Assembly (NCBI RefSeq): GCF_010501095.1
Contig: NZ_QVMP01000008.1
Span: 132,375-196,374, forward strand
Direction: 5' to 3'
DNA from: Dysgonomonas sp. 520
Lineage (GTDB): Bacteria > Bacteroidota > Bacteroidia > Bacteroidales > Dysgonomonadaceae
DNA: 64,000 nt
The notes beneath the pieces were generated by a model. The model was not told the origin of the DNA, did not search any database, and was given only the letters and a program-made list of their open reading frames with translations. Position 1 is the stretch's first letter; each line of letters opens with the position of its first letter. The position numbers were made by a program, and so were the translations under genes. Shown piece after piece: positions 1 through 64,000 of the stretch.

Positions 1-3
1 TAG

Positions 4-1313
4 TACTGATGCGTTAAAAATTTGAATTAAATAAATCCAATTGCTCTTTGACATTTTGTTTTGAATTGACTTGAAATTCGGTAAGCAGTTCTCTTATCGG
101 AGTTTTGTCAAACGCTGATATTCCCAAGATTTGCATAATCTCATAAATAGAGAGCGTGCTTTTGAGCGAATGCTTTACATATGCGACTATCAGGTATGTG
201 CAGATAGCTATCCAAATATGGGTTTTGACAGCATTTGGCGAATGCCCCCAAAGCTTTTTGATGGTCAGATTTTGTTTTATCCACTTGTAAAAAGTCTCCA
301 CTTGCCATCTGTTCTTATACAAATAAGCGACTTCCATTGCGGATACGTCGAAATCGTTGGTCAGAAAAACAAGTTCATTTTCTTTTTCTTGATCGTAAAA
401 TTCGACTAATCTCAATTTCTCAGGATAGAGCTTCTTGGACTTTGCAACAGTAAGCATAATTGTTTTATCGGCTCTTAGCCCTGTGGTTTCGTCTATGTTG
501 TAATTTTGCTCAATCACATCATATTTTAATGTTGATTTTGCTCTTGTAACAAAGAAGGATCCACATTTGTGCATACGATACAACGCTTCAAAATCAACGT
601 ACGCTTTATCCATAAGATAAATAGCCTCAGGTATGGGGACTATCTCATCAAGCGCATTACTGTCATGATACTTCCCGTCGGTAATGAGGATAAAAGTCGG
701 AATACTGCCTCGCAAATCAATCAAAGTATGAACTTTGACAGCTCCTTTGCTGTATTTCCCCTCAGCCCATGTCAGAAGATTGATACTACAGGAAATCGTT
801 GTTGAATCCAGTGCAAAGATGTCGTTATCAATATCTATGTTAGGAATAGGTGAATCCATGTAAAGCGGGCGAACTAATTTTATAAGAAAATCTCCAAAGT
901 CGGCAAAAATTCGCCAGTCTCGACTCTCATTGGCTCGTGAAATGGTTGATTGATTTACATGTTGCTTTATTCCTAAATGGTAAAGCTTGCGTTTATGGGC
1001 TTTTAGACAAAGACAAATATCCCGTAAGGAGTTCAAAGAAGTAAGTTGTCCGAAAAATAACTGTACAAACTGATTCCAACAGTTGAAGTCTCGGACACGA
1101 TAGTCACCATTATAGCGTTTGACGCATTTAGCAAACTCATATCTGTCAACAAACTCTAATAGCTGAGAGAAAACATACTTGCCTGAATTCATAACCTTGC
1201 AATTTGTAAGGATGCAAAGCTATGGTCAATTCAAATCAAAAAATCAAAAACCGCTTGTATCTTATATATAATCAACCTATTACGGTTGAAATTGAAAAAT
1301 TAACGCATCAGTA
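4..1313 (-). mobile_element. IS4-type insertion sequence
   Basis: Perfect 14-bp terminal inverted repeats, TACTGATGCGTTAA at 4-17 and its complement at 1300-1313, enclose a single transposase gene, giving an element of about 1,310 bp. Only three bases of flank are visible on the left, so the target-site duplication cannot be checked. The right end lies 66 bp upstream of the secreted-protein gene at 1380, so the insertion probably displaced that gene's original promoter region. Confidence 0.9.
14..1192 (-). CDS. IS4-family transposase (DUF4372 + DDE)
   Basis: Catalyses cut-and-paste transposition of the surrounding element. The N-terminal ~100 residues look like the DUF4372 helical domain found in IS4-type transposases of Bacteroidota. 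The catalytic core follows, with the first Asp in ALDSTTIS (about residue 129), the second in the YLMDKAYVDFE segment, and a textbook Y-(2)-R-(3)-E-(6)-K signature in YKNRWQVETFYKWIK. The 392-residue reading frame is intact and fills the element, so the copy could still be active. The gene reads leftward and its stop lies next to the left terminal repeat. Confidence 0.92.
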   Translation of the reverse strand: MNSGKYVFSQLLEFVDRYEFAKCVKRYNGDYRVRDFNCWNQFVQLFFGQLTSLNSLRDICLCLKAHKRKLYHLGIKQHVNQSTISRANESRDWRIFADFGDFLIKLVRPLYMDSPIPNIDIDNDIFALDSTTISCSINLLTWAEGKYSKGAVKVHTLIDLRGSIPTFILITDGKYHDSNALDEIVPIPEAIYLMDKAYVDFEALYRMHKCGSFFVTRAKSTLKYDVIEQNYNIDETTGLRADKTIMLTVAKSKKLYPEKLRLVEFYDQEKENELVFLTNDFDVSAMEVAYLYKNRWQVETFYKWIKQNLTIKKLWGHSPNAVKTHIWIAICTYLIVAYVKHSLKSTLSIYEIMQILGISAFDKTPIRELLTEFQVNSKQNVKEQLDLFNSNF

Positions 1314-1379
1314 GTAATGTAGTATCTTAAAATTCAACACATTAATAGAAAAGCAGAACTCAACAAACAACAAAAAATT

Positions 1380-2192
1380 ATGAAAAAGAACATTTTGATT
1401 TTATTTATGTTTTTAGCTGTTACGACGCTAAAAGCACAGGTCGGAGTAAACACAGAAAACCCTCAGGGAATCTTCCACATCGACGGACAAAGAGACACGA
1501 GTGGAAACACGAACATATCGGATGATGTGGTGGTGGATACGCAAGGCAGGGTTGGTGTAGGCACAAACAGTCCCCAGACTAAAGTTGACATCAGGGCAGC
1601 AAGTGAAGGTGCAGGTTTCCGCTTGCAGGACGGTTCGCAGGGAAACGGAAAAGTGCTAACCACAGATGGCAACGGCAACGGAACATGGAGAGAGCCGGGT
1701 GTAGCATATGCAAGATTAGGGAATATACCTAATAATCCCACTACAAATCCTGTACTTGATGTAACAAATTCTGATACTCACATAGCGTATTCGGGAATGA
1801 ATATCACGTTAGAACCTGGCGATTATCAATTAAATTTCACTGTTTGGGTAACGCCAGCAGGAGATGCTGTTATGGGATCAACAATGAACCCTCGTTTTGC
1901 ATCAGTCTTTTTCTCTACTTCTCCTACAGAGAATATCCCCCCTGCTTATCTGACTCCGATAAAATCGGTTCTTATTCCAAGATTATACAATGCCGGAACT
2001 TTGGTTCCTGACTATTACGGATCGGGAGCTATACCTATAAGAATAACCACAGAGACAACCCTTTATCTTTGGTATTACGTAGATGAAAGAAACTGGGACG
2101 GACCTGATAAAAGGGTAACATCTTATAATCAATTAATTGGATCGTACGGTCCCTATGTTCAACTGTTTGCCGTCCCATTCTATATTCAGTAG
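1380..2192 (+). CDS. secreted beta-rich adhesin/tail-fibre-like protein (paralogue 1)
   Basis: 270 residues with a Sec signal peptide (cut near LKAQ-VGVNT). The mature part opens with VGVNTENP, continues with Gly/Asn-rich repeats such as VGVGTNSPQTKVDI, and ends in a roughly 150-residue all-beta domain. This is the style of Bacteroidota cell-surface and tail-fibre-like proteins, in which short GVGT.SP repeats lead to a C-terminal head. The C-terminal domain is clearly paralogous to the protein at 5467, which is longer by an inserted N-terminal segment, and both genes share the leader CAACAAACAACA. The IS element sits 66 bp upstream, so expression may be altered. I cannot assign a ligand or precise function. 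Confidence 0.75.
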   Translation: MKKNILILFMFLAVTTLKAQVGVNTENPQGIFHIDGQRDTSGNTNISDDVVVDTQGRVGVGTNSPQTKVDIRAASEGAGFRLQDGSQGNGKVLTTDGNGNGTWREPGVAYARLGNIPNNPTTNPVLDVTNSDTHIAYSGMNITLEPGDYQLNFTVWVTPAGDAVMGSTMNPRFASVFFSTSPTENIPPAYLTPIKSVLIPRLYNAGTLVPDYYGSGAIPIRITTETTLYLWYYVDERNWDGPDKRVTSYNQLIGSYGPYVQLFAVPFYIQ

Positions 2193-2293
2193 ATTTTTAT
2201 AAATGTTTTTCTGTCCGGTTATGGAATTTTATTCAATATTCACTCTATAAGGAAAAAGACATAAAATTGTTTAATCTACTAAATCGGAAAATC

Positions 2294-2935
2294 ATGGCAC
2301 AAATAGCAACAAACAACGGAAACAAGAGAGGAAAGAAAGGTAAATTCAACAAATCGCCTCTGAGAGTAGACTTCACTCCTATGGTGGATATGAACATGTT
2401 GCTGATAACTTTCTTTATGTTTTGCACCACATTGTCGAAACCTCAGATGATGGATATAGTGATGCCGACAAAATTGCCGGGAAAAACTGTTGCACCGCAA
2501 TCCCGATCAACAACCTTGATTTTAGGAGAGAATGACAAAGTCTATTATTTCTTTGGCGAGGCAAACTATAACGATCCCGATTTCTTGAACAAAGTGATGG
2601 TAACCGACTATTCTGCCGAAGGTTTGAGGGCGATGTTGCTTGAAAAGAATACCGAAGTGGTGCAGATGGTTAAAGACCTGAGTACCAAAAAATATTACAA
2701 GCAAATTTCGGACGAAGAATTTCAGGCGGAAAAAGAAAAGATAAACAAATCGGACAAAAGCCAGACCGTTATCATAAAACCATCCGATAAATCGGCGTAT
2801 AAGAACCTGATAGATGTGTTGGACGAAGTTCGTATATGCAGCATCAACAAATATGCGGTGGTTGACTATACCCCTCAAGATGACGATTTGATCAAACTGT
2901 TGAACGACAACGCAAAAATGGCTCAGGCAAAATAA
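2294..2935 (+). CDS. exbD: ExbD/TolR-type biopolymer transporter
   Basis: Inner-membrane proton-channel subunit that energises TonB-dependent import together with ExbB. A basic Lys-rich N-terminus is followed by RVDFTPMVDMNMLLITFFMF, the single transmembrane helix with the conserved Asp of the ExbD/TolR family; the rest is periplasmic. I chose the ATG at 2294 (MAQIATNNG), which gives the normal short cytoplasmic tail; an in-frame ATG at 2267 would add nine residues. No exbB, second exbD or tonB is adjacent, although these usually cluster. A strong terminator follows at 2954. Confidence 0.85.
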   Translation: MAQIATNNGNKRGKKGKFNKSPLRVDFTPMVDMNMLLITFFMFCTTLSKPQMMDIVMPTKLPGKTVAPQSRSTTLILGENDKVYYFFGEANYNDPDFLNKVMVTDYSAEGLRAMLLEKNTEVVQMVKDLSTKKYYKQISDEEFQAEKEKINKSDKSQTVIIKPSDKSAYKNLIDVLDEVRICSINKYAVVDYTPQDDDLIKLLNDNAKMAQAK

Positions 2936-2953
2936 CAACTTTTTTCAACTGCT

Positions 2954-3010
2954 AATTCCCGTACCGTTTATTTTCCCGTAGAGGAGAATAAATAGTTCGG
3001 GAATTTTTAT
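2954..3010 (+). terminator. terminator after exbD
   Basis: AATTCCCG at 2954-2961 pairs with CGGGAATT at 2998-3005, with a second inner stem (TTTATTTTC against GAGAATAAA), followed by TTTTTAT. This is a convincing intrinsic terminator separating exbD from the next gene. Confidence 0.75.
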
Positions 3011-3011
3011 A

Positions 3012-3019
3012 TATCTTTG
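3012..3019 (+). promoter_or_regulatory. Bacteroidota -7 box TATCTTTG
   Basis: TATCTTTG fits the TAnnTTTG -7 consensus and lies about 75 bp upstream of the DUF4290 gene, directly after the exbD terminator. A good -33 TTTG is not obvious. Confidence 0.5.
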
Positions 3020-3094
3020 CGTTCTCTAATTACTCCAAAAAACTAAAGAATTAGAATAGACCCTTATTCAAAACTATTATTTTTTATTAAATCG

Positions 3095-3685
3095 ATGGAT
3101 TACAATACGCAGTTGAAAAAACTGGCTCTTCCCGAATATGGGAGGAATATACAAAATATGGTGGATTTTTGTCTGACAATTGAAGACAGAAACGAGCGGA
3201 AACGTTGTGCAAACACGATTATCAATATAATGGGGAATATGTTTCCTCATTTGCGCGATGTGAACGACTTTAAGCACATCTTGTGGGATCATCTGGCCGT
3301 GATGGCCGATTTCAAACTCGACATAGATTATCCGTACGAAATTATCAAAAAAGAAGATCTTTTCTCAAAACCCGGGAAAGTAGATTATAGCCGTCCCGAT
3401 ATGGAATACCGGCACTATGGCAAGGTGTTGGAAAAAATGATACGACTAGCCGCCGATTATCCCGAAGGAGACGAAAAAGAGCAGTTTGTATGGCTGGTTG
3501 CAAACCACATGAAGAAATCTTATGTTCAGTGGAATAAGGAAGTTGAAGATGGCAAGATATTTCAAGATTTGTACGAATTGTCGAATCGCAAAATAGATAA
3601 GCGCAATTCGGATATGAAGCTGACCGATATCAAAGACCTGATAAGGAATAATCAGAAGAAAAATAATAATCAGAAGAAAAAGTAA
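3095..3685 (+). CDS. DUF4290 family protein
   Basis: 196-residue soluble protein beginning MDYNTQLKKLALPEYGRNIQ, the hallmark opening of DUF4290, a Bacteroidota-specific family of unknown function. It is mostly helical with a Lys/Asn-rich tail (NNQKKNNNQKKK). In many relatives this gene is followed by murA and then rimM; here rimM follows after only 27 bp and murA is absent. Co-transcription with rimM is likely. Confidence 0.85.
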   Translation: MDYNTQLKKLALPEYGRNIQNMVDFCLTIEDRNERKRCANTIINIMGNMFPHLRDVNDFKHILWDHLAVMADFKLDIDYPYEIIKKEDLFSKPGKVDYSRPDMEYRHYGKVLEKMIRLAADYPEGDEKEQFVWLVANHMKKSYVQWNKEVEDGKIFQDLYELSNRKIDKRNSDMKLTDIKDLIRNNQKKNNNQKKK

Positions 3686-3712
3686 GGTCAAAGGCCTTTA
3701 TTTAATTAGTAG

Positions 3713-4234
3713 ATGATTCATTCAGAGGAAGTTTTCAAGATCGGAAAGTTTGTAAAGCCTCACGGTATTAAGGGGGAGATTGCAATGCATTTCGACAACG
3801 ATATTTTCGATCGCACCGATTGCCCTTACCTCGTTTGCCTGATCGACGGAATCTTTGTTCCGTTTTTCATCGACGAATATCGTTTTAAAGGTTCAGAAAC
3901 CGCACTTTTTTTACTGTCGGATATAAATTCGGAGGAAAAAGCCAAGCGATTGTCGGGGAAAGAAGTATATTTTCCTCGTAAATACTATGAAAATGAAGAG
4001 GAAAACGTCGATTATTCGTGGAACTACTTTATTGGGTTCACGGTGGAAGATAAGAAGCTGGGAAAATTAGGCTCTATCGTTGCTGTTGACGATTCCACTC
4101 TCAATACATTGTTTATGATAGAACCGGAAGGTGAAGACGAAAGTATAATCATACCTGCTACTGAAGACTTCGTTGCAGGAGTGGATGATAAGAAGAAAAT
4201 ATTGTATGTAGAACTTCCCGAGGGACTTATCTGA
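3713..4234 (+). CDS. rimM: ribosome maturation factor RimM
   Basis: 16S rRNA processing factor that binds ribosomal protein S19 during assembly of the 30S head. The N-terminal RimM barrel starts IGKFVKPHGIKGEI, containing the conserved G-K-x-x-x-x-HG-I-KGE signature. A linker and a PRC-barrel-like C-terminal half (NYFIGFTVEDKKLGKLGSI) follow. The 173-residue length is normal. It follows DUF4290 in a presumed two-gene operon; the usual downstream neighbours (an M23 peptidase gene and dxr) are not present. Confidence 0.93.
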   Translation: MIHSEEVFKIGKFVKPHGIKGEIAMHFDNDIFDRTDCPYLVCLIDGIFVPFFIDEYRFKGSETALFLLSDINSEEKAKRLSGKEVYFPRKYYENEEENVDYSWNYFIGFTVEDKKLGKLGSIVAVDDSTLNTLFMIEPEGEDESIIIPATEDFVAGVDDKKKILYVELPEGLI

Positions 4235-4275
4235 TTTATTTTATTCTATCTACTCAGACTTTTGCTTTGGAAAGG

Positions 4276-4306
4276 TTTGTCCGATTACGAATTTTCACTA
4301 TCTTTG
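4276..4306 (+). promoter_or_regulatory. strong consensus promoter without an obvious gene
   Basis: TTTG at 4276-4279, a 19-bp spacer and TATCTTTG at 4299-4306 are a near-perfect Bacteroidota promoter. It reads rightward into a hairpin plus T-run (4333-4367) and then into the antisense 3' end of the araC gene, so as arranged it would make only a ~50-nt transcript. Confidence 0.7.
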
Positions 4307-4332
4307 TATACTAATTAGCAATGAGATATAGC

Positions 4333-4367
4333 CTCTGTCACTCGGTAAGTGACAGAGGTTTGTTTTT
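4333..4367 (+). repeat. left inverted repeat, also a hairpin terminator
   Basis: An 11-bp stem (CTCTGTCACTC... against AAGTGACAGAG) is followed by a run of T. Positions 4333-4353 are the exact reverse complement of 5393-5413. The araC stop codon (TGA, complement of 4338-4340) lies inside this repeat. Confidence 0.8.
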
Positions 4368-5162
4368 TCGGAGTTGTCTGGGCGAATCACCCAGTATCTT
4401 GTGGCAAAACTCATTAAAATGAGAAAGCGTGGCGAACTTGTTGTCAGTTGAGATTTGTTTCAGGCTCTTGTCGGTATAGAATAATTCGTAATATACCATA
4501 TCCGCCCGCCTCTTTCTGAGCCAGTTGTAAGCCGACATACCGAAGGCTTTACGGAATCGTTTGTTGAATCCCGAATAACTGAAATTCATCTGTTCGGCTA
4601 ATAGTCTTACATTTAGATTGTTGTGAGATAATTTACGCACCTGTTCCGAAAAATAGAAATCATTTGTCTGATGTAACCGGAAGAAACCGCTCAACTCTAT
4701 ATCAGAATATGACATCTTCATAATACATACTAATTCTCTGATTTTCAGTATATGTAAATCATCGTCGTTTATCCTGCTTTCCTTATATATCCGTAACGAT
4801 TGGACATAGGTATGCAGCGTACTGTTCATCTGCAGGTAATGTGTATTCGGTTTTGCTCCGTGTATACTACTGATATTCAGTTCATCTAAACAATAATCTT
4901 TTCCTGTTTTTATTACAATAACAGAACTTTTTTCCAGAGCTTTTGCCGACAAGCTATCTCCCGCAGGCAGGAAAAACATCTTCGATTCGGATATTATCAA
5001 AGGGTTTTGCATACTGCAAAAAGTGATATTCAATTTACCTTGGGTAAGCATAACAATTCTGCTTTCATCCTCTCTCGTTTGCCATTGAAAATCTTGTTCA
5101 AAGGTCAGGAATTGTATCAAAGAACTTTCTTTTTCATCATAATGCCTCATTTCCGTTAGCAT
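4338..5162 (-). CDS. AraC-family transcriptional regulator
   Basis: 274 residues. The N-terminal ~160 look like a ligand-sensing cupin-type domain (FLPAGDSLSAKALEKSSVIVI). The C-terminal ~100 carry the double helix-turn-helix of the AraC family, with recognisable NVRLLAEQMNFSYSGFNKRFRKAFG and ATLSHFNEFCHKILGDSPRQLRK. The gene diverges from the secreted-protein gene at 5467, its most likely target. Two direct repeats of GTTTAACTArTGTTT in the divergent gap are candidate binding sites. The whole gene is bracketed by inverted repeats, and its last codons lie within the left one. Confidence 0.88.
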   Translation of the reverse strand: MLTEMRHYDEKESSLIQFLTFEQDFQWQTREDESRIVMLTQGKLNITFCSMQNPLIISESKMFFLPAGDSLSAKALEKSSVIVIKTGKDYCLDELNISSIHGAKPNTHYLQMNSTLHTYVQSLRIYKESRINDDDLHILKIRELVCIMKMSYSDIELSGFFRLHQTNDFYFSEQVRKLSHNNLNVRLLAEQMNFSYSGFNKRFRKAFGMSAYNWLRKRRADMVYYELFYTDKSLKQISTDNKFATLSHFNEFCHKILGDSPRQLRKNKPLSLTE

Positions 5163-5186
5163 GTTTAAGTGTTTGTTTTTGAGCGT

Positions 5187-5324
5187 GTTTAACTAATGTT
5201 TAACTGGATTTTTTTATAATATTTTTCAATAAGAATTTATAAGCTGTTGTTGTTTAAATGTTTAGAGCAATATATGCGGTCGGATAAATCATCAGGATTT
5301 TTGCCTGTTTAACTAGTGTTTCAC
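5187..5324. promoter_or_regulatory. paired direct repeats upstream of araC
   Basis: GTTTAACTAATGTTTAAC at 5187-5204 and GTTTAACTAGTGTTTCAC at 5307-5324 match at 16 of 18 positions, start to start 120 bp apart, in the araC/5467 divergent gap. This is typical spacing for DNA-looping AraC-type sites, but binding is only inferred. The remainder of 5163-5466 shows no gene. Confidence 0.5.
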
Positions 5325-5392
5325 TTTTGGAAATACCTGAATTTATACTGCGCTCATAATCAGCAAAGTAGAAATGTTAAATTGAACTGTCC

Positions 5393-5413
5393 GTCACTTA
5401 CCGAGTGACAGAG
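5393..5413. repeat. right inverted repeat
   Basis: The 21-bp sequence containing GTCACTTACCGAGTGAC is an exact inverted copy of 4333-4353. It is itself partly palindromic. It lies 53 bp upstream of the secreted-protein gene. Confidence 0.8.
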
Positions 5414-5466
5414 ATGTATTTATCAAACAATCAGACATTTAACACAACAAACAACATTAAAAAATT

Positions 5467-6627
5467 ATGAAAAAGATCTTATTATTTTTACCCCTATTTT
5501 TCGCCTGTAATATCGCTTACGGGCAAGTTGGAGTCAATACGGAGACGCCGAGTGCAACGATGCACGTAACCCCCACCAAAACAGACGCCACAACAGCCGA
5601 AGGTATCATTGCCCCCAACCTGACAAGGGCACAACTGATAAGTAAAGACGCCCGATATACAGCATTGCAAAAAGGAAGTATAGTGTATGTCACAGATCTG
5701 TCGGGAACAACGACCACCAAAACGGCAAAGGTAACCAGCGTTGGTTACTATTATTTCGATGGTTCTGTCTGGCAACAGTTTGTTAACAATGTGCCCACTA
5801 CCGAGCCGTGGTACGTACAAGGAGGGATAACCCAAGCCACAGGCAACGCACAGAATATCTTTCAGAGTGGAAATGTGGCTATCGGTTCAAATACATCGAG
5901 CGGTTATAAATTGCAGGTGACAGGTACTTCTAACGTAACGGGCAATGCTCGTGTGGGAGGTAACTCAACGGTTGTAGGTAATGAATATGTAACAGGTAAT
6001 GTGGGGGTTGGCACCACCTCCCCTACGGCAAAAGTGCATATCAACACAACAACGCAAGGCGGAGGATTTCGGTTAGTGGATGGTTCGCAAGGTACAGGAA
6101 AAGTGTTAACCGACAATGGCAACGGTTATGGAACATGGAAAGTGCCGGGTGTGGCGTATGCAAAATTAGGTAATATTCCAACTACTGTTACAAAACTTGT
6201 TCTTGATACAACACATGATAGTTTGCATGTAGCCTATTCAGGAATGAATATAACACTAGATCCCGGGGAATATCAAATAAATTTTACAGTTTGGGCTGTG
6301 CCATATGGAAGTAATGTAGTAGGAAAAGGTTTTGCATCGGTGTTTTTTTCAACTTCTGATACAGAAATTAAGCCACCAACCTATTTATCACCCATAAAAT
6401 CAGTTATTATTCCCGGATTATATAATCTAGCAACTAACAAAGATTATTATGGTTCGGGAGCAATACCAGTAGAAGTAAATACAACTACAACTATTTATCT
6501 TTGGATTTATATGAGTTCTAGCAACTGGGTAGATGGATCTGTTAAACAAATTAAGTCTCTAAATAAGCTTCGCGGATCATATGGGCCTTATACACAGTTA
6601 TATGCCATACCATTTTACGTTGAGTAA
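5467..6627 (+). CDS. secreted beta-rich adhesin/tail-fibre-like protein (paralogue 2)
   Basis: 386 residues with a signal peptide (cut near AYGQ-VGVNT). The mature protein contains VGVNTETPSATMHV, a ~110-residue segment seen in many Bacteroidota surface proteins (IIAPNLTRAQLISKD...GSIVYVTDLSG...YYYFDGSVWQQF), Gly/Asn/Val repeats resembling trimeric fibre stalks, VGVGTTSPTAKVHI, and a C-terminal beta domain. From the VGVGT repeat onward it closely parallels the protein at 1380. It is transcribed away from the araC regulator and ends before a strong terminator at 6654. Surface attachment is plausible; the function is not known. Confidence 0.75.
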   Translation: MKKILLFLPLFFACNIAYGQVGVNTETPSATMHVTPTKTDATTAEGIIAPNLTRAQLISKDARYTALQKGSIVYVTDLSGTTTTKTAKVTSVGYYYFDGSVWQQFVNNVPTTEPWYVQGGITQATGNAQNIFQSGNVAIGSNTSSGYKLQVTGTSNVTGNARVGGNSTVVGNEYVTGNVGVGTTSPTAKVHINTTTQGGGFRLVDGSQGTGKVLTDNGNGYGTWKVPGVAYAKLGNIPTTVTKLVLDTTHDSLHVAYSGMNITLDPGEYQINFTVWAVPYGSNVVGKGFASVFFSTSDTEIKPPTYLSPIKSVIIPGLYNLATNKDYYGSGAIPVEVNTTTTIYLWIYMSSSNWVDGSVKQIKSLNKLRGSYGPYTQLYAIPFYVE

Positions 6628-6653
6628 GCAGATAAGATATAGCATGGTAAATA

Positions 6654-6686
6654 AAAAGAGTTGTTCTATTTGAACAACTCTTTTTT
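6654..6686. terminator. bidirectional terminator
   Basis: AAAAGAGTTGTTC pairs with GAACAACTCTTTT around a 5-nt loop, followed by T residues. It ends the 5467 gene just before the efflux adaptor. Confidence 0.85.
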
Positions 6687-6719
6687 GTTATTGTTAATAA
6701 ACATAAAGAGAACTAAATT

Positions 6720-7838
6720 ATGAATATAAGATACAATATTATTATTCCGGCTATTATTATTTCTTTCTTGTCGTGTGGCAACAATGATAGTTTTTTGCCC
6801 GAGGTGGAGGTAGAGAATGTTGAAATGGAAAATATTCCCACATACGGAGAATATGACGGGCAAATTGATGCTTATAGCAATGTGGAAATCCATGCTCGTG
6901 TTGAAGGTTTTTTGCAAAGAATAACATTCACCGAAGGTCAGAAAGTGAAGAGAGGCGAACCCTTGTTTTATATAGACAATGAGATGTATAAAGCCAAGGT
7001 TGAAAGGGCAAAGGCACAACTTCAAAAAGACGAAGCCCAGCAAAACAAAGCTGCACGCGATTTGGAAAGAATTCGTCCGTTGTATGAGCAAAATGCAGCA
7101 AGCGAACTGGATGTGGATAACGCAACGGCTGCGCTGAATGTGGCTAGAGCGAATGTGGCAATGAGCAAGGCCGACCTGAAACAAGCCGAAATGCAGCTCA
7201 GTTATACTGTCATATATTCGCCTATTTCGGGTTATATAGGCGAACGGCATGTCGACATAGGCTCTCTTGTAGGTGGTGCAAATACTTTGCTGGCATCGGT
7301 TATAAACAGAGACACGGTTACGGTTTATTTCAATATGACGTCGTTGGAATACTTGAATAGTGAACGGCGAAATGTGCATTTAGGCAGGCAGGATACAACA
7401 CGTTCCTGGCAGCCGATGGTTACGGTTACGCTGGCAGACAATACGGAGTATGGAGAAAAAGGTATTGTTGATTTTGCTTCACCGCAGATCGATCCTGAAA
7501 CCGGAACTTTCAGGGTGAGGGCTACTTTGCCAAACCCGAATCAAGACCTTTTGCCGGGGCAAAAGACTAAGGTGAAGTTGTTGATGAACATGCAGGAAGA
7601 TATTGTTTGGATCCCGTCAGGCGCCGTTATGACCGAAGACGGAGAATCATTTGTATATGTGGTTAACGATGAAGATATTATCGAAATAAGAAAAATAGAA
7701 ACCGGAAAAATGAGAGGCGATAAAGTACGGGTAATAAGTGGTTTGAACAATAACCAGAAAGTTGTGATTCACAGTGTTGACAATCTGGATATAAGAGAGG
7801 GCGGAAGAGTGAAACCGCATCTGAGGAAGAAAAAATGA
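6720..7838 (+). CDS. RND-type efflux periplasmic adaptor (AcrA/MexA-like)
   Basis: Membrane-fusion protein that bridges an inner-membrane pump and an outer-membrane channel. The lipoprotein signal ends at LSCGNN (lipobox Cys at about 19). The barrel-sandwich halves follow, EIHARVEGFLQRITFTEGQKV and YSPISGYIGERHVDIGSLV, separated by a coiled-coil hairpin (about residues 100-155). A beta-barrel and a membrane-proximal domain come after. The 372-residue length is normal. The outer-membrane factor gene starts 16 bp after this stop. The RND pump gene that normally lies between the two is missing. Confidence 0.9.
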   Translation: MNIRYNIIIPAIIISFLSCGNNDSFLPEVEVENVEMENIPTYGEYDGQIDAYSNVEIHARVEGFLQRITFTEGQKVKRGEPLFYIDNEMYKAKVERAKAQLQKDEAQQNKAARDLERIRPLYEQNAASELDVDNATAALNVARANVAMSKADLKQAEMQLSYTVIYSPISGYIGERHVDIGSLVGGANTLLASVINRDTVTVYFNMTSLEYLNSERRNVHLGRQDTTRSWQPMVTVTLADNTEYGEKGIVDFASPQIDPETGTFRVRATLPNPNQDLLPGQKTKVKLLMNMQEDIVWIPSGAVMTEDGESFVYVVNDEDIIEIRKIETGKMRGDKVRVISGLNNNQKVVIHSVDNLDIREGGRVKPHLRKKK

Positions 7839-7854
7839 ATTGTATATAAATGTA

Positions 7855-9231
7855 ATGAAGATATTTAACTATATATATTTTTTTATAGTAGCTTGTGTGA
7901 TAATCTTGCTTTCATCCTGTAAGTTGGGGCAAAAATACGTTAAGCCGGAAATGGAAGGTATGCCCGAGTCTTTCGAAAAGATGGAACTTATGGATGGATC
8001 GGCTGCCGATATCGGCTGGAGTAACTTGTATGATGACTCTTTGCTTATTATACTTATTGATAAGGCTCTTGACAATAATAAAGACATACTCATAGCAACT
8101 GCCCGGGTGAAAGAAATGATGTTTAGAAAAAGAATATCGTATGCCGATATATTTCCTGAGGTAGGTGCAAATTTGACGGCAAAGGATGAGAAAGTGAATC
8201 CGAGCGGAACCGATCCGTCTATTGATGTTAAGCTGACCGCCGCTTGGGAAATTGATATCTGGGGAAAATTGCGTTGGCAAAACGAAGCGGATATTGCTCT
8301 CTTCATACAAAGTGTAGAGGCCAGGAAAGCACTGCAATTGTCTGTTGTGGCACAGGTGGCACAAACATATTTCGAACTGAAGACTTTAGACAGGGAACTA
8401 ACCATTGTAGAGCAAACAATCACCGCCCGTAAAGAATCGGTTCGCCTGACTAAATTGAGGTTTGATGCGGGATTGACATCCGAAACTCCATACAGGCAAA
8501 GTTTGGTCGAATTGGGCAGGGCGGAGACATTGGTTCCCGAGTTAAACAACAGGATTACACTGAAACAGAACGAATTGGCTGTTCTCACAGGAGAATTTCC
8601 TTCTACATACATTTCTCGGACAACGGAAGTTAGCAGCCGCCAGATACCGCCCATGTTGCCTGTGAATATGCCGTCCGAATTGCTGAAACGCCGTCCTGAT
8701 GTTATGATTGCAGAGCAACAACTAAAAAAGGCAAATGCCGACGTTGGCGTGGCATATACAAGCATGTTTCCCCAATTGAATATTACCGGAGAATATGGGT
8801 TTGAAAATTCTGATTTGAGTGGTTTTCTAAAAAATCCATATTGGTATATTGGGGGAAGCCTGGTTGGCCCGATATTCAATTGGGGGAAAAATAAAGCTAA
8901 CCATAATGCGGCAAAAGCTGTTTACGAGCAAGAAGTGTATAATTATCAGAAAACAATACTGAATGTTTTCAGGGAGGTGAATAATGCCATAACATCGTAT
9001 TTCAGAACGCAAAAGAAAAGAGAAACAGCAATGACTCTTTACGATTCTGCCAAGTATAATCATAGTCTCACCCGTTTGCAATATATGAATGGTATAGTCA
9101 GTTTCATTGACGTATTGGATGCTCAGCGTCAGTTGTTTGATGCCGAAATTTCGCTGAATACGTCTATCCTCAACGAGCAGACTGCGATAGTGTATTTGTA
9201 TAAAGTTTTGGGTGGAGGTATCGTGAGGTAA
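7855..9231 (+). CDS. TolC/OprM-like outer-membrane efflux factor
   Basis: NodT-type outer-membrane lipoprotein channel, 458 residues from the ATG at 7855 (MKIFNYIYFF), which gives a clean lipoprotein signal ending LLSSCKLG; an ATG at 7840 would add five residues. The typical KYVKPEM start, a WEIDIWGKLRW motif and two repeated OEP domains (about 50-240 and 270-450) with RRPDVMIAEQQL support the family. It is co-transcribed with the upstream adaptor. A hairpin terminator at 9302 follows. Confidence 0.9.
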   Translation: MKIFNYIYFFIVACVIILLSSCKLGQKYVKPEMEGMPESFEKMELMDGSAADIGWSNLYDDSLLIILIDKALDNNKDILIATARVKEMMFRKRISYADIFPEVGANLTAKDEKVNPSGTDPSIDVKLTAAWEIDIWGKLRWQNEADIALFIQSVEARKALQLSVVAQVAQTYFELKTLDRELTIVEQTITARKESVRLTKLRFDAGLTSETPYRQSLVELGRAETLVPELNNRITLKQNELAVLTGEFPSTYISRTTEVSSRQIPPMLPVNMPSELLKRRPDVMIAEQQLKKANADVGVAYTSMFPQLNITGEYGFENSDLSGFLKNPYWYIGGSLVGPIFNWGKNKANHNAAKAVYEQEVYNYQKTILNVFREVNNAITSYFRTQKKRETAMTLYDSAKYNHSLTRLQYMNGIVSFIDVLDAQRQLFDAEISLNTSILNEQTAIVYLYKVLGGGIVR

Positions 9232-9301
9232 AGAGGGACTGTTCCTAAAAAACGCACAGGTTCAATTAGACAGAATAATCTATCATTCCGTGAGATAACA
9301 A

Positions 9302-9331
9302 CAAGAGGCATCCGAAATCGGATGCCTCTTG
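9302..9331. terminator. terminator hairpin, copy 1
   Basis: A 13-bp stem, CAAGAGGCATCCG against CGGATGCCTCTTG, lies between the convergent efflux and lipoprotein genes. It is repeated identically at 10393. Confidence 0.75.
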
Positions 9332-9350
9332 TGTTTATTGATATATCTTA

Positions 9351-10220
9351 TTATTTCTTGTAGTAAGAGACAGTATAAGATCTTACTTCTCTATCATCCG
9401 CTGTACTTTTCAATGATTTTCTGCTGTTTTTTCTTTTTGCAGAAGCTGCAATCTTTTTGTCACCCAGAGTTTCATACGTTTCTGTTAAAACAAAAGATAC
9501 AGGATAATTGTCGTTGTTATAAACATATTCATAGGTCGATTTTGATGTGCTATATTTCACGCCCTCAAAATAGCCAATGGTTTCTTCGGTTAATGGGTTA
9601 TTGCCAACAGATAATCCTAATTCGTCAAACAGAAGATAAATAAACCATTGTGGAGTGTTTACATTTCTGAAGATACCTGCATTTGTATCATATTTTAGAG
9701 TAGAATTGTATTTAATTGTACCATAATTTTCTTTTCTTTCAATTTTGGATAAGTTTTTTCCTGAGTAAGAATATTTAGCATAATCTGCATCTCCTTCATC
9801 ACCCCACGCTGTTATTTGACCTTTTCCGTTTATAGTAAATTCATAAGAATAAGAATCATGCTCTCTAGTTACAATTACTTTATTCCCCTCGTATTTATAA
9901 TAATTAGTGTAAGTTTCAGTGTAAGTCTGACCTCCTTCGGAGTATGAATATTCATATACTAATTTTTCAATTTTTCCATCCTTTCCATACACTACAGTAT
10001 ATTTACCATCACCATCATCCCATCCGGTTAAGCGGCTGTTTTCATCGTAGCTGAGAATGATTGGATCATTGTCATAACCATCTATATAGGTTATACTTTT
10101 GGGAAGGTACGAAGTGTTGAATTTGTTGCTGTCATCATCGTCATCGTCGTCACTACAAGAAAAAAATGATGCGCAAAGCGCTGTCACTACAGCAAGTGTA
10201 AGAACTCTGTAAAGTTTCAT
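9351..10220 (-). CDS. surface lipoprotein, DUF4595-like (copy 1)
   Basis: 289 residues. The lipoprotein signal ends at FFSC followed by SDDDDDDDS, an S-(D/E)3 tract of the kind that directs Bacteroidota lipoproteins to the cell surface. The mature protein is rich in Tyr, Asp and Gly, with YD-repeat-like segments (ILSYDENSRLTGWDDGDGKYTVVYGKDGKIEKLVY), which suggests an extended beta structure similar to DUF4595/Rhs-like proteins. It has its own promoter and ~100-nt leader. The function is unknown. The neighbouring copy is nearly identical, with most differences in the central third. Confidence 0.75.
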   Translation of the reverse strand: MKLYRVLTLAVVTALCASFFSCSDDDDDDDSNKFNTSYLPKSITYIDGYDNDPIILSYDENSRLTGWDDGDGKYTVVYGKDGKIEKLVYEYSYSEGGQTYTETYTNYYKYEGNKVIVTREHDSYSYEFTINGKGQITAWGDEGDADYAKYSYSGKNLSKIERKENYGTIKYNSTLKYDTNAGIFRNVNTPQWFIYLLFDELGLSVGNNPLTEETIGYFEGVKYSTSKSTYEYVYNNDNYPVSFVLTETYETLGDKKIAASAKRKNSRKSLKSTADDREVRSYTVSYYKK

Positions 10221-10327
10221 AAATTAAAAATTAATGTTAATAATATCGTAATAAAGTTTTTGTTTGTGCATTAAACCGATATTATAAAAAATGGAGATTA
10301 TTTATAGAGTCGATGTTTAATCGGATG

Positions 10328-10335
10328 CAAATATA
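10328..10335 (-). promoter_or_regulatory. -7 box TATATTTG, lipoprotein copy 1
   Basis: On the minus strand TATATTTG lies about 108 bp upstream of the start codon, matching TAnnTTTG; the same box precedes copy 2. Confidence 0.6.
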
Positions 10336-10392
10336 GTTAATTTTTATAGAAATAGAAATAGTAAAAAGATCTATCATTTTGTGAGATAACAA

Positions 10393-10422
10393 CAAGAGGC
10401 ATCCGAAATCGGATGCCTCTTG
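10393..10422. terminator. terminator hairpin, copy 2
   Basis: Exact duplicate of the hairpin at 9302-9331. It separates the two lipoprotein transcription units, so each copy is likely expressed independently. Confidence 0.75.
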
Positions 10423-10441
10423 TGTTTATTGATATATCTTA

Positions 10442-11317
10442 TTATTTCTTGTAGTAAGAGACAGTATAAGATCTTACTTCTCTATCATCCGCTGTACTTT
10501 TCAATGATTTTCTGCTGTTTTTTCTTTTTGCAGAAGCTGCAATCTTTTTGTCACCCAGAGTTTCATACGTTTCTGTTAAAACAAAAGATATAGGATAATT
10601 GTCGTTGTTATAAACATATTCATAGGTTGATTTTGATGTGCTGTATTTCACGTCCTCAAAATAGCCTGTGCCCTCCTTGGTTAATGGGTTATTTCCTACA
10701 GATAATCCTAATTCGTCAAACTGAAGATAAATAAACCATTGTGGAGTGTTTACATTTCTGAATATTCCTGCTTTTGTATCATATTTTAGAGTAGAATTGT
10801 ATTTAATTGTACCATAATCTTCTTTTTCTTTACTTTCAATTTTGGATAAGTTTTTTCCTGAGTAAGAATATTTAGCATAATCTCCATCTTCATCTTCATC
10901 CCACGCAGTTATTTGACCTTTTCCGTTTATAGTAAATCCATAAGAGTCAGAATCATGCTCTCTAGTTATAATTACTTTATTCCCCTCGTATTTATAATAA
11001 TTAGTGTAAGTTTCAGTGTAAGTCTGACCTCCTTCGGAGTATGAATATTCATATACTAATTTTTCAATTTTTCCATCCTTTCCATACACTACAGTATATT
11101 TACCATCACCATCATCCCATCCGGTTAAGCGGCTGTTTTCATCGTAGCTGAGAATGATTGGATCATTGTCATAACCATCTATATAGGTTATACTTTTGGG
11201 AAGGTACGAAGTGTTGAATTTGTTGCTGTCATCATCGTCATCGTCGTCACTACAAGAAAAAAATGATGCGCAAAGCGCTGTCACTACAGCAAGTGTAAGA
11301 ACTCTGTAAAGTTTCAT
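10442..11317 (-). CDS. surface lipoprotein, DUF4595-like (copy 2)
   Basis: 291 residues, a tandem paralogue of the 9351 gene with identical first ~110 residues (signal, SDDDDDDD export tract, YD-like repeats) and identical C-terminus. Differences lie in the middle: VTREHDSYSYEF becomes ITREHDSDSYGF, GDEGDADY becomes DEDEDGDY, RKENYG becomes SKEKEDYG, and TEETIGYFEGV becomes TKEGTGYFEDV. It has its own promoter and terminator. The function is unknown; it is probably surface-exposed. Confidence 0.75.
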   Translation of the reverse strand: MKLYRVLTLAVVTALCASFFSCSDDDDDDDSNKFNTSYLPKSITYIDGYDNDPIILSYDENSRLTGWDDGDGKYTVVYGKDGKIEKLVYEYSYSEGGQTYTETYTNYYKYEGNKVIITREHDSDSYGFTINGKGQITAWDEDEDGDYAKYSYSGKNLSKIESKEKEDYGTIKYNSTLKYDTKAGIFRNVNTPQWFIYLQFDELGLSVGNNPLTKEGTGYFEDVKYSTSKSTYEYVYNNDNYPISFVLTETYETLGDKKIAASAKRKNSRKSLKSTADDREVRSYTVSYYKK

Positions 11318-11424
11318 AAATTAAAAATTAATGTTAATAATATAGTAATAAAGTTTTTGTTTGTGCATTAAACCGATATTATAAAAAATGGAGATTATCT
11401 ATAGAGTCGATGTTTAATCGGATG

Positions 11425-11432
11425 CAAATATA
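11425..11432 (-). promoter_or_regulatory. -7 box TATATTTG, lipoprotein copy 2
   Basis: Duplicate of the copy 1 promoter, about 108 bp upstream of the start codon on the minus strand. Confidence 0.6.
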
Positions 11433-11471
11433 GTTAATTTTTTAATAATAAGAGCATAAATTTAACTTTTG

Positions 11472-12344
11472 TCACATCACATTCAAAACCTGCTCTTTTA
11501 TCTGCTCCAACTCGTCTTTCATGCGAACCACAACCTTCTGCATTTCGGCATGATTAGATTTAGATCCCATCGTATTTATCTCCCGCCCCATTTCCTGAGC
11601 AATGAAACCGAGCTTCTTTCCTTGCCCTTTTCCTTCGTTTATGGTTTCGAGAAAATAGTTTAAGTGATTTGTCAGGCGTGATTTTTCTTCGTTTATATCT
11701 AATTTTTCGATATAATATATCATTTCTTGCTCGAAACGGTTTTTATCATAATCGAAGTTTTCTATCTTTTGCAAAGCCTCAACAATACGTTCTTTTACTT
11801 TTTCAATTCTTTCAGACTCATATTGTTCTATTTCGACAAGAAGGGCACGTATATTGGCTATTTTTTCTGAAAACAATTTTGTCAGCATATCGCCCTCCTG
11901 CATCCTGAAAGAAGTTATCTGCTCCAACGCCTTGTTCACGGTATTTGCCACAACCGACCATTCTTCTTCGTCCAGCTCCTGAACTTCATACTTCAAAACA
12001 TCGGGCAAGCGAAGCAATACCTGAAACCAATCTTGAGGGACTTCTATACCCAGATTATCGGCCGAACTTTTTATCTGGTTATAATATCCTTCCAGTATGT
12101 TCTGATTGATTTGCGACGATGTTTCCTTTCCTATATTTTCTATAAATATCAGAAAATCGACCTTTCCTCGTTCCATTTTTTGCGACAAAAGGTTGCGTAT
12201 CGACATTTCTTTCTCCTTATAAATATTGGGCATGCGCACCGACAAATCGAGCTGCTTGCTGTTCAACGATTTTATTTCAACTGTTATCTTTTTTTGTTTC
12301 AGTTCGGCAGTTGCTTTGCCGAATCCTGTCATCGATTGTATCAT
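11472..12344 (-). CDS. yicC: YicC family endoribonuclease-like protein
   Basis: Starts with the family hallmark MIQSMTGFGKA; I therefore place the start at 12344 and not at the in-frame ATG 24 bp upstream. The N-terminal YicC_N domain has EIKSLNSKQLDLSVRMP. The C-terminal DUF1732 region ends with GFIAQEMGREINTMGSKSNHAEMQKVVVRMKDELEQIKEQVLNV, complete and canonical. E. coli YicC is reported as an RNase acting in RNA turnover. The usual partner gmk is not downstream. Confidence 0.92.
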   Translation of the reverse strand: MIQSMTGFGKATAELKQKKITVEIKSLNSKQLDLSVRMPNIYKEKEMSIRNLLSQKMERGKVDFLIFIENIGKETSSQINQNILEGYYNQIKSSADNLGIEVPQDWFQVLLRLPDVLKYEVQELDEEEWSVVANTVNKALEQITSFRMQEGDMLTKLFSEKIANIRALLVEIEQYESERIEKVKERIVEALQKIENFDYDKNRFEQEMIYYIEKLDINEEKSRLTNHLNYFLETINEGKGQGKKLGFIAQEMGREINTMGSKSNHAEMQKVVVRMKDELEQIKEQVLNVM

Positions 12345-12487
12345 AGTTTTTGTTTTACTTTTGTGCAAAAATACAACAATTTATTGCTTTCCTGTTATCA
12401 AAACACATTGAAATCATAAATAAGGCAAAAGACTCTCATTATGAAGGATGTGTAGCGGATAGCTTTACACGTAAAAGTATTTCATTA

Positions 12488-12704
12488 ACTCGTAGTGCAT
12501 TTAGAAAATAAAAGATAATTAACTGAAACATAATACATATTTACATTGTCATTGAGTCGCCTTCGCTCCTCGAACGTTGTTTCTGAGTAAAACGAAGGAT
12601 CTGGATTGAAAATACATAGATTTTTCACTTCGTTCAAAATGACAAAACCAATATAAGTCTTATAATAAATGAGTTAACATCAAAGCCTTAAATGCACTAC
12701 AGGT
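12488..12704. repeat. MITE-like repeat, copy A (217 bp)
   Basis: Terminal inverted repeats ACTCGTAGTGCATTTA (12488-12503) and the complement of ACCTGTAGTGCATTTA (12689-12704) enclose a core containing GTCATTGAGTCGCCTTCG and AAAACGAAGGATCTGG. The core itself folds on the complementary GTCATT/AATGAC ends. TTCATTA occurs directly on both sides (12481-12487 and 12705-12711), a possible 7-bp target duplication. No coding capacity. It fills most of the gap between yicC and rsgA. Confidence 0.85.
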
Positions 12705-12756
12705 TTCATTAAAGAAAAACCAGAGGGACGAATCCCCCTGATTATTACACTTTCTG

Positions 12757-13806
12757 TCATTGTCTCTTGTCTTTAAAATTCTTTACCATCTTAGAAAATA
12801 TTTTCTCCTGTTTCCGTTTCTCATGCACAGAAGTCGTATAATGCCATGCTTCCCGACGAAGTTTCAGGTAGTTCTCGTATACACCACGATCTATTTTGCC
12901 TGCCTCAACAGCCTCGATTACGGCACACCCCTTTTCGTTGACATGCTGACAATCACTAAATCGACATTCACCCTCATAGTCTGATATGTCTAAAATTTCA
13001 GACAGATTGTCGGCATTGTCATTGGTAACACCAAACAGCTTTATTCCCGGAGTATCAATCAATATGCCGGAGTTTGGTATCAGTACCATTTCTCTGCGGG
13101 TTGAAGTATGTTTGCCTTTGCCTGTCGAATCACTGATTGAGCCAGTCTGCAAAACCTGTTGCTTGCAAAGAGCATTGATCAATGTGCTTTTGCCAACACC
13201 CGACATACCCGTAAGCACAATAGTTTCGCCCGATGAAATAAACATTCGAAGATTATCAATACTTTCTACCGACTCCATACTCGTATAGAAAACAGGCATT
13301 TGCCGTGAAATATGTTTCAAATCCTTTTCTATTGCCTCTCGGTTGAAGCCTAAATCTGTTTTTGTTAAGATCAATACGGGTTTAATGCCTTCGTCTGCGG
13401 TTTGCAACATAAAACGCTCAATACGGCGAACATTAAAGTTCTCATCCAAACTTTGTACGATAAAGGCTTTATCGACAAAAGAGGCGATTGCCTGCTTCTC
13501 CGATACAGTTCCGCTTTTCAGCCGGTAAAGTGTCTTTTGTCGAGGTAGCAGGTCTAGGATAATGCCTTTGTCCGTATCAACGGGTTGAAAAATAATCCAA
13601 TCGCCCGTACACGGATATTCAGACGATTCTTTTCCGTAGAGCATATTCCCGGCAAGTTCGCAGGTGTAAAACCCCGATTCGGCAACTACCTCGTAACAGG
13701 TTTTATGAGTAACCGTTACCCGCCCGTGTATGAGGTCTTTGTAGTTAGAGTTTTGTTTTTGTTGGAATAATTTTTCATTCCAACCATATGATTGTAAGTC
13801 ATTCAT
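12757..13806 (-). CDS. rsgA: ribosome small-subunit GTPase RsgA
   Basis: Circularly permuted GTPase that checks 30S maturation. An N-terminal OB fold (about 1-75) is followed by the GTPase domain in permuted order: TKTD (G4) precedes the P-loop GMSGVGKST and the DTPG switch. The C-terminal zinc domain has CRFSDCQHVNEKGCAV with the Cys/His ligands. The 349-residue length is slightly above average because of a Lys-rich tail (KNFKDKRQ). A good minus-strand promoter lies about 290 bp upstream. Confidence 0.93.
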   Translation of the reverse strand: MNDLQSYGWNEKLFQQKQNSNYKDLIHGRVTVTHKTCYEVVAESGFYTCELAGNMLYGKESSEYPCTGDWIIFQPVDTDKGIILDLLPRQKTLYRLKSGTVSEKQAIASFVDKAFIVQSLDENFNVRRIERFMLQTADEGIKPVLILTKTDLGFNREAIEKDLKHISRQMPVFYTSMESVESIDNLRMFISSGETIVLTGMSGVGKSTLINALCKQQVLQTGSISDSTGKGKHTSTRREMVLIPNSGILIDTPGIKLFGVTNDNADNLSEILDISDYEGECRFSDCQHVNEKGCAVIEAVEAGKIDRGVYENYLKLRREAWHYTTSVHEKRKQEKIFSKMVKNFKDKRQ

Positions 13807-13959
13807 TGTTTTGAAATTTTAGAAGAGAAGGCGTCAAAAGTTCTTTTCATCCCTACCCTGCCCTGAAAGGCATGGCTTATTATACAAAGATGTCACTTTT
13901 GGCTCATCCTCAAATGTATTTTACATACATGCGAAAACACTGCGATGCTTTCGTCATCA

Positions 13960-14097
13960 CATGCAGAAAAAAAATAAAATTATTATAAATAGGAAATTAC
14001 TCTCGAAAAGGCTTATCCGAGAGCAAAAGAAAGGACAATCTGTATAAGAAACACAGATTGTTTACTAAACCAAATCCGACTTAACTGTTTTTGTCAT
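13960..14097 (-). ncRNA. putative structured leader or small RNA
   Basis: Starting just after the promoter at 14104-14133, the minus strand carries two hairpins: ACAATCTGT/ACAGATTGT at about 14035-14061 and CTCTCG/CGAGAG at about 13999-14024. A T-rich run (TTTTATTTTTTTT) follows at about 13967-13979. It could be a free small RNA or the long leader of rsgA. The rest of the 13807-14145 gap shows nothing I can name. Confidence 0.35.
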
Positions 14098-14103
14098 AGA
14101 CTA

Positions 14104-14133
14104 CAAAGATAAACATTTTTCCATCACGACAAA
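14104..14133 (-). promoter_or_regulatory. consensus promoter upstream of rsgA
   Basis: On the minus strand TTTG (14130-14133), an 18-bp spacer and TATCTTTG (14104-14111) form a near-consensus Bacteroidota promoter directed towards rsgA. Confidence 0.65.
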
Positions 14134-14145
14134 GAGGGCGTGTCC

Positions 14146-14949
14146 TTAAAAAAATGTTCCGTAAACGAGACCGGATATTGTTGCCATGATGATGACCAAA
14201 GATACATAGACAATGGTCTTTTGTGTACCCATAACACCTCGTATAACGAGCATATTTGGCAGTGAAAGCGAAGGACCGGCAAGAAGCAGAGCCAATGCAG
14301 GGCCTTTTCCCATACCCGAAGCAAGCAATCCTTGAACGATAGGTACTTCAGTGAGAGTGGCAAAGTACATAAAAGCTCCCGTAAAACTGGCGAAAAAATT
14401 AGATAGAAGAGTGTTTCCGCCAACCGCCCACTCAATCCATTCATTAGGTATCACTCCCGCAATTGCAATATTGTCGTGGGTAGAACCAAGCAGAAACCCT
14501 GCCGTTACCACACCGATAGCCAAAAGCGGCATAATCTGTTTGGCAAACCCCCATGCCGACAGTGTCCACTCTCTGTTTTCGGGGTCACGTTTATCCAACA
14601 ATGTCATAATCGACAGTGAAGCGATGCCAACTACCATGGGTACGAGCGGAACCAATTTCGGGTTCAAGATAAAAAGATTGGCCAATACTGCCGAACTTGC
14701 TGTAACTACAACACCCCCTACAACCCACAGCCATTTAATTTTCAGAATGGCAATAAGCGAATAGGCTAGCATAAGAGCCAACATTCCTGTGATATACCAT
14801 TTAGAGGTAAATACATAGAACCATATACTTGAGGTATCATTAGCAGCCGGAGCACCCCAGTTTGCAAAGACAAGGATCAATACTAAAGTGAAGAAATGAA
14901 ACATTGTTTGCGACATCGGACGTTTAGCCGGAGGAACTACTATATTCAT
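14146..14949 (-). CDS. permease, C-terminal half (DUF318/ArsP-like)
   Basis: 267 residues with about eight hydrophobic helices. The segment FATLTEVPIVQGLLASGMGKGPALALLLAGPSLSLPNMLVI mirrors the CSCTILPLF...GPAIAFLYSGP motif of the upstream gene. DUF318 permeases normally carry both halves in one chain. Here the reading frame restarts at ATG 14949, overlapping the upstream stop by 26 bp. This may be a natural split with translational coupling, or a one-base frameshift in a single ~450-residue gene. The arsR/thioredoxin context suggests export of an arsenic-like or thiol-reactive species. Confidence 0.75.
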   Translation of the reverse strand: MNIVVPPAKRPMSQTMFHFFTLVLILVFANWGAPAANDTSSIWFYVFTSKWYITGMLALMLAYSLIAILKIKWLWVVGGVVVTASSAVLANLFILNPKLVPLVPMVVGIASLSIMTLLDKRDPENREWTLSAWGFAKQIMPLLAIGVVTAGFLLGSTHDNIAIAGVIPNEWIEWAVGGNTLLSNFFASFTGAFMYFATLTEVPIVQGLLASGMGKGPALALLLAGPSLSLPNMLVIRGVMGTQKTIVYVSLVIIMATISGLVYGTFF

Positions 14950-15490
14950 TTGTTCTTCCTTTCTTCACCTTTTCTTCTTTGCGGTAGATAAATGCCATTA
15001 TCAAACCAATGACAACAGAAAAGAGAACTGCACCTATCATACGCGCCACGCCCATTTCTGTTCCAAGAATACGCCACGTAAGAATGATGGAAAGTATGCT
15101 GATTGCAGGGCCGGAATAAAGGAACGCAATAGCAGGCCCCAACCCTGCCCCACGCTTATAGATACTTGTAAACAGGGGCAATATCGTACAAGAACATACT
15201 GCCAATATAGCACCCGAAACGGCTGCAACCGTATAGGACAGCCATTTTTTTGCATTGGCTCCGAAGTATTTCAATACCGCACCCTGACTGATAAAGACGG
15301 CTATCACCCCGGCTATGAAAAAGGCTGGAAGAAGGCACATAACAACGTGTTCTTGTGCATACCATTTCGACAAATCGAGCGTAGCATCAATCGCTGTCAT
15401 AAACCGCTCACTTCCTAAGGGCAAAAGAAATACAGCCATAAAGACAGCAACCATCCAAAACAGTATTTTCAACTCTTTTTTAGTTTCCAT
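14924..15490 (-). CDS. permease, N-terminal half (DUF318/ArsP-like)
   Basis: 188 residues with five predicted membrane helices and the family signature CSCTILPLFTSIYKRGAGLG followed by GPAIAFLYSGPAI. The paired cysteines in the membrane are the likely metalloid- or thiol-binding site in this family. The C-terminus (KKGRTNEYSSSSG) runs out of frame into the start of the next gene, and the homologous protein would read through. The gene starts 11 bp after the thioredoxin-like gene, so they are co-transcribed. Confidence 0.78.
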   Translation of the reverse strand: METKKELKILFWMVAVFMAVFLLPLGSERFMTAIDATLDLSKWYAQEHVVMCLLPAFFIAGVIAVFISQGAVLKYFGANAKKWLSYTVAAVSGAILAVCSCTILPLFTSIYKRGAGLGPAIAFLYSGPAISILSIILTWRILGTEMGVARMIGAVLFSVVIGLIMAFIYRKEEKVKKGRTNEYSSSSG

Positions 15491-15501
15491 TTTTGGTTTT
15501 A

Positions 15502-15735
15502 TTATATTCCTAACAACTTACAGATTTCGCTTTCGGAAGGAACATGGCCTTTGATCTTCACTTCGCCATCTACGACAATTCCGGGCAAGGTCATCACATT
15601 ATATTTCATGATTTCCATAATATCTTCCTGTTTGGAGAGGTTTATGTCCAGATTGTTTTCTTCAATCACTTTCTTTACTGTTTCGTAGGTTGTTTTACAT
15701 TTGGCACAACCTGTACCTAATACGATAATTTCCAT
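15502..15735 (-). CDS. small thioredoxin-fold protein (redox-active disulfide protein)
   Basis: 77 residues with the active site GTGCAKCKTT (CxxC at about 10-13) and the cis-Pro segment TLPGIVVDGEVKIKG, matching the MTH895/TM0996 small thioredoxin family. These proteins are typically encoded beside DUF318 permeases and ArsR regulators and probably deliver or reduce the thiol-bound substrate. It is the first gene of the thioredoxin-permease operon. A MITE-like repeat lies 34 bp upstream. Confidence 0.88.
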   Translation of the reverse strand: MEIIVLGTGCAKCKTTYETVKKVIEENNLDINLSKQEDIMEIMKYNVMTLPGIVVDGEVKIKGHVPSESEICKLLGI

Positions 15736-15769
15736 ACACTTGATATATTAAAATTGTTTCTAAACACTT

Positions 15770-15986
15770 ACCCGTAGTGCATTTAGAAAATAAAAGATAA
15801 CTAACAGAAATATAATACATATTTGCATTGTCATTGAGTCGCCTTCGCTCCTCGAACGTTGTTTCTGAGTAAAACGAAGGATCTGAATTGAAAACACACA
15901 GTTTTTTCACTTCGTTCAAAATGACAAAACCGGTATGAATCTTATAATAAATGAGTTAACATCAAAGTCGTAAATGCACTACGGGT
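15770..15986. repeat. MITE-like repeat, copy B (217 bp)
   Basis: Perfect 16-bp terminal inverted repeats ACCCGTAGTGCATTTA at 15770-15785 and (complement) 15971-15986. The core is almost identical to copy A and the length is the same. It is inserted between an ArsR-type operator (16014) and the thioredoxin-permease genes. No clear target duplication. Confidence 0.88.
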
Positions 15987-16013
15987 TTTAAAGTTGTATT
16001 TTCCTGTTCGCAG

Positions 16014-16029
16014 TTCGTAATTCAACGAA
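16014..16029. promoter_or_regulatory. ArsR operator-like palindrome 3
   Basis: TTCGTAATTCAACGAA matches the TTCGyAAnnnnACGAA pattern of the two sites upstream of arsR. It lies downstream of arsR, where it would control the thioredoxin-permease genes. Confidence 0.6.
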
Positions 16030-16052
16030 TATATAAAGCAAAAAAACAGCGA

Positions 16053-16373
16053 TTAACAGCCTGTTTTTGAAGCGGTGACACTTTCTATAAATCCACCTAA
16101 TAATTTTTCAACCGAAGACCAATTTTCTCTATTTATACAGTATTTAACCGTTGGAGGCACAATCTCTCCCTGTATTAATCCCGCATCTTTCAATTCGTTT
16201 AAATGCTGAGATAAGGTACTTTTGGCAATAGGTAGCAGCTCCGACATATCCCCGTGAAAACAACATGTCTGATTGGCTAGCATCTGAAGTATCGCAACCC
16301 GTATGGGATGCCCCATTGCTTTAGCAAAACGCGCTATCTGTTCCTGTTCTTTTGTAAGTTCTTGTTTTTGCAT
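16053..16373 (-). CDS. ArsR-family winged-helix repressor
   Basis: 106 residues from ATG 16373 (MQKQELTKEQEQIARFAKAMGHPIRVAILQML). The longer frame upstream would begin in the operator region and is unlikely. The helix-turn-helix is LLPIAKSTLSQHLNELKDAGLIQGEI. Metal- or thiol-sensing cysteines are probably C-C in NQTCCFHGD, plus the C-terminal Cys (KTGC). It is expected to repress its own promoter and the downstream thioredoxin-permease genes, judging from operator-like palindromes at three sites. Confidence 0.9.
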   Translation of the reverse strand: MQKQELTKEQEQIARFAKAMGHPIRVAILQMLANQTCCFHGDMSELLPIAKSTLSQHLNELKDAGLIQGEIVPPTVKYCINRENWSSVEKLLGGFIESVTASKTGC

Positions 16374-16390
16374 TGCTTTATTATTTTCAG

Positions 16391-16433
16391 TTCGTAAATA
16401 TACGAATAGATTTTCAATTCGCAAAATTACGAA
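16391..16433. promoter_or_regulatory. two ArsR operators overlapping the arsR promoter
   Basis: TTCGTAAATATACGAA (16391-16406) and TTCGCAAAATTACGAA (16418-16433) are 16-bp palindromes 18-60 bp upstream of arsR. The minus-strand box TAATTTTG (16422-16429) lies inside the second, so repressor binding would block the promoter. Confidence 0.75.
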
Positions 16434-16465
16434 TGACTTATAAAATGTAAGGGGTATATAACAAT

Positions 16466-16505
16466 AAAAAAAGCACCTACAAATCAAATTTGCAAGTGCT
16501 TTTTT
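16466..16505 (-). terminator. original terminator of the tRNA-Met gene
   Basis: On the minus strand AAGCAC...GTGCTT with an inner GCAAAT/ATTTG pairing is followed by TTTTTTT, directly after the 3' end of the left tRNA copy. It belongs to the host side of the integration site. Confidence 0.75.
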
Positions 16506-16606
16506 CAAGTAGCGGGACCGAGAATTGAACTCGGGACCTCATGATTATGAATCATGCGCTCTAACCATCTGAGCTATCCCGCCATGCCTTATTAGCGAGT
16601 GCAAAA
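16502..16606. repeat. left attachment repeat (105 bp)
   Basis: Identical to 32270-32374, base for base. It covers 8 bp beyond the tRNA 3' end, the whole tRNA, and 23 bp upstream of it. Confidence 0.95.
16510..16583 (-). tRNA. tRNA-Met (CAT), left copy
   Basis: 74 nt, minus strand. The acceptor GGCGGGA pairs with TCCCGCT, the D arm is GCTC/GAGC, the anticodon arm CATGA-TTCATAA-TCATG has anticodon CAT, and the T arm is CCGAG/CTCGG. CCA is not encoded. It is an elongator Met type, not initiator; a lysidine tRNA-Ile with CAT cannot be excluded. Upstream the -7 region reads CATTTTTG and not TACTTTTG, so this copy is probably weakly expressed or silent. Confidence 0.93.
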
Positions 16607-16680
16607 ATGTGTTGTTACACATGTAGTTACATGATTTGTCAAATAAACAGTTACACTCCTATTACTAATGTGTTTTTCTT

Positions 16681-16704
16681 TGGTTTACACGTTGGTTTAC
16701 ACAA
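16681..16704 (+). other. integrase arm-type sites, left
   Basis: TGGTTTACAC occurs twice (16681-16690 and 16693-16702) with a 2-bp gap. The same pair in the same orientation occurs at the right end (32174-32195). Additional GTTACA motifs lie between here and the attachment repeat. Confidence 0.7.
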
Positions 16705-16776
16705 ATTGTTTTGTTAATAATTATTTTAATTCTCTTTATTCTAGTAACAATAAGTCATATTTCAGACTTGCTGTTT

Positions 16777-17442
16777 TCATTTTATCGGCTGCGAATGAAG
16801 TTGTATTTCACACTTTGGACAGATAGCCATATAATTCTCATTTTTCAAATCCGAACTTTTGTAATGAATCCATATTGCTTCATTTTCACATTGAGGGCAA
16901 CAATAATCAAAACTCCCGTGCGGTGGTGGAACAATATTATTTTTGCATTTTGCAATATCTTCCCATGTTTGTTCTGAATCTAGTTCGTCAATTTCGCAAT
17001 CGTCAATATTATTTTCTTCTGTATGGCTATTAATAACTGTTTCACTAGTTCCCTTTATAACAAAGTTCTCTATTGTAAGCGATTTGTTTTCTGAAAACAA
17101 AATCAATCCTCTGAAAAATTGTACCCCACCTATAATAATAGCCCCACCATATATAAAAAAGGTTCTTTTCTTATTTAGTAATTCAGGAGAGAATATAATT
17201 CCCAAAAGTACTAGAAGTATTCCAAACAAGCCAATTATAGCACCTATTGTCATTGTCTTTTGCGCATTCTTTTTATCTCTCTCTTTTATTCGGTTAAAAA
17301 CATCATTTACAATACTTAAGGCTTCCTTTTCGCTCAAACATTTTTCATCAATTAATATCTTAACAATATCATTGAATGGTACTCTTTCATCTATTAACAA
17401 ATGGATAACATATTGATATAGTGACCTATTTTCTTCTTGCAT
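16777..17442 (-). CDS. membrane protein with C-terminal zinc ribbon
   Basis: 221 residues. The N-terminal ~60 residues are helical and acidic (IHLLIDERVPFNDIVKILIDEKCLSEKEA). Two membrane helices follow (about 63-83 and 95-115). A Cys-rich tail with YCCPQCE and AICPKCE forms a likely zinc ribbon on the cytoplasmic side. I do not recognise the family. It is the last gene of a six-gene minus-strand block and starts 2 bp after the upstream stop, so it is co-transcribed. Confidence 0.6.
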   Translation of the reverse strand: MQEENRSLYQYVIHLLIDERVPFNDIVKILIDEKCLSEKEALSIVNDVFNRIKERDKKNAQKTMTIGAIIGLFGILLVLLGIIFSPELLNKKRTFFIYGGAIIIGGVQFFRGLILFSENKSLTIENFVIKGTSETVINSHTEENNIDDCEIDELDSEQTWEDIAKCKNNIVPPPHGSFDYCCPQCENEAIWIHYKSSDLKNENYMAICPKCEIQLHSQPIK

Positions 17443-17444
17443 AA

Positions 17445-18170
17445 TTATTTAATTACCAATTTCGTTTTAAATTTACTCTCTGTATTATCAAATTGATTTG
17501 TATTAATAGCTTCAATATTAATATGCCCTTTCATTGATTTATTAATATAGCCAACAAAAGAAAGTTCAATGCTAGGACAGCAATTTGCATCATCATTCAG
17601 ATAAATACTTGAATTTCCAGACATTACAATAATTCCTTTGTCATTTCTAATACTATCAATCTGAAACCATTGATATTCTCTATTAGATAACTGCTTTCTA
17701 TAATCTCTAATCGCCGTTTCAACTTTACTAATACAAGTATTATCAATTATATAGCTATTTTTACTAGAAATAACCGAAATATATAACGGTGGGTGTGCAG
17801 ATGCTCCATTTCCATTTACACAATCAATCGGATTTATTTTGAAAATAACATCTTGTTTTCCATCTAGATTTATATCCACCATACAGGTATCAATATCAGA
17901 GTTGAACTTTTCTGACAAATTAGGCAAAGCATATCTTAAACTGTCTGTTTCCCATTTGTCGCCATATTTATTTATAAATTCTTCTGCATTGCTTAAACAA
18001 CTTTCAACAAAATAACCTTTCTTTATTTCCTGTTTTCTCCATTGGTTAAATACTTCTTTTACGTTGTTCCAATCGGATAAATCAAACATAGAATTATTAT
18101 TTTCTTTCTTGCTAGAAGTATTACAGGCAGAACAAAGGATAATTATAAATATACCGATTCGAATTTTCAT
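17445..18170 (-). CDS. lipoprotein with EF-hand-like Asp loop
   Basis: 241 residues from ATG 18170 (MKIRIGIFIIILCSACNTSSKKE), which gives a proper lipobox (SAC); the longer upstream frame has no signal. The mature protein contains DTCMVDINLDGKQDVIFKIN, a D-x-N-x-D-G calcium-loop pattern as in VCBS/FG-GAP proteins, and a Cys pair near NDDANCCPS. The family is unknown. It lies in the secreted-protein block, 13 bp after the LRR gene. Confidence 0.6.
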   Translation of the reverse strand: MKIRIGIFIIILCSACNTSSKKENNNSMFDLSDWNNVKEVFNQWRKQEIKKGYFVESCLSNAEEFINKYGDKWETDSLRYALPNLSEKFNSDIDTCMVDINLDGKQDVIFKINPIDCVNGNGASAHPPLYISVISSKNSYIIDNTCISKVETAIRDYRKQLSNREYQWFQIDSIRNDKGIIVMSGNSSIYLNDDANCCPSIELSFVGYINKSMKGHINIEAINTNQFDNTESKFKTKLVIK

Positions 18171-18183
18171 TCTATTTTGTTCA

Positions 18184-19167
18184 TTAAAAAGGTAAATCAT
18201 TAATACAGTTGGCGCAAAGACTATTACCAATCAAAACTTCATCTGAAAATTTTAGTTCTGTTAGTTCCGTACAGTTTGAAAACGCTTCATATCCAATAGA
18301 AAGAACACTTTCGGGAATTGTAACATTCCCTAATTTGCCACAATCAGCAAAAGCATAGCATCCAATAGCAATTACTCCTGTCTGAATATCAACGTTTAGC
18401 AATTCAGTACAATTGGCAAAGGCATTACATCCAATCGAAATTACATTGCTTGGGATTGTAATACTTATCAACTCAATACAACTTTGAAAAGCACTAGTCC
18501 CAATTGATTTAACAGCATTACCAATAACTATATTTGTCAATCCTGTACAATAAAAAAAAGCGTTGTTTTCAATGCTTGTAACATTATTAGGAATAACTAG
18601 ATTTGTTAAATTCTTACAACTAAAAAAGGCTCTTTCTCCAATTGAGACAACAGTATCAGAAAGAGTTACATTTATTAGATTATAGCAATTAGAGAAAGCA
18701 CTTGCACAAATATCTGTTACTCCATCTGGAATATCATAGTTATTTGATTTCGCATTTGGGTACACAATCAGTAAGGTTTTTTCTTTATTAAAAAGAACTC
18801 CGTCTATTGTGGAATAATACGAATTTTCATTTGAAACTATGAACTTTTTCAATCTAGTGCAATTACTAAAAGCAGACACACCGATATAAGTAACTGTTTT
18901 AGGAATTGCAACATTTGTTAATTCCACACAATGACAAAATGCGTCTTTTCCAATATAAGTTACACCCTCTGGAATTGTTATGTATGATAATTTTTCTGAA
19001 TTAAGAAAAGCATAACTTTCAATGAATACACATTCTTTAGCTATGGTATATTCTGTCAATTCTGGATTTCCTTTTATCAGAACTTTTTTATCAATACTAT
19101 ATATTACACCGTATTCGTCTATCCATTCATTATTATTCATATTTTGCGTTATGTTTTCCATGTTCAT
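18184..19167 (-). CDS. BspA-like leucine-rich-repeat protein (LRR_5)
   Basis: 327 residues made almost wholly of about twelve ~23-residue LRR_5 repeats of the form LTNVAIPKTVTYIGVSAFSNCT. A short N-terminal segment (MNMENITQNMNNNEWIDEYGVIYSI) lacks a signal peptide. Relatives are known as adhesins and parasite surface proteins; without a signal this one may be cytoplasmic or exported by another route. It is part of the island's cargo block. Confidence 0.85.
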   Translation of the reverse strand: MNMENITQNMNNNEWIDEYGVIYSIDKKVLIKGNPELTEYTIAKECVFIESYAFLNSEKLSYITIPEGVTYIGKDAFCHCVELTNVAIPKTVTYIGVSAFSNCTRLKKFIVSNENSYYSTIDGVLFNKEKTLLIVYPNAKSNNYDIPDGVTDICASAFSNCYNLINVTLSDTVVSIGERAFFSCKNLTNLVIPNNVTSIENNAFFYCTGLTNIVIGNAVKSIGTSAFQSCIELISITIPSNVISIGCNAFANCTELLNVDIQTGVIAIGCYAFADCGKLGNVTIPESVLSIGYEAFSNCTELTELKFSDEVLIGNSLCANCINDLPF

Positions 19168-19249
19168 AATTTACGTATTAAAGGACAAAATCAAATCTTT
19201 CTTTATTATTGAAATTTAATTTGTTCTTGTAGGTTTTTTATTTATAAAT

Positions 19250-19648
19250 CTATTTTTCAAATAAATACAATTCATTGATAGTGTTTTTATTACGAGGAGT
19301 AAAAGTTATATATTCTTTTGTTATAGTTAAAATATACTGCTTTGGCGGTATATGTTCAAATCCTGTTATTTGCTTTTTCTCAACAAAAAAGTGAAATATA
19401 TTTCCTAGTTCATTGTCATAAGTATTTTTACTGCTAGCAACACTATATACCCCATTTATATCATCATCTTTTCGCTCTGCTATAATTTCTAACGTTTCGT
19501 CAGAATCAAGATAAAAAGACACTTTATATGTATAAGAGCGTTGGTCATCATAAACATAAACACTTTTTGTTGTAAGCCTTAAGGCATCTTGGGAATATGA
19601 CATTATTGAAATAGAACACAATATGAATATAAAGATTAATTTTTTCAT
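19250..19648 (-). CDS. small secreted protein, unknown
   Basis: 132 residues with a clear signal peptide (MKKLIFIFILCSISIMSYSQ-DALR). The mature ~112 residues appear all-beta (VYVYDDQRSYTYKVSFYLDSDETLEIIAER). I do not recognise the family. It lies 9 bp downstream of the 19658 lipoprotein gene and is surely co-transcribed. Confidence 0.55.
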   Translation of the reverse strand: MKKLIFIFILCSISIMSYSQDALRLTTKSVYVYDDQRSYTYKVSFYLDSDETLEIIAERKDDDINGVYSVASSKNTYDNELGNIFHFFVEKKQITGFEHIPPKQYILTITKEYITFTPRNKNTINELYLFEK

Positions 19649-19657
19649 TTTACTTTT

Positions 19658-20416
19658 TTAATAGATTTCCAATGCTTGACTTTTTATTGATATAATTTTA
19701 CTTCCTTGCGGAACGGATACTTTAGAGTGTGCTTGAAAATAATGTTCCTTTGTTTCTTTTGTTACTCCTATTGATCCATAAGTATTTTCATTAATATATC
19801 CTGTCTTCGTTTCATAAAAATACTTATAGGATACTTCATCTATGGTATAATCAGTATCATTAAAGAGGGTATCAGTCCCCAGATAAGAGCCCTTTTTAAT
19901 GTACACATACTTTGCTATATTATTTTTTATATTTTGTATTTTCAACTCTTGTTCTTCAATTGCTCTTTTTTTTGCAATAGCTTCGTGTTCTTTGGCTCTT
20001 TCAATATCTTCTTTTGTTTGTCTTTTATAAATAACGGGCTCTCCTAGTTGCTCAAATAAACCAAATGCTTTTAATGTATTTTCGTCAATTATAACCAAAC
20101 TATCTATGTCAAACTCAGGATATATTTCATTCGAGTTCGATGTCCTATTCAAATTAAAAAAATCATTCTCTCTAAATTGTAATTTAGGGTTACTGAAAGT
20201 AGAATAAATTATATCATAAGATATTTTTACAGTAAGCGGATAGGAATATGTCGCTTTGTAAACAGAATCTCCTTTACTATAAATTCCAAATGAAATTGTG
20301 TTGCCGTTTTCATTCATAAAAGTAGAATTTGACAAAGATTCGAGAATTTCAGTATTCTTATTACATGAAATACAAAAGGAAGATATAAAGACGAGTAAAT
20401 ATATTTTTGTTTTCAT
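19658..20416 (-). CDS. lipoprotein, unknown
   Basis: 252 residues; the lipoprotein signal ends FCISCNKNTE. A ~110-residue beta-like region is followed by a helical segment rich in Glu/Lys (TKEDIERAKEHEAIAKKRAIEEQELKIQNIK) and a C-terminal beta region. I do not recognise the family. It belongs to the island's tandem secreted-protein block. Confidence 0.55.
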   Translation of the reverse strand: MKTKIYLLVFISSFCISCNKNTEILESLSNSTFMNENGNTISFGIYSKGDSVYKATYSYPLTVKISYDIIYSTFSNPKLQFRENDFFNLNRTSNSNEIYPEFDIDSLVIIDENTLKAFGLFEQLGEPVIYKRQTKEDIERAKEHEAIAKKRAIEEQELKIQNIKNNIAKYVYIKKGSYLGTDTLFNDTDYTIDEVSYKYFYETKTGYINENTYGSIGVTKETKEHYFQAHSKVSVPQGSKIISIKSQALEIY

Positions 20417-20441
20417 AAATCTCAGATTATTACTATTGATT

Positions 20442-20822
20442 TCACAGATTAAAATAGATTGTACTGTATGCGCCTATTTGTGCATAATAAACATCATTTC
20501 TACTATCATAATAAATAGTAGCATACGGAGAAAGATATGTATATCTTGTTGCAGATTGACCAAAATAAGTTTGTTTTGGCACTATTCGATAAGCTATTAC
20601 ACAATCTTTTGCTTGTGTTTGGTATGATAAAAGACCATTTCTTGTTGGAGCACTACCCACTTTTGCAATTTTAATCATAACTTTCTGTGTTGAAACTTGA
20701 CCAAGATATTCGGTTTGCATAGTTGCAGAGACTGTTACTACTTCTGACAAAATTTCGTTTTGCCCTTGTACTACTAGGCAAAGAAATAAGAATAAAATAG
20801 GAATGATTACTTTTTTCTTCAT
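20442..20822 (-). CDS. small secreted protein, unknown
   Basis: 126 residues from ATG 20822 (MKKKVIIPILFLFLCLVVQGQ), chosen because it begins a proper signal peptide; the longer frame adds 19 implausible residues. The mature protein is Tyr/Thr-rich and likely beta (ATRYTYLSPYATIYYDSRNDVYYAQIG). It is the first gene of the six-gene block. Upstream, 20823-21186 holds a long hairpin and repeat motifs but no gene. Confidence 0.55.
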   Translation of the reverse strand: MKKKVIIPILFLFLCLVVQGQNEILSEVVTVSATMQTEYLGQVSTQKVMIKIAKVGSAPTRNGLLSYQTQAKDCVIAYRIVPKQTYFGQSATRYTYLSPYATIYYDSRNDVYYAQIGAYSTIYFNL

Positions 20823-20885
20823 ATCTGTTTGTATTAGTTCTGTCTTTCCGTTCCCTTGAAAAACAATTGTATAAAACAAGAAAGT

Positions 20886-20961
20886 GCAGGAACGTTAAGT
20901 CTAATCTGTCTCAGGAGTATCGCCAAACACTCGTTACACGGATAAACAACGCCCTGCACTC
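20886..20961. repeat. inverted repeat with 8-bp stem
   Basis: AGTGCAGG (20886-20893) pairs with CCTGCACT (20954-20961), extended by near-complementary ACGTT/AACG. It encloses motif copy 1 (20906-20929). Confidence 0.6.
20906..20929 (-). repeat. TTGGCGAT motif, copy 1
   Basis: The minus strand reads TTGGCGATACTCCTGAGACA, similar to the two plus-strand copies around the serine recombinase gene. Confidence 0.5.
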
Positions 20962-21039
20962 TTATTTATATATAAATCAATCATATACAAACAGAACGCA
21001 AGTGTTAGTTGTCTATTAATCTCGTGTAACATTGGAAAA

Positions 21040-21063
21040 TTGGCGATTCTCTGAAACAAGAAT
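21040..21063 (+). repeat. TTGGCGAT motif, copy 2
   Basis: TTGGCGATTCTCTGAAACAA lies downstream of the serine recombinase gene; direct repeat of the copy at 21987. Confidence 0.5.
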
Positions 21064-21186
21064 AATATCTTAAACACTTTCGTTTAAATAAAAAGTCCTT
21101 CCATTAACTAACTCTTTAGCCAAATGGAATTATTGCAAATGTACGAAATTCATTGAATTAATAAATGCAATTCAAAATTTAAACTT

Positions 21187-21852
21187 TCAATCTAGAACAT
21201 ATCTATTATACAACCTCTTAACGGCTGTTATATCGAAATTGCAACCTCGCCTTGTCCTGAATCCATTTTGATTCAATTGCTTTACAATCTCGCTCCATTT
21301 AGAGCCACCTTTTCGCATCATGGTTATAAGCGTACTTGCTTTTTTATTGGCTTCATTCGACAAAGCATTTTCTTTTCTCGTTGCACAACCTTTTGAAATA
21401 TTCTCTAGGGTTAAACCGTTATTTTTTGGATTGCCTAACTTTACGCCTTGTTTCTTTTTCTCTGCCAGAGCCTGTTTTGTTCGTTGGCTGATTAGTAAGG
21501 CTTCATTTTCAGCAATAGCACTAATAATATGAATTGTTAAACGGTTTGCAGTCGGCATATCACAGCAAACAAAATCAATATTTGATGCTTGTAAAGAAGT
21601 AATAAAATTTAAGTTCCTTGCAAGCCTATCTAACTTTGCAACTAGTAAAGTAGCATTATTGATTTTGCAACATTCTAGAGCCTTGTTTAATTGTGGTCTG
21701 TTTGCGCTTTTCCCTGTTTCTATTTCGGTAAATTCCGCAATGACAATACTATTCTTAATGTAGTTTTCTACAATGGTCTTTTGTGCTTCCAATCCTAGAC
21801 CGCTTGCACCTTGTTTCTTGGTTGAAACTCTGTAATAAATAACATATTTCAT
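21187..21852 (-). CDS. serine recombinase (resolvase/invertase family)
   Basis: 221 residues from ATG 21852 (MKYVIYYRVSTKKQ). The nucleophilic Ser is in YYRVSTKKQ (about residue 10), and the other catalytic-domain motifs LLVAKLDRLARN and AENEALLISQRTKQAL are present. A short C-terminal helix-turn-helix follows (GGSKWSEIVKQLNQNGFRTRRG). It could resolve element dimers or invert DNA. Three ~24-bp motifs starting TTGGCGAT around the gene are candidate sites. It sits in the island between the secreted-protein block and radC. Confidence 0.88.
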   Translation of the reverse strand: MKYVIYYRVSTKKQGASGLGLEAQKTIVENYIKNSIVIAEFTEIETGKSANRPQLNKALECCKINNATLLVAKLDRLARNLNFITSLQASNIDFVCCDMPTANRLTIHIISAIAENEALLISQRTKQALAEKKKQGVKLGNPKNNGLTLENISKGCATRKENALSNEANKKASTLITMMRKGGSKWSEIVKQLNQNGFRTRRGCNFDITAVKRLYNRYVLD

Positions 21853-21930
21853 AACTTTTTCTTTACTAGTAAAAAGTAGCATAACAATAACGAACGTTAT
21901 TAAAATGCCACTATTGATTAATTGACTAAA

Positions 21931-21972
21931 AATGACAAAGCCCATACTAATAAAGCATAGGCATTTGTCATT
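21931..21972 (-). terminator. hairpin after radC
   Basis: AATGACAAA (21931-21939) pairs with TTTGTCATT (21964-21972), with further GCC/GGC pairing inside; on the minus strand it is followed by T residues and lies about 40 bp past the radC stop. Confidence 0.55.
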
Positions 21973-21986
21973 CCCTCAATAGAATT

Positions 21987-22010
21987 TTGGCGATTTTCTA
22001 AGACAGGGAT
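21987..22010 (+). repeat. TTGGCGAT motif, copy 3
   Basis: TTGGCGATTTTCTAAGACAG lies upstream of the serine recombinase gene; direct repeat of the copy at 21040. Confidence 0.5.
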
Positions 22011-22014
22011 TTAT

Positions 22015-22467
22015 TTATAATTTACCTTCATCCGCATAACTGTAATATGATTCGGAAGTGATAATAACATGGTCTAGTAACGATATATCCATTATTTTAC
22101 ACGCTTCTATTACTTTCCTAGTCATATTATCATCGCTTTGACTAGGGTTGAGGTTTCCGCTAGGGTGGTTGTGGCTTAATACAATTCCGCTCGCATTGCT
22201 TAATATCGCACTTTGAAGTATCAAACGAATATCGACAACGGTTTCAGATATTCCGCCCTCTGAAATATTGAACACGCCTAAAACTTGATTTGCTCGGTTT
22301 AGTAACAATACTTTGAAATATTCTCTAAACTCTATTGTATCAGCATCAAAGCAATTCAATAGTAATTTGTACACACTTTCGCTAGATAATACTTTCGGGC
22401 GTTCAGATGCCTTTTGTTTTGTCTTATACGACAATTTTACTTCATTTACGGTAAATAGATTTTCCAT
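22015..22467 (-). CDS. radC: RadC/JAB-domain protein of mobile elements
   Basis: 150 residues. The JAMM metal-binding motif is VLSHNHPSGNLNPSQSD, preceded by the conserved E in REYFKVLLLNRANQVLGV. It is the short RadC form common on Bacteroidota mobile elements, lacking the N-terminal helix-hairpin-helix. Its biochemical role is unsettled. A hairpin at 22488-22516, 21 bp before the start, may act as attenuator or terminator. Confidence 0.9.
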   Translation of the reverse strand: MENLFTVNEVKLSYKTKQKASERPKVLSSESVYKLLLNCFDADTIEFREYFKVLLLNRANQVLGVFNISEGGISETVVDIRLILQSAILSNASGIVLSHNHPSGNLNPSQSDDNMTRKVIEACKIMDISLLDHVIITSESYYSYADEGKL

Positions 22468-22487
22468 TATGATATGTTTTAAATGAC

Positions 22488-22516
22488 AAAAGCCACTCCG
22501 TTGGTGGAATGGCTTT
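22488..22516. terminator. hairpin upstream of radC
   Basis: AAAGCCACTCC pairs with GGAATGGCTTT. On the minus strand it is followed by TTTTGTCATTT, so it could end a transcript entering radC or act as an attenuator. Confidence 0.45.
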
Positions 22517-23061
22517 CGCTTGTATTTATAATTTTGTTTTATTTCTGATTAATTCTTTCTTTTAATTGACTTTTCTTGCTTCTTATTCTAGAAAAGAGTT
22601 GATATTATTAAGGTTTTAAGACAGTTTTTTCAGAGAACAAAAAATACCTAAATTTCCCTCTGTCTTTTTCTAAACCGATTCTTAAATATTTTTTGCGTGA
22701 AGGATTTATTTTTCCTTAGTCAGAGGTAGGAGGGGATATTTATCTATCTAAGCCGCCATTTATATATGATTCTTTACTTTTAATTTATGGGAAGGGGGTA
22801 TTTTTTGAGGATAGGGTTATAATTGTGAATGTATCTCATGTTTTCCTATTTTTATTCCTTATTTGACTTTTCCTTAGAAAGAGGATAGCAGAAAATAATA
22901 AGAGATTTAAGAATCATTTTTATCTAGTAAAGGATAATTTTTGATTGATATTTTGAGTTATTCTTGACCGCATTGAAAGTTTCTAAAGTCTCATGTAAAA
23001 TCTAATTGAATATTTTTTTTAAAATTTATGGATATTTTTATTAACTGTCAGTAATATTTTA
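22517..23061. other. AT-rich non-coding region with repeats
   Basis: No gene. It contains an 11-bp inverted repeat, GATTCTTAAAT (22677-22687) with ATTTAAGAATC (22905-22915), and a direct repeat, TTTTCCTTAG (22710-22719 and 22868-22877), each followed by AGAGG a few bases later. Such structure between divergent gene blocks would suit a replication or transfer origin, but nothing proves it. Confidence 0.35.
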
Positions 23062-23069
23062 TATATTTG
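23062..23069 (+). promoter_or_regulatory. -7 box of the retron transcript
   Basis: TATATTTG fits TAnnTTTG and is the last clear promoter before the structured region and the retron genes. The -33 region is only weakly recognisable. Confidence 0.5.
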
Positions 23070-23417
23070 CACCATAGTTCTTTGAAATGTGTTTTGAAAG
23101 GAAATAACTAGGTGGAGAATTTCACTTATTGTTTAATTAAAATTAAACACCCTAAAAGGGGTTTCGGGTCAAAAGCATGAAGTCGTGATGCGTAAATATG
23201 CATCATTGTATTGATTAGTAATACATTATTATTGACTTTTGACTTGATATGCTTCAATATTATTAATGAAGCAGGAATTTTAAAGAGGTGTATAGAGAAC
23301 ATTGTCTACGCACTTAGGATATTTTCCTATTCTAAGAGAATTTAATGAATAAATTGCTTGGTAATTAATGAAGCAGGAACAAGTGATTTTATTAACAAAC
23401 AATTAAATTCAATTATT
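23070..23417 (+). ncRNA. candidate retron msr-msd non-coding RNA
   Basis: About 350 bp without a gene, between a promoter and the retron operon. Visible hairpins are GTGGA-GAAT-TTCAC (23112-23125), GTTTAATT/AATTAAAC (about 23131-23148), AAACaCCC/GGGgTTT (about 23145-23164), and a long outer stem GTCAAAAG (23168-23175) with CTTTTGAC (23236-23243). The long stem encloses TGATGC/GCATCA and TGTATT/AATACA. TGCTTCA/TGAAGCA at about 23249-23273 is followed by a second similar hairpin ending in the direct repeat ATTAATGAAGCAGGAA (23262-23277 and 23364-23379). The exact msr, msd and a1/a2 ends cannot be fixed by eye; the best a1/a2 pairing seen (about 23098-23112 with 23314-23329) is weak. Confidence 0.55.
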
Positions 23418-23639
23418 ATGTCTAGATTACAAAGACTTCAAAACATCAATGGATTGATAGAAATATTGCAATCCATTGCAAAGAACCAGTGTTCTCTTTC
23501 AGAGATGGATGTTCATTTATTAAATGAGGCGATAGCTAAATTAAATAGATTGAAAATAAAAAAAGGTTTGACTAATAAACATTATCAACTAGAAATAGTG
23601 AATATTGTTGAACTCATTTTTAAGTTTTTAACTAAATAG
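23418..23639 (+). CDS. 73-residue retron-associated protein, unknown
   Basis: Starts at ATG 23418 (MSRLQRLQNINGLIEILQSIAKNQCSLSEMDVHLLNEAIAKL in two runs), giving a small, basic, almost wholly helical protein with heptad-like Leu/Ile spacing. An in-frame ATG at 23358 lies inside the structured region and is less likely. It precedes the XRE gene by 63 bp (or 9 bp if that gene starts at 23649), in the same direction. I do not recognise the family. Its position between the non-coding RNA and the reverse transcriptase suggests a role in the retron, as toxin, antitoxin or RNA partner. Confidence 0.55.
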   Translation: MSRLQRLQNINGLIEILQSIAKNQCSLSEMDVHLLNEAIAKLNRLKIKKGLTNKHYQLEIVNIVELIFKFLTK

Positions 23640-23702
23640 CTGCAAATTATGAAAACACATTTACATCCAAACATTTCTCTGACACCCTTTAATTTTTTTA
23701 AT

Positions 23703-23993
23703 ATGAATTTAGGAACAATCATAAAAAAGATGAGAAAACAACGAAGTCAAACTCAACAAGAGTTTGCCTCTAGTTGTGGTATTACTCAAACATATTTATC
23801 TCAAATAGAAAATAATAGCAAAGAACCAAATTTGTCAACCTTAAAAGAAATAAGTAAAAAACTAGACCTTCCATTGCCTATCCTTTTTTTTCTTTCCCTC
23901 ACAGAAGAAGATATTGTGCCAGAAAAAAGAAAAGCATTTGAAGAATTAAATCCATCAGTAAGAACATTGATAAATGACTTCTTCAATGTTTAG
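23703..23993 (+). CDS. XRE-family HTH protein of the retron operon
   Basis: 96 residues from ATG 23703 (MNLGTIIKKMRKQRSQTQQEFASS); an ATG at 23649 would add 18 residues. It has a classic Cro/C1 helix-turn-helix, TQQEFASSCGITQTYLSQIENN with KEPNLSTLKEISKKLDLP following. The C-terminal ~30 residues (VPEKRKAFEELNPSVRTLINDFFNV) are helical. Its end overlaps the reverse-transcriptase start by 20 bp, indicating translational coupling. HTH proteins accompany one published class of retrons; here it could be the repressor or the effector. Confidence 0.85.
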   Translation: MNLGTIIKKMRKQRSQTQQEFASSCGITQTYLSQIENNSKEPNLSTLKEISKKLDLPLPILFFLSLTEEDIVPEKRKAFEELNPSVRTLINDFFNV

Positions 23994-24828
23994 CAAAATT
24001 CATTTTCCAAGTGTAATCGGCTTTGAGGAAGTTGAATTAAAAGAATTAATCAAGTTTATTGACAATCAGTATAGAGAATGGGATGAAATCAAATTTGACA
24101 AAAAAACAAATTTTCCAAAGACATACAAGGATGGCACCATTAAGAAAAGAACAATTAGACCATCAAAAGCAAAATTAAATTTGGTTCAACGAAAAACTAG
24201 AGAATTGATTTTGTCAAAAATTGAGTTACCAACAAATGTTCACGGTGGGAGAAAAAAGCATAGTAACATAACTAATGCTAAATCACATCAAGGAAAAAAA
24301 TACATTCTTACTACTGATTTAAAGGACTTTTATCCATCTGTAAGCCATAAAACAGTTTACAATACTTTTATTGATTTGGGCTTTAATAAACAAAGTTCAT
24401 TTTATCTGACAAGATTTACAACATGGAAAAAAGAGTTGCCACAAGGAACACCAACAAGTACAGATATTTCAAATATTATTTTCTTAAAAACTGATTTAGA
24501 GCTAATAGAACTTTGTAATGAACGCCAAATAACATATACAAGGTATATCGATGACTTAACCTTTTCTGCCCCCTTTGATTTTCAAAATTCTATTAAAGAT
24601 ATTATTGATATTATAAAAGCCTCGAAATTAAAAATAAGTTGGAGAAAAACAATTTATGAAGGCAAACAAACAGTTACAGGAATAATTCCTCTTTTGAATA
24701 AAATAACTGCTCCAGAGAAAATTCTTAAAAAAGTTGAAGAAGAAAAACAATTGCCAGATAATTTTTTGAAACCATATACTAATTACAACAACAACATTAA
24801 AAAAATTAGCAAACAAAAGAAAAAATAA
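23974..24828 (+). CDS. retron reverse transcriptase
   Basis: 284 residues. It has the two motifs that separate retron RTs from group II intron and DGR enzymes: NAxxH as NAKSH (101-105) and the VTG triplet in KQTVTGIIP (234-236). The polymerase motifs are TTDLKDFYPS (about 113-122), LPQGTPTS (155-162) and the catalytic YIDD (191-194). A Lys-rich tail ends the protein. It would copy part of its own upstream RNA into msDNA linked to a 2' hydroxyl. It is translationally coupled to the XRE gene and convergent with the WG-repeat gene, whose stop is 38 bp away. Confidence 0.93.
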   Translation: MTSSMFSKIHFPSVIGFEEVELKELIKFIDNQYREWDEIKFDKKTNFPKTYKDGTIKKRTIRPSKAKLNLVQRKTRELILSKIELPTNVHGGRKKHSNITNAKSHQGKKYILTTDLKDFYPSVSHKTVYNTFIDLGFNKQSSFYLTRFTTWKKELPQGTPTSTDISNIIFLKTDLELIELCNERQITYTRYIDDLTFSAPFDFQNSIKDIIDIIKASKLKISWRKTIYEGKQTVTGIIPLLNKITAPEKILKKVEEEKQLPDNFLKPYTNYNNNIKKISKQKKK

Positions 24829-24866
24829 ATGTCCGGGACTTTTGCCTTATAAAATCCTCATATTTT

Positions 24867-26981
24867 TTAGCTAACTCTACTGTGAATTGCCATTACAGCT
24901 TCTCTCTTTGAGGAATAACTATTCCCTTTTTTGTCAATAAAACTCCATTTGTCATTCAATTTTACATCTGCTATTCCTTCGGAAAAGTTTCTAACCGATT
25001 CATATACACAAGGGATTATTTCTTTTCCCATAGCATCTATAAAACCGTATTTATATTTTAATCTAACAATTGATGAATCTTCGTCTTTGCTTAAACACTC
25101 TATTGAGTCATAAATACAAGACGTTATTTCTTCTCCTTTTATATTTAAAATCCCCCATTTATTGTTGACAGAAACAATGAATAAGTCTTTGGTATAGAAT
25201 CTAGTTTCAGCATATATAAAAGGACTTAAATTATTGCCTTCTTTATCTATTAGACCATATTTCCCATTTTGTTTTGCAAAAAACACCCCATCCCCAAGCT
25301 GTACACTTTCATAGATAAATGAAACCTCTATGTTTTTCTTTTTGCAGTTCAAAATCCCATACTTACCATTCAATCCAACTATAAATATTCCATCTGCAAG
25401 TTGTCGAGAAATTCTATCATAAACAATAGGGATAACTTCCTGTCCATTTTTATCAATACATCCAACTTTTTTATTTAAAACAACAATAGCTATTCCATCT
25501 TGAAAAGATCTTCTAAGAATAAATTTTAACTTCATCTTCTCTCGTCCTTGAGGAATCTCTGTTCTTATAGGGGCATCATATATTATGGGGATATGAGTAG
25601 ATACCCCGATTTTTATGGGGTCGTAAATATTGGGAATAATCAAAGTTTCAGTTTTATCAATATAGCCTATTTTAGAATCTTTCACAACTAAAGCTAAACC
25701 TTCTGAAAAAGCTCCTGCAAATTCATATTGTAAAGGAATAATGATTTTCCCTGTTTCATCTATATAACCCAATTTTCCATTTTTACCCACTAATGCTAAA
25801 CCTTCTGAAAAAGGATAAATACTGTCAAAACCATCACAGATTTCTTCTCCTTCTCTTGAAATACAGCCATAATTCCAATAATAATATGCTGTACGTATAG
25901 TACCAGTATAGACTTTTCTACCAACTATTGCTAATCCATTCTTGAAAGATTCAACGTAATCGTATTTACATGGAATAACTCCTCTTCCCTTTGTATTTAT
26001 AAAACCATATTTATCATCTCTTTTTACAATAGCCATCCCTTCTGAAAAAGGTTGAGCAAAATCATATATACAAGGGATTACTTCTTTACCCGTTTTGTCA
26101 ATAAAGCCATATTTTTCATTTGAATCTATAACAAAAAGTTTTTTATTAAAACTTTCCTTCTCAGTATATTTCTTTAAATCTGGTTTTGAATCATCTAGAA
26201 TGAAATAATCAAATATTTTATCATCTTCTTTTGATTTAGGATAATATCTTTCGGGAAATCCAAATTCATCTTCAAAATTAAAACCATAATCATGATCTAC
26301 ATTTGTAAGCCATTCACATATTTTCGGATTAGCATAAAAATTTATTTCTGAAATTTGAAACTCATCTTGTATGAATTTGAATAGATCATCTATTGTTTTG
26401 AATTTCTCTGTATTAGGATGCTTGTCATTAATATATCTACGTTGGTAGAAAAAACACTGCTGCTGATGTGAATATCTGAAATTTGATCGGTACTTAAAAT
26501 GTAATATATAAAAGTCGATATATTCTCTGATTTGTTTATAGTTAAACTTTCTCCCCCAATCGCATTTTCTACCTAAACGGTTGAAAAAATGTTCGGCAGT
26601 ATATTTAATAGTATTTTCAATAGTTTTAGTATTCTTGATAAGAACTAATATATTCCAGTTTTCTTTTGTTTGTGGAGAATTTACATTTTGATATTTTTCA
26701 ATAACTAGATCAACAAAAGGAGAAAAAATTGTTCTTATAGCCTTTTTATAACATTTTCCTCTTTCTTCTGGGGTAAGTGTGTCTAAACTATCAGGACGAT
26801 AATCATCTAAGCAATATTTTGTTTCTATTTTATTAAATACCTTGTTGTAACAAGTAAATGGATTGATTGTATCGGATTGATATATGTTCAAATCAATGAT
26901 TGCTTTAATATCTAGTGCTGTCAATAAAGCATCCCAAGAATTTATATTAATAACAGTTGGGTCAATACAATAGAAGTTCAT
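24867..26981 (-). CDS. large WG-repeat protein of the island
   Basis: 704 residues. The N-terminal ~280 are helical, without a signal peptide and not recognised. From about residue 285 to the end run roughly ten WG (Trp-Gly type) beta repeats of the form KYGFIDKTGKEVIPCIYD-x-x-x-FSEGMAIV. Such repeats occur in Bacteroidota envelope and repeat-cargo proteins, and their ligands are mostly unknown. It is transcribed towards the retron and lies alone between hairpins at 27048-27165 and the retron end. An independent cargo or defence role is possible but unproven. Confidence 0.8.
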   Translation of the reverse strand: MNFYCIDPTVININSWDALLTALDIKAIIDLNIYQSDTINPFTCYNKVFNKIETKYCLDDYRPDSLDTLTPEERGKCYKKAIRTIFSPFVDLVIEKYQNVNSPQTKENWNILVLIKNTKTIENTIKYTAEHFFNRLGRKCDWGRKFNYKQIREYIDFYILHFKYRSNFRYSHQQQCFFYQRRYINDKHPNTEKFKTIDDLFKFIQDEFQISEINFYANPKICEWLTNVDHDYGFNFEDEFGFPERYYPKSKEDDKIFDYFILDDSKPDLKKYTEKESFNKKLFVIDSNEKYGFIDKTGKEVIPCIYDFAQPFSEGMAIVKRDDKYGFINTKGRGVIPCKYDYVESFKNGLAIVGRKVYTGTIRTAYYYWNYGCISREGEEICDGFDSIYPFSEGLALVGKNGKLGYIDETGKIIIPLQYEFAGAFSEGLALVVKDSKIGYIDKTETLIIPNIYDPIKIGVSTHIPIIYDAPIRTEIPQGREKMKLKFILRRSFQDGIAIVVLNKKVGCIDKNGQEVIPIVYDRISRQLADGIFIVGLNGKYGILNCKKKNIEVSFIYESVQLGDGVFFAKQNGKYGLIDKEGNNLSPFIYAETRFYTKDLFIVSVNNKWGILNIKGEEITSCIYDSIECLSKDEDSSIVRLKYKYGFIDAMGKEIIPCVYESVRNFSEGIADVKLNDKWSFIDKKGNSYSSKREAVMAIHSRVS

Positions 26982-27047
26982 AGCTTTTAATTATATCAAA
27001 ATGAAAATATTAAAGCAAAAATACATATAAAAACCAAAACACAACTA

Positions 27048-27165
27048 ACCTCTAATCCCAAAGTATAAAAAATTGAGATTAGAGGTATATCAACTCTATT
27101 TTTGTATAAAGTAGGACATTTTCTGTTTTGGGGGTATATAACCAATAAATTCTAAAAAATGTCCT
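27048..27165. repeat. two 10-bp inverted repeats upstream of the WG gene
   Basis: ACCTCTAATC (27048-27057) pairs with GATTAGAGGT (27077-27086), and AGGACATTTT (27113-27122) pairs with AAAATGTCCT (27156-27165). They lie between the helicase stop and the WG gene and may serve as terminators or operators. Confidence 0.5.
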
Positions 27166-27177
27166 ATCTAGAAAATA

Positions 27178-29019
27178 TTATGAAAAACGTTTCTTTCCTA
27201 ACAAATATCCTCGTTGCCCACTTACCTTAATACCGTAATTGGTTATTCTAAAGAACTCTTCTATTTTTCTTGCTGTATATGGGCTATTGTCACCGTAAGA
27301 AGCATAGATTTGTCTTAGTTCTTTCTTTATATAATTGACTGGGTATCTTCCACCCTCTTGAAAAACAGCATATACAGAAGTCATAATCGGAAATCGGTCT
27401 TTCCCGTTTTTGCTTCGATGTATAATTAAGTCTAGATTCATTTTCTTGTCTTTCATTAGATTATCTTTTGTGTAATCTTCTCCTAATTCCTCGTAAACTT
27501 CAACTATCAAGCTATCTTCTCTGTGTAATGAATCTCGAAATTCCTTAAATAATGGCTCGTCATAAACATCTTCTTCTCCGTTAAGCAAATCAAGTTGTTC
27601 GATAATCGCTAAGCGTCTTTCTTTTTTATTATCGGCTCTGCTTATTTTCAAACGGTCTTCATCGCCTAGAGGCAACGGATAATATTGATATTTCACAGTG
27701 AAATGTTCGGAAATCTCATAGGCTTGTTTTAATCTAGAGGGATATATGTAATAACTTTTTACTCTTTCTTCGTCAAAGTAGTTATCAATGGCAAAATGAT
27801 TTTTATTTCCCTCGCTATCAATATATTTAGCGTAAGTAATCCGCTCTAATGCTTCTCTTAATGTTTCTCTTACTCCCTCGTTTGTTGCCGTTTTGAATAG
27901 CTGTTTGATTTGTAAATATATTTCGTGGCAACCAGCCAGATAATTTTCTAATTGTTCTGGGGTTTTATGAGATAAATATGAATTAGTATTAGAAACATGG
28001 ATTATTCCACCTGTACCATTTCTGAAACGTCCTATTATTTGCACTGATTCTGTGTGTGGGTCAATCATGGAATGTTTTGCATAGAATAAATCAGAAATAA
28101 TTATAACTGTCGGTTTTGTGCTTAAATCAATATCCACCGCTGAAAAGAATCTACTAGTAAAAAAGGTGTATTGTTCTAGTTTTACATTATTGTTACTGTC
28201 AAACTGTAAATTTGAATAAGCATCTGAATAGCCTAATTTTTCTAATTTATCAACACTGTCTTGCGAACAAAATACTTTGGAACAACTTTCTAGATTGAAT
28301 TTTTTTATAATTGCCAGAATTGTATCTGTTGAGTTCAAGAAAATACAAATATGGTCTTTATTTTCACATCTAGTCAATATTTCTCTGAATATTGCCACAA
28401 CATTATTAGTGGTTACTAATTGCATCTTCTGGGTATAATCATAATCGGGTACAATTTTGATAACTTGAAAATCTTGTTGTTCAAATCGGGGATCGCTAGG
28501 TAATATTGGAGTTGCCGAAACAAAAGCCTTGTTTTCAAAGAGGAAAAAATCTTCAATCGGTAATGCGATGCCATTACGATAATCAATATCTTTAATAATT
28601 TTGTCACACTCATCAAAAAGCAGCATATAATCTTTATAGCAATCAATCTCTAGTAATAACATTGCTCGCATGACTTTAATAAAACTTTCGGGAGTTGTCA
28701 TAATCTTTTTGTATTGTCCTTTTTCCAGAGGTCTATCCAGATAGTCAATTATATTATTAGTAGATATACTTTCATATACTCCGAATAGATTATCTTGCTT
28801 GTGTTTTTTCATTTTCCCTTTGATAACAGGAACATTCGGCTCAATAATGATAGAATGACGCTTTGATTTGATTTCTAGAGTAGTTGCACCCACTCCGGGT
28901 ATTGTCTTTGCTAGAATCGTATTCGTTGGAATTTCTTTCATTATATCTTCTAAAAATTGTCCTTTGCTGATTGTTTTGGGTTCTGTAGATAAATCGAAAT
29001 GTAATTTATTTTTGCTCAT
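27178..29019 (-). CDS. SF2-like helicase/ATPase of the element
   Basis: 613 residues. Degenerate helicase motifs are visible in order: TIPGVGATTLEI (Walker A-like, about 40-52), LLFDECDKI (DExD, about 130-140), VSATPI (about 165-170) and VQIIGRFRNGTGG (motif VI with the arginine finger, about 325-337). The C-terminal ~270 residues are unlike known families. It is likely a replication or DNA-processing helicase of the element. The next upstream gene (29136) starts a run of element-core genes leading to the integrase, all on the minus strand. Confidence 0.7.
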   Translation of the reverse strand: MSKNKLHFDLSTEPKTISKGQFLEDIMKEIPTNTILAKTIPGVGATTLEIKSKRHSIIIEPNVPVIKGKMKKHKQDNLFGVYESISTNNIIDYLDRPLEKGQYKKIMTTPESFIKVMRAMLLLEIDCYKDYMLLFDECDKIIKDIDYRNGIALPIEDFFLFENKAFVSATPILPSDPRFEQQDFQVIKIVPDYDYTQKMQLVTTNNVVAIFREILTRCENKDHICIFLNSTDTILAIIKKFNLESCSKVFCSQDSVDKLEKLGYSDAYSNLQFDSNNNVKLEQYTFFTSRFFSAVDIDLSTKPTVIIISDLFYAKHSMIDPHTESVQIIGRFRNGTGGIIHVSNTNSYLSHKTPEQLENYLAGCHEIYLQIKQLFKTATNEGVRETLREALERITYAKYIDSEGNKNHFAIDNYFDEERVKSYYIYPSRLKQAYEISEHFTVKYQYYPLPLGDEDRLKISRADNKKERRLAIIEQLDLLNGEEDVYDEPLFKEFRDSLHREDSLIVEVYEELGEDYTKDNLMKDKKMNLDLIIHRSKNGKDRFPIMTSVYAVFQEGGRYPVNYIKKELRQIYASYGDNSPYTARKIEEFFRITNYGIKVSGQRGYLLGKKRFS

Positions 29020-29135
29020 AATTTTATCTTTTAATTGGGTGTAAGAATGGCTAGATACATAAAATGTATCTTGTCTAGATTGAAAATTGAAAGGGAGAAA
29101 GGGCAGGCAGAATTACCTGCCCTTTGAGTTAGTTG

Positions 29136-29702
29136 TTAAGCGTTTACATACGCTTTAAGTTCTGGATTCAAATATGGTTTGTAGATTATAACACCACGTT
29201 TGTAGTAGCTAGAGAACATCTGACCGTTAGTTGTGTAAGTCATATTCATTGTTTTGCCTTGTGACTTCTCATTTATAAACAATACATACTCGAAGTTTGT
29301 CATTTGCTTATTAAACGATTCCAAATCGTTAGCATTGATTGCGGAAATGTCAGCTGATTTTCCTCTTAAAACAGCCACGATCACATTTAAAATTCCATCA
29401 TTCACTTGAAGAGAAAATTCGATTCTGTCTGTACCTTGTTTTGTTGCTTTTACCCAGAAATATGATTTACCTTGCTTATTTGTTCTAGGTTGTAAAAAGA
29501 AATAATATCCAGATTGTGCAAGTTTAGCAAATCTCTCTAACGCAGGTTGATTGCTTATCTTTATCTCTTCTACTTTTACCGTTTCTTTTACTTCGTTAAA
29601 ATCAATGTTTAGTTTTAAAATAGATTCTGTCATTTTTGAATTGTTTGATACGTTAATACTGTTTTTCTCACTCACTTGATTTTTGTTTGCTTTTGTTGAC
29701 AT
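29136..29702 (-). CDS. element-core protein, unknown
   Basis: 188 residues without signal or membrane helices. The N-terminal ~50 are Ser/Asn/Lys-rich and probably disordered. The rest looks like one alpha/beta or beta domain (YYFFLQPRTNKQGKSYFWVKATKQGTDRIEFSLQ). The family is not recognised. It sits 116 bp upstream of the helicase gene and may work with it, for example as a nucleic-acid-binding accessory protein; this is inference from position only. Confidence 0.55.
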   Translation of the reverse strand: MSTKANKNQVSEKNSINVSNNSKMTESILKLNIDFNEVKETVKVEEIKISNQPALERFAKLAQSGYYFFLQPRTNKQGKSYFWVKATKQGTDRIEFSLQVNDGILNVIVAVLRGKSADISAINANDLESFNKQMTNFEYVLFINEKSQGKTMNMTYTTNGQMFSSYYKRGVIIYKPYLNPELKAYVNA

Positions 29703-29883
29703 AACTTTAAAATTTAATTTGTTTGAGAACTTATTTTTACTTTGTCAAGTAAGTTGCGCAACCGTTTGACATTACAAATGTGAGGAAAAGGCAAAACGTG
29801 TCTGGGGAGTAATTAAAACCAAAAACAGGCTCAATTACTCCCAAAATATCAAAGTGGGAAGAAATGAAAGGGTAAGTTGTTAT

Positions 29884-30867
29884 TTATAAATTAGATAAGT
29901 CGTATCTGCGAAGTGGCATATTTAATTTTTCCTCAAAGGTTTCTGGCTGTTTTTCTTGAATATTGGAAAAAGCGTTGCGCCAAGGTAAATCCCATTGAGG
30001 GGTATAACCTCGCTTTAGCATATCTTTTAACCAATCCCTAACATTGACTAGAATCAAATCATGCGGAATATTTAGGTAGTCCAGATAATCAATAATGAAT
30101 TGGCAAATTTCTTCGCTTATGCGTGTTTTGGAGTTTTTAAATCTAGAATGATGGTTATAGAGTAATTGATAAGTTCCCCAAATCAGATTATTAGTTATTC
30201 GGTTGTTGAATTTTCGCCCTGCTTTACCTTTATTATCTGGTAATAGTTGATTTATCTTTTCTAGATTCAAGTCTGGGAAACGTTCTTTAAATAACTTTTC
30301 CATATCATCTAGAAACCAAGCACAAGAATTAATATCTATTTTATCTTGTTTGTAAGTTAGGGTTACTTTTGAACCTCTGTGTTTCTTAGTTTTTGATTCT
30401 AGAATGATTTTATAGAGGGATAATATTTCTGGATAAATACGATTATGTAAGACACTTTCATATTCAATGTCTAAAGCATCAATGATAAAAGATTGTTTAA
30501 ATAATCCTGTATTTTCTTTGTGATAAGCATAAGACATATAAGTCAGGCACAGATATACAATATCATCATCGGTAATAACTTCTTCTTCCTCTGAATCATC
30601 ATCTAGAAATATAAAATAATTACCGAATTGTTCGGACATTGATTTGTCAGTTGGAGTGGTTGTTATAAAAGTCAAGTTTTTATTTTCTCTGAATGATTGT
30701 TCATAATCAACTGTCAGAATACCGTTTTTTATTTTCTTGTATTCAATTCCGCTATTTTCAACACAATGTTTTATTTCATCAATAAACATAGTAGAATGAA
30801 AATCATAGTATTTTGCCATTAATGGCTCTGCTAGTTGCAGATATTCAGAGTTTATGTGAATGTACAT
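29884..30867 (-). CDS. element-core protein, unknown
   Basis: 327 residues, soluble, with a strongly acidic stretch (FLDDDSEEEEVITDDD) near residue 95 and a helical C-terminal half with RTNNLIWGTYQLLYNHHSRF-like segments. The family is not recognised. It lies between the integrase and the 29136 gene, a position often taken by replication-initiation or excision-regulation proteins, but no HTH or Rep motif can be pointed to. Confidence 0.55.
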   Translation of the reverse strand: MYIHINSEYLQLAEPLMAKYYDFHSTMFIDEIKHCVENSGIEYKKIKNGILTVDYEQSFRENKNLTFITTTPTDKSMSEQFGNYFIFLDDDSEEEEVITDDDIVYLCLTYMSYAYHKENTGLFKQSFIIDALDIEYESVLHNRIYPEILSLYKIILESKTKKHRGSKVTLTYKQDKIDINSCAWFLDDMEKLFKERFPDLNLEKINQLLPDNKGKAGRKFNNRITNNLIWGTYQLLYNHHSRFKNSKTRISEEICQFIIDYLDYLNIPHDLILVNVRDWLKDMLKRGYTPQWDLPWRNAFSNIQEKQPETFEEKLNMPLRRYDLSNL

Positions 30868-30953
30868 GGTAATAGGATTTTCTTCAAAAATACGAAAAAG
30901 ACCGCTCCAATAATGAAAACGGTCTTTGTATTTACAATCAGATATATTCTTTA

Positions 30954-32174
30954 CTAGAGTAAATTCTTCATTGCTTCGTCAATTTGTGAGTTTTCAAAGC
31001 TGTCTAAATAGATTTGAGTAACTTTTTCAGAACTATGTCCTAAAGATTCACTAATTATAGAAGTATTGACACCAGAACGTTTTAAAACGGTCGCAAATGA
31101 ATGTCTTGCAACATAGGTTGTTAAATTAATAGGTAACTCCAAATATTCTCCAATCTTTTGTAAGCATTTATTCATTTTTTTGGCAAACTTGCGAATACGG
31201 TAATGTTGTTGTAACTCTGTTTTGTGAATGCTATTGTTATATATAGGAAACAGATATTTATTGTCAGAAGTTTGATATTTTTCGATTAACTCTAAAGCCT
31301 TTGGCTGTAAAGAAAAAGAAATCGGTTTGCCTGTCTTATGTCGATTATATACAATTCGATTATTTTCTATGTTCTCTTTAGTTAAATATGCTATGTCAAT
31401 AAGATTGATTCCACAACCAAGATAACTAAAAACAAAAAGATCTCGACTCAACTCTAAAAGATTGCTCTGATAGTTGTTGATTGCTGTAATGTCTAAATTG
31501 ACTATTGCGTTCATATCCGACTTTGTAATGGCTCTTTTCTTTGTAACAGACTTTAGCTTACTTACCTTGAAGTCATTAAAAGGATAGTAATCTTTCTTGA
31601 CAATATTATCGTCAATTGCTCTATTATATATTGCCCTCAATGCTCTGAAACGAACACCCATTGTATTTTCGGAATTGCCATTATTGCGCATCCACGATTC
31701 ATATTTCTTTAACCACGCAACATCAATTTCTGAAAATAAAATATCCAAATTACCGCCAAAAGTTTTCATTGAATTAAGAGCAAACTTGAACGAATTAGCG
31801 TTGCCAATTCGCTTCTCCTTTATCATCAATTCAATTATTTGATTGAAATAATTTTCAACTGTAATCTTTTTTATTGGCTTATGAACCGACTCAATTAGTT
31901 TACTTGCAGAAAAGTCTTTTTCAATAGATTGAAACTCTAATACTTGTTTTCGATATTCGACAGATTTTTGTTCTATAATATTTAGAATCAAATCTTTATT
32001 AGGGCAGTTTGTTTTTGGCTTGTTCTTCTCAAAATCCCAATTCTCTGCTTTTACAGAGATTCCAATACTTAAATAACGTCTTTTTCGGTCTTTCGTAACA
32101 CGTAGCATCAGAGGATGTTCGTTGTTTTTCAATACTTTAGACTTGTAGCAGATAACATCAATTGTTGCACTCAT
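30954..32174 (-). CDS. tyrosine integrase of the tRNA-Met element
   Basis: 406 residues. An N-terminal arm-binding domain (VICYKSKVLKNNEHPLMLRVTKDRKRRYLSIG) is followed by a SAM-like core-binding domain (about 110-200) and the catalytic domain. Visible catalytic residues are Lys in NRHKTGKPISF, Arg in TYVARHSFAT, His in LGHSSEK and the nucleophile in QIYLDSF. The first Arg position reads SYLGCGINLID, so the canonical Arg I is missing, as in the IntDOT group. Its start codon touches the right arm-type sites, suggesting self-regulation. Confidence 0.92.
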   Translation of the reverse strand: MSATIDVICYKSKVLKNNEHPLMLRVTKDRKRRYLSIGISVKAENWDFEKNKPKTNCPNKDLILNIIEQKSVEYRKQVLEFQSIEKDFSASKLIESVHKPIKKITVENYFNQIIELMIKEKRIGNANSFKFALNSMKTFGGNLDILFSEIDVAWLKKYESWMRNNGNSENTMGVRFRALRAIYNRAIDDNIVKKDYYPFNDFKVSKLKSVTKKRAITKSDMNAIVNLDITAINNYQSNLLELSRDLFVFSYLGCGINLIDIAYLTKENIENNRIVYNRHKTGKPISFSLQPKALELIEKYQTSDNKYLFPIYNNSIHKTELQQHYRIRKFAKKMNKCLQKIGEYLELPINLTTYVARHSFATVLKRSGVNTSIISESLGHSSEKVTQIYLDSFENSQIDEAMKNLL

Positions 32175-32197
32175 GGTTTACACACTGGTTTACACAA
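32174..32197 (+). other. integrase arm-type sites, right
   Basis: TGGTTTACAC at 32174-32183 and 32186-32195 has the same pair, spacing and orientation as the left-end sites. They lie 72 bp from the attachment repeat and immediately before the integrase start codon. Confidence 0.7.
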
Positions 32198-32234
32198 CCT
32201 GTATCAAACCCACTAAAACCATACCTAAACACAA

Positions 32235-32267
32235 TAAAAAAAGGCTCACATTTTCATGTAAACCTTT
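32235..32267 (-). terminator. element-supplied tRNA terminator
   Basis: On the minus strand AAAGG...TTACAT-gaaa-ATGTGA...CCTTTTTTT forms a hairpin plus U-run just after the right tRNA copy, replacing the host terminator at 16466. Confidence 0.7.
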
Positions 32268-32269
32268 CA

Positions 32270-32374
32270 TTTTCAAGTAGCGGGACCGAGAATTGAACTC
32301 GGGACCTCATGATTATGAATCATGCGCTCTAACCATCTGAGCTATCCCGCCATGCCTTATTAGCGAGTGCAAAA
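32270..32374. repeat. right attachment repeat (105 bp)
   Basis: Identical to 16502-16606; it marks the junction of the element with host sequence upstream of recR. Confidence 0.95.
32278..32351 (-). tRNA. tRNA-Met (CAT), right copy
   Basis: Identical 74-nt gene to the left copy. It retains the host promoter (TTG, 20-bp spacer, TACTTTTG at 32370-32400), so this is the likely functional copy, restored at its 3' end by the element. Confidence 0.93.
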
Positions 32375-32400
32375 GTATGGCATTATTTTGAACTTTGCAA
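32370..32400 (-). promoter_or_regulatory. host promoter of tRNA-Met
   Basis: On the minus strand TTG (32398-32400), 20 bp and TACTTTTG (32370-32377) match the Bacteroidota consensus. The direct repeat ends inside the -7 box, so the left copy carries a changed box. Confidence 0.65.
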
Positions 32401-32597
32401 TACTAAATGCGATTTTTTTCGATATTTTTATTAATTATGCTCAAGTTTTTCTGATTCATAGAATAGATATTATTACGTTTTCTCAGGCAAATACAATTTG
32501 CCCTACCAATTTTTAATCAACAAAAATGATAGAACGTTTTCAACCTCCGATTCGCATTATTAACAAAAAAAGCTAAAAAAGTAGTCCTTATTTTGAT

Positions 32598-32605
32598 TAA
32601 CTTTG
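32598..32605 (+). promoter_or_regulatory. -7 box upstream of recR
   Basis: TAACTTTG lies 28 bp before the recR start codon. The rest of 32375-32632 shows only AT-rich sequence. Confidence 0.55.
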
Positions 32606-32632
32606 CTTTCTTGTAAAACTGAAAAAACATAA

Positions 32633-33259
32633 ATGAATCAGAAATATCCGTCAAGTTTGTTGGAAACTGCTGTAAATGAATTTTCCAAGCTTCCGGGAAT
32701 TGGTCGAAAAACTGCGCTACGTCTCGTCTTGAATCTTCTGAGGCAAGATATGGATTCTGTAGAGAGTTTCGCTTCGGCTATTTATAACTTGAAAAAGAAC
32801 GTGAAATATTGCCAGTCTTGTTTCAATATTTCGGATGAAGATATATGCCCCATCTGTTCCGATAAAAACCGGGATGCTTCTACGGTATGCGTTGTGGAAA
32901 ACGTAAAAGATGTGATGGCTATCGAAAACACTTCCCAATTCAGAGGATTGTATCACGTTTTGGGGGGCATTATTTCGCCCATTGATGGGATCGGGCCTTC
33001 CGATCTGCAAATAGACAGCCTGGTAGAGCGAGTCTCGGCAGGAAAAATAAAAGAGATAATATTGGCGTTAAGCACAACAATGGAAGGTGATACCACCAAT
33101 TTTTATATCTACAAGAAGCTGTCGCAGTTTGAAGGAATCCGAGTTTCCGTGATTGCCAGAGGTATTTCTATCGGAGACGAAATAGAATATGCCGACGAAA
33201 TCACGCTGGGACGTTCCATCGTGAACCGCACACTTTTTAGCGAATCATTTAAAATATAA
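32633..33259 (+). CDS. recR: recombination mediator RecR
   Basis: 208 residues, standard length. A helix-hairpin-helix ([20 protein letters not shown]) is followed by a four-Cys zinc finger ([19 protein letters not shown]) and a Toprim domain with [14 protein letters not shown]. It acts with RecO in loading RecA at gaps. It heads a run of co-directional genes to 38138; the intergenic gaps are short (7-46 bp). Confidence 0.95.
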
Positions 33260-33266
33260 CAAACCG

Positions 33267-33731
33267 ATGGAAAAAAGCCAACTATTGGATAAATCATATA
33301 AGCAGTTAAGAATTTTTTATTTTGTCAATCTGGCAATATTGCTTGCCGGATTTGCGTTAGTAGTGTTAAACAAGCCTGCCTCAAACAACGAATATGTAGC
33401 TGTTCAGCAATTATTTATTATACTAACCATTGCGGGAATTCCGTCGGCGTTGAAATTATTTTATTGGCAATTGAAAAAAATATTAAATACAGACAACATA
33501 AACCGATATAAATCAATATATTGCATTCGGATTGCCATCTTAGATTTTCTTTTTGTAGTAAATTTGGTAAGTTTATACATTACGGGAATTATGAATTTTT
33601 CATATATGGCAATCATTACTATATTTGCACTTTTCTTCTGCTTGCCAAACGAAGATCAGCTGGAAATGGTGATGTACAGAGAGCCTGAGATGGAAGATGA
33701 TGAAACAGAAAGTGAAGAACTAGAAGATTGA
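33267..33731 (+). CDS. four-helix membrane protein, unknown
   Basis: 154 residues with four hydrophobic helices (about 17-35, 48-66, 88-108, 112-128) and a strongly acidic cytoplasmic tail (EPEMEDDETESEELED). It starts 7 bp after recR, so it is co-transcribed. It resembles small conserved proteins found next to recR in Bacteroidales, of unknown function. Confidence 0.65.
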   Translation: MEKSQLLDKSYKQLRIFYFVNLAILLAGFALVVLNKPASNNEYVAVQQLFIILTIAGIPSALKLFYWQLKKILNTDNINRYKSIYCIRIAILDFLFVVNLVSLYITGIMNFSYMAIITIFALFFCLPNEDQLEMVMYREPEMEDDETESEELED

Positions 33732-33758
33732 TATAATTTAATAAAAAAACACCAAAGT

Positions 33759-34211
33759 ATGATTATCGCTGTTGATTTTGATGGAACAATTGTAGAACAT
33801 GAGTATCCTAAAATAGGAAGAGCAATTCCGTTTGCTATCGAAACTTTGCTTCAATTGCAAAAAGATAGGCACCAATTGATACTGTGGTCGGTAAGAGATG
33901 GTGATCTGTTGCAGGAAGCAGTAGATTATTGTGCAAAAAAAGGACTGATATTTTATGCCGCCAACAAAAACTATCCGGAAGAAGATGTTGCCAAAGCGTC
34001 ACGAAAACTGAATGCAGACCTTTTCATTGATGACAGAAACTTGGGAGGTTTACCCGATTGGGGTGTAATATACCATGCAATAAAAGCAATGGAAAAAGGA
34101 GAAACATCCTTCGAAAAAATAATGATGATGTCGGGCGAAAGCGAAACAGGAAGAAGAAAGAAAAATTTCTTGATCCGTTTGGGCGAAATGTTCCAGAAAG
34201 ACCGTTATTGA
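33759..34211 (+). CDS. HAD-type hydrolase, BT0820-like
   Basis: 150 residues with the HAD nucleophile motif VDFDGTIVE at the N-terminus, LWSVRDGD (motif II), a Lys in KASRKLNADLF and the acidic motif FIDDRNLGG. This small cap-less form is common in Bacteroidales. The substrate is unknown. Confidence 0.85.
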   Translation: MIIAVDFDGTIVEHEYPKIGRAIPFAIETLLQLQKDRHQLILWSVRDGDLLQEAVDYCAKKGLIFYAANKNYPEEDVAKASRKLNADLFIDDRNLGGLPDWGVIYHAIKAMEKGETSFEKIMMMSGESETGRRKKNFLIRLGEMFQKDRY

Positions 34212-34228
34212 ACGGGGTAATATTATAA

Positions 34229-34762
34229 ATGTATTTAGAAAATTCAATATTAAAACTCAGGGCAGTAGAACCTGAGGATTTGGATGTTTTGTATAGTTGG
34301 GAAAATATTTCCAGCCTATGGAAACATGGCAACACTCTTGCGCCTTATTCTAAACTGAGTTTACGGCAATATATAAACGATTCGCTGTCGATGGATATAT
34401 TTCAGAGTCGGCAGTTGCGGCTGATGGTTGTCCTGAAAAATTCGGGAGTCGCAATAGGCACGGTCGACCTCTACGATTTTGACCCGCACAACGAGAGGGC
34501 AGGTATCGGCATATTGGTCGACGAAAACCATAGAGGGCAAAAATATGCGTCAGAAATTTTGCAGATTATACAAGATTACGCATTCAATTTTTTACATTTG
34601 CACCAGCTTTATGCACATATAGGCACAAACAATGAAATCAGCATCAATCTTTTCAGCAAGGCAGGTTATAAAGAAGCCGGCAGGCTGAAAGACTGGGTGA
34701 GCACTGATAAGAAAACTGAATATGAAGATGTTTTGGTTATGCAATTGTTTGCATGTGAGTGA
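34229..34762 (+). CDS. GNAT N-acetyltransferase (RimJ/RimL-like)
   Basis: 177 residues: the N-terminal LRAVEPEDLDVLYSWEN, typical of RimJ/RimL-type GNATs, and the acetyl-CoA pyrophosphate loop in VDENHRGQKYASEIL. The C-terminal NLFSKAGYKEAGRLKDW is also characteristic. The acceptor could be a protein N-terminus or a small molecule. It is co-directional with tsaC 6 bp downstream. Confidence 0.88.
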   Translation: MYLENSILKLRAVEPEDLDVLYSWENISSLWKHGNTLAPYSKLSLRQYINDSLSMDIFQSRQLRLMVVLKNSGVAIGTVDLYDFDPHNERAGIGILVDENHRGQKYASEILQIIQDYAFNFLHLHQLYAHIGTNNEISINLFSKAGYKEAGRLKDWVSTDKKTEYEDVLVMQLFACE

Positions 34763-34768
34763 TATACA

Positions 34769-35332
34769 ATGATTGAAGATATAAAGAAAGCATGTGAGGT
34801 GATGATGTCGGGCGGGATAATCCTGTATCCGACGGATACTATATGGGGCATTGGCTGTGATGCGACAAACGAGTCTGCCGTTAGAAAGGTTTATGAACTG
34901 AAAAGACGGACAGACAGTAAGGCTTTGATTGTGTTGCTCGATAATCCGGTGAAATTGGATTACTATATATCGGATGTTCCCTCCATTGCGTGGGACCTGA
35001 TAGAAGTTTCGGATAAGCCTTTAACTGTTATATATGATGGTGGGCGAAACCTTGCTCCAAACCTGATTGCCGAAGATGGTAGCATAGGCATACGCATTAC
35101 GCAGGAAAAATTTTCACAGGAACTTTGCCGAAGGTTCCGAAAAGCAATTGTATCTACATCTGCCAACATAAGCGGAGAGGCTTCGCCCTCCAATTTTGAT
35201 GAAATAAGCGACGAAGTGAAAAAAGGTGTGGATTATATAGTAAATTACAGGCAAGATGACTCTACTTCTCACAAATCTTCGAGCATAATAAAACTCGGAA
35301 AATCGGGAGAAGTGCAAATTATAAGAAAGTAA
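34769..35332 (+). CDS. tsaC: L-threonylcarbamoyladenylate synthase (TsaC/Sua5)
   Basis: 187 residues. It makes threonylcarbamoyl-AMP for the t6A37 modification of ANN-decoding tRNAs. Motifs are LYPTDTIWGIGCDA, KRRTDSKALIVLL, GIRITQEKFSQ and STSANISGEASP, forming the YrdC nucleotide and threonine site. It lacks the extra C-terminal Sua5 domain, so TsaC-like length. It starts 6 bp after the GNAT gene. Confidence 0.93.
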   Translation: MIEDIKKACEVMMSGGIILYPTDTIWGIGCDATNESAVRKVYELKRRTDSKALIVLLDNPVKLDYYISDVPSIAWDLIEVSDKPLTVIYDGGRNLAPNLIAEDGSIGIRITQEKFSQELCRRFRKAIVSTSANISGEASPSNFDEISDEVKKGVDYIVNYRQDDSTSHKSSSIIKLGKSGEVQIIRK

Positions 35333-35338
35333 AAGAAG

Positions 35339-36295
35339 ATGAAATGTTTTTTTAGTTTATTCGTGTTTTTATTCGTTTATGTAGTATCTGTCTTTTCGCA
35401 AGGCGGCCATGTAGAAATATTCGAAGAAAAAAACCGTTTTGGGTTGAAGCACAATAATAAAGTAACAGTAAAGCCGAAATATGAAGATATAAATCACATT
35501 TTCACCAGATATTTCAGTGCCACCCAGCAAGGAAAAGAAGGTGTGATTGACATCAACGGACGTGAGATTGTGCCTTTCGAATACGATAAAATCAGTTCGT
35601 TCAGGGACGATATGTTTCTTGTTAATAAAGGAAATAAATTGGGACTTGTAGACAACCTGAACACAACTGTATTGACGGTCAATTTTGAGAGAATTGAACC
35701 TTTGGATGATTTTTTATATACAATCACCCAGAACTCGAAGATAGGCATCATGAGCAAGTTTGGTTCGATGAAGCAATATCCTGTCTTTGACAGTATAGAA
35801 CCATTTAGCGACCACCTGTATATGGTTAGTTCGGACGGAAAATACGGACTGATGGACAATTCGGGTGAAATGGCTCTGGACATTGGTTTTGGACGTATAA
35901 CTCCATTCAGAAGTTCGTATTATAAAGTGGAAAAAAATAATAAATGGGGAATTATTGACAATACGGGAAAATTGTTGGTTGATTACTTGTACGATTCTAT
36001 CGAAGAATCCGATTACGGATTGATCAAGATCGAAAAAGCGAACAAAATAGGGTTCATAACCAACAGTTTCGAGGTAATACCTCCTGTTTACGACAAAGTG
36101 ATGTTTTATCAGCCCAATTTGGGAGTAATAGCCCTGAAACAAAACAACAAGTGCGGTTTCATAACCAAATCGGGGGTTATTGTTCCTCCTATCTACGACA
36201 ACCTTAGCCGTTTTGCTTCCGACGGAAAAGCGATGGTTGAGAAAAACGGACGCCTGATGAAAGTCGATCATAAAGGACGGGAATTAGGTTTGTAG
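35339..36295 (+). CDS. secreted WG-repeat protein
   Basis: 318 residues with a signal peptide (MKCFFSLFVFLFVYVVSVFSQ) and about seven WG repeats such as NKWGIIDNTGKLLVDYLYDSI and NKCGFITKSGVIVPPIYD. It is likely periplasmic or surface. It is the host-side relative of the island's 704-residue WG protein, which has no signal. It starts 6 bp after tsaC, so it shares the recR-side operon. Confidence 0.82.
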   Translation: MKCFFSLFVFLFVYVVSVFSQGGHVEIFEEKNRFGLKHNNKVTVKPKYEDINHIFTRYFSATQQGKEGVIDINGREIVPFEYDKISSFRDDMFLVNKGNKLGLVDNLNTTVLTVNFERIEPLDDFLYTITQNSKIGIMSKFGSMKQYPVFDSIEPFSDHLYMVSSDGKYGLMDNSGEMALDIGFGRITPFRSSYYKVEKNNKWGIIDNTGKLLVDYLYDSIEESDYGLIKIEKANKIGFITNSFEVIPPVYDKVMFYQPNLGVIALKQNNKCGFITKSGVIVPPIYDNLSRFASDGKAMVEKNGRLMKVDHKGRELGL

Positions 36296-36341
36296 AGTAT
36301 CGAATGGGTAGATGAGCAAAATATTAGGGTAATTTTTAGAA

Positions 36342-38138
36342 ATGTTTAATAGAGAAAAAATACAGAAGTTTTTTATATGGCGAAATAAGCATGTCAAGGA
36401 ACAGCACTTTTTGGTGTTCCTCAGTTTTCTGGTTGGTATTCTTACCGCTGTTGCGGCACTTATACTGAAGGCACTTATTCATGGTATTCAACATCTTCTG
36501 ACACACAATTTTGAAGAAACACAGGCAAACTACCTGTATCTTTTATATCCTGTTTTGGGTATTCTGATAGCCGGACTGTTTGTGAAATATATAGTAAAAG
36601 ACGATATCAGTCATGGGGTTACAAAAATATTGTATGCTATTTCGCAACGAAAAAGTTATATAAAACCTCACAATATGTATACGTCCATTGCTGCCAGTTC
36701 CATAACCATTGGTTTTGGGGGATCGGTTGGAGCTGAGGCTCCTATCGTACTGACGGGAGCTGCCATCGGTTCAAATCTGGGCAGGGCATTCAGGATAGAA
36801 CAGAGGCACTTGATGTTGCTTATCGGATGTGGTGCTGCGGGAGCCATCGCAGGTATATTCAAAGCACCCATAGCCGGATTGGTGTTTGTGATAGAGGTGC
36901 TTATGCTCGACCTGACAATGGGTACCATTCTTCCTTTGCTTGTGTCGTCGGTTACGGCAGCCACTTTTGCATACCTGACAACAGGTACGCAAGCCATGTT
37001 TAAGTATGCTCATGCGCAACCGTTCGATCTGGAAAGGATTCCTTATGTAATAATACTCGGATTGTTTTGCGGTCTGGTTTCGCTCTATTTTACACGGGCG
37101 ATGAATTGGATAGAAAATATTTTCAGAAAATTGAACTACTGGCAAAAATTTGCCTTGGGAGCCAGCATTCTGAGTATCCTCATATTCTTACTACCACCTC
37201 TTTATGGTGAAGGGTATGATACAATAAATTCTCTTCTTAGCGGTATGATAAATACCGAAAGCATTATGGATGGTAGTTTGTTCTATCCGTTTAAGGACAC
37301 ACGATGGGGAATAGTGGTTTTTCTGGCATCCGTTCTATTATTGAAGGTTTTTGCTTCCAGTTCTACCAACGGAGGAGGAGGAACCGGGGGGATTTTTGCA
37401 CCCACTTTGTTTCTTGGTGCTATTGCCGGATTCATATTCTCGTATGTGGCCAATGGTATGAATTTGACGGGAAGCATTTATCTTCCGCTCGATAATTTTG
37501 CCCTGATGGGTATGGCCGGAGTTATGGCCGGGGTTATGCATGCTCCGCTTACGGGCACGTTTCTGATTGCCGAACTGACCGGAGGGTATGAGCTTTTCTT
37601 ACCTCTGATGATTGTATCTATGATTTCTTATGCCACAATAAAATTGTTCGAACCTCATAGCATTTATGCCATGCGTCTGGCTAAAAAAGGAGAGTTAATG
37701 ACTCATCATAAAGACAGGGCGGTATTGACTCTCATGTCATTAGGTTCATTGGTGGAAACTGAATTTCAGACTATTAAACCTCAAATGACTCTGGGCGATG
37801 TGGTGAAAGTGATTTCATGTTCGAGCCGTAACGTTTTACCCGTAGTGAACGACGAGGGTAAATTGCTTGGAGTGGTGTTGATTGATAATATCCGAAACAT
37901 AATGTTCAGACCCGAATTATATGATCGTTTTAAGGTTCATCGTTTCATGACTGCGCCTCCTGCTGTGATCAGGATAAAAATGAGTATGAAAGAAATTATG
38001 GATCTGTTCGACAGAACCAAGGCTTGGAATCTTCCCGTTACGGACGAATCGGGTGTATATTTGGGTTTTGTATCAAAATCCAGTATTCTGAACGCTTACA
38101 GGAAAGTATTGGTCGACAATTTTTCGAAAGACAATTAA
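36342..38138 (+). CDS. ClC-family chloride channel/transporter with CBS pair
   Basis: 598 residues: the ClC membrane domain (about 20-430) and two C-terminal CBS domains (about 460-590). The gating-glutamate motif is GGSVGAEAPIV and a later anion-site motif is GGGGTGGIFAPTLFLGA. At the internal proton-glutamate position the sequence reads AGLVFVIEVL, with Val after Glu as in channel-type ClCs and not EE as in E. coli ClC-ec1. In related genomes fmt usually follows; it does not here. Confidence 0.9.
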   Translation: MFNREKIQKFFIWRNKHVKEQHFLVFLSFLVGILTAVAALILKALIHGIQHLLTHNFEETQANYLYLLYPVLGILIAGLFVKYIVKDDISHGVTKILYAISQRKSYIKPHNMYTSIAASSITIGFGGSVGAEAPIVLTGAAIGSNLGRAFRIEQRHLMLLIGCGAAGAIAGIFKAPIAGLVFVIEVLMLDLTMGTILPLLVSSVTAATFAYLTTGTQAMFKYAHAQPFDLERIPYVIILGLFCGLVSLYFTRAMNWIENIFRKLNYWQKFALGASILSILIFLLPPLYGEGYDTINSLLSGMINTESIMDGSLFYPFKDTRWGIVVFLASVLLLKVFASSSTNGGGGTGGIFAPTLFLGAIAGFIFSYVANGMNLTGSIYLPLDNFALMGMAGVMAGVMHAPLTGTFLIAELTGGYELFLPLMIVSMISYATIKLFEPHSIYAMRLAKKGELMTHHKDRAVLTLMSLGSLVETEFQTIKPQMTLGDVVKVISCSSRNVLPVVNDEGKLLGVVLIDNIRNIMFRPELYDRFKVHRFMTAPPAVIRIKMSMKEIMDLFDRTKAWNLPVTDESGVYLGFVSKSSILNAYRKVLVDNFSKDN

Positions 38139-38160
38139 ATTCAGTCAACAGTCAACAAGA

Positions 38161-39021
38161 CTATTTCAGATCCAATTGCCTGATAGAGTTGAAATCAATC
38201 TGATTTACAGCCTCCTCTACATTTATCCACTTGAAGTCTTTGAGCATTTTCTCAAATTTAGGATAAGCATTTTTAATGCCATAATACGATTTAAAGTACC
38301 TCATATTCGACAGATATTTGAAGCGGGGTTGCTTATAGTCGAAATCACGCATGTGAAGGTACGTCATATTATAGTCGGACTTGTTCATTAGTTTCTTTAT
38401 CTGTGAGTAAGGGAATAAACGGAAATAGCCACCACCTCCGAATACGAAATCTTTTCCCATAACTTTTCCCATGTTGATAGGAAACTCCTTTATCCGATAT
38501 TCTTTGTATTTTATCAGGGTTGGTTTTGCCTCTCCAAAGGAAGGGAATCCTCCAAAACTGCGGGTTGTGGGAAAGATTGAGCAATCGTTCTCTATTCCGT
38601 TCTTAGCCAAGACCTCAAACGCCCAGGTAGCATCTTCCGAAATAGTAAATGCTGGGGCACGGAAAGAAACCACTTTCTGACCAATTACATTTTCAATGCT
38701 ATCCAATGCTATGGCTAAATCCAAGTTAAAGGATTCGGGAGTCATTTCCCTGACAAAGAAATGCTTGTCGCTATGGCAAGCAATTTCATGTCCTCGTTGT
38801 TGTATTTTTTTGATAATCTCAGGATAAGTCCGGGCAATCCATCCAAGACAAAAAAATGTGGCTTTTGTCTCGTTTTCGTCCAATTTGTCAAGAACCTGAG
38901 GCAGATACAAATCTATTCGGGGAGGATAGTCTAACCATTTATCTTCCGTAGAGAATATATCGAAATGATACCATTCTTCTATATCAAAAGTAAGTATATT
39001 CATTTGTTCAGTTGTTCTCAT
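38161..39021 (-). CDS. polysaccharide deacetylase (PEP-CTERM locus type)
   Basis: 286 residues from ATG 39021, which overlaps the upstream stop as ATGA; an alternative start is ATG 39003 (MNILTFDIEEWYHFD). NodB-fold motifs are TFDIEEW, the metal site ACHSDKHF and FRAPAFTISEDATWA, followed by a DUF3473-like tail (GGGGYFRLFPYSQI ... YLHMRDFD). It removes N-acetyl groups from a surface polysaccharide. It is paired with the acetyltransferase-like gene upstream. Confidence 0.88.
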   Translation of the reverse strand: MRTTEQMNILTFDIEEWYHFDIFSTEDKWLDYPPRIDLYLPQVLDKLDENETKATFFCLGWIARTYPEIIKKIQQRGHEIACHSDKHFFVREMTPESFNLDLAIALDSIENVIGQKVVSFRAPAFTISEDATWAFEVLAKNGIENDCSIFPTTRSFGGFPSFGEAKPTLIKYKEYRIKEFPINMGKVMGKDFVFGGGGYFRLFPYSQIKKLMNKSDYNMTYLHMRDFDYKQPRFKYLSNMRYFKSYYGIKNAYPKFEKMLKDFKWINVEEAVNQIDFNSIRQLDLK

Positions 39022-39848
39022 ATCGTATCCAGATCAATTAGTTGAAGAAAAATATCGTCTTTTTTCAAAGTGGCAATCTCTCCTGTCAAATCTTTGAATA
39101 CCAGATTGAAAGGAGGACGTTTAATGAACGAAGGCATATTCAGGTAGAAGCCTTTTGACGTATCGGCACCTAAACCGATATAAAGATTCAGAGGACGAAA
39201 ACCTAAACTTTTTGAAGCCAAACTTGCCGGATTTCCGGACAACTGTGCTTTCGACAATGTTTTTGCAAAAAAAGATATTGGCGTGGAAATGGTTCTCTTT
39301 CCATCGAAACAATACTTGTTGGTGGGATTCATTAACCTCCACTTATATTGCTCTTCATCCCAGCACTTATAGCAATTAAAACTTTTATCGGGATAAATGT
39401 TTTTACCAAAACCTACTTTAACCGATAGTTGGGATATAAGATAGAATCCGAAATACTTGAGAAACGCATGGCTGCTATTGGCATTGGGCACTGCAATCAT
39501 AAATTCGAACCCGTTTTGGGTTGCGCTCTCAATCGTTTTTTCTCCTACCAGGGTGAAAAGTTTCTTTCCCCTGTACTGATTGTTGGTTCCAACATTGATA
39601 CACAACAATCCTTTCCTAACCCGTCCCGATATGCTCAATTGTATGGGTAGTCCGGCAAAATGGGAAACAATCTTATCACCATCCCATGCATTAAAACCAA
39701 ACATTTCCCCCAAGGGGTTCCGAGTATATTGCCACCTTACAAAGTCGAGAGTGAATTTCTTATTTTTAGGAAAAGTTTCTTTCAGGAACCGAGTTATATC
39801 AACTAACGCTTTATCATCTACCTCAATTCTTTTTAGGGAATATTCCAT
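39018..39848 (-). CDS. GNAT-like acetyltransferase paired with the deacetylase
   Basis: 276 residues. The N-terminal half resembles GNAT/FemAB folds: WQYTRNPLGEMFGFNAWDGDKIVSHFAGLPI and CINVGTNNQYRGKKLFTLVGEKTIESA, with a cofactor-loop-like RGKKLF. The C-terminal half is less typical. It overlaps the deacetylase start by 4 bp (ATGA), so the two proteins are produced together, probably for an exopolysaccharide or lipid-linked sugar. Substrate unknown. Confidence 0.7.
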   Translation of the reverse strand: MEYSLKRIEVDDKALVDITRFLKETFPKNKKFTLDFVRWQYTRNPLGEMFGFNAWDGDKIVSHFAGLPIQLSISGRVRKGLLCINVGTNNQYRGKKLFTLVGEKTIESATQNGFEFMIAVPNANSSHAFLKYFGFYLISQLSVKVGFGKNIYPDKSFNCYKCWDEEQYKWRLMNPTNKYCFDGKRTISTPISFFAKTLSKAQLSGNPASLASKSLGFRPLNLYIGLGADTSKGFYLNMPSFIKRPPFNLVFKDLTGEIATLKKDDIFLQLIDLDTI

Positions 39849-39916
39849 ATTTGACTTTAATTCAAAGATAAATATACCTCAAAAATAAGAAGAATTTTTG
39901 GTAAATACTTTCTATT

Positions 39917-40966
39917 TTACTGCGCTTTTTTCAATTCTTCAATTTTTTCTCTTACTTCCTGATCTCCGGGTTCCAGTTCGGCTACTTTCTCAAAGTCTTT
40001 GAGGGCAGCAGCTTTGTCGCCGTATACTTCATAAGTCAAGCCTCTGGAGTAGTATGTGCCGGATGGGTTTCCTTTTTCAAGTTCTATCGATTTGGTGAAG
40101 TCTGCAATGGCTTCATCTTTTTTGGCAAGGAAGAAATATAAAGATCCTCTATTGTAGTATGCCGTGGCATTTTCGGGCTTCATCTCTATAAGTTTGTTGT
40201 AAGACTTCATTGCATTGTCATAGTCTTCCAATTCTTCATAAGCACTACCCAAATTGTTGTATGTCATATAGAAATCAGGGTTGAGCTCTGTTACTTTTAC
40301 GAAATCCGCTACTGCTTCCTTATATTTTTTTTCGTGATAATAAGCTGTTCCCCTGTTGTAGTACGACTCCCAGTGATCAGGATTGAGTTTCAACGCCTGA
40401 TTGAAGGCTTCGATAGCCGCTTTGTCGTCTCTGTTATCGGCAGAGGCAACTCCTAAACTAACAAAATAAGAGGACTGAGACTGATCTCTTTCCACAGCTT
40501 TTTTGAAAAAATTGGCCGCCGATTCATATCTTTTTTGCCTGTGATATATAGACCCGATGTTAAAGTATGGCTCTGCCATGTCGGGATTATATTTGATAGC
40601 TTGATTAAAATCGCTGATGGCACCGGGAAAGTTGGACGAAACGAAATAAATTCTGCCTCGGTTATTATACGCTTCGGCATTGGTTGAATCTATTTCAATG
40701 ATTTTGGTAAAATCGGCAGCTGCTTGTCCCAATTGGTTTATATTTGTATAGATCAGGCCTCTTTTCATATAGGCCTCTGTGCATGTTTTATCTTTTTTTA
40801 TTAAGTCGTTCAGCGTTTTTATAGCGCCCTTGGTGTCGCCTTTACTGTATGCCAGAGAAGCCCTTTCTATCAATGCGTCATTAACACTATTTAAAGTTCT
40901 TTCTTGAGAATGACTTGTAAGATTGATACAGAATATTCCGATTAGGAAGATCAATAATTTCTTCAT
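39917..40966 (-). CDS. secreted TPR protein
   Basis: 349 residues with a signal peptide (MKKLLIFLIGIFCINLTSHSQ) followed by about nine tetratricopeptide repeats such as AEAYNNRGRIYFVSSNFPGAISDFNQAIKYNP. It is a likely periplasmic scaffold. The start is set by the signal peptide. The upstream gap (40967-41376) carries only a MITE-like repeat. Confidence 0.88.
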   Translation of the reverse strand: MKKLLIFLIGIFCINLTSHSQERTLNSVNDALIERASLAYSKGDTKGAIKTLNDLIKKDKTCTEAYMKRGLIYTNINQLGQAAADFTKIIEIDSTNAEAYNNRGRIYFVSSNFPGAISDFNQAIKYNPDMAEPYFNIGSIYHRQKRYESAANFFKKAVERDQSQSSYFVSLGVASADNRDDKAAIEAFNQALKLNPDHWESYYNRGTAYYHEKKYKEAVADFVKVTELNPDFYMTYNNLGSAYEELEDYDNAMKSYNKLIEMKPENATAYYNRGSLYFFLAKKDEAIADFTKSIELEKGNPSGTYYSRGLTYEVYGDKAAALKDFEKVAELEPGDQEVREKIEELKKAQ

Positions 40967-41170
40967 TAGTTTAAAATTTATTACTTTTTGATTTTTTAGT
41001 ATTCGTATGTCTGAGCAAAAAGTTAAAAATACTTTTATGCAAAAATAATAGAAAAAATGTAAAAAAGTGAGATTACATTCAAAATAAATCTACCCTTTCA
41101 TTTTATTGTTCGAAAGGTAGACTCTAAAAATGTTTTCCTGAAAAAGATAAACTATTTCTTATTTGAAGAA

Positions 41171-41357
41171 ACCCGTAGTGCATTTAGAAAATAAACGATA
41201 ACTAGCTGAAAATAATATATATTTGCATTGTCATCCTGAGTAAAACGAAGGATCTGGATTGAAAACACACAGATTTTTCACTTCGTTCAAAATGACAAAA
41301 CGGATATAAATCTTATAACAAATGAATTAACATCAAAATCTTAAATGCACTACGGGT
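41171..41357. repeat. MITE-like repeat, copy C (187 bp)
   Basis: Perfect terminal repeats ACCCGTAGTGCATTTA at 41171-41186 and complement at 41342-41357. It lacks about 30 bp of the core (the CGCCTTCGCTCC segment) found in copies A and B. The flanks TTATTTGAAGAA (41159-41170) and TTATTAGAAGAA (41358-41369) match at 11 of 12, a possible decayed target duplication. Confidence 0.88.
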
Positions 41358-41376
41358 TTATTAGAAGAATATTATA

Positions 41377-41778
41377 TCAATGATAGTCTTTTATTTTTAT
41401 TTTCGACAGATCAATCGGGGTTGCAACTATTTCTGAAAGAGGATTGTGATATTTCATTTTACCCGAAAACTTAATCTCTAAATTGTCTATTCTACATTCT
41501 TCGGGCAATTGGCAAGGATACATTTCTATTCTGGTATTTTCATCCGGATAGTTCGTTTCAATCAAGTACACATCGTCTGAAAGGAATCTTGATTTTACAA
41601 TTCGTCCGTTCATTTCAACAAAAATATGCTCTGTCTTCAAATCCGAATAACAATCTGTTGCCGTATAAGTTATCTCAACAAAACCGTCTTTTTCTTCCGG
41701 CAACACTTTTTCTTCACACCCCGATAAAGCCACAATACATGCCAGTAGCGACACTATTAGAAATAAATATTTTTTCAT
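41377..41778 (-). CDS. small lipoprotein, unknown
   Basis: 133 residues from ATG 41778 (MKKYLFLIVSLLACIVALSGC), which gives a proper lipobox SGC; the longer frame adds 11 residues. The mature protein is a small beta-rich domain with four cysteines (TDCYSD, PCQLPEECR) that probably form disulfides. Family not recognised. Confidence 0.6.
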   Translation of the reverse strand: MKKYLFLIVSLLACIVALSGCEEKVLPEEKDGFVEITYTATDCYSDLKTEHIFVEMNGRIVKSRFLSDDVYLIETNYPDENTRIEMYPCQLPEECRIDNLEIKFSGKMKYHNPLSEIVATPIDLSKIKIKDYH

Positions 41779-41972
41779 CACCTTTTTTGTGTAGTTGTAA
41801 GTTCTACACAAAGTTATGATATTTTGTTTATTTTCAATTGTATCGAATCAATTTTATTCTTGTTGATGTAAGAAAGTGCACCTTTTTCGTTTGGATTAAA
41901 ATAAAGGAAACTATTGAAAGACATCACTATTTTTATTAATTTTGAAGTCCAAAACAATTTTTCACCCAATAT

Positions 41973-42428
41973 ATGAAAATCCGGATCAAATATATGTCGA
42001 AAATATTAGGCATACTATTTGTAATGGGGTTATTGACTATACAATTGGTTAATGGACAGAATATTGTAAAAGAGTCAATAACAAGCGATTCTGTATTGTC
42101 AGACACAAGCAAGGTTTATCTTGCAGTTGAACAAATGCCCGAATATCCCGGAGGGTTTGTAGAGATGATGAAATATATCTCCCAAAATCTAAAATATCCC
42201 GCCATTGATATTGAAGATGGCATAGAAAGCCACTTTATTGTCAATTTCGTTGTGAATGAAGATGGTACCATAAGTGACATAGATGTCACCAAACCTATAA
42301 ACAGAAAATTGAAGGAGAATTGCACAGAGCTGATTAAGGCTATGCCAAAATGGACTCAGGGAAAACAGAACGGACAAAAAGTGAAAGTCCGCTACACATT
42401 ACCAATAAACATACATTTGAAAAAGTAA
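41973..42428 (+). CDS. TonB C-terminal domain protein
   Basis: 151 residues: a signal peptide or anchor (about 8-28), a short linker and a TonB C-terminal fold with MPEYPGGFVEMMKYISQNLKYP and VVNEDGTISDIDV, ending LPINIHLKK. It lacks the Pro-rich periplasm-spanning arm of true TonB, as is common in Bacteroidota energy-transducer-like proteins. The start could also be ATG 41994. It lies 36 bp upstream of mfd. Confidence 0.82.
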   Translation: MKIRIKYMSKILGILFVMGLLTIQLVNGQNIVKESITSDSVLSDTSKVYLAVEQMPEYPGGFVEMMKYISQNLKYPAIDIEDGIESHFIVNFVVNEDGTISDIDVTKPINRKLKENCTELIKAMPKWTQGKQNGQKVKVRYTLPINIHLKK

Positions 42429-42464
42429 TGGAGATTGCTCCAAATAAAATAACAACTACGTAAG

Positions 42465-45400
42465 GTGGAAATAAATAAATTACAAAAAATATTCGATGCA
42501 CATCCCAATATCTCGGCAAGTGTATCAACGATAAAAAAACATAAAAATACTCAGATAAAAGGTCTGCTAGGCTCTTCACAAGCCATGTATGCGGCATCTG
42601 TATTCGACAGGATAGACAGTTGCTTTCTGTACGTCTTGGAAGATGCCGAAAGCGCAGGGTATTTTTATCACGATCTGGTTCAGATATTGGGTGGCGACAA
42701 GGTTTTATTCTTCCCGTCGGCATATAAGAGAGCGATAAAATACGGGCAAATTGATGCGGCTAACGAGATTCTCAGAACTGAGGTTTTGAGCGAACTGCAA
42801 ACAGAAGAGCATCACAGAATAATTGTTTCATATCCGGAGGCTCTGGCAGAAAGGGTTATATCGAAAGAAACACTGAAAGACAATACCTTACGCATAAGCG
42901 TAGGTGAACAGGTTGATACACAGTTCATATCGGAAGTCTTGGATTCTTACGGATTCGAATACACCGATTATGTGTACGAACCGGGGCAATATGCCATTCG
43001 GGGAAGTATTATTGATGTGTTTTCGTTCTCTAATGAATTTCCGTACCGTATCGACTTTTTTGGCGATGAAGTGGAAACTATCCGGACTTTCGATGTGGAA
43101 AGCCAATTGTCGAAAGAAAAATTGAATTTCGTTCAGATTGTTCCCGAAATGAGAAAATCGGGCTTGCAAAAAGAATCGTTTCTCAACTTATTGCCCAAAA
43201 ACTCAATCATCGGATACAAAGATTATTCATGGATACAAGGCAGATTAAATTTTATTTATCACGACGATCCTTTGCTCGATAACCCCGAATATGTATCGGA
43301 TATAAAAAGTGAACTTATTTCGGAAGCCGAATTTACTCAAAAAGCAGACGATTTTAAACATATTGTTCTGGGTAATAGCGTCAATCTGCCCGATGCAAGC
43401 ATTGATTTTCAGACCAGATTGCAGCCGCTATTTCATAAAAATTTTGATCTGGTGAGCGAATCTTTCCACAATTTTCTGGACAATGGCTATCAGATATATA
43501 TTCTCAGCGACAGCGAAAAACAGAACAACCGCCTGAAAGCAATATTTGAAGACAAAGGCGATGATATTCAATTTACACCCGTCAACAGGACGTTGCACGA
43601 AGGATTTTCGGACGATACTCTCAAAATTTGCTGTTTTACGGATCATCAGATTTTCGACCGTTTTCATAAGTATAACCTGAAATCGGAAAAAGCCCGTTCG
43701 GGTAAAATCGCTCTTTCGCTGAAAGAGATAAAGCAGTTTCAGATAGGCGATTACATTGTCCACATAGATCATGGGGTTGGCAGATTCGGCGGATTGGTTC
43801 GTTCCGACATTAACGGAAAAATGCAGGAACTGATCAAATTGACATACCTGAACAATGACACTATTTTCGTGTCGATTCATTCGTTGCATAAGATTTCGAA
43901 ATACAGGGGAAAGGATGGCGAGCCACCTCGTGTGAACAAGCTGGGAACGGGAGCTTGGGAAAGAATGAAGGAAAAAACAAAATCGAGAGTAAAGGATATT
44001 GCCCGCGATTTGATTCTTCTCTACTCGAAGAGGAAACAGGAGAAAGGATTTAGTTTTTCGCCCGATTCTTTTATGCAAAACGAACTGGAGGCTTCTTTCA
44101 TATACGAAGATACCCCCGACCAATTGAAGGCAACACAGGATGTGAAAGCCGATATGGAAAACGAAAAACCTATGGATAGGTTGGTTTGCGGAGACGTTGG
44201 TTTCGGTAAAACGGAAGTTGCCATACGTGCTGCATTTAAAGCAGTGGCTGATAATAAACAGGTGGCAGTGCTTGTTCCTACAACCGTTTTGGCCTCGCAG
44301 CATTATCATACGTTCAAAGACAGGCTTAAGGATTTTCCTTGCCGTGTCGATTATATCAGCAGGGCAAGAACAACAGGGCAGATTAAGCAAATATTAAACG
44401 ACCTGAAAGAAGGTAAGATAGATATTCTGATAGGAACTCACAGGCTTGTGAGCAAGGATGTACAGTTTAAAGACTTGGGCTTGCTAATCATTGATGAAGA
44501 GCAGAAATTTGGGGTTGCTGTGAAGGAAAAATTGAAACAAATGAGAGTCAACGTAGATACGCTGACCATGACAGCTACGCCAATTCCCCGCACATTGCAG
44601 TTTTCGCTGATGGGAGCACGCGACTTGTCGTCTATAACGACTCCTCCCCCCAATCGTTATCCGATTCAGACAGAGCTACATACATTCGACAGCGAAATCA
44701 TAAAAGAAGCTATAAATTTCGAAATGAGCCGCAACGGGCAGGTCTTTTTCATTAACAACAGGATAAATAACCTTCCGGAACTGGTAGGCATGATAGAAAA
44801 AGAAGTTCCTGACGCCAGAGTAGCCGTTGGCCACGGACAAATGGATCCTAAAAAATTGGAGGAAATTGTAACCGATTTTGTTGATTACGAGTACGATGTA
44901 TTAATTGCCACATCCATTATCGAATCGGGGATCGATATTCCTAATGCAAACACGATAATTATAAATAATGCACATCATTTCGGATTGAGCGACCTACATC
45001 AACTCAGGGGGCGTGTAGGACGGAGCAACCGCAAGGCATTTTGCTACTTGTTGTCGCCTCCGCTTCATTCTATAAACCCCGAATCGAGGCGTAAACTGCA
45101 AGCCATCGAAAATTTTTCGGAACTTGGTAGCGGTATAAACATAGCCATGCAAGACCTTGATATTCGTGGTGCAGGAAATATGTTAGGTGCAGAGCAAAGC
45201 GGCTTTATTGCTGATTTAGGCTACGAAACTTATCAAAAAATTCTGAACGAGGCCGTCAATGAGCTTAAAAATGAGGAATTTGCAGACCTGTACAGGGATA
45301 CTCAGAACAACAATAAATTTGAAGGTGACGATTTTGTGCAGGATGTAACAGTGGAGAGCGATATGGAGCTGTTGTTTCCGGCAACTTACATTCCCAACGA

Positions 45401-45794
45401 CTCGGAAAGAATTACTATCTACCGCGAATTGGACAACATTCAGGATGAATCCGATTTGCATACTTTTGTCATTCAGCTTGAAGACCGATTCGGGAAAATA
45501 CCTAAAGAAGGGCAAGAGTTGATAAGGATCGTGAAACTTCGCCGATTGGCAAAATCCCTTGGTATGGAGAAAGTTGTCTTGAAAAACGGAGTAATGAACC
45601 TGTTTCTTGTGCCCGACCCGGATTCTCCTTATTATCAATCAAATTCTTTCGACAAGCTGCTCACTTACATACAGAGGTTTCCCCGAAATTGTGAATTGAA
45701 AGATAAAGACGGAAAGCGTTCTATACGAATCAAGCATATTCCGAATGTTGAAACTGCCTGCTATATATTGGAAGAAATTAAAAACATAGCGTAA
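42465..45794 (+). CDS. mfd: transcription-repair coupling factor Mfd
   Basis: 1,109 residues. Starts at a GTG codon (42465). The N-terminal UvrB-homology region is followed by the RNA-polymerase-interaction domain (FQIGDYIVHIDHGVGRFGGL), a RecG-like motor with GDVGFGKTE (about 576), IIDEEQKFGV (DEEQ, about 677), TATPIPRTL and the LRGRVGRS motif, and the C-terminal TRCF domain. It displaces RNA polymerase stalled at lesions and recruits UvrA. Full length with no disruption. Confidence 0.95.
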   Translation: MEINKLQKIFDAHPNISASVSTIKKHKNTQIKGLLGSSQAMYAASVFDRIDSCFLYVLEDAESAGYFYHDLVQILGGDKVLFFPSAYKRAIKYGQIDAANEILRTEVLSELQTEEHHRIIVSYPEALAERVISKETLKDNTLRISVGEQVDTQFISEVLDSYGFEYTDYVYEPGQYAIRGSIIDVFSFSNEFPYRIDFFGDEVETIRTFDVESQLSKEKLNFVQIVPEMRKSGLQKESFLNLLPKNSIIGYKDYSWIQGRLNFIYHDDPLLDNPEYVSDIKSELISEAEFTQKADDFKHIVLGNSVNLPDASIDFQTRLQPLFHKNFDLVSESFHNFLDNGYQIYILSDSEKQNNRLKAIFEDKGDDIQFTPVNRTLHEGFSDDTLKICCFTDHQIFDRFHKYNLKSEKARSGKIALSLKEIKQFQIGDYIVHIDHGVGRFGGLVRSDINGKMQELIKLTYLNNDTIFVSIHSLHKISKYRGKDGEPPRVNKLGTGAWERMKEKTKSRVKDIARDLILLYSKRKQEKGFSFSPDSFMQNELEASFIYEDTPDQLKATQDVKADMENEKPMDRLVCGDVGFGKTEVAIRAAFKAVADNKQVAVLVPTTVLASQHYHTFKDRLKDFPCRVDYISRARTTGQIKQILNDLKEGKIDILIGTHRLVSKDVQFKDLGLLIIDEEQKFGVAVKEKLKQMRVNVDTLTMTATPIPRTLQFSLMGARDLSSITTPPPNRYPIQTELHTFDSEIIKEAINFEMSRNGQVFFINNRINNLPELVGMIEKEVPDARVAVGHGQMDPKKLEEIVTDFVDYEYDVLIATSIIESGIDIPNANTIIINNAHHFGLSDLHQLRGRVGRSNRKAFCYLLSPPLHSINPESRRKLQAIENFSELGSGINIAMQDLDIRGAGNMLGAEQSGFIADLGYETYQKILNEAVNELKNEEFADLYRDTQNNNKFEGDDFVQDVTVESDMELLFPATYIPNDSERITIYRELDNIQDESDLHTFVIQLEDRFGKIPKEGQELIRIVKLRRLAKSLGMEKVVLKNGVMNLFLVPDPDSPYYQSNSFDKLLTYIQRFPRNCELKDKDGKRSIRIKHIPNVETACYILEEIKNIA

Positions 45795-45854
45795 CATAGC
45801 TTGCATAACCATTTTGTTATCCTTCCGTATGGATTTTATGATGATCAAATTAAG

Positions 45855-45885
45855 ATTAGCATTAAAATCTTAGATGCACAGCATT
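45855..45885. repeat. possible decayed MITE end
   Basis: TTAGCATTAAAATCTTAGAT followed by GCACAG resembles the right end of copy C (TTAACATCAAAATCTTAAAT-GCACTACGGG). No partner end was found, so it may be a relic. Confidence 0.3.
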
Positions 45886-45970
45886 CGAAACAAACAACTC
45901 ACAATCAACCACATATGACTTTATTGTGAAAATTTGACCTTTTACCTAATTAAGATTTGAATTATTATTT

Positions 45971-45978
45971 TACCTTTG
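45971..45978 (+). promoter_or_regulatory. -7 box of the btuB leader
   Basis: TACCTTTG fits TAnnTTTG and lies just before the cobalamin riboswitch. The stretch from mfd to here has no gene. Confidence 0.55.
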
Positions 45979-45993
45979 CGACAGCTTTGTTCC

Positions 45994-46250
45994 TACATTT
46001 ATAGGATTGAAAGGGAATCAGGTGAAAATCCTGAACAGACCCGCTGCTGTAAGCTCTTTTCGGTTAGAAGTTAACAATTATCAGTTAACAATAACGTGAA
46101 AAAGTCTTTGAACAAAATTAAAAACCACTGACGGACAGTCGTCAGTTATCAGAATCGACTCTTTTGTTGACTGTTAGCTGCTCACTTTTAACTGAATGTT
46201 GGGAAGGATATTCGAAGATGGAGTAAGTCAGAAGACCTGCAAAGTTTTAG
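45994..46250 (+). promoter_or_regulatory. cobalamin (B12) riboswitch
   Basis: The conserved core GGGAATCAGGTGAAAATCC and ACAGACCCGCTGCTGTAAGC lies at about 46013-46055, and the closing B12 box GTCAGAAGACCTGC at 46227-46240. The ~165 nt between these core parts are longer than usual and contain GTTAAC-rich repeats. It controls the btuB-btuG transcript, lowering expression when cobalamin is plentiful. Confidence 0.9.
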
Positions 46251-46355
46251 TTTTTAAACGCTTTCGAGGAATAAAGCTGAAAACTGTTTTGAACACCAGG
46301 TCCGAAAAGACTATCTCTTCAAACGGCTATCAATTTGGTCATCCAAATTTCTTTG

Positions 46356-46395
46356 TCCTCGATACATATAATGAGACTTTCAAATTTCGAGGATG
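46356..46395 (+). promoter_or_regulatory. hairpin over the btuB start codon
   Basis: TCCTCGA (46356-46362) pairs with TCGAGGA (46387-46393), whose last base is the A of the ATG at 46393. It would hide the GAGG and start codon, the expected translational switch of the upstream riboswitch. Confidence 0.6.
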
Positions 46396-48387
46396 GGTTT
46401 ATTTTACAGAATTATTTCATTATCAATAGTATTGTTGGCAGGAACGGTTTTTGCCCAACAGAATGACTCAATCTCTATAAAACAGGATATTGATAATGTA
46501 GAGATAGTAACTTCTGCCAAGCCAAATTCAATTAAAGCCGTATCTCCTCTGCAAGTATTGACTATCGAGACAATAGAAAAGATAGGGATTGTTTCCGTAT
46601 CGGATGCCGTGCGGCATTTTACGGGAGTAATGGTTAGGGATTATGGCGGAATCGGAGGACTGAAAACTGTATCGCTGCGAGGTTTCGGCGCTCAACATAC
46701 AGCCGTTTCGTATGATGGCATAACCTTAAACGATGCTCAGGCGGGGATGATAGATATAGGCCGCTTTTCGCTTGACAATGTGTCTATGTTGACCCTCACG
46801 CACGGACAATCTGACAACATTTTCCAACCGGCTCGCAACTTCTCTTCTATTGGAGTATTGAATATAGAAACAAGGAAACCGCTTTTTTCGAATCGCCGAT
46901 ATGAGGGAAAAGTGCGTTTAGGTACGGGTTCTTTCGGATTATTCACTTCATCGCTAGACTTCTCATACAAGCTAAACAATAAGTTTGCACTGGATGTGAA
47001 TGGCGGGTGGCAACGTGCCGACGGAAAATATCCGTATGAAATGTCAAATATTATTCAAGTGGTTGAGGGAAAACGTATAAATAGCGACGTTGATATACTC
47101 AGAACGGAAGTTAACCTGTATGGCAACCTCTCCGACTCGGAAAAATTGCAGGTGAAAACATATTTCTACAACTCGGATATGGGAGTGCCGGGAGCTGTGA
47201 TCCTTCGCAATCCGTATTCGGCTTCACGATTAAACAATCGGAATTTTTTCACGCAAATACAGTATTGCAAATCTTTTACGGATAAATTCTCATATAAACC
47301 ATCCGTAAAGTATAACTATGATTATGCGAAATATACAGATGACCAATCGTATGGTAAAACCAAAGATGAATTTATACAGAACGAGCTTTATGTATCCAAT
47401 GCTTTCTTATATCAGTTAAGCAAATCTTTTTCAATATCACTGGCTGAAGACTTGGCGTATTCGGAAATGCAAAATGATTCTATAAAGAACAACATACTGA
47501 AAAACCCGAAACGAAAAACAAGCCTTACATCAATTGCGTCGAAATTCGAAAACGAAAGATTGACTGTAACAGGAAGCCTCTTTGCCACATATTCGCAAGA
47601 CAAGGTAGTGGCATCTCAAAAAAGTACCTATAAAAGAATCACGCCATCGTTGGCAATGTCTTATGCCATACTAAAAGGTAACAAATTGAGATTCAGAATA
47701 TCATACAAAGATATATTCCGCATACCCTCTATGACGGAGGCTTACTGCAAGCAAGCCGGGCAACCGTTGAAACCCGAAAAAGCAAGGCAATTGAATACCG
47801 GACTTGTGCTTTCTACAAGATTATCCGAAACTCTCGATTATTTAAGCGTAAATGTGGATGCCTATTGGGCCAACGTGAGGGATAAAATAATTATAATACC
47901 TAACGGAGTCTTGTCCAGCACTTCGAACAAAGGAAAGGTGCGTATGTCGGGTTTTGATACAAATATCAATCTGAATATCAATCTGTCGGAAGACATGAGG
48001 ATATTGATTAATGGCGGTTACAGTTTCCTTGAAGCTATTGATATAACAGGTTCGGCAAGTACAAATAAAAGTTACAAAGACCAGATTCCATACACTCCAA
48101 AACATTCGGGTTCGGCTTCTTTAAGTTTCGATAATCCGTGGGTTAATTTTTCATATAGTTTGTTGGCATCCGGGAAATGCTATGCTAAGAATCAAAACCT
48201 GAAAGAAAATAGAGTGGATGGCTACACAGACCATAGTATCAGTTTGGCTAAAGAGTTGAAACTACGGTCGAACAAGGTTTCCATTCAGTTCTCTTTATTG
48301 AATATTTTAAACAAAAACTATCAGATAATTAAATCCTATCCTATGCCGGGACGCTCATTCAGAGTAACGGCAGGGATTAACTTTTAA
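46393..48387 (+). CDS. btuB: TonB-dependent cobalamin receptor BtuB
   Basis: 664 residues. The signal peptide is cut near TVFAQ-QND; a TonB-box-like stretch (DNVEIVTSAKP) and plug domain (about 40-150, SVSDAVRHFTGVMVRDYGGIGGLKTVSLRGFG) precede the 22-strand barrel, ending in F at NF. The start at 46393 is the only one that preserves the signal. Riboswitch control and the btuG gene downstream support B12 as the substrate. Confidence 0.92.
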   Translation: MGLFYRIISLSIVLLAGTVFAQQNDSISIKQDIDNVEIVTSAKPNSIKAVSPLQVLTIETIEKIGIVSVSDAVRHFTGVMVRDYGGIGGLKTVSLRGFGAQHTAVSYDGITLNDAQAGMIDIGRFSLDNVSMLTLTHGQSDNIFQPARNFSSIGVLNIETRKPLFSNRRYEGKVRLGTGSFGLFTSSLDFSYKLNNKFALDVNGGWQRADGKYPYEMSNIIQVVEGKRINSDVDILRTEVNLYGNLSDSEKLQVKTYFYNSDMGVPGAVILRNPYSASRLNNRNFFTQIQYCKSFTDKFSYKPSVKYNYDYAKYTDDQSYGKTKDEFIQNELYVSNAFLYQLSKSFSISLAEDLAYSEMQNDSIKNNILKNPKRKTSLTSIASKFENERLTVTGSLFATYSQDKVVASQKSTYKRITPSLAMSYAILKGNKLRFRISYKDIFRIPSMTEAYCKQAGQPLKPEKARQLNTGLVLSTRLSETLDYLSVNVDAYWANVRDKIIIIPNGVLSSTSNKGKVRMSGFDTNINLNINLSEDMRILINGGYSFLEAIDITGSASTNKSYKDQIPYTPKHSGSASLSFDNPWVNFSYSLLASGKCYAKNQNLKENRVDGYTDHSISLAKELKLRSNKVSIQFSLLNILNKNYQIIKSYPMPGRSFRVTAGINF

Positions 48388-48396
48388 ATTGAAATT

Positions 48397-49479
48397 ATGA
48401 AACTTAAAAACTTTTTTCTGAAAGGAATGCTGTGCACATTATTAGCTTCCGGATTTGTTTCGTGCGAAAGCGATGACGATGAAAAACCTTGGGTTGAACC
48501 CGTTGTTACAACAGGAGCTTACATCTTGAATAACGGTTCGTGGCATGGCAATAATGCAAGTTTATCTTATTATGATTTTGAAACAGATCAACTGACGGAG
48601 AGAGTATTTGCAAACGTGAACAGCAAAGATTTAGGAGATACGGCAGAAGATATGCTTATCTATGGATCTAAAATGTATATCACCGTTACAGAATCGAATG
48701 TTGTATTTGTTACGGATTTGTCCGGCAAAATAATAAATACCATAGCTCCCCTTGATGCCGATAGCAAGCCCGATTTGCCTCGTTATCTGGCTGCTGCGGG
48801 AGGCAAAGTGTACGTTACGTTGTATAGCGGACATGTAGCCAGAATAGACACCACATCTTGCAATATTGAGGCTAAGGCCAAGGTAGGTGCTTTTCCTGAA
48901 GAAATTGCAGTGTCTAACAATAAGCTTTTTGTTGCTAACAGTGGGTATGGAAGCGGAAATACGGTATCTGTTATAGACCTGAATAAATTTGAAGAAGAAG
49001 CTACGGCTATAGAAGTAAGGTCAAATCCTATGCGAATAAAAGCTAATTCTCAAGGAGATGTATATGTTATCTCTGCAGGAGACTTCGAAACCATACCAAG
49101 TGTTCTTCAAAAAATAAACGTAGGAACAAACAAGGTCGATTCTATTACTACTGCCAGCAAAATGGCTATTAACGGCAGCACTATCTACGTTATTGATTCT
49201 CAATATTTAGGAAAGCAAGAGAAAACAAAACTTCGCACTTATAATATGAAAAACAATAAAGTAGACGACAAGAGCTTTATTGGTTCGGATGGCGATTTAA
49301 ATATAGATGAAATAAGCTGTATGTCGGTAAATCCGGCTAATGGAGATATGTATATATTCAAATCGAGCTATGTTGCAAACGGCGATGTATACATATATTC
49401 TTCTGAAGGAGAGTTCAAAAAACGTTTCGACACAGGAGGAATAAATCCAATGGGTGCATTTTTTCTAACTAGCAAATAG
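48397..49479 (+). CDS. btuG: BtuG-type surface B12-binding lipoprotein (DUF5074)
   Basis: 360 residues. The lipobox is FVSCESDDDEK, with an S-(D/E)3 surface-export tract. The mature domain is a YncE/DUF5074 beta-propeller with repeated strands such as GAYILNNGSWHGNNASLSYYD and KLFVANSGYGSGNTVSVIDL. In Bacteroides, BtuG captures cobalamin with very high affinity and hands it to BtuB. It starts 10 bp after btuB and shares the riboswitch. Confidence 0.9.
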   Translation: MKLKNFFLKGMLCTLLASGFVSCESDDDEKPWVEPVVTTGAYILNNGSWHGNNASLSYYDFETDQLTERVFANVNSKDLGDTAEDMLIYGSKMYITVTESNVVFVTDLSGKIINTIAPLDADSKPDLPRYLAAAGGKVYVTLYSGHVARIDTTSCNIEAKAKVGAFPEEIAVSNNKLFVANSGYGSGNTVSVIDLNKFEEEATAIEVRSNPMRIKANSQGDVYVISAGDFETIPSVLQKINVGTNKVDSITTASKMAINGSTIYVIDSQYLGKQEKTKLRTYNMKNNKVDDKSFIGSDGDLNIDEISCMSVNPANGDMYIFKSSYVANGDVYIYSSEGEFKKRFDTGGINPMGAFFLTSK

Positions 49480-49490
49480 GATAAAAAAAT

Positions 49491-49670
49491 GAAGGTGTCC
49501 AAAAAGTAAGATTGCACTATCAAAGTGTTACTGATTTTTGTCATTGAGTCGCTTTCGCTCCTCGAACGTTGTTTCTGAGTGCAACGAAGAATCTGTACTT
49601 TCTAAAAACAGATCCTTCACTTTGTTCAGGATGACAAAAAGACATTGAATCTTACTTTTGGGACACCCTC
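49491..49670. repeat. MITE-like repeat, family 2 (180 bp)
   Basis: Terminal inverted repeats of 23 bp, left containing GGTGTCCAAAAAGTAAG (49491-49513), right its near-complement (49648-49670), differ from the ACCCGTAGTGCATTTA type. The core GTCATTGAGTCGCTTTCGCT with ACGTTGTTTCTGAGT is shared with copies A and B. It lies between the convergent btuG and sufS genes. Confidence 0.85.
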
Positions 49671-49697
49671 ATATATATGATTCACAACATTGTTACT

Positions 49698-50918
49698 CTA
49701 TGCAAACATTGCTGCCACACGTTTAACACCCTCAACCAGAATATCTATTTCCTCTTTGGTGTTGTAAAAGGCAAAACTTGCCCGTACCGTTCCCTCAATA
49801 CCTAATTCTTCCATCAAAGGTTGGGCGCAATGATGCCCTGTACGCACGGCTATCCCCATTTTGTCGAGCATCATTCCCATGTCGTAATGATGAATATCTT
49901 TGACAAGAAAAGATATGACGCTGGTTTTATGCTCCGATGTTCCGAAGAAACGAATACCCTCAACTTCCGACAACCTTTGCATTGCATATTTTAACAACTC
50001 GTCTTCGTAAGTTTTTATTTTATCCAGCCCGATAGAAGAAACATAATCAATGGCCGTGGCTGTGGCTATCACATCCGCATAATTAGGTGTTCCCGCCTCA
50101 AATTTGAAAGGAAGCTCGTTGAAAGTCGTACCTTTAAACGATACATGGGCAATCATCTCACCTCCACCCTGATAGGGAGGCATTTTATTCAGCAGTTCTT
50201 CTTTTCCGTAAAGAACCCCCACCCCTGTCGGGGCATATATTTTATGTGCCGAAAAAACAAGGAAATCACAATCCAGCTTTTGAACGTCAATAGCCATGTG
50301 CTGAACAGACTGAGCGGCATCTATCAACACAGGAATATTATGACCATGAGCTTTTTCTATAATCTTTTCGATAGGGTTTACCGTACCCAACACATTGGAT
50401 ATGTGCATAATGGAAACCAATTTCGTTTTCGGTGAAATCAGTTTATCAAATTCGTCCAGTTTCAGTTCTCCTTTTTCATTGATTGGAATCACCTTCAGCT
50501 TGATGCCTCTTATCGTTTCCTGCAGTTGCCACGAAACAATGTTGGCATGATGCTCCATTGCCGATATGATGATCTCGTCTCCTTCGCTGCAAAAAGCCTG
50601 ACAAAAGCTATGTGCCACAAGGTTGATAGCTTCGGTAGTACCTCTTGTGATTATAACTTCACGGCTATGTTCGGCATTGATGAATTTTTGAATAGTGGTA
50701 CGTGCCTGTTCGGCCTGTTCGGTAGCCTCCTGACTAAGATAGTGCACACCCCGATGCACATTTGCATTGATATTGAAATAAACCTCGTCCAGTTTATCTA
50801 TCACACACTTAGGCTTTTGAGTAGTGGCTCCATTATCCAGATAAACCAACGGTTTTCCGTAAACAGTACGGGAAAGTATAGGAAAATCGGCTCTTATTTT
50901 GTTTACATCAAATGACAT
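49698..50918 (-). CDS. sufS: SufS-type cysteine desulfurase
   Basis: 406 residues. PLP enzyme that delivers sulfane sulfur for Fe-S assembly. The PLP lysine is in FLVFSAHKIYAPTGVG and the catalytic cysteine in VRTGHHCAQPLMEEL; the N-terminal YLDNGATTQKP is typical. Last gene of a sufC-sufD-sufS run. Confidence 0.95.
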   Translation of the reverse strand: MSFDVNKIRADFPILSRTVYGKPLVYLDNGATTQKPKCVIDKLDEVYFNINANVHRGVHYLSQEATEQAEQARTTIQKFINAEHSREVIITRGTTEAINLVAHSFCQAFCSEGDEIIISAMEHHANIVSWQLQETIRGIKLKVIPINEKGELKLDEFDKLISPKTKLVSIMHISNVLGTVNPIEKIIEKAHGHNIPVLIDAAQSVQHMAIDVQKLDCDFLVFSAHKIYAPTGVGVLYGKEELLNKMPPYQGGGEMIAHVSFKGTTFNELPFKFEAGTPNYADVIATATAIDYVSSIGLDKIKTYEDELLKYAMQRLSEVEGIRFFGTSEHKTSVISFLVKDIHHYDMGMMLDKMGIAVRTGHHCAQPLMEELGIEGTVRASFAFYNTKEEIDILVEGVKRVAAMFA

Positions 50919-50929
50919 CGTTATGCTAT

Positions 50930-52270
50930 TTATTTACAAATCAGGCAATTTCCGCACCTAACCTGTTCTCCTTTAAAACGTTTCTCTACCAAATCATGAA
51001 GACGCTCCCTCAGCACATCCAAACGAACAAGCCTCAACACATCATCCGTAAATGCCTGCATCAACAGAAGCCTTGCATCGTCTTTCTTTATTCCACGGGC
51101 ACGCATATAGAAAAGTGCATCTTCATCCAACTGTCCGGTGGTTAGTCCATGCGAACATTTCACATCGTCGGCATAAATTTCCAACTGAGGTTTAGAATAC
51201 ATGTGTGTATGCGGCGAGGCGCAAAGATTGTTATTCGTCTGATATGCCATCGTTTTTTGAGCATCTTTCTCAACCAGAATACGCCCGCAAAAAGCACCTA
51301 ATGCCTCATCCTGCAATACATATTTAAACAACTGCGTGCTATGGCAGTTAGGCTTGGCATGATCGAGAAATGCAAAATTATCCACATGTTGTTTTTTTCC
51401 TGCGATTATCATTCCTGCAACGGTAGATTCGGCATACTCACCGTCCAATTTGACATGATAATTGTTGCGGGTAAAACCACAATTCAATGTCAGGTTATTG
51501 ACCAATACATTCGAGTTTTTTGCCTGATGAACGAAGGTTGAGGCTATGCGGGTTGTCTTCTCCGAACTTTCTTCCAATTCATAAAAATCGACATGCGCAT
51601 TTTCTTCCGCAAAAATTTCCGCTACTTGTGTCGCTAAAAACTTGGCGCTATCCACGGCATGATCGCAAACCAGAACTTTCGCCTGTGAATTTTTCCCGAC
51701 AATGATAAGAATACGCCTGTTTACAAGATAGTCGAACCTGCTACGCAAAATATTAATCAATTGGATAGGCTGTTCCAGAACCGTATTGTCAGGAACATAA
51801 AGTACAAAACCATCCTGAACAAACATCGTATTAAAAGCTACTGTTCCGTTTTTTTCCAGATCAACTGCCTGATTATAATATTTCGAAAACACATCGGGAT
51901 GCTGTTCCGCAAATGTTTTCAGGCTCCCTGCATAAACCCCTTCCGGATAATTGATTTCCGGAACACCTTGATCAAAAAACATGTCATTGATAAGGAAATA
52001 CAGATTTGTAGACAAATCGGGGACATTGCATTTATAGTCTGTATACGGATCTATTTTAAGAGGAATCCTCCTGATATTAATACCATAGTCGGGTTCAAAA
52101 GCGGTTGCAATATCAGAGTGCAGAAAATCTTCCTGTTTGGATGTCGGAAAACCTAATGCCTTAAATGCTTCAAACGCCTTTTCCCTATGATAATTTATTC
52201 CCGCAGCCGAATTCGAATCAATATCTGCACGGTATGTAGTGAATAAATCTATATATTGATTTTCAATCAT
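50930..52270 (-). CDS. sufD: Fe-S assembly scaffold subunit SufD
   Basis: 446 residues. The right-handed beta-helix SufBD domain spans about 130-400 (ADDVKCSHGLTTGQLDEDALFYMRARGI), ending with a Cys-rich tail VRCGNCLICK. It forms the SufBCD complex with SufC and SufB. It lies 11 bp upstream of sufS and 13 bp downstream of sufC. Confidence 0.93.
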   Translation of the reverse strand: MIENQYIDLFTTYRADIDSNSAAGINYHREKAFEAFKALGFPTSKQEDFLHSDIATAFEPDYGINIRRIPLKIDPYTDYKCNVPDLSTNLYFLINDMFFDQGVPEINYPEGVYAGSLKTFAEQHPDVFSKYYNQAVDLEKNGTVAFNTMFVQDGFVLYVPDNTVLEQPIQLINILRSRFDYLVNRRILIIVGKNSQAKVLVCDHAVDSAKFLATQVAEIFAEENAHVDFYELEESSEKTTRIASTFVHQAKNSNVLVNNLTLNCGFTRNNYHVKLDGEYAESTVAGMIIAGKKQHVDNFAFLDHAKPNCHSTQLFKYVLQDEALGAFCGRILVEKDAQKTMAYQTNNNLCASPHTHMYSKPQLEIYADDVKCSHGLTTGQLDEDALFYMRARGIKKDDARLLLMQAFTDDVLRLVRLDVLRERLHDLVEKRFKGEQVRCGNCLICK

Positions 52271-52283
52271 TTACTTCTTTTTT

Positions 52284-53042
52284 TTATTTGAATTCCTTGA
52301 TAATCCAATCGTATCCTTTTTCTTCCAGTTCCAACGCCAGCTCTGCACCTGCACTTTTCACAATCCTTCCGTCATAAAGCACATGCACAAAGTCAGGCTT
52401 AATGTAATCGAGAAGGCGTTGATAGTGAGTAATAACAAGCGTGGCATTATCAGGGCGATGCAATTTGTTCACACCTGAGGCAACGATACGCAAAGCATCA
52501 ATATCCAATCCCGAATCGGTTTCGTCAAGAATAGCCAACTTGGGGTCGAGCATCGCCATCTGGAAAATCTCGTTACGCTTCTTCTCTCCTCCCGAAAAAC
52601 CTTCGTTCACAGAGCGGCTTGCCAAAGAGCTATCCAATTCTACCAACTCGCGCTTTTCTTTCATCAATTTCAGAAATTCGGATGCCGAAACAGGGTCTTC
52701 ACCTTTATGTTTCCGCACTTCATTCAAAGCCGTACGCATAAAGTTTGTCATGCTCACTCCGGGAATCTCAACAGGATACTGAAAACTTAGGAAAAGTCCT
52801 TCGCAGGCTCTTTCTTCCGGTTCCATTTCCAGCAAATCGAGCCCATCGAAAGAAACGCTACCTTCCGTTACTTCGAAGTTCGGATTACCGACAAGAACCG
52901 ATGCCAATGTGCTTTTTCCGGCTCCATTAGGACCCATTATCGCATGAACCTCACCCCTGTTTACTTCAAGATTTAAGCCTTTCAATATTTCTTTGCCATC
53001 AACTGTGGCATGTAGATTTTTAATATTTAATAGATTTGCCAT
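52284..53042 (-). CDS. sufC: Fe-S assembly ATPase SufC
   Basis: 252 residues. ABC ATPase with Walker A GPNGAGKST, signature FSGGEKKRNE and Walker B LAILDETDSGLD, the SufC-specific signature variants. sufB would be expected directly upstream; instead there is a 182-bp gap and then the exonuclease III gene, so SufB must be encoded elsewhere. Confidence 0.95.
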   Translation of the reverse strand: MANLLNIKNLHATVDGKEILKGLNLEVNRGEVHAIMGPNGAGKSTLASVLVGNPNFEVTEGSVSFDGLDLLEMEPEERACEGLFLSFQYPVEIPGVSMTNFMRTALNEVRKHKGEDPVSASEFLKLMKEKRELVELDSSLASRSVNEGFSGGEKKRNEIFQMAMLDPKLAILDETDSGLDIDALRIVASGVNKLHRPDNATLVITHYQRLLDYIKPDFVHVLYDGRIVKSAGAELALELEEKGYDWIIKEFK

Positions 53043-53224
53043 TACGGTTATTTAATATTGTGTATAAGTATTACATCTTTTTATAAACGCCGAAAATACT
53101 CAAAAGTTTTGCCTGATGCAAACTATCAAGTATCTATAAAATTTATGACATGCCCTTATTTCCTCAGTCTATGCCTTTTATCTTTTGCCAATTAAGGATA
53201 TATTTGAGATGGCAACGCCAATCA

Positions 53225-53992
53225 CTAAATATCCATTTCAACCAATACCGGACAATGGTCGGAGTGCACAACTTCCGACAGTATAGCCGCATGACGAAGC
53301 CTGTGCCTTGCCTCTTCCGATATGAGGTGATAATCGATACGCCAACCAAGGTTTTTAGGCCTTGCTCCGGCACGGAAGCTCCACCAGCTATATTTTTCCG
53401 GACTTTGATCATACTCCCTGAATGTATCAACCATACCCATTGCAATGAAACGGTCGAACCACTCACGCTCTTCAGGCAAAAAACCGGACGATTTTTGGTG
53501 ACGTTCCGGATGATTTATATCTATTGGTTTGTGGCAAATATTATAATCGCCGCAAATCAGAATTTCCTTACGCTCTTTGCGCAGTTCCAGTATGAAGTTT
53601 GTAAAATCTTCCAGAAATTGCATTTTAAATTCTTGGCGAACATCGCCTGTGGTTCCCGAAGGAATATATACGCAAATCAGGGTGAAAGCACCAAAATCGA
53701 GGCGTATCACTCTTCCTTCCTGATCATACACGGGCATATCCATGCCTATTTTCACATAATCGGGTTTAGTTTTACTGATAACCCCTACCCCGCTATATCC
53801 TTTTTTTTCGGCATGATGGAAGTAACAATAGTTATATCCCAAGGCTTGCAAAGAAATCAAATCTATTTGTTCTTCCTGTGCCTTTAGTTCCTGAAAACAT
53901 AGTATATCGGGCGATTCCTCCTCTATCCACGACAACAGGCCTTTATTTATTGCCGAACGTATGCCGTTTACGTTATATGATATGATTTTCAT
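53225..53992 (-). CDS. xth: exodeoxyribonuclease III / AP endonuclease
   Basis: 255 residues. Base-excision-repair AP endonuclease of the EEP fold: Asn in [10 protein letters not shown], metal Glu in [20 protein letters not shown], the WRIDYHLIS motif and the catalytic SDHCPV at the C-terminus. All expected active-site residues are present. Confidence 0.95.
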
Positions 53993-53997
53993 TACAA

Positions 53998-54780
53998 TTA
54001 AGATTTAGTGTTACTTGATTCTTCTGCCATCTCGGCTTCTTTTACTTTCTTGAACAGATCGGATGCGAAAACAAAATCGTTCAGAGCCTCGTTTGTCGAA
54101 CTCATTATCTCTTTATTTGTTCCCGACCATTCCAGATTGCCTTCTTTTATAAAAAATATCCTCTCCCCGATATTCATTACAGAGTTCATATCGTGAGTGT
54201 TAATGATGGTTGTCATGCTATACTCCTTGGTTATATCATGAATCAGGTCGTCAATCACCAGTGAGGTTTGAGGGTCAAGCCCTGAGTTTGGTTCATCGCA
54301 ATACAGATACTTAGGATTCAATGAAATAGCACGGGCAATGGCCGCTCGCTTCATCATCCCTCCACTTATTTCGGATGGGTACAGATGTCCCGATTCTGAA
54401 AGATTTACACGATCGAGACAGAATTGAGCACGCTTCACTTTTTCTTTTTTCGACAGTGGCGAAAACATTTCCAAGGGGAAATAGACATTCTCGAAAACGG
54501 TCATGGCATCAAACAACGCAGACCCCTGAAAAAGCATACCCATTTCCTTTCTCAATTCTTTCAAATCCTTGCCCGACATTTTGGTCAGATCGCGCCCGTC
54601 ATACAGAATCTGACCTTCGGTTGGGCGCATCAATCCTATCAGGTTTTTCAGCAGCACCGTTTTACCCGAACCGCTTCGCCCGATAATCAAATTCGTTTTT
54701 CCTTCTTCAAAAACTATATCTATGCCTTTCAGGACTTCTCGTCCGTCGAAGGATTTTTTCAGGTTCACTATTTCTATCAT
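53998..54780 (-). CDS. mlaF: MlaF-like ABC ATPase
   Basis: 260 residues. Walker [14 protein letters not shown], signature [16 protein letters not shown], Walker [15 protein letters not shown], the form typical of MlaF. With MlaE it moves phospholipid between the inner membrane and an MCE protein for outer-membrane lipid asymmetry. It overlaps the mlaE stop by 4 bp. An MCE/MlaD gene is not visible nearby. Confidence 0.92.
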
Positions 54781-55523
54781 CCCATCATCAATTGAGTTAG
54801 CAACAAGTCAGCCACTAAAATTAAAACACTGCTCATCACCACCGAATTTGTACTCGCTTTTCCTACATCCAACGACCCGCCTCGTGCGAAATAGCCATAA
54901 TAGGAAGCCACTGTTGATATTATATATGCGAAAAACACAGATTTCAAGATGGCATACCAAACGTAAAACTGCTTGAAAAATGATTGCAATCCGTATTCAA
55001 AATCGGCAACAGGCATTATATTACCCAACAAGCAAACGGCATATCCCCCTATAATTCCGCAAAACATACTGAATGTCACCAACACCGGAATGAAAGTCAT
55101 CAGCGACGCAATTTTTGGCAATATCAAATAATTTGCAGAGTTTACCCCCATTATTTCCAATGCGTCTATCTGTTCCGTAACCCTCATTGTCCCTATTTCG
55201 GATGCAATATTAGACCCGACTTTTCCGGCCAGAATCAAACACATAATGGTAGACGAAAACTCCAGTATAATAATTTCACGGGATGTATACCCAACTGTAA
55301 ATCTGGGCATTATAGGCGAATCGATATTCAATTTTATCTGAACCACAATTACTGCCCCGATAAAAAACGAAATAATGATAACGATCCAGATGGAATCGAC
55401 CCCCAGTTTGTTTATTTCGCTGATGTATTGTCTTAAAAAAACACTCATTTTCTGAGGCTTGGTAAATACTTTCTTCATCAGAAGTGTATATTGCCCCGTT
55501 TTTTCTAATAGAGATAGTAACAT
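54777..55523 (-). CDS. mlaE: MlaE-like permease
   Basis: 248 residues with five to six membrane helices and the family motif AGKVGSNIASEIGTMRVTEQIDALEIMGVNS. Permease partner of MlaF; the overlapping ATGA indicates coupled translation. Confidence 0.92.
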   Translation of the reverse strand: MLLSLLEKTGQYTLLMKKVFTKPQKMSVFLRQYISEINKLGVDSIWIVIIISFFIGAVIVVQIKLNIDSPIMPRFTVGYTSREIIILEFSSTIMCLILAGKVGSNIASEIGTMRVTEQIDALEIMGVNSANYLILPKIASLMTFIPVLVTFSMFCGIIGGYAVCLLGNIMPVADFEYGLQSFFKQFYVWYAILKSVFFAYIISTVASYYGYFARGGSLDVGKASTNSVVMSSVLILVADLLLTQLMMG

Positions 55524-55656
55524 ATTGTAATTAGGTATTCCTTAAAAATGCTTGATTTAACTTGAAAGTGCAAAGATAGTTATTTTTAACCATCAATATT
55601 AAGGTTCAGACCTTTTTTATTCCGTCTGTTTAGTTGCAATCTTAAAAAACACTGTT

Positions 55657-56406
55657 CTAATTTAACCCTAACATTTTCAAGGCTTTTTCCATATCTTCGG
55701 GGGTGTCGATGCCTATGGTTTCAAGTTCGGTATGCCCGACTTTTATCTTATAGCCATTCTCTATCCAGCGCAATTGCTCCAACGATTCGGCCAACTCCAA
55801 AGATGATTGTGGCAACCGGGTTATCTCTTTCAGCACATCCACCCGATAGGCATACATCCCGATATGCTTGAAAAAGGTGTGTTTATCCAACCATTCGGAG
55901 TGATGCGCATCCCTGATATAAGGCACTATGGAGCGGCTGAAATAGATAGCTTCATTGTTCTTGTTTAGTACAACTTTGGGAGAATTGGCATTGAAAAGGA
56001 CGTCAAATCCATCTTCTTTTCTGAATGGCTTTACCAGAGTTGCAAGCTGAATATCCATGCTATCGAAGCATGCCTTTAAGGTTTCGATCTGTTTGGGTTG
56101 GATAAAAGGTTCGTCGCCTTGAATATTTATCACCACATCAAAGGGTTTGCCTATTTTTTCGAAGGCTTCGTTACATCTGTCCGTACCGCTCCGGTGATTG
56201 GTTGAAGTCATAACTACATTTCCTCCGAAAGCCTTCACGGCATCCACAATCCTTTCGTCGTCGGTTGCTACCCATACTTCATCCAAGGCCAGCTTCACTT
56301 GCTCATAAACCCGTTGAATCATCGGCTTTCCGACCATGTCGGCAAGAGGTTTTCCCGGGTAACGGGAAGAGGCGTATCTTGCCGGAATAATCCCAATAAA
56401 TTTCAT
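55657..56406 (-). CDS. kdsB: CMP-KDO synthetase KdsB
   Basis: 249 residues. It activates KDO with CTP for lipopolysaccharide inner core. N-terminal IPARYASSRYPGKPLADMVGKPMI, then VINIQGDEPFI and TDDERI. Complete. It overlaps the terC-like gene by 4 bp. Confidence 0.95.
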   Translation of the reverse strand: MKFIGIIPARYASSRYPGKPLADMVGKPMIQRVYEQVKLALDEVWVATDDERIVDAVKAFGGNVVMTSTNHRSGTDRCNEAFEKIGKPFDVVINIQGDEPFIQPKQIETLKACFDSMDIQLATLVKPFRKEDGFDVLFNANSPKVVLNKNNEAIYFSRSIVPYIRDAHHSEWLDKHTFFKHIGMYAYRVDVLKEITRLPQSSLELAESLEQLRWIENGYKIKVGHTELETIGIDTPEDMEKALKMLGLN

Positions 56407-57251
56407 TTTTCTGTGCTTTTTCGTTTAGTGACTTTCACAATCTTAGAGTCTTTCAATTTCACAGGTTTAGAGTTCTTTCTGAGTTTCATATTGAGAAATT
56501 CGACAGACAATGAGAATGCAATGGCAAAGTAAATATATCCTTTTGGAATTTCACCTACTTGAGTGCCAAATATTGATAAATTAGCTAAATGAGCAGCCTC
56601 AACAATCAACATCATACCTATCAGTATAAGAAACGAAAGCCCCAACATTTGAATGGTAGGGTGCGTATTGACAAAATTGCTGACAGGCGTGGCAAAAAAC
56701 ATCATGACAAGCACTGCTACAACAACGGCTGTCACCATAATAGCCATTGCCCCGCCATACCCAAATTCGTTGAAGCTGACAAGCCCCACAGCGGTCAGCA
56801 CACTATCCAGAGAGAAAACAATATCCAAAGCAACAATCAGCGCAACAACGGAGATCATTTTGTTTTTTGCCTTCCCCGCCTCATGGGTTTCGTCCTCTCC
56901 TTCCAGCTTATGATGTATCTCCGACACACTTTTATACAATAAGAATAAACCTCCTACAAAAATAATTATACTTCGCCCCGATATTCCGCCATCTATCCAT
57001 TCGGTATCGAACGTATAAAAAGGCTTTGACAATTTCATCAACAGCGAAATACCAAACAGCAATACTATGCGGCACAACATGGCCAATGCCAGACCGATAG
57101 AGCGAGCTTTAGGTTGCTGTTCCTGAGGCAACCGAGACGAAACGATAGACAGGAATACAATATTATCTATACCTAAAACTACTTCCAAAAAAATAAGGGT
57201 GACAAGCGCTACCCATGCGGAAGGATCTAAAAAAACTTCTAAAAATTCCAT
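56403..57251 (-). CDS. TerC family integral membrane protein
   Basis: 282 residues with about seven helices and the paired acidic motifs VLGIDNIVFLS and ALDIVFSLDSVLTAVG of the TerC/Alx family, linked to manganese or other metal ion export. A basic tail follows (SKPVKLKDSKIVKVTKRKS). Upstream is the divergent dnaK region. Confidence 0.92.
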   Translation of the reverse strand: MEFLEVFLDPSAWVALVTLIFLEVVLGIDNIVFLSIVSSRLPQEQQPKARSIGLALAMLCRIVLLFGISLLMKLSKPFYTFDTEWIDGGISGRSIIIFVGGLFLLYKSVSEIHHKLEGEDETHEAGKAKNKMISVVALIVALDIVFSLDSVLTAVGLVSFNEFGYGGAMAIMVTAVVVAVLVMMFFATPVSNFVNTHPTIQMLGLSFLILIGMMLIVEAAHLANLSIFGTQVGEIPKGYIYFAIAFSLSVEFLNMKLRKNSKPVKLKDSKIVKVTKRKSTEK

Positions 57252-57329
57252 TTTTCAGTTCTATTATTAATTTAAATTAATAACATCATAATGAGCATAA
57301 AAGTTTGAAAGGATACTATTTGTTTTTTC

Positions 57330-57380
57330 TGTCAGTTTGTCAGTCTGCACAAAAAATCAGATTTTGGCACAACATTTGAT
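57330..57380 (+). promoter_or_regulatory. putative dnaK control region
   Basis: TGTCAG-TT-TGTCAG direct repeat (57330-57343) is followed by TTGGCACAACATTTGAT (57364-57380), which resembles a -24/-12 layout (TGGCAC, 5 bp, TTG) but lacks the GC at -12, and also resembles a -7 TTTG box. It lies about 73 bp upstream of dnaK. CIRCE was not seen. Confidence 0.4.
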
Positions 57381-57452
57381 ACTATCTGTGGAAACGATAA
57401 ATTTTAAACAATCGACAATAAAAAATAACAAATAAATATAATCTAAATTTTT

Positions 57453-59345
57453 ATGGGAAAAATAATAGGAATTGACTTAGGTACCACAAACTCTTGTGTT
57501 GCCGTGATGGAAGGTAACGAGCCAATCGTTATCGCCAACAATGAAGGAAAAAGAACAACTCCTTCGGTAGTCGCTTTCATCGAAGGTGGCGAACGTAAAG
57601 TAGGTGATCCTGCCAAACGTCAGGCAATCACCAATCCTGAGAAAACTATCTACTCTATCAAGAGATTTATGGGTGAAACTTGGGATCAGGTTAGTACAGA
57701 AATTACCCGTGTGCCTTATCAAGTGGTGAAAGGTGATAACAACACTCCACGCGTTGATATCGACGGACGTCTATATACTCCTCAGGAAATCTCTGCGATG
57801 ATTCTTCAAAAAATGAAAAAAACTGCGGAAGATTATCTTGGACAGGAAGTTACAGATGCCGTAATCACTGTTCCGGCATACTTTAACGATGCTCAACGTC
57901 AGGCTACTAAAGAAGCAGGCGAGATTGCAGGACTAAAAGTTCAACGTATTGTGAATGAGCCAACGGCAGCAGCTCTTGCTTATGGTCTTGACAAAAAACA
58001 CATGGATATGAAAATCGCTGTGTTCGACCTTGGTGGTGGTACATTCGATATTTCTATTCTTGAGCTTGGCGACGGTGTGTTTGAAGTAAAATCGACCAAT
58101 GGTGATACTCACCTTGGAGGTGACGACTTCGACAACGTGATTATCAACTGGTTGGCAGAAGAATTCATAAAAGAAGAAGGCCTCGACTTGCGTAAAGACC
58201 CAATGGCTCTTCAACGCCTGAAAGAAGCTGCCGAAAAAGCTAAAATCGAGCTTTCAAGTACCGCTTCAACAGAAATAAACTTGCCATACATTATGCCGGT
58301 TAACGGTATTCCAAAACACTTGGTAAAAACATTGACCCGTGCTAAATTTGAGCAATTGGCCGACAGCCTTATCCGTAAATGTATCGAACCTTGTCGCAAA
58401 TCGTTGAAAGATGCAGGATATACTCCTTCCGACATTGACGAGGTAATTCTTGTTGGTGGATCGACACGTATACCTGCTGTTCAGGCAGAGGTTGAAAAAT
58501 TCTTCGGAAAAGCTCCGTCGAAAGGAGTTAACCCTGACGAAGTTGTTGCCGTAGGTGCTGCTATACAAGGTGCGGTTTTGACGGGTGAAGTGAAAGACGT
58601 ATTGTTGTTAGATGTTACCCCTCTTTCATTAGGTATCGAAACTATGGGTGGCGTGATGACTAAATTGATAGAAGCAAACACGACAATACCAACCCGTAAG
58701 AGCGAAACATTCTCAACTGCTGCAGACAATCAACCTTCTGTGCAAATCAATGTGTTGCAAGGAGAACGCCCGATGGCAAGCGGAAACAAACAGATCGGGG
58801 TATTCAACCTGGATGGTATACCTGCTGCGCCACGAGGAGTTCCTCAAATTGAAGTAACATTCGATATTGATGCCAACGGTATATTGAAAGTTTCGGCTAA
58901 AGATAAAGCGACAGGAAAAGAGCAATCTATCCGTATTGAAGCCAGTTCTGGTTTGAGCGATGCAGAAATTCAACGTATGAAAGATGAAGCTGCAGCAAAT
59001 GCCGAAGCTGACCAAAAAGAAAGGGAAAAAGTGGATAAACTGAACCAAGCAGACTCTTTGATTTTCCAAACAGAAAAACAATTGACCGAACTTGGCGATA
59101 AAATCCCGGCAGAACAAAAGGCTCCTATCGAAGCTGCTTTAACAAGATTGAAAGATGCTCATAAGGCACAGGATATTCCTGCTATTGATGTTGCGATGGA
59201 AGAATTGAACAAACTTTTCCACGAAATGAGCCAGCAAATGTATAACCAAACAGGCGGTGCAACTGCAGACAACGCAGGAAGCAGCAACACTCAACCAAAT
59301 GATGACGGCGGTGTTACTGACGTAGATTTTGAAGAAGTGAAGTAA
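57453..59345 (+). CDS. dnaK: molecular chaperone DnaK (Hsp70)
   Basis: 630 residues. ATPase domain with [30 protein letters not shown] and [11 protein letters not shown]; substrate domain [20 protein letters not shown]; Gly/Asn/Asp-rich C-terminal tail ([12 protein letters not shown]) ending in FEEVK. Complete. grpE and dnaJ are not adjacent. Confidence 0.97.
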
Positions 59346-59375
59346 AAGGCGATTAGCAATAATCAGTAAATAGTA

Positions 59376-59416
59376 AAAATAGGCTGTAAACCAAGTGTTT
59401 GCGGCCTATTTTGTTT
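59376..59416 (+). terminator. terminator after dnaK
   Basis: AAAATAGGC pairs with GCCTATTTT, with additional AAAC/GTTT inside, followed by GTTTTT. Confidence 0.85.
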
Positions 59417-59488
59417 TTAAACAATTCTCGAATACTATTGTTTTTGATTGTTTTTTATCATACATTTGTACCATATTTGTAACGGGCG

Positions 59489-59557
59489 TTAATTGGCGAC
59501 AATGTGGGTCTTATCGCACCTTATTGCGCCTTAAAGATACTTAATTGGCGATAATGT
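59489..59557 (+). repeat. direct repeats before the second integrase module
   Basis: TTAATTGGCGACAATGT (59489-59505) and TTAATTGGCGATAATGT (59541-59557) differ at one base, 52 bp apart. Between them lie the shorter repeats TTATCGCACC and TTATTGCGCC. They are likely binding sites for the HTH protein or integrase. Confidence 0.6.
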
Positions 59558-59575
59558 AACGGATGATATAGAAAT

Positions 59576-60145
59576 ATGGGATTTAGTCAACTGAAAATAC
59601 CGAAGATTTGCGAACAATGTGGAAAACCCTTTGAAGCAAAAACAGTAGTCACGCGTTTTTGTGGTTCTGCTTGTGCAAACAAGTCCGGTAAAGAGAAAAA
59701 GCGACAGCAAAAGGAGGCAGAGAAGAAACAAACTATTTTGGAGCAATCGGCTGAGAAAATAGCTCAAATGCAAACACGTCCTTATATTTCAATTACGGAG
59801 GCTACTATTCTTTTCGGAATTTCAAAAAACACAATTCACCGCCTAATCAAAGCAGGAAAAGTGCCTGCCTTCAATTTGGGTGAACGCCTGACAAGAGTTA
59901 GCCGGAAACACCTCGAAGAAATGTTTACTGCGGTTGAAATACCTGAAGAGCCAAAAGAAAAGCCAATGAAACTGCATTACGAGATAGATGAATGTTATAC
60001 TGTTACCGAAGTCTCTGTAAAATATGGCGTGTCGCCCTCAACAGTTGAGAATACAATTCGCCGGAACAGCATTCCAAAGCGTCAAGTCGGTAATTATGTA
60101 TATGTACCTAAAGAGCAAATTGATAAAATATTCGCAGGCAAATGA
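59576..60145 (+). CDS. zinc-finger plus double-HTH DNA-binding protein
   Basis: 189 residues. An N-terminal treble-clef zinc finger (CEQCGKPFEAKTVVTRFCGSACANK) and a charged helix are followed by two MerR/excisionase-type HTH_17 domains: YISITEATILFGISKNTIHRLIKAGKVPAF and CYTVTEVSVKYGVSPSTVENTIRRNSIPKR. It overlaps the integrase start by 4 bp, so it is likely its excision or control partner. It probably binds the repeats just upstream. Confidence 0.85.
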   Translation: MGFSQLKIPKICEQCGKPFEAKTVVTRFCGSACANKSGKEKKRQQKEAEKKQTILEQSAEKIAQMQTRPYISITEATILFGISKNTIHRLIKAGKVPAFNLGERLTRVSRKHLEEMFTAVEIPEEPKEKPMKLHYEIDECYTVTEVSVKYGVSPSTVENTIRRNSIPKRQVGNYVYVPKEQIDKIFAGK

Positions 60146-61401
60146 AACAACTCTCCAATACAAAAGTAACTGTTCGATTACGCAAGGCGGATGATCGGAA
60201 GGAATGGTATGTTTACATTGAAAGCTATCCGGTAAATGTTCCCGGCAAGCAAACACCACAACGCATTCGTGAATACTTAAATCGTTGCATTACCACTGTA
60301 GAATGGGATAAGAAACGTACAGCTCGCACAGATGCAGACGGAACAAAAACCTACAAACCCAAGCGTGATGACAACGGAATAATCATTTGCCGAAGCGAAA
60401 AAGACCAAGAAACAATGTTGTATGCTGATGGAATCCGCAAGCTTCGCCAACGAGAATATGACAATGCCGATTTATATAGCGATACGGAAAGTGCACAGGT
60501 CGAACAAAAGGAGCGTTCACAGCAGAATTTTGTGGAGTATTTTAATGCCACTGCCAAGAAACGCCACGCACAAAGTTCAGATTCCATTCGTGTAAACTGG
60601 AAACGAACCTACGAATTAATAAAGCTCTTCGCTGGAGACACATTGCCTTTTTCAAAAATAGACAATCGCTTTGCTGAAGATTTTAAGTTATATCTTTTAT
60701 CCGCTCCATGTGGAGGTAATAAAAGCGGAACAATCTCCCGCAATACCGCAGTAACTTACTTCTCCATTTTCAAAGCCGCATTAAAACAGGCCTTTGTTGA
60801 TGGATTCCTGACAACTGATTTATCAGCAAAAATCAAAGGCATACCGGAACAGGAGTCAAGGCGTGAATATTTGACGGTTGAAGAACTTAATATCCTTGCC
60901 GGAACACCGTGCGAACGTGATGTTCTTAAACGCGCAGCATTGTTTTCTGCTCTTACCGGATTACGCCATTGTGATATTCAGAAATTGAAATGGGAAGAGA
61001 TTAGTATTAATGGCGACCACGCCCAGCTACATTTTACACAACAGAAAACAAAAGGCGTTGAATATATGCCCATTTCACAACAAGCACTTGATTTGTGTGG
61101 CGAACCTCGTGAACCCGAACAACTTGTTTTCGAAGATTTACCCGACTCAGCATGGATCTCCAAACCATTGAAACGTTGGATGGAAGCTGCCGGAATTACG
61201 AAGCGGATTACATTTCATTGCTTTCGGCATACGTATGCGACGCTCCAATTAAGCAGTGGCACAGATATTTACACTGTTAGTAAGATGCTCGGACACACCA
61301 ACGTAAAAACCACACAGATTTACGCAAAAGTTGTGGACGAGAAGAAAAGCAAAGCGGCACAAGCTATTCAGTTGGACACCCTTAAAGACACAGAAGCATG
61401 A
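60142..61401 (+). CDS. tyrosine integrase, canonical
   Basis: 419 residues. Arm-binding domain (about 1-110), core-binding domain (about 130-225) and catalytic domain with Arg I in LTGLRHCDIQKL, Lys in QQKTKGVEYMPI, His-Cys-Phe-Arg in FHCFRHTYATL, LGHTNVKTTQ and the nucleophile in QIYAKV. All residues are present, unlike the integrase at 30954. Overlaps genes at both ends by 4 bp. Confidence 0.93.
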   Translation: MKQLSNTKVTVRLRKADDRKEWYVYIESYPVNVPGKQTPQRIREYLNRCITTVEWDKKRTARTDADGTKTYKPKRDDNGIIICRSEKDQETMLYADGIRKLRQREYDNADLYSDTESAQVEQKERSQQNFVEYFNATAKKRHAQSSDSIRVNWKRTYELIKLFAGDTLPFSKIDNRFAEDFKLYLLSAPCGGNKSGTISRNTAVTYFSIFKAALKQAFVDGFLTTDLSAKIKGIPEQESRREYLTVEELNILAGTPCERDVLKRAALFSALTGLRHCDIQKLKWEEISINGDHAQLHFTQQKTKGVEYMPISQQALDLCGEPREPEQLVFEDLPDSAWISKPLKRWMEAAGITKRITFHCFRHTYATLQLSSGTDIYTVSKMLGHTNVKTTQIYAKVVDEKKSKAAQAIQLDTLKDTEA

Positions 61402-62123
61402 AAAACAACATTCTGGAATACATTATATTATATGTGATTATGGCTTGTGTTGCTTTGGCGATTGCAGCATTGGCACGCATGTTTACTGTTTCGGTAGGCT
61501 TTGATAGCTTTACAGCTTTCATAGTCTTTATTGTGGTATTGGCTGTTCAGGTAGTAGTCTATTTGAGTATCCATGTGGTATTGCAAAATATGATGTTGCC
61601 GTGGATTGGGAACGGATTGGCTAAAATTCCATATTTCCGGAATAAGATTGAGCAAGGGAAAGTTACTCAGACTGTTGCTGAACCACAGATAGAAGTAATT
61701 GATACTGATATACCAGAGCCGGACTTCCCTTTAGAGGATATCCGGAACGAACAGCAACAAAATATGGCCAAAGAACAGGAAGAAATACTGAATATTGCTC
61801 TTAACTATACCCGAAAATCGTTTGCGCTTTATCTTTCCTATGAAGACCTTGATCTTCTTTGTCGGAATATCCGTGCATACATGAACAAGTTAGATGAGAA
61901 AGAGTTGAAGCCGGTTAAAGTAAAAGAACTATCTGCTCTCGACCTCCGCCATTTTGGTTGGAATATTTGGAATTATTTCAAACCGAGAAACCAGATGGAT
62001 ATTGCCAACTTGCTGAAAATCGTGTTTCCTGATATTTTCAAAGGCGTAGAAGTGAAAAGTATCAAGCGACACTTGAAGGATGATGAGTTGAAGGGGGTGA
62101 TTAAAATACAGGAAAATATTTAA
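61398..62123 (+). CDS. membrane protein with cytoplasmic helical domain, unknown
   Basis: 241 residues. Two N-terminal membrane helices (about 7-30 and 40-62), a Glu/Pro-rich linker (PQIEVIDTDIPEPDFPLEDI) and a helical C-terminal domain (about 110-241). Start ATGA overlaps the integrase stop. Such small proteins often accompany integrases of Bacteroidota conjugative elements; I cannot name the function. Confidence 0.6.
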   Translation: MKNNILEYIILYVIMACVALAIAALARMFTVSVGFDSFTAFIVFIVVLAVQVVVYLSIHVVLQNMMLPWIGNGLAKIPYFRNKIEQGKVTQTVAEPQIEVIDTDIPEPDFPLEDIRNEQQQNMAKEQEEILNIALNYTRKSFALYLSYEDLDLLCRNIRAYMNKLDEKELKPVKVKELSALDLRHFGWNIWNYFKPRNQMDIANLLKIVFPDIFKGVEVKSIKRHLKDDELKGVIKIQENI

Positions 62124-62135
62124 ACTTAGAAATAC

Positions 62136-64000
62136 ATGGAAGCACAAAATTTATCAGAACTTTTTAGTACAAGGATTTTTAGAACTCCTGATTACCAAAG
62201 GGGATATGCTTGGAGCGAGAAACAGCTCTCTGAATTATGGGATGACTTAGAAGACATCCATATCGATGAAAATGAGGAATATAAAAAACATTATACAGGA
62301 ACAATATTTTTGAAAGAAATATCTGCAAGTTCAACTGAAAAATGGCTCAAGGGAGTAAAGTTTTACGACGTTGTTGATGGTCAACAACGTCTAACAACAA
62401 TTAGTATTTTGTTATTCGAACTATTAAATGCAACAGAAATTGGCTATGCCGAAGAAAGTAAAGTTGATTTGTTGAAAAAATACATTGCCACGTCGAACAT
62501 GAGCGGCAATAGTAAAATTTATAGATTCAGTTATTTGGATACAAATCAAAATTACAAGTTCTTGCTTCGCGAAATTTTTGAAGATAACAAAGAGATACTG
62601 CCTGTTACCTATAAAAATCATTATACTGAGAACTTACAATTTGCTAAAGATTTCTTTAAGGAAAAAATATTGAGTATATCTCCTGAAGAACGAGAAGTTG
62701 TGTATCAAAAGCTTACCACATCATTTCTATTTGATATACGTACAATAGAAAATGATTTAGATGTGCAAGCAGTTTTTGAGACAATGAACAATCGAGGCAA
62801 ACCACTTTCTACGTTAGAGAAATTAAAAAATAGACTTATTTATTTGACTGCAAAGTTACAATGCTCACAAGAAGATATTGAGATGTTGAGAAAAAATATC
62901 AATGATGCTTGGGGTAATATTTATACTTGGCTAGCGCAAAATCCCAAACAGGTTCTTAACGAAGATGTGTTTCTTTCTGCTCATCTATCGTTATATAGGA
63001 AACCGGAAGAATATACTTTCTCGGAGACAATGGCGGAAAAGAAGGTATTTGAAATGTTTTGTAATAAAGCCGAAAAATATAAAGAGGAAACTGTCTCTTA
63101 TACTAAAATAGAAGATTATATCCTAAAGCTCTCAGAGTTAGCTCCTATTTGGTTTGAAATACACAACTCGAAATCCCAATTGATAAACAAAATATTAGTT
63201 ATGGATAGTCGAAAAGAAGTGAAAATATTTTTGACAGCTTTAATCAATGAAAAGACAGACAAGCAAGAAGATATTTTTGGCAAAATAGAGAAAATACTTT
63301 TCCGAAATAGAGTTCCAGGTATATGGCTTATGGATGAAAGAACTATGGCGAACTGGGCAAGAGAAATATACAATCAAGAAAAATCATTGATTGATATTCT
63401 TAATGAGATTGAGGAACTTCTCGCCCGTCCAATCAATAATATAGATATAATCAACGGCTTCAAATATCTTTTCACTTACGAAAGAGGCGCAAAAGGCTTT
63501 CATAGATGGTGGAATTTGAAATACTTCTTATTTGAATATGAAAACTGGTTAAAAATAAAAGCACGAGAAACGAATGATAAGGTGACTCTTTCTGATTACG
63601 ATGAAACAACCATAGAACATATTATGCCACAGCATTTTTGGAATAATTGGCAGACGGAAATGAACGAAGTAACTAATAGCTTAGCTGATGAAAACCAGAT
63701 TGTGCAAACAAGGAAAGTGATGATTAACACTCTTGGAAACTTAACAATACTTAAGAATGGAAAAAACTCTTCTCTTGGGGATAAGAGTTGGGATGTTAAA
63801 AAGGAGAGATTTAGCACTGGCTCTTATAATGAAATTGCAATAAGCAAATGTGATACTTGGACAAAAGACAGTATTTCCGGAAGAGGGAAAGAAATGCTTA
63901 TATTTCTTCAGACAAAAGTCAATGGGCTTGTTTTTTCGGACTCAGACATAGAAAATATATTATTCTTTGACAACTATATTATTGATGCTGTGTACGGAAA
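62136..64000 (+). CDS. GmrSD-type DUF262/DUF1524 nuclease (partial, runs off the window)
   Basis: At least 621 residues, open at the window end. N-terminal DUF262: FRTPDYQRGYAWSEKQLSELWDDL (about 16-40) and the nucleotide motif VVDGQQRLTTIS (about 79-90). C-terminal DUF1524 with the His-Asn nuclease motif TIEHIMPQHFW (about 490) and NTLGNLTILKNGKNSSLG. GmrSD enzymes are NTP-dependent restriction proteins that cleave modified (glycosylated hydroxymethylcytosine) phage DNA. It starts 12 bp after the 61398 gene. Confidence 0.88.
   Translation, partial: MEAQNLSELFSTRIFRTPDYQRGYAWSEKQLSELWDDLEDIHIDENEEYKKHYTGTIFLKEISASSTEKWLKGVKFYDVVDGQQRLTTISILLFELLNATEIGYAEESKVDLLKKYIATSNMSGNSKIYRFSYLDTNQNYKFLLREIFEDNKEILPVTYKNHYTENLQFAKDFFKEKILSISPEEREVVYQKLTTSFLFDIRTIENDLDVQAVFETMNNRGKPLSTLEKLKNRLIYLTAKLQCSQEDIEMLRKNINDAWGNIYTWLAQNPKQVLNEDVFLSAHLSLYRKPEEYTFSETMAEKKVFEMFCNKAEKYKEETVSYTKIEDYILKLSELAPIWFEIHNSKSQLINKILVMDSRKEVKIFLTALINEKTDKQEDIFGKIEKILFRNRVPGIWLMDERTMANWAREIYNQEKSLIDILNEIEELLARPINNIDIINGFKYLFTYERGAKGFHRWWNLKYFLFEYENWLKIKARETNDKVTLSDYDETTIEHIMPQHFWNNWQTEMNEVTNSLADENQIVQTRKVMINTLGNLTILKNGKNSSLGDKSWDVKKERFSTGSYNEIAISKCDTWTKDSISGRGKEMLIFLQTKVNGLVFSDSDIENILFFDNYIIDAVYG

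What the first reader, a model, noticed from the sequence alone, without database searches (positions are those of the whole stretch)
23070..23417. Highly structured non-coding region with a repeated hairpin upstream of the retron genes
At least six hairpins can be read by eye, including a long GTCAAAAG/CTTTTGAC stem enclosing two perfect smaller stems, as expected for an msd. A 16-bp direct repeat, ATTAATGAAGCAGGAA, each preceded by TGCTT that can pair with AAGCA, gives two copies of one hairpin 102 bp apart. Only one can be in a simple msr-msd fold, so a regulatory switch or a duplicated element is possible. The usual strong a1/a2 pairing is not obvious.
Basis: partly seen in the sequence, partly recalled or inferred. 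Interest (0 to 1): 0.75.

Follow-up and report, generated by a model that had tools for sequence, protein, structure and literature searches.

The report
Type VI retron RNA with twin tags
The region is very probably the structured RNA gene of a bacterial anti-phage reverse-transcriptase system (a type VI retron), and it carries a short sequence tag twice; the two tags change together across relatives, which suggests that the DNA copied from one tag pairs with the other.

Summary
In detail: 23070-23417 folds better than shuffles (z -5.3); the 16-bp repeat and named stems are where stated. It lies upstream of SP-HTH-RT genes matching PADLOC's type VI retron models, so it is very probably the type VI msr-msd RNA plus the SP leader. 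Repeat copy 1 is inside msd; copy 2 lies downstream of a2, in a second hairpin (P2) before the SP start. New point: a 7-nt repeat core could be aligned as a pair in 76 of 79 loci, 61-73 nt apart in 56. Its letters differ between loci but are equal within a locus (all 7 equal in 67 of 76); 66 of 76 inferred copy-1 changes are matched in copy 2 on the same branch, against 12 of 132 in flanks. Four divergent loci not used before also show it. Best explanation: cDNA of copy 1 anneals to copy 2, re-priming the RT (A-B-A', as in DRT10) or docking msDNA on the leader. The pairing is inferred; the anatomy rests on comparison, with no RNA or msDNA data.

The parts
23041..23069 (+). Putative promoter: TTAACTGTCAG (23041-23051) and Bacteroidota-type -7 element TATATTTG (23062-23069)
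   Evidence: conserved, with small changes, in close homologues; coordinates; TAnnTTTG stands within 30 nt upstream of TTCTTTGA in 61 of the 72 loci that have the latter; promoter type recalled, start site inferred
23076..23085 (+). AGTTCTTTGA at the inferred RNA 5' end; possibly boxA-like
   Evidence: TTCTTTGA in 72 of 81 loci; own 16S leader and 16S-23S spacer carry GATCTTTGA; boxA reading is inference
23100..23114 (+). a1
   Evidence: pairs with a2; swap test own -17.25 vs -10.05 kcal/mol, N=70; 40 loci 86.9% paired in the right register vs 26-48% slid
23115..23117 (+). GAG directly after a1; candidate branch G
   Evidence: position by analogy with known retrons (recalled); not tested
23129..23161 (+). 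two msr hairpins (TGTTTAAT/ATTAAACA and CCCTAAAAGGGG)
   Evidence: MFE; hairpins at this place in homologues, by eye
23168..23243 (+). long msd stem GTCAAAAG/CTTTTGAC with two inner hairpins; variable in sequence and length in homologues
23250..23273 (+). hairpin TGCTTC...GAAGCA holding part of repeat copy 1 in its 3' arm
   Evidence: arm x R1 own -6.24 vs swap -4.58, 76 loci
23269..23275 (+). R1 core AAGCAGG (16-bp copy 23262-23277)
23288..23313 (+). conserved hairpin GTGTATAGA..TCTACGCAC just 5' of a2; its last 3 nt overlap a2; likely cDNA start zone (inference)
   Evidence: among the most conserved stretches; helix 1 has no pair with two-sided change
23311..23327 (+). a2
23334..23414 (+). 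P2 leader hairpin: 23334-23346 with 23402-23414 (imperfect), inner stem 23351-23360 with 23380-23389, R2 in the 19-nt loop
   Evidence: family tests
23371..23377 (+). R2 core AAGCAGG (16-bp copy 23364-23379)
23418..23639 (+). SP, 73-aa protein, predicted three-helix (stop included)
   Evidence: PADLOC SP_VI 1.1e-26; AlphaFold2 mean pLDDT 90.7
23649..23993 (+). XRE-type HTH protein
   Evidence: PADLOC HTH_VI 1.8e-29, Pfam HTH_3
23974..24828 (+). retron reverse transcriptase, YIDD
   Evidence: PADLOC RT_VI 3.6e-65; nearest solved relative by sequence retron Ec86 RT

Best explanation
The region is the template RNA of a type VI retron plus the 5' leader of its operon (confidence in this anatomy about 0.9). 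a1 and a2 close an msr-msd fold; the RT would start near a2, copy the conserved hairpin, repeat copy R1 and the variable msd stem. Copy R2 lies 3' of a2 in leader hairpin P2. R1 and R2 are kept equal within each locus because the cDNA copy of R1 base-pairs with R2. That pairing either realigns the growing cDNA for another round of copying (A-B-A', as in DRT10 and telomerase) or docks the finished msDNA on the leader, coupling msDNA to expression of SP. Shown by comparison: type VI genes, a1:a2, P2, concerted R1/R2 evolution. Inferred: where cDNA starts and ends, cDNA pairing and its consequence.
For: Type VI gene trio; SP, HTH and RT stand in this order in 78 of 94 non-duplicate loci with an RT. 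a1:a2 swap test, N=70: own better than nearest RT neighbour in 53, worse in 12; msr control p=0.87. R1/R2: 10-mer identity 8.39 within loci vs 5.44 permuted, sd 0.15, 76 loci; longest-shared-word test between fixed regions 8.43 vs 6.28, best of 10,000 permutations 6.84, 79 loci; 66 of 76 R1 changes matched in R2 on the same branch vs 12 of 132 in six flanking positions. The identity is sharp: 7 positions at 95-100%, -8 at 68%, other flanks near chance. It persists in 10 of 11 loci whose R1 hairpin arm pairs weakly. A full 7-nt RNA complement to the core occurs in the ncRNA of 1 of 76 loci (L076), and the mean longest complement is 4.20 vs 4.10 for other loci's cores. Four Bacteroidales loci without a profile match for SP or HTH have it with other letters, spacing 69-73. 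DRT10 needs such an A-A' match (PMC12632851, abstract and section 8).
Against: No RNA or DNA product was seen. B here is about 54-106 nt and holds a2; DRT10 still worked weakly with a 10-nt B and not with 20. Core positions were chosen after seeing repeats; all 7 nt are equal in 67 of 76, not in 9. Gains over the nearest RT neighbour are modest (38 better, 30 equal, 11 worse). Single-locus repeats pass p<0.05 in only 33 of 79. A coevolving protein could also keep two sites equal, and the arm upstream of R1 pairs with R2 somewhat better than with swapped R2 (-5.34 vs -4.42). 3 of 79 loci (L008, L042, L099) were not aligned to the pattern. RNAalifold on the 3' domain predicted no pairs.
Confidence: 0.5

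Rival explanations
1. RNA switch without cDNA: the leader hairpin and the retron fold compete for a2, and the arm upstream of R1 may pair with R1 or R2, so R2 is an RNA decoy that sets how much RNA goes to msDNA or to SP translation.
For: a1:a2 and P2 share 5 or more a2 bases in 60 of 69 loci, 87% against 67% with partners from random loci; P2 own -16.39 vs swap -9.66, N=75, better than nearest neighbour 55, worse 16; covariation counts; the arm pairs better than swaps with R1 (-6.24 vs -4.58) and with R2 (-5.34 vs -4.42).
Against: R1=R2 holds in 10 of 11 loci with weak arm pairing and also at core positions that usually lie outside that stem. No a2 overlap in the window. Start codon region paired 0.64 vs 0.57 in shuffled leaders, a small difference.
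Confidence: 0.22
2. R1 and R2 are two binding sites for one protein of the system (RT, HTH or SP), kept equal by co-evolution with it.
For: Two copies at similar spacing in 56 of 76 loci, both beside hairpins; HTH and SP are co-encoded.
Against: 39 distinct octamers in 76 loci with matched changes on the same branches would need a matching protein change each time; four loci without an SP or HTH profile match keep the pair.
Confidence: 0.2
3. An ordinary retron leader; the repeat is a local duplication or chance similarity.
For: Single-locus p values are weak: 33 of 79 loci below 0.05.
Against: Joint tests over loci and the four further loci.
Confidence: 0.05

Closest known systems
Type VI retrons (PADLOC SP_VI, HTH_VI, RT_VI)
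   Same: same three genes, matching the models at 1e-26 to 1e-65
   Different: the twin tag and leader hairpin turned up in none of the papers that my searches listed; the two key retron papers are not held
Retron Ec86 (Eco1)
   Same: nearest solved RT by sequence (8e-25); a1/a2-bounded msr-msd (recalled for Ec86)
   Different: here a second hairpin with a copy of an msd segment follows a2; Ec86 layout recalled, not compared by tool
DRT10 (A-B-A' template, PMC12632851, abstract and section 8 read)
   Same: two equal short segments in the ncRNA whose letters vary between systems; copy 1 beside a stem-loop
   Different: RT is of the retron type VI family; B is about ten times the 5 nt of Eco3DRT10 or more and contains a2; tandem-repeat DNA not shown
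DRT2 (concatemeric cDNA, PMC12039810, passages read)
   Same: a repeated motif flanking a possible template
   Different: no general open frame through a concatemer: stop-free in 16 of 76, unit length mod 3 is 23/27/26

Membership tests
Type VI retron | SP_VI, HTH_VI and RT_VI genes side by side | tested here: met
   same order in 78 of 94 non-duplicate loci with an RT
Retron | RT with YxDD and retron motifs NAxxH and VTG | tested here: met
   NAKSH, YIDD, VTG in the window RT; N-A-H, DD and TG invariant in the ten RTs of A1, V not; motif names recalled
Retron | a1/a2 inverted repeat closing an msr-msd RNA | tested here: met
Retron | 2'-5' branched RNA-DNA (msDNA) | not testable with these tools
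   needs msDNA isolation
Retron | anti-phage defence | not testable with these tools
   needs infection assays
DRT10-type repeat synthesis | A-B-A' identity in the ncRNA | tested here: met
[quoted passage not shown]
   R1 is usually partly in the 3' arm of a hairpin, not after it
DRT10-type repeat synthesis | tandem-repeat cDNA | not testable with these tools
   needs RT-DNA sequencing
DRT10 | RT of the DRT10 family | tested here: not met
   best PADLOC match RT_VI 3.6e-65; the 25 of 57 matches shown are all retron RT models; no DRT10 model was compared by name
DRT2 | repeat unit is an endless open frame | tested here: not met
   16 of 76 stop-free

The most novel reading that the evidence does not exclude
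Type VI retrons do not stop at a single msDNA: their RT copies R1-B, the cDNA end re-anneals at R2 and is extended again, so a retron RT makes tandem-repeat DNA by a telomerase-like A-B-A' mechanism, with a unit of 61-73 nt in most relatives and 102 nt here.
Probability: 0.22. Interest if true: 0.92.

Novelty: new variant of a known kind. Interest (0 to 1): 0.7.

Why it matters
In the papers I could search, type VI retrons are hardly mentioned. A 7-nt tag kept twice, equal within each system and different between systems, is a strong and testable sign that the reverse transcript pairs back with its own RNA. It would join retrons to the repeat-making DRT enzymes, or reveal a leader that senses its own msDNA. 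Either way it gives exact, cheap mutants to test how a type VI retron makes DNA and controls its small protein.

Tried and rejected
Rfam gave no match to the region at gathering threshold; the relaxed search of 22900-25000 gave one overlapping hit far below its family's cut-off, sn2343 at 23311-23385 (15.7 vs 60 bits), taken as chance. A close-relative scan of viral contigs found none; with alignment A1 four. Concatemer-ORF idea (DRT2-like): rejected. R as half of an RNA pair elsewhere in the ncRNA: not a general explanation, although the arm upstream of R1 does pair with R1. Start codon sequestration by P2: seen in single duplexes (whose output was cut), weak overall. A switch by shared a2 bases: mostly geometry. 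RNAalifold on alignment A2: 0 pairs, so I counted a named structure read from two of its rows (L037 and L004): 80.0% cells paired vs 30.3-50.3% slid, 29 two-sided cells vs 12.7 shuffled; but pairs with two-sided change (6 vs 4.6) and pair types (21 vs 21.2) did not exceed shuffles. SP fold: no PDB match at E<=0.001, best profile match E 0.18: function open. Target-site duplication as origin of R1/R2: rejected because the enclosed a2 co-varies with a1 outside. A genome pattern search for AAGCAGG pairs was uninformative: its gap range (40-70) excludes the window's own pair, and it found 3 places, against 5 for the reversed control. No covariance model was built. Offsets printed count from the SP profile start, codon 5 in most loci (ATG 12 nt before, 52 of 76); spacings are unaffected. 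In one search the test labelled 'without SP codons' included the first codons; one search is the corrected one.

Rows dropped: 12 loci that repeat the window or another locus; L049 and L050 (5' part missing or different); L008, L042, L099; loci without TTCTTTGA from the a1 tests (70 of 76 used; 69); 24 of the 27 references listed were aligned (L101, L063, L071 left out). For 11 of the 76 loci the core was placed by hand.

Full report
What is there. The window stretch 23070-23417 lies directly upstream of three genes in one direction: a 73-aa protein (23418-23639), an XRE-type HTH protein (23649-23993) and a reverse transcriptase (23974-24828). Their best PADLOC matches are SP_VI (1.1e-26), HTH_VI (1.8e-29) and RT_VI (3.6e-65). 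The RT has NAKSH, YIDD and VTG and its nearest solved relative by sequence is the retron Ec86 RT. An RT search of the own genome gave this one match.

The observation. The fold is 5.3 sd better than shuffles.

Relatives. In genomes drawn from the phylum the SP model rings in 11 of 395, the own genome included. SP, HTH and RT stand in this order in 78 of 94 non-duplicate loci with an RT. The nearest relative is a Flavobacterium MAG (RT 75%). 81 non-duplicate loci, the window included, had SP and RT matches; 79 were used.

Architecture by comparison. TTCTTTGA is found exactly in 72 of 81 leaders, with TAnnTTTG within 30 nt upstream in 61 of these. The own 16S leader and 16S-23S spacer hold GATCTTTGA, so a boxA-like role is possible. 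Then comes a1. Aligned without gaps on sequence anchors, 40 loci have 86.9% standard pairs over nine columns between a1 and a2, against 26-48% in six slid registers, with 2-6 pair types per column. In the swap test (70 loci) own a1:a2 duplexes average -17.25 kcal/mol, swapped ones -10.05, best of 5000 permutations -11.46; own beats the nearest RT neighbour in 53 and loses in 12; the msr control shows nothing (p=0.87). Of two further controls, msr against the leader showed nothing (p=0.23), while a1 against the leader gave a small difference (-9.17 vs -8.49, p=0.011, 33 better and 33 worse than neighbours), so gains of that size should not be read as pairing. In the window a1 is 23100-23114 and a2 23311-23327. 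The window's MFE does not contain them; forcing the inner 7 pairs costs about 10 kcal/mol. Between them are two msr hairpins, the msd stem, the hairpin with R1 and a strongly conserved hairpin.

Downstream of a2 a further hairpin, P2, precedes SP. Strictly 5' of the start codon, own arms average -16.39 against -9.66 swapped (75 loci; better than nearest neighbour 55, worse 16). Pairs enclosing R2 reach 4 or more in 69 of 75 loci, against 67% with shuffled flanks, and the R2 core is less paired than with shuffled flanks (0.39 vs 0.58). On alignment A2 (24 loci) the named P2 plus conserved-hairpin structure has 80.0% paired cells against 30.3-50.3% slid, and 29 cells with two-sided change against 12.7 shuffled; two other measures do not exceed shuffles, and RNAalifold found no pairs. 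Predicted a1:a2 and P2 share 5 or more a2 bases in 60 of 69 loci, none in the window; partners from random loci give 67%, at most 77% in 20 trials, so only part of this is specific. A switch is therefore possible in the family, not shown.

The twin tag. A blind search for the longest exact repeat at 50-115 nt spacing in 79 leaders found mostly one element, copy 1 just before the conserved hairpin and copy 2 in P2. Aligned in 76 loci (11 placed by hand) the core is 7 nt: positions -7 to -1 are equal within a locus in 95-100% each, against 36-82% expected; -8 in 68% (31% expected); -10, -9, 0, +1 and +2 are near chance. All 7 are equal in 67 of 76. Copy 1 has 39 distinct octamers; 48 of 76 loci have equal octamers. 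Spacing is 61-73 nt in 56 of 76, the whole range 61-113. Because cores were placed on repeats, I made a test that does not place them: the longest word shared by two fixed regions averages 8.43 within loci and 6.28 between, best of 10,000 permutations 6.84 (79 loci); against the nearest RT neighbour it is 38 better, 30 equal, 11 worse. On an RT tree (quick method, parsimony), 66 of 76 changes inferred in R1 have the same change in R2 on the same branch; in six flanking positions it is 12 of 132, 7 of these 12 at -8. Changes at neighbouring positions can be one event, so these are not 76 independent events. Of 13 loci with an RT but no SP match that I then looked at, the four with TTCTTTGA (L027, L081, L088, L103; Bacteroides, Parabacteroides and Alistipes) have the same layout and equal tags with other letters, GGCACGTG, GGACATG (two loci) and GGCATGG, 69-73 nt apart; the automatic list showed three of them, L088 was found by eye. 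In the others I saw no such element, without a formal test; two had too little upstream sequence.

What it means. Two copies kept equal while their letters drift need a common partner or a copying step. A full 7-nt RNA complement lies in the ncRNA of 1 of 76 loci. The arm upstream of R1 pairs with R1, and with R2 nearly as well, better than swaps do, but 10 of 11 loci with a weak arm keep the equality. A reverse transcript of R1 is the simplest partner: it would be complementary to R2 whatever the letters. DRT10 shows this logic experimentally: A and A' must match, and matched double changes restore repeat synthesis (PMC12632851, abstract and section 8 read). Against a straight transfer stand the longer B, the presence of a2 inside B and the retron-type RT. 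The alternative, that msDNA carrying anti-R1 docks on the R2 loop in the SP leader, fits the standard retron fold better; I found no precedent in the one search aimed at it (listing only). The start codon region is only slightly more paired than in shuffles (0.64 vs 0.57).

SP. AlphaFold2 gives a confident three-helix protein (mean pLDDT 90.7) without a convincing match.

Literature. Full-text searches for type VI retrons and for repeats in retron RNAs (listings) showed no description of this element; one paper holds the phrase 'type VI retron' (PMC8541194, listing only). Passages seen: PMC12039810, PMC12548924, PMC12262390. The two most relevant papers, the 2020 retron classification and the 2024 census, are not held, so novelty is provisional.

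Noticed in passing
window 16502-16606 and 32270-32374: A 105-bp perfect direct repeat holding tRNA-Met(CAT) bounds about 15.7 kb that carries the retron; a tyrosine integrase gene (30954-32174) sits beside one copy: an integrated island.
   Followed up: partly
L026 2150-2440 (Riemerella plasmid pRCAD0416RA-1) and L049 (R. columbipharyngis): Type VI genes without TTCTTTGA upstream; in L026 an IS4351 transposase gene lies upstream and the ncRNA 5' part looks missing; L049 keeps an R2-like stretch but no R1 was seen.
   Followed up: no
L027, L081, L088, L103: Loci with the same RNA layout but another small protein (Lys-rich in L027, by eye) and no SP or HTH profile match: perhaps a sister type.
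   Followed up: partly
window 24867-26981: 704-aa protein with WG beta repeats on the opposite strand, directly behind the RT gene.
   Followed up: no
window 45970-46258: Cobalamin riboswitch (76.8 bits).
   Followed up: no
window 21187-22467: Resolvase-type recombinase gene (21187-21945) and RadC-like JAB domain gene (22015-22467) upstream of the retron, on the other strand.
   Followed up: no
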